Positions 1 through 27,400 of a DNA stretch of 27,400 nt are shown here, in pieces. The DNA is from a virus: positions 1 to 27,400 of the IMG/VR virus record IMGVR_UViG_3300007513_000167, one strand, 5' to 3'. The translations under genes were made by a program, and so were the position numbers. Below the pieces are notes generated by a model. The model ran no database searches, was not told the origin of the DNA, and saw only the letters and a list, made by a program, of their open reading frames with translations. The first letter of the stretch is position 1; each line of letters starts with the position of its first letter.

Positions 1-1056
1 CCACAAGTAACTTCTAGTGTAACAATTGGTGACGCAACAGACGTTACAGTAACAACATCAGGTGACTTAGTTGTAACTGGTGATTTAACTGTATCAGGTG
101 ATACAATAACAGCCAACGTAGGAACATTAACTGTTGAAGATAAAAATATAGTATTAAATTATGCAAGTGGTAGTGATACATCATCAACTGCAAACGGTTC
201 AGGTATTACAATACAAGATGCTGTAGATGCTTCAAATGATGCTACGATATTATGGGATGCTACAAATGATGAATTTGATTTCTCACATCCAATAAATGTA
301 ACTGGTAAAGTAACAGCTACAGGTACTTCAGTATTTGCTACTCTTGATATATCAGGTGATGTGGATGTTGATGGTACTTTAGAAGCAGACGCTATAACAT
401 TAAATGGTACAGCTTTAGGTTCTTTATATTCACCTATTGCTGGTAGTTCTTCTATAGTAACCACAGGAGCATTAAACTCTGGATCTATTACATCAGGATT
501 TGGAACAATAGACACTGGTTCTTCTGCAATCACAACAACTGGATTAATTTCGGGTGGTTCTTTAGATATTGATGATGTTGTTGTTAATGGTTCAACAATA
601 GGTCACACGAATGATACAGATTTAATGACAGTTGCTAGCGGTGTTTTAACTGTAGCAGGTGAAGTTGATGCAACTAGTTTAGATATATCGGGAGATGCTG
701 ATATCGATGGTACATTAGAAGCTGACGCAATAACAGTTGCTGGTACAGCTCTAAATACAGTTGTTGATAATAGAATTAAAGCTGTACAAAAAACAGCAAC
801 AATAGATGTTAGTGAATTAGATAGCTCAGCACTTAAATGTAATATTGCTCACGGTTTAACATCTAATAACATTATTGTTAAATTATACGATGGAACCACA
901 TATTTAGATGTATTTGCCGATGTTGATAGAGTAGATACGGACACAATACAAATAGTCTTTTCTGCAGCACCTAGTAACGACATAGTAGTTGTTATACAGG
1001 AAATAATTGGAGACAATATAGGAGCAGGAAGTGATATTACTTACCCAAGTTCTTAA
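1..1056 (+). CDS. Tail-fibre-like structural protein, 5' truncated by window edge
   Basis: The frame is open from base 1 to a TAA at 1054-1056, so at least 351 residues are present and the true start lies outside the window. The visible part is built from short beta-rich modules of the type VTGDLTVSGD, LDISGDVDVDGTLEADAIT and LDISGDADIDGTLEADAIT (codons near 346-400 and 679-735). This style is known from marine phage fibre and baseplate-associated structural proteins. The last ~100 residues (from about 760) form a different, non-repetitive domain with KLYDGTTYLDVFADVD and IVVVIQEIIGDN, probably a distal or trimer-forming tip. No enzymatic motif is seen. A fibre or fibre-attached role is family-level inference; the receptor is unknown. 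A hairpin terminator follows, then a second gene with related modules. Confidence 0.75.
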   Translation, partial: PQVTSSVTIGDATDVTVTTSGDLVVTGDLTVSGDTITANVGTLTVEDKNIVLNYASGSDTSSTANGSGITIQDAVDASNDATILWDATNDEFDFSHPINVTGKVTATGTSVFATLDISGDVDVDGTLEADAITLNGTALGSLYSPIAGSSSIVTTGALNSGSITSGFGTIDTGSSAITTTGLISGGSLDIDDVVVNGSTIGHTNDTDLMTVASGVLTVAGEVDATSLDISGDADIDGTLEADAITVAGTALNTVVDNRIKAVQKTATIDVSELDSSALKCNIAHGLTSNNIIVKLYDGTTYLDVFADVDRVDTDTIQIVFSAAPSNDIVVVIQEIIGDNIGAGSDITYPSS

Positions 1057-1077
1057 TAGATAAACAATAAAATATAG

Positions 1078-1107
1078 ACGGTGCGTGAGCACCGTTTGTA
1101 TTATTTT
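1078..1107 (+). terminator. GNRA-capped hairpin terminator between two fibre genes
   Basis: ACGGTGC (1078-1084) and GCACCGT (1089-1095) form a perfect 7-bp GC-rich stem closed by a GTGA loop, which fits the stable GNRA tetraloop class. TTTGTATTATTTT follows. It lies between two same-strand fibre genes and is strikingly GC-rich for its surroundings. An intrinsic terminator or attenuator is the simplest reading. Confidence 0.75.
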
Positions 1108-1121
1108 AATAAAAGTATAAT

Positions 1122-2399
1122 ATGGCGATTCAGTTTTTAAGTGATTTAGATTTAGGTAGTTTAGGACATATAAATGTTGGAGCGGATGGTGTTAGATATG
1201 CTGCCACCACATCTACGTCTTTAACATTTTCAACTAACACTTGGTCATTAAATAATAGTGGTGGTGCAGTATTATACTGTAACACAGGTGATAAAGTATT
1301 TGCAACCGGTGACATGGATGTTAATGGTACTTTTTCCTGCGGTACAATTACAGCCAGTAATGGAGTAACACTAACGGGTTCTCATTTAACCCTTGCAGAT
1401 GAAGTTAAGCTTAAAATGGGTGCTGATAGTGATTTTAATATTTATCACGCTCCTGGTACACATAGTCCAGATGGAGGTACAATAAATGTTGGATCATGGA
1501 TAACAAGTGATTCAGGTAATTTATTAATTCACCAATCAGATGCTGACCAAGATATTATATTTATGAATGACAATGGTAGTGGTGGTGATGCAATTTATAT
1601 GACTTTAGATGGTGGAACAAAATCCATAGATATAGGTGTACCTTTAAATGTTGGTGTTGACGATGCTGGGCATGATGTTAAATTCTTTGGTGATACAGCT
1701 TCAAAATATTTACTTTGGGATGCAAGTGCTGATAAATTAATAGCAACCGGAGAAATAGAAGCAGGTTCATTAGATATATCTGGAGACGCGGATATAGATG
1801 GTACTTTTTCCTGCGGTACATTTTCACCTACTACTTTATATAATACATCATTAAAAATTGGTAGACAATATACAAGTTCTTCAGATCAAGAATTAATTGA
1901 TTTTTCAACTGACGGTAGGATTACATTAAACGTTAATGGTGCTGAAGTTAGATGGAATGGATCTGCTCTTGTAGGAGGAACTGATGGTGCTAGAGATTTA
2001 GGTTCTACTTTAAAACAATGGAAAGATCTTCACTTAGCTGGTGATTTATATGTAAAGGGAAGTATAGTACAAGGAACACCAGCGGCAGTATCTGAATCTA
2101 GTGGTACACACACGATTGTTCTTGCTGATAATGATAATCATAATGTAACTGTAGGGAATGAAGCAACTACTATAGCTTTAACGGTAGCAAGTGGAGATGT
2201 TGGTAAAACCGGTATGATAGTATTAACAAATCCTGCAAGTGTAGGATCATTATCTTTTGTGGCATTACCAAGTTATATGTTAACACCAGATGGAGCTACT
2301 ATAAATTTTGTAACGACAGCAAATGCAATTCATATTATATCATACTATGTACATGCGACAGATAAAGTACTTGTGAATTATGTTGGTAACTTTGCGTAA
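1122..2399 (+). CDS. Second tail-fibre-like structural protein
   Basis: This 425-residue protein starts at an ATG preceded by the SD-less leader AAAAGTATAAT. It combines segments typical of simulated-looking 'attribute' fibres in marine phages: FNIYHAPGTHSPDGG, LLIHQSDADQDIIFMNDNGSGGD, SKYLLWDASADKLIATGEIEAGSLDISGDADIDGTF, and ARDLGSTLKQWKDLHLAGDLYVKGSIVQG. The C-terminal ~110 residues (from VSESSGTHTIVLADNDNHN) form a compact beta domain. The N-terminal MAIQFLSDLDLGSLGHINVG may be the virion attachment part. It shares the LDISGDADIDGT module with the gene upstream, so the two are probably related by duplication or module exchange. A structural, host-contact role is likely from context; the receptor is unknown. 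The next gene begins 12 bases later. Confidence 0.75.
   Translation: MAIQFLSDLDLGSLGHINVGADGVRYAATTSTSLTFSTNTWSLNNSGGAVLYCNTGDKVFATGDMDVNGTFSCGTITASNGVTLTGSHLTLADEVKLKMGADSDFNIYHAPGTHSPDGGTINVGSWITSDSGNLLIHQSDADQDIIFMNDNGSGGDAIYMTLDGGTKSIDIGVPLNVGVDDAGHDVKFFGDTASKYLLWDASADKLIATGEIEAGSLDISGDADIDGTFSCGTFSPTTLYNTSLKIGRQYTSSSDQELIDFSTDGRITLNVNGAEVRWNGSALVGGTDGARDLGSTLKQWKDLHLAGDLYVKGSIVQGTPAAVSESSGTHTIVLADNDNHNVTVGNEATTIALTVASGDVGKTGMIVLTNPASVGSLSFVALPSYMLTPDGATINFVTTANAIHIISYYVHATDKVLVNYVGNFA
1324..1346 (+). repeat. Intragenic exact repeat, copy 1
   Basis: A 23-base word starting ATGGTACTTTTTCC and ending TGCGGTACA occurs here and again at 1798-1820 without mismatch, encoding NGTFSCGT here and DGTFSCGT in the other copy. 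In a region where other protein repeats have diverged at synonymous sites, exact identity points to recent duplication within the fibre gene. Confidence 0.85.
1798..1820 (+). repeat. Intragenic exact repeat, copy 2
   Basis: Second copy of the 23-base word at 1324-1346, at the end of the LDISGDADID module. The flanking bases diverge immediately afterwards (ATTACA versus TTTTCA). Confidence 0.85.
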
Positions 2400-2411
2400 A
2401 AATGAAATCAT

Positions 2412-4220
2412 ATGAAAAACCTCGGATTTACGAAAAAAGATTTTTGGCTAACAGCTACATCAAAGAGCACATCAAAAAGTACATCTCACTCAACTAGTAA
2501 AAGTACATCTTGGTCGACTAGTAAGTCTACAACTACTACATACAATACTAGTACAACAGATTTTACATTTTACGCAACAACTTATAACACTAGTACAGAT
2601 ACAACTACTACTTATAACACATCTACAGCTACTACCACAACTTATACAACAACGTGGGCTACAAGCAAATCTACAACAACTACATACGAAACCAGTAAGT
2701 CTACAACGACTACATATGAGACGTCTTCTATAACTAGTAAGAGTACTACAACAACATGGAGTACCAGTAAGAGTACAACCACTGTTTATAATACTACTAA
2801 AAGTACTTCAACTGCATATGAAACTAGTAAAAGTACAACTACTACCTATGAAACTAGTAAAAGTACAACTACAACGTATAATACTAGTACTGATACTACA
2901 ACTACATATACAACTACTTGGACGACAACGTTTAATACAACTACAACATACAATACTAGTACAGTAACTAAACTGCAAACTGATTTTGGACAATCAACGT
3001 CAAGAAGCACTACAACTACTTTTAACACAAGTACTACCACTACAACTGCATTCAATACTAGTACAACTACCACTACTACATACGAAACTAGTCATAATAC
3101 TACAGAAAGTCGAAGCACAACAACAACATACACGACAACGTGGAATACTAGTAAAAATACTACAGAAAGTAGAAGTACAACTACTACTTATGATACTACT
3201 ACAACGTATAACACGAGTACAACTACCACTACTACCTATACTACAACATGGACAACGACATTTGGCACGACGACCGTATATAATACTAGTACCACTGTTA
3301 AAAGAAATACTGATATGGGTCAGTCAACTTCTAAAAGTACAACAACTACGTATAATACGAGTACAACGACAACTTATACTACAACATGGAATACTAGTAA
3401 AAATACGACAGAGAGTAGATCAACTACTACTACGTATACCACAAGTACAGCGTTTAATACAAGTACTGTAACTAGTAAATCTACCACTACAAGTTGGACT
3501 ACCACGTATACAACTTCAACAGTATATAACACAAGTCACGCTACATCTACATCAAGGAGTACTAGTCAAAGCACAACTACTGCATATACTACAACTTGGG
3601 CTACTAGTAAAAGTACTACTGAAAGCAGAAGCACGACAACAACATACACAACAAGTACAACATATAACACTAGTACCACAACACAACATAGTACAACCAC
3701 AAGTTGGACTACTACATATACAACATCAACAACTTATGAAACTAGTCATGCTACTTCTACATCTAGAAATACTAGTCAGAATACATTTACAGATTTTACT
3801 ACTTCGTATAATACTAGTACATCAACAACTGAGAGTAGAAGTACAACAACCACGTATACAACAACAACAACGTACAATACTAGTACTACAACAACAACTA
3901 CGTTTAATACATTAACATCAAAAAGTACTACAACAACGTGGTCAACGAGTAGATCTACAACGACAACATGGTCAACTAGTAGATCAACTACAACTACTTG
4001 GGCCACTAGTAAATCAACTACGACCTCTTGGGCTACAAGTAGAAATACAACTGAAAGTAGAAGTACATCAACGTCTGCATCAACAACAACAACATATACC
4101 ACTAGTAAAAGTACAGATACTCAATATAGTACATCACAAAATACAACAACCACTTATTATACAAATATAGAAACAAGTAGAACAACTTCAACAGGTGGGT
4201 GTGCAAGAGGATGTATATAA
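2412..4220 (+). CDS. Thr/Ser-rich aromatic-periodic repeat protein 1
   Basis: This 602-residue protein is, by eye, about half Thr and a fifth Ser. A short non-repetitive head (MKNLGFTKKDFWLTAT) leads into ~570 residues of units such as YETSKSTTTT, YNTSTTTTTT, TTWTTTFNTTTTYNTS and TESRSTTTTY. It ends STGGCARGCI with a CxxxC pair. The commonest unit is a decad from one Tyr/Trp/Phe to the next. Other spacings are 4, 6, 12, 14, 16, 20 and 22, all even apart from extra aromatics inside a DFTFY insert. Lys, Arg and His mostly share the aromatic parity. This alternation suggests beta-strand stacking (beta-solenoid or triple-spiral type), which is inference. NTS/NTT sequons are very frequent. I do not recognise a named family. 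Its place among fibre genes and beside methyltransferase and glycosyltransferase genes suggests a modified virion fibre or surface protein. Confidence 0.85.
   Translation: MKNLGFTKKDFWLTATSKSTSKSTSHSTSKSTSWSTSKSTTTTYNTSTTDFTFYATTYNTSTDTTTTYNTSTATTTTYTTTWATSKSTTTTYETSKSTTTTYETSSITSKSTTTTWSTSKSTTTVYNTTKSTSTAYETSKSTTTTYETSKSTTTTYNTSTDTTTTYTTTWTTTFNTTTTYNTSTVTKLQTDFGQSTSRSTTTTFNTSTTTTTAFNTSTTTTTTYETSHNTTESRSTTTTYTTTWNTSKNTTESRSTTTTYDTTTTYNTSTTTTTTYTTTWTTTFGTTTVYNTSTTVKRNTDMGQSTSKSTTTTYNTSTTTTYTTTWNTSKNTTESRSTTTTYTTSTAFNTSTVTSKSTTTSWTTTYTTSTVYNTSHATSTSRSTSQSTTTAYTTTWATSKSTTESRSTTTTYTTSTTYNTSTTTQHSTTTSWTTTYTTSTTYETSHATSTSRNTSQNTFTDFTTSYNTSTSTTESRSTTTTYTTTTTYNTSTTTTTTFNTLTSKSTTTTWSTSRSTTTTWSTSRSTTTTWATSKSTTTSWATSRNTTESRSTSTSASTTTTYTTSKSTDTQYSTSQNTTTTYYTNIETSRTTSTGGCARGCI
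2559..2573 (+). repeat. DFTFY insert in Thr/Ser repeat protein 1
   Basis: The five residues DFTFY sit in a YNTSTTDFTFYATTY context. The Tyr-to-Tyr distance stays at ten although extra Phe residues occupy the normally Thr positions. The same insert occurs twice in the second repeat protein (6160 and 6490). Confidence 0.8.
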
Positions 4221-4232
4221 AATTAAAATAAT

Positions 4233-5282
4233 ATGGCAACACAAATACAAAACGCATACAAAGATGCAACATTAACATTTACAGATGACAAGATAACTTG
4301 GAATTGTCCCCATCCAACAAGTGTTGGAGGACCTGGGGTATATGAAGTTATGATGGAATGGGAACAACCTATTATGGAAAAAATGGCAGAACTTGCTGTA
4401 TCCGAAGGGGACCATGTTCTTGAATGCGGTTTTGGTATGGGTATATTATCTAATGCTATTCAAGCTAGAAACCCTGCATCACATACGATATGTGAATTTC
4501 ATCCACAAGTAATAGAAAAAGCTAAAGCGTGGGCAGTTGGAAAATCTAATGTTACAATACATGAAGATAAATGGTGGTCATTATATGGTACAACTGGCAG
4601 ATACGACGCTATATTAATGGATACATATGCAGACGATGATTTACATGCTAAATTTAGAATGTTTTGCACAGCAAAAATAGTAAAAACTGGTGGTAAGATT
4701 ACTTGGTGGAATTTTAGTGGTGGAGATTCTGATGAATATATGAAATTTTATTGGACAGACGGTATAACATTTACTGATGTTTCTGTAGATCCACCTATGA
4801 ATTCATATTATAATAAAGATATTTATAAAGTACCTCTTAAAATATTAACACCACCCGCAACAGGAAGAGGTATAGTTAGTGATGTAACTGTTAATATGCC
4901 TGATTCTATTACAAAAGAAATTGAAGCAATACATAATCACAGTATCGTAACATGCGCTGACGTTAGTAATCCTAGTTTAGTTAATCAAACTTGTGGTAGA
5001 ACACTTGTTATGGTATGTAAAGGAGTTTACGATATAAACAATGGGTTATTAAAAGTAACTGGTAATCATCCAATGATAATAAAACGAGATGGATCGTGGG
5101 TAGAAAAAAATATGAATGAATTAGTTGTTGGTGATAAACTTTATAAAATAGATAATACTGAAATAGAAATAACAAGTATTGATTTTGATAGTTCAGATAC
5201 AAGGCACACTATAGCTAGAGTGTTAATTGATCATAATTATTTTGTTAACAATATTTTAATGAAAGGAGGATCTGATGGCTAA
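4233..5282 (+). CDS. GAMT/RMT2-like methyltransferase with C-terminal Hint-like segment
   Basis: This is a 349-residue protein. Residues ~35-205 look like the guanidinoacetate/arginine N-methyltransferase branch of SAM enzymes: VMMEWEQPIMEKMA ahead of motif I VLECGFGMGI (62-71), acidic motif II with E88 in TICEFHP, and YDAILMDTY (124-132), matching the substrate-binding acid-Thr-Tyr region of GAMT. From ~residue 250 the sequence resembles a Hint (intein/hedgehog) domain: YDINNGLLKVTGNHPMI with a TxxH block-B motif (T276-H279), ELVVGDKLYKI (296-305), and a C-terminal HNYFVNNIL (334-342). The usual final His-Asn plus nucleophile is absent (it ends MKGGSDG), and the block A Cys is unclear (C231, C244 or C252), so splicing is unlikely and cleavage uncertain. 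The stop codon overlaps the next gene by 8 bases. Substrate is unknown; Arg in the flanking repeat proteins is a guess. Confidence 0.75.
   Translation: MATQIQNAYKDATLTFTDDKITWNCPHPTSVGGPGVYEVMMEWEQPIMEKMAELAVSEGDHVLECGFGMGILSNAIQARNPASHTICEFHPQVIEKAKAWAVGKSNVTIHEDKWWSLYGTTGRYDAILMDTYADDDLHAKFRMFCTAKIVKTGGKITWWNFSGGDSDEYMKFYWTDGITFTDVSVDPPMNSYYNKDIYKVPLKILTPPATGRGIVSDVTVNMPDSITKEIEAIHNHSIVTCADVSNPSLVNQTCGRTLVMVCKGVYDINNGLLKVTGNHPMIIKRDGSWVEKNMNELVVGDKLYKIDNTEIEITSIDFDSSDTRHTIARVLIDHNYFVNNILMKGGSDG
5262..5270 (+). promoter_or_regulatory. Strong Shine-Dalgarno-like sequence for repeat protein 2
   Basis: AAAGGAGGA lies just before the ATG at 5275, with 5 bases between GGAGG and ATG. Nearly every other start in the window has an AT-only leader. 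It also encodes the final Lys-Gly-Gly of the methyltransferase, so chance cannot be excluded. Confidence 0.5.
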
Positions 5283-7095
5283 TACTACTACAACTTATAT
5301 GACTCAGGCGAATACGTCTAAAAGTACATCTACAAGTTGGGAAACAACTAGATCAACCACAACTTCTTGGAATACTAGTAAAAGTACAACTACCACGTGG
5401 AATACAACAACTACGTATACCACATCAACTACTTTTAATACTAGTCAAAGTACAACAACAACATATAATACGAGTCAAAGTACCACTACCACATATAACA
5501 CAAGTATTAGTACTACAACAACCTTTAATACTAGTCAGAGTACTACAACAACATATAGTACAGCTACAAGTAGAAGTACTACAACAACTTGGGCTACTAG
5601 TAAAAGTACCACAGAAAGTAGGAGTACAACAACGACATATAGTACGTCAACCGCATATAACACAAGTACAGTAACTAAGAGGTTAACTACAACAACATGG
5701 ACTACAACATTTAATACAACTACTACTTATAATACATCAAAAAATACAACTGAAAGTAGGAGTACAAGTCAAAGTACAACCACTACTTATACTACTACGT
5801 GGGCTACAAGTAAGAATACAGCCGAAAGTAGATCAACAACTACTACATACTCGACTACAACTACATATAATACATCTACTGTTACTAGTAAATCAACTAC
5901 TACTACGTGGACAACAACATTTAACACAACAACCACTTATGAAACTAGTCATAATACAACAGAAAGTAGATCAACTAGTCAGAGTACAACTACTGCATAC
6001 ACAACTACATGGAGTACTAGTAGAAACACTACAGAAAGTAGAAGTACTACAACTACTTATACAACATCAACAGTATATGCAACTAGTTCTATAACTAGTA
6101 AAACTACAACTTGGTCAACATCAAAATCTACAACAACTACTTTTAACACAAGTACTTTCGATTTTACATTTTATTTAACAACTTATAATACTAGTACAAG
6201 TACACAAACAAGTAGATCAACATCTTCTATAACAAGTAAATCTACTACAACCACATGGAGTACAAGTAAAAGTACAGCAACATCACATAGTACAACTACT
6301 ACATATACTACCTCAACAGTTTATGAAACATCTTCTATAACTAGTAAAGCTACAACTACAACGTATACAACGTCTACAGTTTATACTACTACTAAAGGTA
6401 CCACTACAACATGGGCAACTAGTAAAAGCACGACTACAACGTGGTCTACTAGTAAAAGTACTACAACGACATTTAATACAAGTACACTTGATTTTACATT
6501 TTATACAACTACTTATAATACAAGTACTAATACAGCTACAACTAGATCAACATCATCAATAACTTCTAAAAGTACCTCTACAACTTGGTCAACGTCAAAA
6601 TCTACTACTACTACGTATAATACGTCTACAACTACTACTACAACGTATAATACAAGTACCAATACCACAACAACGTATGAAACTAGTCATAGTACTACCA
6701 CAACATATAACACAAGTACTTCTACTACTACGACGTATACTACTACGTGGAATACTTCAAAGTCTACTACCACAACGTATGAGACAAGTAAAAGTACCAC
6801 AACAACATATAACACAAGTACTGTAACTAGTAAGTCTACTACTACAACGTATGAAACAAGTAAGACTACCACAACTGTATACAATACTAGTACTGTTGTT
6901 AAAAGACAAACAACATATACTAATTCAACTAGTAAATCTACTACTACTGCTTACAACACTAGTACCACTACTACTTATAATACAAGTACAACTACTACTT
7001 ATAATACAAGTACAAACACAACTAGGTCGTGGTATAGTACTTATGTAAAGAATTATAATACAGAGATTGATAGACTTAGCAGGTCTACAACTTAG
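5275..7095 (+). CDS. Thr/Ser-rich aromatic-periodic repeat protein 2
   Basis: This 606-residue paralogue of the protein at 2412-4220 has the same vocabulary: YNTSQSTTTT, WATSKSTTESRSTTTTY, TTWTTTFNTTTTY, SSITSKSTTTTW. It starts MANTTTTYMTQANTSKST with almost no separate head. It ends in a short non-repetitive tail, SWYSTYVKNYNTEIDRLS, unlike the CxxxC end of its partner. Aromatic spacings again are even (4, 6, 10, 12, 14, 16, 20, 24). DFTFY inserts occur at codons 6160 and 6490. At DNA level the Thr codons are mixed (ACA, ACT, ACC, ACG), so amino-acid periodicity is kept while exact DNA repeats are short. It overlaps the methyltransferase gene by 8 bases in another frame, so the two are probably translated together. 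Function unknown; a fibre or surface protein is inferred from composition, length and location. Confidence 0.85.
   Translation: MANTTTTYMTQANTSKSTSTSWETTRSTTTSWNTSKSTTTTWNTTTTYTTSTTFNTSQSTTTTYNTSQSTTTTYNTSISTTTTFNTSQSTTTTYSTATSRSTTTTWATSKSTTESRSTTTTYSTSTAYNTSTVTKRLTTTTWTTTFNTTTTYNTSKNTTESRSTSQSTTTTYTTTWATSKNTAESRSTTTTYSTTTTYNTSTVTSKSTTTTWTTTFNTTTTYETSHNTTESRSTSQSTTTAYTTTWSTSRNTTESRSTTTTYTTSTVYATSSITSKTTTWSTSKSTTTTFNTSTFDFTFYLTTYNTSTSTQTSRSTSSITSKSTTTTWSTSKSTATSHSTTTTYTTSTVYETSSITSKATTTTYTTSTVYTTTKGTTTTWATSKSTTTTWSTSKSTTTTFNTSTLDFTFYTTTYNTSTNTATTRSTSSITSKSTSTTWSTSKSTTTTYNTSTTTTTTYNTSTNTTTTYETSHSTTTTYNTSTSTTTTYTTTWNTSKSTTTTYETSKSTTTTYNTSTVTSKSTTTTYETSKTTTTVYNTSTVVKRQTTYTNSTSKSTTTAYNTSTTTTYNTSTTTTYNTSTNTTRSWYSTYVKNYNTEIDRLSRSTT
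6160..6174 (+). repeat. DFTFY insert, first copy in repeat protein 2
   Basis: Sits in FNTSTFDFTFYLTTYNTST. The decad register is kept across the insert. Confidence 0.8.
6490..6504 (+). repeat. DFTFY insert, second copy in repeat protein 2
   Basis: Sits in FNTSTLDFTFYTTTYNTST. Its surroundings (TTTWSTSKSTTTTFNTST before, SSITSKST after) parallel the copy at 6160, suggesting that a segment of roughly 330 bases was duplicated inside the gene. Confidence 0.8.
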
Positions 7096-7154
7096 GTAGA
7101 AAACACTAAAAATGTGTAATAATATATATACTAATATAAATTAAATTTAATAAT

Positions 7155-8063
7155 ATGGAAATGTTTAATAAGAAGGAACTAGACAAGAGAATAGGTCCCC
7201 TTAAAAAAAATAAACGACTATATGAACTAGAAACAATCGAAGGATATGTTATTAGGAAATGTAGTGAACTTGGTTTAGAATCAAGTTATGATGTTTTAGC
7301 AGAAGAAATGCCTTATTTTAAGACAATGGGTTATACAGAGTTTGCAACAAGTTTTTATATGCAACCATTGAATCTTAAACAAAGGAACGAACAATTAGCT
7401 GATGCATGGAATTCAAAACCAGAATCTGTAGAAGATTATGCTAGTTATTTGATAAATAATATTCAAAAAAACACTGCTAATAAATATACAGATAGATCTG
7501 AAGAATTTGATAAGTATCCACCAAAAGATTATTTGGTTGTATTACCTGGATCAAATAAAATAAAATCTAATATCTGTTTAAATAGATTAAGAGAGATTAA
7601 AAAGCAACATGGAGATAATATATATTTTAAACCACACCCAATAACAACTCATCAAATAATTGGTGAATTAAAGGATTTTTTTGGTGAACAATGTATATTA
7701 CCTAGAACAATTGACATGTATTACTATATGCAAAAAGCTGAAGGTGTTTATACAACACATATAAGTGAAAGTGCTATTTATGCTGCTCTTTTAGGAAAAA
7801 GAATAGAACCAATAGATGTTTGGAATAATATTATGCATGGATCATTTTCATGTATAAATAGTTATCTCTTTACAAACCAAGATAATATAAAAGAATTTAT
7901 AAATCATACCTTCTCAAATCATAAATCAGGGATTATTAATCCCCATGTAGATAAAGATTGGAGAGCTAAAGTTGATAAGTATTTTGACTATATTATGGAA
8001 AAAAGAGAGGTATATAAAGATTGGTTTATTACTAAACCAAAGAAGAAAGTGATTAAAAAGTAA
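7155..8063 (+). CDS. Putative GT-B glycosyltransferase (capsule-biosynthesis type)
   Basis: This 302-residue protein starts at an ATG in the SD-less context TTTAATAATATGG. The second half has the layout of the C-terminal half of GT-B enzymes related to capsule polysaccharide transferases: DYLVVLPGS (125-133), a helix, then NIYFKPHP (155-162). After this come IDMYYYMQKAEGVYTTHISESAIYAALLGKRIEPI (about 186-220), the usual 'monitored position, Ser-Glu-Ser, Ala-Leu-Leu-Gly-Lys' nucleotide-sugar site. The N-terminal half is poorly recognisable and could be the acceptor domain. No membrane segment is evident, and the C-terminus is Lys-rich. Directly following two proteins with hundreds of Ser/Thr and dozens of NTS sequons, it is a natural candidate to glycosylate them. 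Modification of host capsule or teichoic-like polymers is the alternative. Donor sugar and acceptor are not deducible. Confidence 0.6.
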   Translation: MEMFNKKELDKRIGPLKKNKRLYELETIEGYVIRKCSELGLESSYDVLAEEMPYFKTMGYTEFATSFYMQPLNLKQRNEQLADAWNSKPESVEDYASYLINNIQKNTANKYTDRSEEFDKYPPKDYLVVLPGSNKIKSNICLNRLREIKKQHGDNIYFKPHPITTHQIIGELKDFFGEQCILPRTIDMYYYMQKAEGVYTTHISESAIYAALLGKRIEPIDVWNNIMHGSFSCINSYLFTNQDNIKEFINHTFSNHKSGIINPHVDKDWRAKVDKYFDYIMEKREVYKDWFITKPKKKVIKK

Positions 8064-8124
8064 AAAGCGTGACAATTGCGTGATAATATAAAAGTGAAAT
8101 AAAGTTTAATTAAATAATAAAATA

Positions 8125-8394
8125 ATGGTAAAAAACAAGAAAAAACCTACAAAGGTTACAAAAGAAGAATTAAAAACTATACAAGATTATGTTACAGCTA
8201 TCAATAGAACACAAATGGATATTGGTGGTTTAGCTTTTCAACAACAAGTAGGTGTACAAAAAATAAATACTTTACAAGAAAGACTAAGTGAATTTAATGT
8301 TAGCTTACAGAAAAAATATGGAAAAGTTTCTGTTAGCGTAAATGATGGAACTTTAAAAGAGATACCAGATGAGCCAGTTGATAAGAAAAATTAG
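8125..8394 (+). CDS. Small coiled-coil-like protein, function unknown
   Basis: An 89-residue protein: a Lys-rich head (MVKNKKKPTKVTKEE), then a predicted helical Gln-rich stretch (residues ~14-66, IQDYVTAINRTQMDIGGLAFQQQVGVQKINTL in shorthand) with heptad-like hydrophobics, then a polar tail. No catalytic motif. The 61-base gap upstream holds only a short direct repeat, GCGTGA, at 8067 and 8078. It begins a run of four small, overlapping genes leading to the large terminase. A virion or packaging accessory role is possible, but I do not recognise the family. Confidence 0.65.
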   Translation: MVKNKKKPTKVTKEELKTIQDYVTAINRTQMDIGGLAFQQQVGVQKINTLQERLSEFNVSLQKKYGKVSVSVNDGTLKEIPDEPVDKKN

Positions 8395-8590
8395 TATAGG
8401 TAAAGATTATAAAAACGAAGCTATGCATTATGCCGTAGATCAAGAGGTTTACGGCGGGCATATTATTTGTAATATAATTGAAGAAGACGATAAATATAGT
8501 ATTTTTATTAATAAAGGTGACGAAGTATTACCTTGGAAAGATTTTAATAAAAATATGGCTATAGCAGTTGAATACAATTTAGAGTATTAG
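8369..8590 (+). CDS. Small hypothetical protein
   Basis: At most 73 residues, overlapping the previous gene by 26 bases if the ATG at 8369 is used. A TTG at 8378 would give MIRKISIGKDYK and a shorter overlap, and is equally plausible. The sequence (YAVDQEVYGGHIICNIIEEDDKYSIFINKGDEVLPWKDFN in overview) looks like a compact alpha/beta fold with acidic patches. No motif is recognised. The stop shares its last G with the GTG start of the next gene (TAGTG), which supports translational coupling and a real gene. Confidence 0.6.
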   Translation: MSQLIRKISIGKDYKNEAMHYAVDQEVYGGHIICNIIEEDDKYSIFINKGDEVLPWKDFNKNMAIAVEYNLEY

Positions 8591-9174
8591 TGAAAGGTAT
8601 ATATAATTTTATAGTAAAACCAAAAGATACTAGATACAATAATACTAAAAAGATAGGTGATAAAGAGTTAATTATTAACACTGATAATTTCCAACACCAA
8701 CATGTTAGTAGAGAAGCTATAGTAATATCTGTTCCTAAATCAATTAAAACAGATATAAAAGTAGGTGATGAAATAATAGTGCACCATAATATATTTAGAA
8801 GATATTTAGATATTAGAGGTGATGAGCAAGATAGTAAAAGTTATTATAAAGACAATATGTATTTTGTTTTTATTGATCAAATTTACGCTTATAAAAGAAA
8901 TAAAGATTGGATACCTTTAGACCAGTACTGTTTCGTTAAACCTATTAAACCTTATAGTAAATTAGATACCAATAAAGAAGAACCTTTAATTGGTATACTG
9001 AAATATACTAATAAAAAATTACCTAAATCAGGTAGTTTAGTTGGATTTACACCTAATAGTGAATATGAGTTTGTTATTAATAACGAACGACTATATAGAG
9101 TAAGAACACAAGACATTGCAATTAAATATGAATATCAAGGAAAAGAAGAAGAATATAATCCAAGCTGGTTATAA
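8590..9174 (+). CDS. GroES/Cpn10-like protein with two tandem domains
   Basis: A 194-residue protein starting at GTG inside TAGTG. Residues ~5-95 follow the co-chaperonin pattern: FIVKPKDTR, REAIVISVPKSIKTDIKVGDEIIVHHNIFR (41-70 in outline), NMYFVFIDQIYAYK. 'KVGDEIIVHHN' corresponds to the GroES 'KVGD.V.F' barrel strand. A second copy of the fold seems to begin at DQYCFVKPIKP (about 113) and runs through GILKYTNKKLPKSGSLVGF to RTQDIAIKYEYQ. Ordinary GroES is ~95 residues, so this is a double-length form. Phage co-chaperonins such as T4 gp31 help fold capsid protein with host GroEL, and the position just before the packaging and head genes fits that. It could instead have become a structural protein; the assignment rests on motif resemblance. 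Confidence 0.55.
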   Translation: MKGIYNFIVKPKDTRYNNTKKIGDKELIINTDNFQHQHVSREAIVISVPKSIKTDIKVGDEIIVHHNIFRRYLDIRGDEQDSKSYYKDNMYFVFIDQIYAYKRNKDWIPLDQYCFVKPIKPYSKLDTNKEEPLIGILKYTNKKLPKSGSLVGFTPNSEYEFVINNERLYRVRTQDIAIKYEYQGKEEEYNPSWL

Positions 9175-9403
9175 AGCAGTTGAGGAATTAGTAAAAGTTG
9201 CCAAAGAACCTATAGTTGATAGTGATGATGATATATCAGCTGATAGATTAAAAAACGCAGCCGCAACCAAAAAATTAGCTATATTTGATGCTTTTGAGAT
9301 ATTATCTAGAATTCAAGAAGAAGAGAATTTATTAGAAAATAAACCTAAAGAAGAAAAAGAAAAGAAAGCTTTTGGGGGTTTTGCTGAAAGAAGATCTAAA
9401 TAA
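9128..9403 (+). CDS. Candidate small terminase subunit / TerL-linked small protein
   Basis: With the ATG at 9128 the product is 91 residues; a TTG at 9116 would add four. It overlaps the GroES-like gene by 47 bases, and its TAA overlaps the TerL start (TAATG). It is charged and helical, with IQAGYKAVEELVKVAKEP, then DRLKNAAATKKLAIFDAFEILSRIQEEENLL, and a Lys/Glu-rich end with FGGFAERRSK. A short helical DNA-binding or oligomerising protein translated with TerL suggests a small terminase, but no helix-turn-helix is clear and the length is short for that role. Confidence 0.5.
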   Translation: MNIKEKKKNIIQAGYKAVEELVKVAKEPIVDSDDDISADRLKNAAATKKLAIFDAFEILSRIQEEENLLENKPKEEKEKKAFGGFAERRSK

Positions 9404-11625
9404 TGTACGAGCAAAATTTATATAAGGTTGTAGAACCTTTAAAGATAAATACTATAAAAAGGCTTAATAAGAAAAAAGCCTGGAAATACGGATATAATAA
9501 AGAACATGATATTGTTGTTATATCTAAAACTGGTCAAATAGGTGAAATATATGAAATACAAAACTTTCAAATAGCTTTACCAAAAGAACCAAAGAAAATA
9601 TTTAGTAGATCTGAAGATAAAAAAGAACAATACTGGGAACAATTTAACTTACCTAAAGAATTTAAGAATATAAGAAGTATTTTTGATTGGAAGCAGTATC
9701 CAGATGATTTTAAAGAAAACTGGTTTGATTATATAGACGATGAATTTAATCGTAGAGAAAATGGGTTTTGGTTTAATAATAAAGGAATTCCAACTTATTT
9801 AACTGGTACACATTATATGTATCTACAATGGTCTAAAATTGACGTAGGTGCTCCAGAGTTTAGAGAAGCAAATAGATTATTCTTTATATTTTGGGAAGCT
9901 TGTAAAGCTGATAAAAGATGTTATGGAATGTGTTATTTAAAAAATAGACGTTCTGGATTTTCTTTTATGTCTAGTGCTGAGAGTGTTAATTTAGCTACAA
10001 TATCAAGTGATGCTAGATATGGTATATTATCTAAAACTGGTGCTGATGCTAAAAAAATGTTTACTGATAAAGTTGTACCTATATCCATAAACTATCCATT
10101 CTTCTTTAAACCGATTCAAGATGGTATGGATCGACCAAAAAGTGAACTTGCTTTTAGAGTACCTGCTCAAAAGTTTACTAGAAGAAAAATAACTACTAAC
10201 GAAAAAGTAGAAGAAATAGTAGGTTTAGATACTACTATTGATTGGAAAAATACTGGTGATAATAGTTATGATGGGGAAAAACTCAATTTACTTGTACATG
10301 ATGAAAGTGGTAAATGGGAGAGACCTGATAATATATTAAACAACTGGAGGGTAACAAAAACATGTTTACGTTTAGGTAGTAGAATTATTGGTAAATGTAT
10401 GATGGGTTCTACATCAAACGCATTAGACAAAGGTGGTGATAATTTTAAAAAACTATATAACAACTCAGATGTTACAAAACGAAACCGCAATGGACAGACA
10501 AGCTCAGGACTCTATTCTTTGTTCATACCTATGGAATGGAACTACGAGGGATTCATTGATATGTATGGAATACCTGTATTCAATACACCACAAGAAGAAA
10601 CTTATGGTCCTCATGGAGACTTAATAGATATAGGTGTTATAGAACATTGGCAGAACGAAGCAGATGGCTTGAAGAATGATCAAGATGCTTTAAATGAGTT
10701 TTATAGACAATTTCCAAGAACTGAAGAACATGCTTTTAGAGATGAGGCAAATAATAGTATATTTAATTTAGTTAAAATATATGAACAGATAGATTACAAT
10801 GAGGAAATGAATCATGGTATATCTACTGGTAATTTTCAATGGATTAATGGTATAAAAGATACAAATGTTATGTTTTATCCAGATCCAAAAGGAAGGTTTA
10901 AAGTTAGTTGGATACCAAAACCTGAACTACAAAATAAAGTAGTAAACAACAATGGTAGAAAACAACCTGGTAATGAGCATATAGGAGCTTTTGGGTGTGA
11001 TAGTTATGATATATCAGGAACTGTTGATGGTAAAGGATCTAAGGGTGCTTTACATGGTTTAAGTAAATTTAGTATGGAAGATTGTCCACCTAGTCAATTT
11101 TTCTTAGAATATATAGCTAGACCTCAAACTGCTGAGATATTTTTTGAGGATGTTTTAATGGCATTAGTATTTTATGGGATGCCATTATTATGTGAAAATA
11201 ATAAACCTAGACTTTTATATTATTTAAAACGTAGAGGTTATAGAGGTTATTCAATGAATAGACCTGATAAAGTTTGGAATAAATTATCAGTTGCTGAGAA
11301 AGAAGTAGGTGGTATACCAAATACTAGTGAAGATGTTAAACAGGCCCATGCTGCTGCTATTGAGATGTATATACAAAATAGTGTTGGTATAAAACAAGAC
11401 GGAACACATGGTAACATGTATTTTAATAGAACATTAAACGATTGGGCAAGATTTGACATAATGAAAAGAACAAAGTACGATGCTACTATAAGTTCTGGTT
11501 TAGCTATTATGGCTTGTAATAAACATTTATATACACCATATGCAGATAGACAAAAAACAAAGTTAAATATAAGTATATCTAAATATAAAAACAAAGGTAT
11601 GCATTCAAAATTAATAAAAAAATAA
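9403..11625 (+). CDS. terL: Terminase large subunit
   Basis: A 740-residue packaging motor. The ATPase half has KNRRSGFS (180-187) in the Walker A position, without the classical GKT/GKS; Walker B LNLLVHDE (294-301) with catalytic E301; and coupling motif GSTSN (335-339). The nuclease half (RNase H-like fold) supplies an acidic triad candidate: D533 in GAFGCDSYD, E598 in PLLCENN and D693 in KYDATISSGLA. It is longer than typical TerL proteins (450-650) because of an N-terminal extension of about 120 residues with aromatic motifs (FDWKQYPDDFKENWFDYIDDEF in outline). It cuts and pumps DNA into the prohead through the portal encoded next, one base downstream. This is the firmest functional call in the window. 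Confidence 0.92.
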   Translation: MYEQNLYKVVEPLKINTIKRLNKKKAWKYGYNKEHDIVVISKTGQIGEIYEIQNFQIALPKEPKKIFSRSEDKKEQYWEQFNLPKEFKNIRSIFDWKQYPDDFKENWFDYIDDEFNRRENGFWFNNKGIPTYLTGTHYMYLQWSKIDVGAPEFREANRLFFIFWEACKADKRCYGMCYLKNRRSGFSFMSSAESVNLATISSDARYGILSKTGADAKKMFTDKVVPISINYPFFFKPIQDGMDRPKSELAFRVPAQKFTRRKITTNEKVEEIVGLDTTIDWKNTGDNSYDGEKLNLLVHDESGKWERPDNILNNWRVTKTCLRLGSRIIGKCMMGSTSNALDKGGDNFKKLYNNSDVTKRNRNGQTSSGLYSLFIPMEWNYEGFIDMYGIPVFNTPQEETYGPHGDLIDIGVIEHWQNEADGLKNDQDALNEFYRQFPRTEEHAFRDEANNSIFNLVKIYEQIDYNEEMNHGISTGNFQWINGIKDTNVMFYPDPKGRFKVSWIPKPELQNKVVNNNGRKQPGNEHIGAFGCDSYDISGTVDGKGSKGALHGLSKFSMEDCPPSQFFLEYIARPQTAEIFFEDVLMALVFYGMPLLCENNKPRLLYYLKRRGYRGYSMNRPDKVWNKLSVAEKEVGGIPNTSEDVKQAHAAAIEMYIQNSVGIKQDGTHGNMYFNRTLNDWARFDIMKRTKYDATISSGLAIMACNKHLYTPYADRQKTKLNISISKYKNKGMHSKLIKK

Positions 11626-11626
11626 T

Positions 11627-14047
11627 ATGGCTGATTCGGTTTTAAAAGGATTTTTTCCTAGTCAAGTTGTTAGCGATCAAGAAAAAATGAGTTCAGAGTA
11701 TGGACTTAAAGTCGCTAAAGCTATAGAAAGCGAGTGGTTTAATAGAGATTCAGGTACTAATAGATTTTATAATAATCAAAATGAATTTCATAAACTAAGA
11801 CTTTACGCACGAGGAGAACAATCAATACAAAAATACAAAGATGAATTATCGATAAACGGTGATTTATCTTATCTTAATTTAGACTGGAAGCCGGTACCTA
11901 TTATACCTAAATTTGTAGACATAGTAGTAAATGGTATAGCTGATAGAAGTTATGATGTAAAATGTTATTCACAAGATCCATATGGTGTTGCTAAAAGAAC
12001 ACAGTACATGGAATCAGTATTAAGAGATTTAGAAACTAGAGAGTTAACTAAATTCGCAAATGAAGCTTTTGGTATTAATTTAGCTGAAAATGATCCAGAA
12101 AGATTACCTAATAGTGAAGAAGAATTACAACTTCATATGCAATTAAGTTATAAACAAGAAATTGAATTAGCGGAAGAACAAGCCATTAATACTGTATTAG
12201 AAGGTAATCGTTATGAAAACACTAGAAAAAGATATTATTATGATTTAGCTGTTTTAGGTATCGGTGCTGTTAAAAATACTTTTACAGAAACTGAAGGAAT
12301 TAAAATAGAGTATGTAGATCCTGCTAATTTAATATGGTCTTATACAGATGATCCATTTTTTGATGATTTATATTATATAGGTGAAGTTAAAAATATTCCT
12401 ATAAATGAGATAAAAAAACAATTTCCTGATTTAGATGAATCTGAAATGGAAGAGATTTCCAAATCTGGTTTCCAAAATACTGGTGTATTCTCAACACAAC
12501 AATCAAGTAGTGATTTAGATAAAAATACTGTTCAAGTTTTATATTTTAATTATAAAACATATATGAATGAAGTATATAAAGTAAAAGAATTATCATCAGG
12601 TGCTACTAAAATAATATTAAGAGATGATCAATTTGATCCACCTATTGAGGTTTATGAGAAGCAATTTGGTAAAATGCAAAGATCATTAGAAGTATTATAT
12701 GAGGGTGCTTTAATAGTTGGTAGTAAAAAATTACTTAAATGGGAACTCGCTAAAAACATGATGCGACCTAAAAGTGATTATACTAAAGTAAAATTAAACT
12801 ATAATATTGTTGCACCTAGAATGTATAAAGGAAAAATAGAATCATTGGTAAGTAGAATTACTGGTTTTGCTGATATGATTCAATTAACTCATTTAAAGCT
12901 ACAGCAAGTAATGGCAAGAATGGTACCAGATGGTGTTTATTTAGACGCAGATGGTCTTGCTGAAATTGATTTAGGTAATGGTACAAATTACAATCCACAG
13001 GAAGCATTAAATATGTTCTTCCAAACTGGTAGTGTAATTGGTAGGTCATTAAACCAAGAAGGTGATATGAACCCAGGAAAAATACCTATACAAGAAATAC
13101 AAAGTGGTGCAGGTGGTCAAAAAATGCAATCATTAATAGGTACATACAATTATTATCTTCAAATGATAAGAGATGTAACCGGATTAAACGAAGCAAGAGA
13201 TGCTAGTACACCTAGTGAACACTCTTTAGTTGGTATTCAAAAGTTAGCTGCAGCAAATAGTAATACCGCTACAAGACATATATTGCAATCTGGATTATTT
13301 TTAACAGCTGAAACTTGCGAAGGTGTATCACTTAGAATATCTGATATATTAGAATATTCACCAACAAGAGAAGCATTTATTCAAAAAATTGGTAATCATA
13401 ATGTAGGGACATTAGATGAGTTAACTAATTTACATTTATATGATTTTGGTATATTTATTGAATTAGCTCCAGATGAAGAAGAAAAACAAATGCTTGAAAA
13501 TAACATTCAAGTTGCTCTATCTAAAGGATTAATTGATCTTGAAGATGCTATTGATGTAAGAAATATAAAAAATATTAAGTTAGCTAACGAACTACTTAAA
13601 GTAAGACGTAAGCAAAAAGCAGAAAGAGATCAGCAATTACAAGAGCAGAATATTAAAGCTCAAGCAGATGCTAATGCTGAGGCACAAAAAGTTGCAGCTG
13701 AAGCTGAAGTTCAAAAACAACAAGCTTTAGTTCAAACTAGTTTACAATTAGAAGAAGGTAAAGCTCTTTTAGAAGGAAGTAAATTAATGAAAGAAGCTGC
13801 TATTAAAAAAGAACTTATGAATCACGAATTTTTAATTAACATGAGATTAAAAGAAATGGAATTAAAAGTTGTGAAAGAAAAAGAAACTGAAAAAGAAGAT
13901 CGTAAAGATGAAAGAACTAAAATTCAAGCATCTCAACAATCTGAATTAATAGATCAAAGAAGTAATAATAAACCACCTAAAAACTTTGAATCTATGGGTA
14001 ATGATACATTAGGTGGTATAGATTTAGGATCATTTGATCCTAGATAA
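11627..14047 (+). CDS. Portal protein
   Basis: This 806-residue protein follows TerL by one base. Features expected of a large podovirus-type portal are visible: an N-terminal wing region; the segment RMYKGKIESLVSRITGFADMIQ (about 400-421); and a stretch LNQEGDMNPGKIPIQEIQSG through LIGTYNYYLQMIRDVTGLNEARDASTPSEHSLVGIQKLAAANSNTATRHIL (stem and crown helices). The C-terminal ~150 residues are a long Gln/Ala/Glu/Lys-rich helix (RKQKAERDQQLQEQNIKAQ onward), predicted to form a coiled coil or barrel extending into the head, ending in a disordered NNKPPKNFESMG tail. It forms the dodecameric DNA gate at one capsid vertex and docks TerL. The assignment rests on order and motif resemblance. Confidence 0.85.
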   Translation: MADSVLKGFFPSQVVSDQEKMSSEYGLKVAKAIESEWFNRDSGTNRFYNNQNEFHKLRLYARGEQSIQKYKDELSINGDLSYLNLDWKPVPIIPKFVDIVVNGIADRSYDVKCYSQDPYGVAKRTQYMESVLRDLETRELTKFANEAFGINLAENDPERLPNSEEELQLHMQLSYKQEIELAEEQAINTVLEGNRYENTRKRYYYDLAVLGIGAVKNTFTETEGIKIEYVDPANLIWSYTDDPFFDDLYYIGEVKNIPINEIKKQFPDLDESEMEEISKSGFQNTGVFSTQQSSSDLDKNTVQVLYFNYKTYMNEVYKVKELSSGATKIILRDDQFDPPIEVYEKQFGKMQRSLEVLYEGALIVGSKKLLKWELAKNMMRPKSDYTKVKLNYNIVAPRMYKGKIESLVSRITGFADMIQLTHLKLQQVMARMVPDGVYLDADGLAEIDLGNGTNYNPQEALNMFFQTGSVIGRSLNQEGDMNPGKIPIQEIQSGAGGQKMQSLIGTYNYYLQMIRDVTGLNEARDASTPSEHSLVGIQKLAAANSNTATRHILQSGLFLTAETCEGVSLRISDILEYSPTREAFIQKIGNHNVGTLDELTNLHLYDFGIFIELAPDEEEKQMLENNIQVALSKGLIDLEDAIDVRNIKNIKLANELLKVRRKQKAERDQQLQEQNIKAQADANAEAQKVAAEAEVQKQQALVQTSLQLEEGKALLEGSKLMKEAAIKKELMNHEFLINMRLKEMELKVVKEKETEKEDRKDERTKIQASQQSELIDQRSNNKPPKNFESMGNDTLGGIDLGSFDPR

Positions 14048-14073
14048 TTTGTTTAATTATATAATATTATATT

Positions 14074-15366
14074 ATGGCTAAAAAAGAAGAAAAGGTAGTT
14101 GAAGAAATTCAACCTACTGAAACTAAAAATGAAAACAAAATATCTGAACCGGAAACAAAAGAAGTAAAAAAAGAAGGTGGAGATATGAAAGTTAAACTTC
14201 CAAAAACACCAAAACAGTTTGTTAATGAAAAAGATAATGAACCAGTAAAAGTTGATTTAAGGAAGAAAAAAGAAGAAGTAGTAGAAGAAAATACTACTAA
14301 GGTTGATTTAACTAAAAAAGAAGAAGTTAAAGAAGAACCTAAAGAAGAGGTTGCTAAAGAAGAAGTTAAAGAAGAGGTTAAAGAAGAAAAAGCTCCTATA
14401 CTAGAAGAAATTGTTGAAGAAGAACCTGTAGTTAAAACTGAAAAAGAGGTTAAAGAAACAGTTGATAAACAAGTAGAGAAGTTAGAAGAAAAAGTAACCG
14501 AGGCACTTGATAAAAATGAATCAAGTGGAAAAGAATTACCGGAAAATATTCAAAAAGCTGTAGACTTTATGAATGACACTGGTGGAAGTCTTGATGATTA
14601 TGTAAAATTAAATCAAGATTATAGTAAACATGATGATACAAGTTTACTAAGAGAATATTTTAAACAAACAAAACCTCATCTTAATGATGAAGAAATTTCG
14701 TTTGTAATGGATGATCTCTATTCGTGGAATGAAGATAATGACGACGAAAGAGACATTCGTAGAAAGAAATTAGCGTTAAAAGAGCAAGTTGCAAACGCTA
14801 AGAGCCACTTGGAAGGCTTAAAATCCAGGTACTATGAGGAGATCAAGGCCGGTGTTAAGTTAACGCCTGATCAACAAAAAGCCATTGATTTTTTTAATAG
14901 ATACAATGAAGAGAGCGAGAGTAATCTCAAATTAGCAGAAGAGCAAAGAAACACATTTACTTCTAAGACAGATGAACTGTTCGACGCTAAATTCAAAGGT
15001 TTTGAATACAACGTTGGTGAGAAGAAATATCGTTACAATGTAAAAGATGCTGGGAAGCTTAAAGAAAACCAAAGTGATCTTAATAATTTTGTTGGTAAAT
15101 TCTTAGATAAGAAAAAACAACTACAAGATCCCCAAGGTTATCATAAAGCTTTATTTACAGCAAATAATCCTGATGCTATCGCAAATCACTTTTACCAACA
15201 AGGAAAAGCTGATGCTATGAAAGAAAGTATGGCAAAAGCTAAAAATGTTGACATGACACCAAATCAAACGCATGGAAATACGATTGATCATAGTGGCACT
15301 AAGTATAAAGTAATAAGCGGTGATGATTCTAGCAAACTTCGAGTAAAAATTAACAAAATTAATTAA
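14074..15366 (+). CDS. Putative scaffolding protein
   Basis: A 430-residue protein between portal and major capsid, where scaffolds are encoded. The first ~150 residues are almost only Lys, Glu, Val, Thr and Pro in short KEEVKEE-type repeats, predicted disordered or coiled coil. From ~150 on there is a helical domain with ELPENIQKAVDFMNDTGGSLDDYVKL, DTSLLREYFKQTKPHLNDEEISFVMDDLYSW, a charged coiled coil (RRKKLALKEQVANAKSHLEGL) and, near the end, HYFYQQGKAD-like ANHFYQQGKADAMKES. It ends with a basic tail, KYKVISGDDSSKLRVKINKIN, which could bind capsid subunits. No protease motif is seen. A scaffold driving prohead assembly is the likely role; a decoration protein is less likely. Confidence 0.7.
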   Translation: MAKKEEKVVEEIQPTETKNENKISEPETKEVKKEGGDMKVKLPKTPKQFVNEKDNEPVKVDLRKKKEEVVEENTTKVDLTKKEEVKEEPKEEVAKEEVKEEVKEEKAPILEEIVEEEPVVKTEKEVKETVDKQVEKLEEKVTEALDKNESSGKELPENIQKAVDFMNDTGGSLDDYVKLNQDYSKHDDTSLLREYFKQTKPHLNDEEISFVMDDLYSWNEDNDDERDIRRKKLALKEQVANAKSHLEGLKSRYYEEIKAGVKLTPDQQKAIDFFNRYNEESESNLKLAEEQRNTFTSKTDELFDAKFKGFEYNVGEKKYRYNVKDAGKLKENQSDLNNFVGKFLDKKKQLQDPQGYHKALFTANNPDAIANHFYQQGKADAMKESMAKAKNVDMTPNQTHGNTIDHSGTKYKVISGDDSSKLRVKINKIN

Positions 15367-15371
15367 CATTT

Positions 15372-15385
15372 AAAATTTAAAAACT
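15372..15385 (+). promoter_or_regulatory. AT-only leader shared with the internal-virion-like gene
   Basis: AAAATTTAAAAACT immediately precedes the capsid ATG, and the same bases precede the ATG at 26672. There is no purine-rich ribosome site. It may be a translation-enhancing leader of the kind seen in SD-poor Bacteroidota genes. Confidence 0.5.
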
Positions 15386-16897
15386 ATGGCATTAGCTGGA
15401 ACTGGTGCAGAATTAATGCACCTTACTCCTAGACCTACTAAAGATCTATGGGGTAGTAATTATTTAAACATCGCGGGAAACGATTTTAATTTCGCGAAAC
15501 AGTTCCTTCCAGAAGTATATGAAAAAGAGGTAGAAAGATACGGTAATCGTACTATCTCTGGTTTCTTGAAAATGGTTGGTGCTGAAATGCCTATGGCTTC
15601 TGATGAAGTCGTATGGTCAGAGCAAGGCAGAATCCACGTAGCTTTTAACGATGTACAGATTGCACAAGACGATCACAGTAGCTCTCAGTTTACTTTGATT
15701 GCTGACGCAACTGGTCCATCTGCTTTAAGACAGACTGCTGCACAAAAGAAGTCTTTACTTAAAGTTGGTGATACTATCGCTGTAAGTAAAAGTGGAAATA
15801 CTGTTAAAGCTTATATCACTAGCATTCACGCTAGTAACGCAACTTTCGTAGCGGCACCTTATAGTGTAGCTGATTTCTCGCAAGCTGGAACTGCGTATGA
15901 CGCATCTTCTGCTGCAATAACTGGAATTAAGTTATTCGTTTATGGTTCTGAATACGGAAAAGGAACTCAAAATGTAGGTAATTCAATTGACGCTAAATTT
16001 GACTCTTATAGCAATAAGCCAATTATTCTTAGAGACAAGTATAGTGTAAACGGATCTGACACTGCTCAGATTGGTTGGGTTGAAGTTACTTCTGAGTTAG
16101 GAACTTCAGGATACTTATGGTATCTAAAGTCTGAGCACGAAGCAAGACTAAGATTTGAAGACCAATTAGAAATGGCAATGATTGAAGCTGAAAAAGCTGC
16201 TTCTGGTGTGACTATCACTCCAGGTGACGTTTTTGGAGCTACAGGATTTACAGCTACTGGTTCTGAAGGTCTTTTCGCTGCTGTTGAATCAAGAGGTATT
16301 GTTTATAACGATGCTGATTTTGGTGATACTGCTGCTGGTGAAGGAATTGTAGAATTTGATAACATCCTTAAAGAGCTTGATAAGCAAGGTGCTATTGAAG
16401 AAAACATGATCTTTGCTAATAGAGACATTGCTTTAGCTATCGACAAGATGCTAGCAAACCAAAATTCTTATGGATCTGGTGGAACATCTTATGGTGTATT
16501 CAACAACCAAGAGGATATGGCGCTTAATTTAGGTTTCTCTGGTTTTAGAAGAGGTTCTTATGACTTCTATAAAACTGATTGGAAATATCTAAATGATAGC
16601 ACTACAAGAGGTAATGCTGATGATGTAGAAGGTATTATAGTACCTGCTGGTACTTCTACTGTTTATGATCAAATTCTTGGTCAAAACGTAAAAAGACCTT
16701 TCTTACACGTTAGATATAGAGCTTCTGAAGCTGATGATAGAAGAATGAAATCATGGATCACTGGATCTGTTGGTGGAAATTATACAAGTGACGAAGACGC
16801 AATGAACGTTCATTTCTTATCTGAGAGATGTTTATGTGTTCAAGCGGCTAATAACTTTGTATTATTGAAGAAAACAGACGCGGTACATGGTGACTAA
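15386..16897 (+). CDS. Major capsid protein
   Basis: A 503-residue protein after the portal and scaffold-like genes. The N-terminus MALAGTGAELMHLTPRPTKDLW and the segments FLPEVYEKEVERYGNRTISGFLKMVGAEMP, DEVVWSEQGRIH and LKSEHEARLRFEDQLEMAMIEAEKA suit an HK97-fold capsid subunit (E-loop then spine helix). Later parts are GIVEFDNILKELDKQGAIEENMIFANRDIALAIDKML (P-domain-like) and a C-terminal RRMKSWITGSVGGNYTSDEDAMNVHFLSERCLCVQAANNFVLL. Codon use stands out: by my count 25 of 27 Ile codons are ATT/ATC, while neighbours use ATA freely, which fits selection for very high expression. A long hairpin terminator follows directly. No separate protease gene is seen, so N-terminal maturation cannot be inferred. 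Confidence 0.88.
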   Translation: MALAGTGAELMHLTPRPTKDLWGSNYLNIAGNDFNFAKQFLPEVYEKEVERYGNRTISGFLKMVGAEMPMASDEVVWSEQGRIHVAFNDVQIAQDDHSSSQFTLIADATGPSALRQTAAQKKSLLKVGDTIAVSKSGNTVKAYITSIHASNATFVAAPYSVADFSQAGTAYDASSAAITGIKLFVYGSEYGKGTQNVGNSIDAKFDSYSNKPIILRDKYSVNGSDTAQIGWVEVTSELGTSGYLWYLKSEHEARLRFEDQLEMAMIEAEKAASGVTITPGDVFGATGFTATGSEGLFAAVESRGIVYNDADFGDTAAGEGIVEFDNILKELDKQGAIEENMIFANRDIALAIDKMLANQNSYGSGGTSYGVFNNQEDMALNLGFSGFRRGSYDFYKTDWKYLNDSTTRGNADDVEGIIVPAGTSTVYDQILGQNVKRPFLHVRYRASEADDRRMKSWITGSVGGNYTSDEDAMNVHFLSERCLCVQAANNFVLLKKTDAVHGD

Positions 16898-16915
16898 TCA
16901 ATCATCTAAATAATT

Positions 16916-16964
16916 AAAGACATTTTGGAGGTATCATAAGTGGTACCTCCAGGTCTTTATTTTT
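16916..16964 (+). terminator. Two-tier hairpin terminator after the major capsid gene
   Basis: AAAGAC (16916-16921) pairs with GTCTTT (16953-16958). Inside it, TGGAGGTA (16926-16933) pairs with TACCTCCA (16944-16951) around the 10-base loop TCATAAGTGG. ATTTTT follows. The two stems are separated by a small asymmetric internal loop. This is a convincing intrinsic terminator for the capsid transcript, with read-through needed for the tail genes unless they have their own promoter. Confidence 0.85.
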
Positions 16965-16989
16965 ACAAATTTTTTAATTATATTATATT

Positions 16990-17730
16990 ATGGAAACAAC
17001 ATGGACAATTAAAGATAGAACATATATTCTATCTGGAATTAAACAACCTTTGGTATTTACTGTACCAGGGAGACACTCAAGGAAAAGACCTTTGCTTTGG
17101 TGGGACGAAGAAATGCAACAACAAAGAGAATTAAGATATGCAACAAATCAAAATTCACCATTTGTTGATGAGCAAAAAGGTCAAATAACACTTGGTAGGA
17201 TTGTATTTAGAAACGGATCATTATTTGTTCCTTCAAGAATGCAGAACCTACAAAAACTATTATCACTTTATCATCCGCTTAAAGATAAAATGTATTATGA
17301 GCATGATGCACAAGTGATAGCAACAGATCAACTTGATGTTATAAACTTAGAAGTTGACGCATTAATTGCAGCTAAACAATTATCAGTAGAAGAAGCTGAA
17401 GCTGTTTTAAGGGTAGAATATGGCAATGCTGTATCTCAAATGACTTCGAAAGAAATACAAAGAGATATTTTATTATTTGCTAGACATAGATCTGAATTAT
17501 TTTTAAGATTAATGCAAGATGATGATGTTCATTTAAGAAACTTTGCAATAAAAGCTGTTGAAGCAAATATTATAAAGTTAGCACCAGATAACAGATCATT
17601 CCAATGGGCAAGTAATGGTAGAAAATTATTTGAAGTTCCTTTTGAAGAACACCCATACTCAGCTATATCTGCTTGGTTTAAAACCGATGACGGTTTAGAA
17701 GTAGTTAAAGCTATTGAAAAAAGATTATAA
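16990..17730 (+). CDS. Conserved-looking post-capsid protein, function unknown
   Basis: A 246-residue protein starting at an ATG after ATTATATTATATT. It begins METTWTIKDRTYILSGIKQPLVFTVPGRHSRKRPLLWWDEE (beta-rich, basic), continues with ITLGRIVFRNGSLFVPSRMQNLQKLLSLYHP, and then has a helical acidic middle (DVINLEVDALIAAKQLSVEEAEAVLRVEYG in outline). It ends in a compact domain with SFQWASNGRKLFEVPFEEHPYSAISAWFKTDDG. I recognise no named family. Lying between the capsid and neck genes, it could be a head-completion or decoration protein. It is unusual in being transcriptionally isolated: a strong hairpin stands on each side. Confidence 0.75.
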   Translation: METTWTIKDRTYILSGIKQPLVFTVPGRHSRKRPLLWWDEEMQQQRELRYATNQNSPFVDEQKGQITLGRIVFRNGSLFVPSRMQNLQKLLSLYHPLKDKMYYEHDAQVIATDQLDVINLEVDALIAAKQLSVEEAEAVLRVEYGNAVSQMTSKEIQRDILLFARHRSELFLRLMQDDDVHLRNFAIKAVEANIIKLAPDNRSFQWASNGRKLFEVPFEEHPYSAISAWFKTDDGLEVVKAIEKRL

Positions 17731-17738
17731 TAATCACT

Positions 17739-17778
17739 TATAGAGGTGACCATCTCTATGAGGTGGTTACTTACTATA
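17739..17778 (+). terminator. Very long imperfect hairpin between post-capsid and neck genes
   Basis: AGGTGACCATCTC (17744-17756) pairs with GAGGTGGTTACTT (17760-17772) over 13 bp including three G-U pairs, with a three-base loop TAT. Past a bulged A (17773), TATAG (17739-17743) pairs with CTATA (17774-17778). There is no U tract afterwards, only AATAAATAAAAT. It could be a terminator, but an RNA processing or stabilising element fits the missing U tract at least as well. Confidence 0.7.
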
Positions 17779-17790
17779 AATAAATAAAAT

Positions 17791-18525
17791 ATGGCAGTTA
17801 ACGTAGACACAGTATATCAAAGAGTACTAGCAATAGCAAATAAAGAGCAAAGAGGTTATATAACACCTCAAGAATTTAATCTATTAGCTAATCAAGCGCA
17901 GATGGAAATATTTGAACAATATTTTTATGACTTAGATCAATTCAGAGCAAAACCAGGAAATGATACTACGTATTCTGACATGATAGATTTAATAGAAGAA
18001 AAAATAGATATTTTTGAAAAATATAGAATAGCAATAGCATTACAAGATGCTACAGTCGAAAACGGACTATTCATGCTACCTGACGGTTACTATCGTATGG
18101 GTGAATTATATTATCTATGTAATAATAAATACTTAGAGATAGAAAAAATTCCTCAGAACGATATACATCATATATTAAACTCACCTTTAACCGAACCAAC
18201 AATTAACAGACCTGTATACGTTAGAGCTACTGGCCTAACAGGAGATAATGATAGACAAGTACAGTTATATCCGACTACTATAACGTCGGGTGTAGTTTGT
18301 AATTTTATATCTAGACCTAGTACAGTAGAGTGGGCTTATACCACAGTATTAGATGAAGCTTTATATAATGCTAATAATAGTACTAATTTTGAATTACATA
18401 TGTCTGAAGAATCAAACTTAGTAGTAAAGATATTAGAATTAGCTGGAGTAGTTATTAAACAACAAGATGTTTATAGCATAGCTAATCAAGAAGAAGTACA
18501 AGATAAACAACAAGAAAAAGTATAA
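17791..18525 (+). CDS. Neck / head-tail adaptor-like structural protein
   Basis: A 244-residue protein. The N-terminal MAVNVDTVYQRVLAIANKEQRGYITPQEFNLLANQAQMEIFEQYFYDL is helical and resembles proteins repeatedly seen in marine and crAss-like podovirus neck clusters. The middle has LPDGYYRMGELYYL, PVYVRA and VQLYPTTITSGVVCNFISRPSTVEWAYT, a pattern reminiscent of tail-tube adaptor proteins (residue-Pro-rich strands ending in 'RP..V.W.Y'). It ends Gln/Glu-rich. It lies ahead of another neck-like gene, 3 bases apart. A ring protein joining portal and tail is the likely role, by resemblance and position only. Confidence 0.6.
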   Translation: MAVNVDTVYQRVLAIANKEQRGYITPQEFNLLANQAQMEIFEQYFYDLDQFRAKPGNDTTYSDMIDLIEEKIDIFEKYRIAIALQDATVENGLFMLPDGYYRMGELYYLCNNKYLEIEKIPQNDIHHILNSPLTEPTINRPVYVRATGLTGDNDRQVQLYPTTITSGVVCNFISRPSTVEWAYTTVLDEALYNANNSTNFELHMSEESNLVVKILELAGVVIKQQDVYSIANQEEVQDKQQEKV

Positions 18526-18528
18526 TAA

Positions 18529-19710
18529 ATGGGATTACTAGGAACAACAACACAACAATCGTATTACAACCAAAGTAAAAGTTGGACAGGAGATGGAACA
18601 GGTGGATCTGGAACAGTATCATTTAATGTAGCTGCTATTGATTTTCCTACAAGACCTACACAACAAACTGAGATACGAGTATTTATTGATAATATAGAAA
18701 TATCAACAAGTAATTATAGTTATAATGGTACTGATCCTAATGATACAACTGTTGATAACTCTTATAATCTTGTTTTTACAAATTCAGGTATAAACACAAC
18801 TGTACAAGAAACAAACGGAGCGCCTAAAGTTGGTTTAGTTATAACATTAGTAGAATTAAACGCAACAGAACAATATGGTACTTATCAATATATAGGTATT
18901 CAAGATTTAATTAATAACTTTATAATAGCTTATGTAGGATTAGATAAATTAATACATAAAGTTAAAAGAGCTGATTTATTTTTTCATGCACAAAGATGTA
19001 TTGCTGAATTAAGTTATGACACATTAAGATCTGAGAAATCACAAGAAATAGAAATACCACCATCATTAACAATGGTATTACCACAAGATTATGTTAACTA
19101 TGTAAAAATTTCTTATATGGATAGTGATGGTGTAGAAAGAATATTATTGCCAGCAAGAAAAACTAGTAATCCTACATCGTTATTACAAAATGATGATTAC
19201 GATTATTTATTTGATAGTGATGGTAGTCTACTTACACAACAAGATTCAGATACATGGGAAAAATATAAAAACGCTGAAGATCCAAATGTCTTAAATGATA
19301 ATATAAATGAAGAGCATGATGATATAGATAGAACCTTTTGGTTAGGTGGTAGATATGGTATTGAACCAGAAAACGCTTCTGCTAATGGTTTATTTTATAT
19401 AGATGATGCTAGAGGTCGTATTTACTTTAGTGGATCATTAAGTGGTAAAACAATAACTTTAAAATATATAAGTGATACACTAGGTACTGATGCTGAAATG
19501 CAAGTACATAAATTTGCTGAGGAAGCGGTATATAAATGGATAGCTCATGCTATTTTAGCAACTAGAATAAACACACCAGAGTATCTTGTAGCAAGATTTA
19601 AAAAAGAGAGATTTGCTGAAATGAGAAAAGCTAAATTAAGATTAAGTAATTATAAATCTGAAGAACTAGCTCAAATAATGAGAGGTAAATCTAAGCACAT
19701 AAAACACTAA
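18529..19710 (+). CDS. Neck/tail adaptor protein with N-terminal fibre-like beta domain
   Basis: A 393-residue protein. Residues ~15-105 (SWTGDGTGGSGTVSFNVAAIDFP, EIRVFIDNIEIS, YNLVFTNSG, GLVITLVEL) have the cadence of a small beta sandwich, like the attachment domain at the N-terminus of podovirus fibres. The rest starts GIQDLINNFIIAYVGLDKLIHKVKRADLFFHAQRCIAELSYDTLRSEK and proceeds through LTMVLPQDYVNYVKISYMDSDGVERILLPARKTSNPTS, common to neck/ring proteins of short-tailed phages. The end is basic and helical (ARFKKERFAEMRKAKLRLSNYKSEELAQIMRG). It would form part of the portal-to-tail connector and may hold a fibre through the beta domain. The division and roles are inferred. Confidence 0.6.
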   Translation: MGLLGTTTQQSYYNQSKSWTGDGTGGSGTVSFNVAAIDFPTRPTQQTEIRVFIDNIEISTSNYSYNGTDPNDTTVDNSYNLVFTNSGINTTVQETNGAPKVGLVITLVELNATEQYGTYQYIGIQDLINNFIIAYVGLDKLIHKVKRADLFFHAQRCIAELSYDTLRSEKSQEIEIPPSLTMVLPQDYVNYVKISYMDSDGVERILLPARKTSNPTSLLQNDDYDYLFDSDGSLLTQQDSDTWEKYKNAEDPNVLNDNINEEHDDIDRTFWLGGRYGIEPENASANGLFYIDDARGRIYFSGSLSGKTITLKYISDTLGTDAEMQVHKFAEEAVYKWIAHAILATRINTPEYLVARFKKERFAEMRKAKLRLSNYKSEELAQIMRGKSKHIKH

Positions 19711-19713
19711 GAT

Positions 19714-22700
19714 ATGCCAGAATTAAAACATCATTTTCGTGCAGGTAAAATGAACAAAGACCTGGATGAAAGAATAGTACCTAATGGAGAATATAGAGAC
19801 GCACAGAATATAGAGATTTCTACTTCTGAAGGCGATGACGTGGGTACTATTCAAAATGTTAGAGGCACAACTCAAATAGTTGGTAAAACATATAACTCGA
19901 ATACTCAGACAATAACTTCTAATTGGTCAACTGATAGCTTTGGTTTAACCAACGCTGTTTGTATTGGATCAAAGTTAAATAATGAAAATGATAGAATATA
20001 TTGGTTTATAACATCAGACGAATCTGATTGTATTGCTGAATATGATGATATTAAAGGTATTATATCACCAGTATTAGTTGATACAGCTAATATATTAAAT
20101 TGGACTTCAACGGATTATATCACAGGTATAAATGTTGTTGAAGGCATGTTATTGTGGACAGATAATAAAACAGAACCAAAGAAAATAGATATTGATGTTT
20201 TTAAATCAGGTTGTGCTGCTAACTTTACAACACATAGTAAATATACTGGTAAAAAAATATTAGCTCCAGATTTAGCTGCTGCCTCTGCTTTTGAAGAGAA
20301 ACATATAACTGTTGCTAAGCGAGCTCCAATCACAGCACCTACATTAAATATGGCTACCTCAACTAGAGGTGGTAATGGTACAGGAGATAATCCAGTTGTG
20401 GTTACTAACTCTATAGCTTCAATGTTTGCTACTGTAGATGGAGATGGAATAGCTGCTGGAACTGCAGTTAGTTTAAACTTCGTGCCTCAACCAAATTTTC
20501 AAGTTGGTGATATTATAACTCTCACAGCGACTTACGAAGAACAAGCATCACAAACAAATTATGAAATAAAAGTAAGGTTAACAAATGTTACAAATAGTGG
20601 TTCAACGTGTGCGGCTATAATACAAAGTATACCAGTTAGTGTTCCTTATCAACCATTAGTATGGGAGGCTTTACTAAGTGAAGAGGGTGTGTTGTTTGAA
20701 AAGAAAATGGTTAGGTTTGGTTATAGATGGAAATATACTAGTGGTGAATATTCTACGTTTTCTCCATTTAGTGAATTAGCATTTAAACCTACCTCGTTTG
20801 AATACTTATCATCTGATGGTTATAACGTTGGTATGATAAATAATTTAAGAAACTTAGAGATTAATATAACAGATACAACACCTGTAGATGTTGATGAAAT
20901 AGATATACTATATAAAGAATCAAATAATCAATTAATATACGTTGTTGATACTTTAAAAGAAACTGATGGTGTAGTTCCTACAACATACAAATTGGAATCT
21001 GAAATTATAGGTAAAGTTGTAGAGTCAAATCAAATGCTTCGTCCATGGGATAATGTTCCTAGACAAGCATTAGCTCAAGAGGTTACGGCTAATAGATTGA
21101 TATATGCTAATTACTTACAAAATTATAACGTACCTCACTTTAATCAACCAGAAATTGCATTAGTAGTAAATCAAGCTCCTATAACAACAGTTAAAGATCC
21201 TGAATTATCTGTTAAATCTCTTAGAACATACCAAGCTGGTGTTGTTTATATAGATGAATATAATAGACAAACTCCAGTTTTTACTAGTTCAGGAGCATCT
21301 AAACAAACAAGTAAAACATATGCTGAAACAGTAAATAACTTAAGCGTTCAGTTAAGTAATACTCCGCCTAGTTGGGCAACACACTTTAAGTATTATATTA
21401 AAGAAACTTCTAATGAGTATTATAATTTAGCTATGGATAGATATTATCTATCTGAAGATGGTAATGCTTGGTTAAGTTTTCCTTCGTCAGAAAGAAATAA
21501 AGTACAAGAAGATACTTATTTAATATTAAAGAAACAGCATGATTCTGATGTTTTTGTTGGTGTTCCAGCAAGATATAAGGTTTTGGATATATCAAACGAA
21601 GCTCCAGATTTTATTAAGTTAATTAAAAAATCTATAGGAGCAGCTAATTGTAAAGTACATTCTTCTAACGCACCACAAATAGGTAGTACAACATTTAAAT
21701 TTCTTGGACCAGATCCATTAAATACTCCAACATTTGCTGCTGGATTCACATCAGATTGTTTAATACAAATAACAGTAGGTGCAAACAAAACTGAAAAATA
21801 TGATATTGTAGCTGGTGGTTATACTGGAGAAAAAGACGATGATGATCATATTTACTCGGTTAGTATTGATGAACCTTTAAAAGAAGGTGAAACTATGTTA
21901 GATGGATTATCTGATGGAGATCCTATAACTATAACACTTTTTGAAGAAAAATTTAAAAGAAAACCAGAGTTTTACGGTAGATTTTTTGTTAAAATAAATA
22001 GAGATGCTGCTTTTGATACTAATATTATAGAAACATATCCAGATGTACAAGCTGAATGGGGTATATCTAATAGTAGACCAGTATATGCTAATTCTCAAAA
22101 TAGTGGTCCTGGTGATGGTGATCAAGAAGCTTCTTGGTATGACACTGGGCAAAGTAGTACTCATGATTGTAGATATATAACATCAGCGAACAACGGTCAC
22201 CCTAAAATGGGTAGTAAGTTTATGAGAATATATTGGACTGGAGCGCCAAGTGGTTCACCAAAGAAAAAACATGATAAATCAGATACTATAAACTCTTGGT
22301 TGAAATCATTATCTCAAGCTGGTACAAAATTTAGATTTAAAGGTTCAACTAGTAATAATACTAGTGAGGTTTATGTAGTTGTTGGTTGTACTATAGATTA
22401 TCAATATAGAAGATGTGGTAACTTTAAACGAAAAAGATTAGGTAGTAGTAAAAGAAGAGAATATAAAATAGAGTTTGAACATGAGTTAAATAAAACTCCT
22501 TATGAAGATAGTTTTACATTTGGTAGTGATAAAATTGATGAAATACAAATAGTAGAAAAAGTAATAGATAGTAATAATGAAACTATAACATCTGACAATC
22601 CTGCTATTTGGGAAACAGAACCTAAAGAAGCTATAGACATGGATTTATATTACGAAACAGGTAATACATATCCAATATCAGCGCATGGTACATTACATAC

Positions 22701-25700
22701 ATTACCATTTCATAATTGCTTTTCATTTGGTAATGGTGTAGAATCTGATAGAATAAGAGATGATTATAACGCTATTAGAATAGATAAAGGTGTTAAAGTT
22801 TCTACTGTATTAGCAGAACAGTATAAAGAAGATAGAAAGAAAAATGGTTTAATATATTCTGGTTTATTTAATTCTACAAGTGGTGTAAATAGATTAAATC
22901 AATTTATAGCAGGTGAATCAATAACGAAAGATCTTAATCCACATTACGGTAGTATTCAGAAACTACATGCTAGAAACACTGATTTAGTTGTATTATGTGA
23001 AGATAAATGTTTAAAAGTATTAGCAAATAAAGATGCTTTATATGAAGCAAGTGGTAATCCACAATTAACAGCTACAAATAGAGTATTAGGACAAGCTATT
23101 CCTTACGTTGGTGAATATGGTATTAGTACAAACCCAGAATCATTTGCGTCATATGCTTTTAGAGTTTATTTTGCTGATAAAAATAGAGGTGCAATATTAA
23201 GATTATCAAGAGATGGATTAACTCCTATATCTGATAATGGTATGAAAGATTATTTTAAAGATACCTTACCTGAATCTACTTTAATATTAGGTAGTTACGA
23301 TGATAGTAAGGGTTTATATAATTTAACTTTAAATAATCAAACAGTGTCTTACGATGAGAAGGTAAACGGTTTTCCGAGCTTTAAATCATTTATACCAGAA
23401 GCAGCTGTTTCTTTAAACAATAAATACTATTCGTTTAAAAATGGTAATTTATGGGTTCATACAAATGAAAGTAGAAATAGATTTTATGATATTTCTGCAG
23501 GACAAAATGATGCTTCAAAATATTATGAATCTTCTGTAATATTATTGATTAATGATATACCAGAAACAATAAAAGGATTTAAAACAATAAACTATAGTGG
23601 TTCTAGATCTAAAATATACACTAACAATTATGATACTGGTAATGATTACGCTAATCCTACTAGTACTGATACTCCAGGTTGGTATTGTAATTCTATAACA
23701 ACAGATGCTCAATCTGGATTTATAAAAGAGTTTATAAAGAAAGAAAATAGATATTATAATCATATTAAAGGAGACGCTACAACACTTGGTAATTTAGATA
23801 GTCAAGAATTTAGTGTGCAAGGTATAGGTCAGTATTCAGCAATGACAGGTGATACAACACCTGATGATCAAACCGTAACGATTAATTTAACTGGTATAGC
23901 TCAAGCAAGCGTTGATGCTTACAGTTTTGATGTAACACCTACCACAGAGATACATAGTACTAAATCTACTACAACCATGACTATAACTCCAGATACTGGT
24001 AGTACATTAACCGCAGGAGATTTAAGTGTTGGATCAACTGGAACATATGTTGATAGTGTTGCATTTGCTCAAAGTGGAGATAATGTTATAGCAACTATTA
24101 ATTTCGCTGACGGTGTTAACATGCCAAATAATGATTTAACTATTAATTTAGCTGTTACTGGAGATGCTGTTACTAAAAAATATCTATTAAATGATTTAGA
24201 TTTAATATATAATACAGATGATAATATAACAGTAACAAAAGTTTGGTCAGGTACTGGTAATGCTATTGCAGAAAAACACTCAGATAGAAGTGGTTTACCT
24301 GGAGAATATGAACAAGATCTTCAAGTTGTTACTATAGAATTTAACCTAGACGCTGGATATATATTCTCTTCAATAACTGATAAACCAGAAATAAGAGTTG
24401 AAGATACTAATCCAGAAAGTTATTACACTATTACTTTTCAAGATTATGATGATTCTGGATCAACTATGACTATAGGATCTGGTGGAAAATTAATTAGTGA
24501 TGTTGATAAAAGAATATATACCATAAAATATAAATTCCCTGCTACTAACACAAATGACAATATTATAGTATGGAATGCCAAGTCTACAACAGATGCTTAC
24601 GCGGAAGATAATAAAATAAGTGGATATAACGTAGAAGGATTAACAACAGTTAATAGATTTGAAAGTACTAAAAATGTTAAAATATATGGTAAACCTAGTA
24701 CGTCTACATTTACATTTAAAAATCATACAACATCAACTGCTAGTACGTCTGGATCGAGTGTAACATTAACTTTATCAGCTGCTAACAATGATATAAGAAA
24801 TGGTATGCTTGTTACTGGAACTGGTGTTAGTGGAACTGTAACAGTTTCAAATGTTGATGGAACTACAGTAACGTTATCATCAGCTCAAAATATTAGTAGT
24901 ACCACAATAACATTCTCAGAATATTGGACTGGTAGTGCTTGGTCAAGCACAGCTACAAACTTAACTGTTGATGCACAAGGTGTTTATACAGTTCCTTTAG
25001 CATTTTATGAAACAACTGTATCTAAAAAATATTACATAACAATAACCCCTGTTTCACCAACAACATTCCCTGATGTTCTTGGTAAAATAAGAATAGCAAG
25101 AGTTGCTGATACTTCTAAGTATTGGGAATACGAAGTTACAGATGTTGTTGATGGTACAGGATATTGGAAATTAACAGTTCAAAACGCAACTGGTGGATTA
25201 TCACCATTAAGCACATATCCAGGCGGTGATGATTTATTAGTTTCATTATATGATAATAATGGGGTAATTTATAGTGATTTTACAGATAAAACATATGATT
25301 GGAGCCAAAATACAGCAGACTCAGATCCTACACAAGGAATAGTAAAAGCAAATAATCAGGTTCCACAAAGTGCTACTATTTTATATATAGATGAAGAAGA
25401 TAAAACTGCAGCAAATTTAGATGCACACTTTACAAGATTAAAAGATACAGTTACTATAACCGGTAGTGTGTATGATAATTCAACGCCAGGTTTAGTACAG
25501 AATCCTTTTTATATATATCAATATGCTGATACTACATTAACCTTAACAGCTTCTGGAACAGGTATTACAGTTACATCAAGTAATGTGACATCTACTTATA
25601 CAGCTTTAGGTTTTCCTGTAGAATCATCTAGTTTCTTTAAAGTACCTTTAACAATAACTGGTACAGCCACTAGTAATATAACAAAAGATAGAGATCCAGA

Positions 25701-26301
25701 ACTTGAAGATTTTACAAATTACGATAGTAATGAAATGGATTGGGATTATGAGCTTACAAGTGTGACCGTAGATAATTCACCATCTCCTAAAACAATATCA
25801 ATTGTTGGTAACGTTTATGTGGATAAATATGGATCAGCAAGCACAACATCTTCTTTACAATTAGATAATTTTATAAGTCTTGCTTCTGGTGGTAGTAGTG
25901 GTGGACAAATAATGTGGGTGGCATCAGCAACAGGAGCTCTTGGTGGATTTATTAATGTAGCTAAGGGAACTTATAATGATGGTACATACAGTAGAACAAA
26001 TAGTAAATTAGTTGATATTGGTGTTGCTAATAATACAGCGTTAACTGGAACAGGTACTATATATGGTAATTTCTATGGAAATACTGCTAGTCAAATAACA
26101 TTGTCTATAACTCCTGGTCCTGGAAATACAGATTCTGGTACAGCTTGTGTTGATGGTTTATCAATAACTAAAGGTACTTTATCAGGTAGTGGTGCTAGTC
26201 AAGAATTAACATATACATGGGCTGGAGATTTTGATGAAGTAGTTTCAGCATCATCAAACGCTGAGATAAATGTGCAAGTAGAATTAGATAATGAACCTTA
26301 A
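19714..26301 (+). CDS. Giant tail-hub/nozzle-like structural protein with C-terminal Ig-like region
   Basis: At 2195 residues this is the largest gene. The N-terminus FRAGKMNKDLDERIVPNGEYRDAQNIEISTSEGDDVGTIQNVRG is a motif seen in tail-stabilising/tubular proteins of marine and crAss-like podoviruses (T7 gp12 or P22 gp10 type beta-propellers). Repeated blade-like segments run to about residue 1,350. One stretch, LNPHYGSIQKLHARNTDLVVLCEDKCLKVLANKDALYEA to RVYFADKNRGAILRLSRDGL (about 1,074-1,175), fits a propeller strand pattern. From ~1,385 on the composition shifts to Thr/Ser/Gly/Asp beta-sandwich sequence (TVTINLTGIAQAS, SVTLTLSAANNDI, GTGVSGTVTVSNVDGTTVTLSSAQ), suggesting several Ig-like domains that may carry host-surface binding. 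It is far larger than typical nozzle proteins, probably a fusion of propeller and adhesin. No peptidoglycan-hydrolase motif is seen. Confidence 0.7.
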   Translation: MPELKHHFRAGKMNKDLDERIVPNGEYRDAQNIEISTSEGDDVGTIQNVRGTTQIVGKTYNSNTQTITSNWSTDSFGLTNAVCIGSKLNNENDRIYWFITSDESDCIAEYDDIKGIISPVLVDTANILNWTSTDYITGINVVEGMLLWTDNKTEPKKIDIDVFKSGCAANFTTHSKYTGKKILAPDLAAASAFEEKHITVAKRAPITAPTLNMATSTRGGNGTGDNPVVVTNSIASMFATVDGDGIAAGTAVSLNFVPQPNFQVGDIITLTATYEEQASQTNYEIKVRLTNVTNSGSTCAAIIQSIPVSVPYQPLVWEALLSEEGVLFEKKMVRFGYRWKYTSGEYSTFSPFSELAFKPTSFEYLSSDGYNVGMINNLRNLEINITDTTPVDVDEIDILYKESNNQLIYVVDTLKETDGVVPTTYKLESEIIGKVVESNQMLRPWDNVPRQALAQEVTANRLIYANYLQNYNVPHFNQPEIALVVNQAPITTVKDPELSVKSLRTYQAGVVYIDEYNRQTPVFTSSGASKQTSKTYAETVNNLSVQLSNTPPSWATHFKYYIKETSNEYYNLAMDRYYLSEDGNAWLSFPSSERNKVQEDTYLILKKQHDSDVFVGVPARYKVLDISNEAPDFIKLIKKSIGAANCKVHSSNAPQIGSTTFKFLGPDPLNTPTFAAGFTSDCLIQITVGANKTEKYDIVAGGYTGEKDDDDHIYSVSIDEPLKEGETMLDGLSDGDPITITLFEEKFKRKPEFYGRFFVKINRDAAFDTNIIETYPDVQAEWGISNSRPVYANSQNSGPGDGDQEASWYDTGQSSTHDCRYITSANNGHPKMGSKFMRIYWTGAPSGSPKKKHDKSDTINSWLKSLSQAGTKFRFKGSTSNNTSEVYVVVGCTIDYQYRRCGNFKRKRLGSSKRREYKIEFEHELNKTPYEDSFTFGSDKIDEIQIVEKVIDSNNETITSDNPAIWETEPKEAIDMDLYYETGNTYPISAHGTLHTLPFHNCFSFGNGVESDRIRDDYNAIRIDKGVKVSTVLAEQYKEDRKKNGLIYSGLFNSTSGVNRLNQFIAGESITKDLNPHYGSIQKLHARNTDLVVLCEDKCLKVLANKDALYEASGNPQLTATNRVLGQAIPYVGEYGISTNPESFASYAFRVYFADKNRGAILRLSRDGLTPISDNGMKDYFKDTLPESTLILGSYDDSKGLYNLTLNNQTVSYDEKVNGFPSFKSFIPEAAVSLNNKYYSFKNGNLWVHTNESRNRFYDISAGQNDASKYYESSVILLINDIPETIKGFKTINYSGSRSKIYTNNYDTGNDYANPTSTDTPGWYCNSITTDAQSGFIKEFIKKENRYYNHIKGDATTLGNLDSQEFSVQGIGQYSAMTGDTTPDDQTVTINLTGIAQASVDAYSFDVTPTTEIHSTKSTTTMTITPDTGSTLTAGDLSVGSTGTYVDSVAFAQSGDNVIATINFADGVNMPNNDLTINLAVTGDAVTKKYLLNDLDLIYNTDDNITVTKVWSGTGNAIAEKHSDRSGLPGEYEQDLQVVTIEFNLDAGYIFSSITDKPEIRVEDTNPESYYTITFQDYDDSGSTMTIGSGGKLISDVDKRIYTIKYKFPATNTNDNIIVWNAKSTTDAYAEDNKISGYNVEGLTTVNRFESTKNVKIYGKPSTSTFTFKNHTTSTASTSGSSVTLTLSAANNDIRNGMLVTGTGVSGTVTVSNVDGTTVTLSSAQNISSTTITFSEYWTGSAWSSTATNLTVDAQGVYTVPLAFYETTVSKKYYITITPVSPTTFPDVLGKIRIARVADTSKYWEYEVTDVVDGTGYWKLTVQNATGGLSPLSTYPGGDDLLVSLYDNNGVIYSDFTDKTYDWSQNTADSDPTQGIVKANNQVPQSATILYIDEEDKTAANLDAHFTRLKDTVTITGSVYDNSTPGLVQNPFYIYQYADTTLTLTASGTGITVTSSNVTSTYTALGFPVESSSFFKVPLTITGTATSNITKDRDPELEDFTNYDSNEMDWDYELTSVTVDNSPSPKTISIVGNVYVDKYGSASTTSSLQLDNFISLASGGSSGGQIMWVASATGALGGFINVAKGTYNDGTYSRTNSKLVDIGVANNTALTGTGTIYGNFYGNTASQITLSITPGPGNTDSGTACVDGLSITKGTLSGSGASQELTYTWAGDFDEVVSASSNAEINVQVELDNEP

Positions 26302-26310
26302 TAGATAATT

Positions 26311-26631
26311 ATGCCTTATATAACAATGACTTTTCCACATGTTAATGATTCAGTTCAAATTGGTGATACATCATATTATCAAACAAGTGGAACAACAAAT
26401 ATAACTGAAATGGGAGCTGTATCAGCTGTTACGCCTACAGCTATAACAACATTTATAGGTGGTACAACTACTAGACCTACAGCGAATGATTTTATATTAT
26501 TTAGTAAAGATAATAGAGGTAACACATCTGCATTAAGAGGATATTATGCAGAAGTAAAAATGTCTAACGATGAAGCGTCGCAATGTGAACTGTATGACGT
26601 TGGTAGTGAGATATTTGAATCTAGTAAATAA
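26311..26631 (+). CDS. Small virion-cluster protein, function unknown
   Basis: A 106-residue protein nine bases after the giant tail gene. Sequence PYITMTFPHVNDSVQIGDTSYYQTSG, then VTPTAITTFIGGTT, then NDFILFSKDNRGNTSALRGYYAEVKMSNDEASQCELYDVGSEIFESSK suggests a single small beta domain. No signal peptide or membrane segment is apparent. It sits between tail and internal-virion genes and is probably structural; I do not recognise a named family. Confidence 0.65.
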   Translation: MPYITMTFPHVNDSVQIGDTSYYQTSGTTNITEMGAVSAVTPTAITTFIGGTTTRPTANDFILFSKDNRGNTSALRGYYAEVKMSNDEASQCELYDVGSEIFESSK

Positions 26632-26657
26632 TGTGTAATAATAATAATAACTTAATA

Positions 26658-26671
26658 AAAATTTAAAAACT
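26658..26671 (+). promoter_or_regulatory. Second copy of the capsid-type AT-only leader
   Basis: AAAATTTAAAAACT directly before the ATG at 26672 matches the capsid leader base for base. A short ATA/ATAA run lies just upstream (26637-26650). Confidence 0.5.
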
Positions 26672-27304
26672 ATGATGCAAGCAATAAGCGGTATGGTTGG
26701 TGGATTAACTGGCATAGCGAGTGGAATAATTGGTGGAGGTAAACGAAGAAAGGAACAAAGAGATGCAGAAAAAGAATTAGCTATAAACAAAGCTAGATAT
26801 GAAAACCTAGATACATCCAATCTAGCCGCAAACATGGAAAATACTTTTGAAGATCTTACAGTAAATACACAACAAGCTGATTTTCAAGCACAACAACAAC
26901 AACAAGCTTTAGCTAACACTATGGGTAGTATGAGTTCAGCAGCTGGTGGATCTGGTATAGCTGCATTAGCACAAGCTATGGCAGGACAACAATCCCAAAA
27001 CATACAACAGGCATCTGCTAGTATAGGTCAGCAAGAAGCAGCAAATCAAGCAAAAGCAGCACAAGGTGCAGCTAATGTTCAAACAGCTCAAATTCAAGGC
27101 GCTCAAGCATCAAGAGAAGCTGAAGCTGCTAAAACAGAAACATTATTAGGTATGTCTCAACAAAGAAAAGCAGCTGCCGATGAAGCAAGAGCTGCGGCAA
27201 CAGAATCAATAACTTCAGGAATTGGAGATACAATTGGTGGTGCAGCGTCTATGGCAATGGGTGGCGGAATGGGTGATTCGTTACAAGGTTTTATGGGTGG
27301 TTAA
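26672..27304 (+). CDS. Internal virion (DNA-ejection)-like protein
   Basis: A 210-residue protein; a second ATG at 26675 is equally usable. The first ~25 residues (MMQAISGMVGGLTGIASGIIGGG) are a glycine-zipper hydrophobic segment that could insert in a membrane, followed by a basic KRRKEQRD. The middle is nearly pure Ala/Gln/Glu/Ser helix (QADFQAQQQQQALANTM, AMAGQQSQNIQQASASIGQQEAANQAKAAQ), predicted to form a coiled coil. The C-terminus is again Gly/Met-rich (GIGDTIGGAASMAMGGGMG). This composition matches ejection proteins such as T7 gp14 and P22 gp7 that leave the virion and line a channel across the envelope. The call rests on composition and position. The shared leader with the capsid gene implies high expression. 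Confidence 0.6.
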   Translation: MMQAISGMVGGLTGIASGIIGGGKRRKEQRDAEKELAINKARYENLDTSNLAANMENTFEDLTVNTQQADFQAQQQQQALANTMGSMSSAAGGSGIAALAQAMAGQQSQNIQQASASIGQQEAANQAKAAQGAANVQTAQIQGAQASREAEAAKTETLLGMSQQRKAAADEARAAATESITSGIGDTIGGAASMAMGGGMGDSLQGFMGG

Positions 27305-27321
27305 AAAATTAAATAAATAAT

Positions 27322-27400
27322 ATGAGAGCAAATAAAGCGTTAATTCAAGGAGCATATTCATCAGCTCCAAAATTTCAAAGTTATCGTATAGGTAGAAAAG
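27322..27400 (+). CDS. Start of a further gene, 3' truncated by window edge
   Basis: An ATG at 27322 in the context AAATAAATAATATGA opens a frame that stays open to the window end (26 codons: MRANKALIQGAYSSAPKF followed by QSYRIGRK). The leader matches the other SD-less starts, supporting a real gene. It is probably a second internal-virion protein by position, but too little is visible to say. Confidence 0.6.
   Translation, partial: MRANKALIQGAYSSAPKFQSYRIGRK

Follow-up and report, generated by a model that had tools for sequence, protein, structure and literature searches.

What is made by four consecutive genes of a virus, two of them exceptionally rich in Thr and Ser, that occupy positions 2412–8063 of the window, as we call the whole 27,400-nucleotide stretch of DNA analysed here? 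An initial annotation had read them as a possible cassette that builds and decorates a mucin-like fibre, and all four open reading frames are indeed present where it placed them, co-directional on the plus strand. The first encodes TS1 (2412–4220; 602 aa, with MKNLGFTKKDFW at its N-terminus and the tail GGCARGCI at its C-terminus) and the third TS2 (5275–7095; 606 aa). Between them lies a gene for a GAMT-like methyltransferase with a C-terminal Hint/intein-like domain (4233–5282; 349 aa, with the two parts at approximately residues 1–205 and 210–345), and TS2 is followed by a gene for a putative KpsC-like sugar transferase of GT-B fold (7155–8063; 302 aa, phrog_26179). The upstream neighbour, also on the plus strand (1122–2399), is not part of this core; its product appears fibre- or appendage-like by eye, matches DUF2345 at an E value of 0.0027, under the Pfam cut-off, and has no PHROG match at E 0.1.

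With respect to composition, the description of TS1 and TS2 as Thr/Ser-rich repeat proteins is borne out, with 287 Thr and 108 Ser in TS1 and 288 Thr and 115 Ser in TS2. This very high Thr/Ser content, along with the linked GT-B-like gene and, in part of the family, the GAMT-like gene, is what speaks for the original proposal of a disordered, O/N-glycosylated backbone bearing methylated Arg/Lys. Neither protein contains a single Pro, however, and the N-x-S/T sequons to which the annotation drew attention, while present (25 and 32), are hardly enriched over composition, as these counts lie near those of composition-matched shuffles (means 19.5 and 24.0, maxima 28 and 31). Moreover, both proteins follow a strict register of two residues, with aromatics and Lys/Arg on one parity (face A) and Ser/Asn on the other (face B). 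Across 121 T/S proteins, even spacings account for 6134/6613 aromatic and 4371/4601 Lys/Arg/His intervals, and when parity is fixed by Lys/Arg alone, Ser makes up 0.7% of face A versus 29.8% of face B, the corresponding values for aromatics being 17% and 1%. This parity is statistically supported in the family as a whole, and is weak in the Vibrio phages (58 to 78% even aromatic spacings) and broken for aromatics in the Caulobacter phages (15/33, 10/29, 11/32 and 7/26 even).

The central observation is that TS1 and TS2 are complementary when read in opposite directions. In one antiparallel register of the window pair, 33/39 and 34/39 Lys/Arg residues lie opposite an aromatic. For a held-out assessment, the register was picked on Lys/Arg of TS1 against aromatics of TS2 and scored on aromatics of TS1 against Lys/Arg of TS2, using 46 unique phage pairs reduced to 45 by leaving out the frameshifted L014. 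A held-out z above 4 was obtained for 44/45 antiparallel pairs and for 1/45 mismatched phages, with a mean z of 7.3 over the 45 pairs, and the chosen register ranked first in 45/45, as compared to 16/225 across-cluster mismatches. The parallel register, at 0/45 in both held-out tests, was rejected. The complementarity is thus statistically supported among pairs that are themselves related, falling into 14 clusters at 70% TS1 identity, the largest with 26 members. Pooled, 1743/2311 Lys/Arg of TS1 (the class that chose the register) and 1666/2003 of TS2 face an aromatic, roughly 8 times expectation, and Ser–Asn opposition is enriched approximately 2.5-fold. Trp participates less, as Arg–Trp pairs are not enriched (1.1–1.2) and Lys–Trp pairs only 2.0–3.5 times. 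Between relatives, 33 two-sided changes connect favoured states and 15 do not, next to 254 one-sided changes, none of these counts being independent. Judged from the sequences, the pairing code appears largely private to each phage lineage. The regular placement of Lys/Arg noted in the initial annotation is explained by this pairing, and its reading of these residues as methylation targets is not supported: because most of them face partner aromatics, they are probably structural partners.

Two other origins for this match were considered. Antiparallel complementarity is also the signature of base pairing, so that mRNAs or genes could in principle generate it, and nucleotide complementarity in the window is 0.384 at the register versus a mean of 0.349 (sd 0.011) elsewhere, or about 3 sd. 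Over the 45 pairs, however, the nucleotide signal has a mean z of 1.43 and exceeds 3 in 4/45, far from the 7.3 of the residue signal; nucleotide-level pairing was rejected on these grounds, and we regard its probability as virtually negligible. It is likewise quite unlikely that each T/S protein folds alone, as a β-solenoid or homotrimeric β-helix, with the resemblance of TS1 to TS2 reflecting common descent. A point in its favour is that TS1 of a sister group carries an S74 chaperone domain, which occurs on trimeric fibres. The most frequent distances between aromatics (10, 4, 6, 16, 14 and 12) are even but otherwise irregular, though, and hence imply no fixed turn length, and common descent does not produce a backwards match of two sequences while the parallel control fails. 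What counts against the ribbon reading set out below is the AlphaFold2 prediction for a 400-residue segment of TS1 without its partner, which reached a mean pLDDT of 46.9, showed nothing but long strands in the parts that were structured, and supported no tertiary fold.

Strands registered end to end would be expected to co-evolve in repeat length, and a coupling of this kind is statistically supported. Repeat lengths of TS1 and TS2 correlate with r = 0.96 over 46 pairs, 31 of which match to within 25 residues, while the full lengths in the S74 group (n = 19) correlate with r = 0.998 at a difference of 155 ± 8.6 aa. Larger repeat-length gaps of 127–183 residues occur in 11/46 pairs, comprising one frameshifted pair, nine from two subgroups in which the offset hardly varies, and L033; four further pairs differ by 38–55. 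Insertions and deletions are coupled as well. Among relatives at 80% TS1 and 75% TS2 identity (15 pairs, gaps of at least 4 residues, L014 and L033 left out), 29/85 TS1 gaps have an equal-size TS2 gap and 56/85 do not. With each gap matched to the nearest equal-size gap in either direction, and with gap placement in repeats being uncertain, 27/29 of these lie closer to the mirror than to the parallel position, and 13 of the 29 are within 25 residues of the mirror position compared to none for the parallel one. Even lengths were found for 143/160 gaps. A disordered backbone has no need of either antiparallel complementarity or length coupling, which, along with the absence of Pro and the two-residue register, leads us to abandon the term mucin-like and to view a disordered glycosylated backbone as highly improbable.

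A single-gene version of the TS1/TS2 pair exists in Vibrio phages such as KVP40, where the two strands would form a hairpin within one chain. Lys/Arg–aromatic pairing in this hairpin amounts to 9/10 in KVP40 and 13/15 in D479, and in each of five Vibrio phages 0/300 parity-preserving shuffles reach the observed value. The signal is weaker in Lullwater (10/13) and BL199 (8/11), each matched by 3/300 shuffles, and is absent from Quill_5.2, whose C-terminus looks frameshifted. The T/S-rich gene lacks annotation in Vibrio phages F86, D484 and D479.

The conserved gene module that had been proposed is also recovered in the loci of relatives. A GT-like gene directly follows TS2, identified here through its first four residues, in 55/55 unique loci whose downstream sequence extends for 1.1 kb or more, with no TS2 lacking it among these loci, and a T/S-rich ORF precedes the GT-like gene in 67/69 marine loci; the two exceptions are L089, where the ORF call is truncated and a T/S ORF is present, and L163, which looks frameshifted. 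These counts describe the closest relatives, since the three scans kept the best 80 of 179, 267 and 238 candidates. Within that scope the linkage is statistically supported. As for the suggestion that both enzymes accompany the repeat genes, it held for the GT-like gene throughout those 55 loci but not for the GAMT-like gene: of 52 loci compared, 19 carry both repeat genes and, in its slot, a different Rossmann-type protein. Further afield, the transferase adjoins a ribbon gene in 10/11 distant phage records inspected; in DLP_6 the transferase is present and the ribbon gene not adjacent, and the T/S fraction in Cr30 is just 0.27.

The assignment of the fourth gene as GT-B-like agrees, as to fold, with its AlphaFold2 model (pLDDT 80.7, pTM 0.80). 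Structure comparison of this model gives the Kdo transferases KpsC, WbbB and KrkA as nearest neighbours (KpsC: Z 10.8, rmsd 3.8 Å, 222 residues), placing the modelled protein within the KpsC-type fold; the first 15 matches are all of Kdo-transferase type (Z 10.8 to 7.8), and the next families score at most 7.4. KpsC is a weak match by Foldseek (E 2.4e-3), ranking below other GT-B-like entries. At the sequence level, nothing credible was found in the PDB (best E 0.26) and nothing useful in Pfam or NCBIfam, with no capsule-family Pfam match at E 1. Residues invariant in 28 transferase sequences include D46, G132, N134, K159, H161, P162, T164 and E205. KpsC, WbbB and KrkA act on capsule or LPS, and the Asp nucleophile to which the titles of KpsC entries point has no assigned counterpart in the phage transferase family. 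Both points fit a protein that acts on host glycans, for example in a superinfection block, or one that serves as a structural or assembly factor devoid of transferase activity. Set against this is the adjacency to ribbon genes in marine podovirus-like contigs, KVP40-like phages and Caulobacter phages, which persists even though four distant transferases aligned are only 22–26% identical to the window protein. We therefore judge a host-directed or purely structural role unlikely, while plausible enough to be kept in view, and prefer the ribbon as the probable substrate of the transferase.

With respect to the second gene, the initial description as GAMT-like is confirmed by clear sequence homology, a profile (A2) matching GAMT structures at E 5e-20 and a single sequence (L212) at E 2e-15. 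In GAMT, the Glu following Trp and the Asp of the DTY motif contact the guanidino group, and both acidic residues are kept in the phage family: the WE-motif Glu and GFGMG are present in 63/63 members, and DTY/DTF in 55/63 by regular expression, the remainder being 5 unmatched (L216 reads DTW), 2 LFA and 1 DGV. The Hint-like tail is a weaker match. The C-terminal part aligns at E 7.6e-6 with 9hth, a 173-residue chain listed in the PDB as DNA polymerase and taken here to be the intein of that polymerase, and Pfam Intein_splicing (PF14890) scores E 0.0056, below cut-off. A catalytic C-terminal His-Asn is an intein motif; it occurs within the last 8 residues of 0/28 Hint-bearing members, in which rough expressions detect a block-B-type His in 10/28 and an N-terminal-type Cys in 24/28. 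An active self-splicing Hint was accordingly judged unlikely. The second gene product presumably also resembles the RMT2-type arginine methyltransferase of yeast. RMT2 is a δ-N arginine methyltransferase, according to PMC4860837.

The presence of the GAMT-like gene tracks the C-terminus of TS1. In the window, TS1 ends in GGCARGCI (4194–4217, plus strand), a Cys/Gly-flanked Arg that is a candidate methylation target, and has neither a Peptidase_S74 domain nor any Pfam match at E 1. An Arg tail is present on TS1 in 30/33 loci with the GAMT-like gene, the others being L014, which is frameshifted, L181, whose GLPPRGGGGG escaped the expression used, and L224, which is no T/S ribbon. In the sister group without this gene (M185), TS1 carries S74 in 17/19 loci by motif, leaving L080, whose tail looks S74-like, and L104; Pfam PF13884 (Peptidase_S74) scores E 1e-5 for L072, above cut-off, and 5e-4 for L042, just below. 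Because sister-group TS1 carries this C-terminal chaperone domain, the earlier view of TS1 as fibre-like gains support. TS1 and the methyltransferase gene are spaced in-frame in 7/9 loci with the GAMT-like gene.

These features bear on whether the GAMT-like gene instead serves creatine production as an auxiliary metabolic gene. As described in PMC11360552, GAMT is the most virus-enriched gene of an ocean survey (85.4-fold), with creatine production proposed, and the homology to GAMT is clear. Nonetheless, in 13/14 fully read loci (all but L185) its immediate upstream neighbour is a T/S gene or one that looks fibre-like by eye, and the tail type of TS1 follows the enzyme, so that a creatine-producing role seems very unlikely to us. 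In phages without T/S proteins, Arg-Gly is invariant in 16/16 aligned products of the gene following the GAMT-like gene, and may there be a structural motif. One such downstream gene has 14 relatives, 13 with a GAMT-like gene directly upstream (at least 5 of them on contigs already in the methyltransferase scan) and the last cut off; a copy lacking the enzyme was not encountered among these 14, and a search with a second such gene returned only its own contig.

Taken together, we consider it likely that TS1 and TS2 form an antiparallel β-ribbon virion fibre that the KpsC-like enzyme glycosylates and whose tail Arg the GAMT-like enzyme methylates. Specifically, we infer that each chain would be one very long β-strand with residues alternating between faces, the two chains pairing as the strands of a single ribbon. 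On face A, most Lys/Arg would sit opposite a partner Tyr or Phe (less often Trp) as cation–π rungs with Thr–Thr pairs between them; face B would present Thr, Ser and Asn, many of the Ser residues facing an Asn. The KVP40-type phages would have the two strands in a single chain, connected by a turn. The ribbon, some 200 nm long in the window if the pair is fully extended, would probably owe its anchoring or trimerisation to the C-terminal end of TS1, through S74 in the sister group and the Cys/Gly-Arg tail here, and a trimer of ribbons may result. The transferase probably modifies this ribbon, the likeliest sites being Ser/Thr of face B and the likeliest donor a CMP-activated sugar such as Kdo. 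The GAMT-like enzyme probably methylates the tail Arg of TS1 with its Gly/Cys flanks, while the Hint-derived domain would serve as a non-splicing docking module. That such a ribbon, built from two products or one hairpin by a residue-by-residue code, with a glycosylated face and an Arg-methylated TS1 tip, is a novel architecture is a tentative view, held with slightly less than even confidence.

If correct, the model would describe a new filament principle, a heterodimeric β double strand with a readable Lys/Arg–Tyr/Phe code and fibres of evolvable length, useful for protein design, and would make sense of a set of T/S-rich genes in phages. The orphan phage transferase family present in KVP40 would thereby gain a candidate target as well. 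Marine viral 'GAMT' genes of the cassette kind would then be fibre-modifying enzymes and not creatine metabolism genes (compare PMC11360552).

Several known systems provide points of comparison. The second gene shares with GAMT its sequence match, WE-motif Glu and Asp-Thr-Tyr/Phe, and differs in its phage fibre context and Hint-like extension. Sister-group TS1 has the C-terminal PF13884 domain of Peptidase_S74 tail fibres and tailspikes; the TS1 shaft, in contrast, is built of two-face T/S repeats and has a partner running antiparallel to it, and the window tail is Cys/Gly-Arg. In heteromeric coiled coils and designed cation–π or Trp-zipper β-hairpins, strands recognise one another via a residue code and cross-strand side-chain pairs, whereas the TS1/TS2 strands span approximately 400–1650 residues, are apparently β, and carry Lys/Arg–aromatic rungs. 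We know of no natural β pairing of such length, and such a ribbon is not mentioned in the titles or abstract openings of the literature searched, a body that leaves most subscription journals outside. The transferase shares its fold with KpsC, WbbB and KrkA, its best structural matches, at only about 10% identity, and its acceptor is probably a virion protein. Phage proteins carrying glycans have a precedent in mycobacteriophages, where the work of Freeman et al. 2023, as PMC12619734 cites it, places the glycans at the C-termini of capsid and tail tube; here, by contrast, the ribbon gene of the window adjoins the gene of its putative modifying enzyme.

The four consecutive genes of the initial annotation were confirmed in the window. 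The genes for two long Thr/Ser-rich (T/S) repeat proteins, TS1 (2412-4220) and TS2 (5275-7095), flank that of a methyltransferase carrying a Hint-like tail (4233-5282), and a GT-B-like gene closes the series (7155-8063). This cassette sits upstream of a podovirus-like head module in the 27.4 kb virus record, the terminase of which shares 64% identity with its counterpart from Podoviridae sp. ctfjg026 (MW202828) and ~44% with those of Flavobacterium phages. Within the 26 kb of MW202828 surrounding its terminase, no ORF of at least 100 aa had a T/S fraction >0.27, and none matched the profiles for the transferase (the fourth cassette gene), for GAMT-like proteins or for M185, a ~185 aa Rossmann-type protein with a weak, below cut-off likeness to spermidine synthase. 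A GroES-like gene is found at 8590-9174 (phrog_13932); the MW202828 annotation includes GroEL and chaperonin 10, and ORFs of a related locus (L012) appear similar by eye. TS1 and the methyltransferase share one frame across a stop codon (4218-4233 in the window) in seven of nine GAMT rows, and a readthrough fusion of the two is possible.

With respect to sequence pattern, aromatic residues in the window are separated by even spacings in 56 of 63 cases for TS1 and 58 of 64 for TS2; in shuffled sequences the even fraction averaged 0.47 and peaked at 0.68 and 0.73, respectively. Across 121 T/S proteins from marine loci, even spacings account for 6134/6613 aromatic and 4371/4601 Lys/Arg/His intervals. 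When parity was fixed from Lys/Arg alone, one set of alternate positions (face A) contained 62% Thr, 17% aromatic residues and 14% Lys/Arg, with Ser and Asn each <1%, and in the other (face B) Thr accounted for 33%, Ser for 30% and Asn for 17%; Pro and Gly were at ~1% or below on both faces. Such alternation without turn formers is the pattern that a very long beta-strand would show. A single-chain AlphaFold2 model of TS1 was of low confidence (46.9) and consisted of strands only, three of them of at least 30 residues. The even-spacing rule for aromatics is not general, as the values are 58-78% in five Vibrio phages, and it fails in four Caulobacter phages (7/26 to 15/33 even).

The relationship between the two repeat proteins was evaluated by reversing TS2 and scanning offsets for TS1 Lys/Arg opposite TS2 aromatics, with the chosen offset then scored on an independent class, TS1 aromatics opposite TS2 Lys/Arg. 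All but one of the 45 pairs had a held-out z above 4 (mean 7.3; the exception, from locus L083, gave no value), as compared to 0/45 in parallel orientation and 1/45 for mismatched pairs. Moreover, this score was unsurpassed at other same-parity offsets in 45/45 antiparallel and 0/45 parallel cases. Grouped by TS1 identity (70%), the 45 pairs fall into 14 clusters, among them one with 26 members, and combinations of TS1 and TS2 from different clusters ranked first in 16 of 225 cases (median rank 17). Specifically, 33/39 Lys/Arg of TS1 and 34/39 of TS2 face an aromatic residue in the window; the pooled values are 1743/2311 for TS1, the class used in choosing the register, and 1666/2003 for TS2. 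The signal is borne by Phe and Tyr, at 6 to 11 times expectation, versus 2.0-3.5 for Lys-Trp and 1.1-1.2 for Arg-Trp, and Ser-Asn pairs on face B are enriched ~2.5-fold. A rarer motif, DFTFY, faces K-[RL]-[QN]-T in all three occurrences (window register, by eye). At the nucleotide level, complementarity in the chosen register is slightly elevated, with a mean z of 1.43 (>3 in 4/45 pairs and ~3 in the window). Between relatives, partner positions bearing Lys/Arg were unchanged in 2444 cases and altered on one side in 254, and the two-sided changes comprised 33 between favored states and 15 others, these counts not being independent. The initial proposal of a mucin-like fiber was thus not borne out, and what emerged instead was alternation without turn formers together with antiparallel complementarity of TS1 and TS2.

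TS1 and TS2 appear to be partners, and their repeat lengths are coupled. These lengths range from ~410 to 1650 residues with r = 0.96 over 46 pairs, and differ by at most 25 residues in 31 pairs, by 38-55 in four and by 127-183 in 11. For the 19 pairs of the S74 group, a sister group in which TS1 ends in a Peptidase_S74 chaperone domain, full lengths give r = 0.998, with TS1 longer by 155 +/- 8.6 aa, approximately the size of its S74 end; r is 0.93 in the 27 pairs outside this group. Nine of the 11 large differences belong to loci L168-L176 and L181-L183, which have a near-constant offset, and the others to L014 (frameshifted) and L033. The 130-160 residue excess lies in TS1 in L168-L176 and in TS2 in L181-L183, and L181 has a non-T/S stretch within TS2. 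Frameshift-like C-terminal regions were seen in TS1 of L014 and in the T/S gene of Caulobacter phage Quill_5.2 (L253). Comparison of 15 pairs of relatives showed 85 TS1 gaps, of which 29 were matched by a TS2 gap of equal size and 56 were not; 27 of the 29 lay nearer in mirror position and two in parallel, with 13 and none, respectively, falling within 25 residues. Examples include a 68 aa indel at TS1 residue 125 (L061/L063), mirrored 136 residues from the TS2 end, and a 36 aa indel at residue 272 (L168/L172), mirrored 283 from the end. Over both genes, 143 of 160 gaps were of even length.

Relatives of the GT-like gene were taken from marine viral contigs (best 80 of 179 and best 80 of 267). 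Among these, 69 unique cases extend 400 nt or more upstream, and a T/S-rich ORF precedes the gene in 67 of them; for the closest relatives, the gene follows TS2 in all 55 unique cases whose downstream sequence reaches 1.1 kb or more. The slot between TS1 and TS2 is variable, holding a GAMT-like gene with or without a Hint-like tail, M185, or both; M185 fills it in the S74 group (L020, L042 and others). The type of TS1 end changes in step with this gene: a tail with Gly/Cys-flanked Arg occurs in 30 of 33 rows having a GAMT-like gene, and an S74-type motif in 17 of 19 having M185 only (Pfam PF13884 was detected at the TS1 end in L072 and L042). The sole genome-collection relative of the transferase, from MAG Flavobacteriales bacterium TMED123 (L261), has an M185-type cassette adjoining a terminase-like gene, a context hinting at a Flavobacteriales host.

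In terms of the encoded enzymes, glycosylation and methylation by the putative transferases of the cassette are plausible. A transferase model built from 24 sequences (pLDDT 80.7) best matched KpsC (Z 10.8, 3.8 Å, 222 residues), followed by WbbB and KrkA; the first 15 rows were all Kdo transferases, and the next had a Z of 7.4. Foldseek scores were weak, with UDP-GlcNAc 2-epimerases on top. Given the Kdo-transferase matches, a CMP-sugar would be the likeliest guess for the donor, and only a guess. The methyltransferase matched GAMT with E 5e-20, and the Glu of its WE motif is kept in 63/63 unique members. One ocean survey reports GAMT, present in nine populations, to be its most virus-enriched auxiliary gene and interprets it as creatine synthesis (PMC11360552). 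The gene directly upstream of the GAMT-like gene is T/S or, by eye, fiber-like at 13 of the 14 fully read loci (the exception being L185), and phage LR745206 has three long fiber-like ORFs ahead of a Hint-less relative. A Gly/Cys-flanked Arg motif is present in a direct neighbor in 42/63 cases, as compared to 3/254 ORFs lying three or more genes off (this control set is not length-matched). In phages lacking T/S ribbons, an Arg-Gly is located in the gene after the GAMT-like gene (invariant in 16/16 aligned). In ribbon-less marine phages (L198-L232), this position is taken by a ~225 aa family with the invariant Arg-Gly in a Gly-rich stretch.

More distant transferase relatives were found in Caulobacter phages Lullwater, Quill_5.2, BL199 and Cr30, Stenotrophomonas phage DLP_6, and Vibrio phages KVP40, phi-pp2, QD01, F86, D484 and D479, with 22-26% identity to the window transferase for the four aligned (Lullwater, Cr30, DLP_6 and phi-pp2). 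A T/S-repeat gene lies one or two genes upstream in 10 of the 11 records inspected. The exception is DLP_6, which lacks one near its transferase, and the Cr30 gene is a weak case, with a T/S fraction of 0.27. This arrangement sets a core pair of ribbon and transferase apart from the optional methyltransferase. In F86, D484 and D479 (L250, L251 and L252), the T/S hairpin genes (170-185 aa) are a short way upstream of the transferase gene and unannotated in the deposited records; all three proteins have Cys residues close to the tip of the predicted hairpin. T/S proteins of the Vibrio phages would self-pair by the same scheme as TS1 and TS2, their arms pairing around a central Gly-containing turn. 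Paired-arm Lys/Arg oppose an aromatic residue in 9/10 (KVP40), 9/11 (QD01), 11/13 (F86), 11/13 (D484) and 13/15 (D479) cases, values reached by 0/300 parity-preserving shuffles. Pairing is weaker in Lullwater (10/13) and BL199 (8/11), each reached by 3/300 shuffles, and the signal is absent in Quill_5.2 (reached by 299/300), which has a frameshift-like C-terminus. The strongest result remains the antiparallel complementarity of two separate proteins, an arrangement that we matched to no known system.
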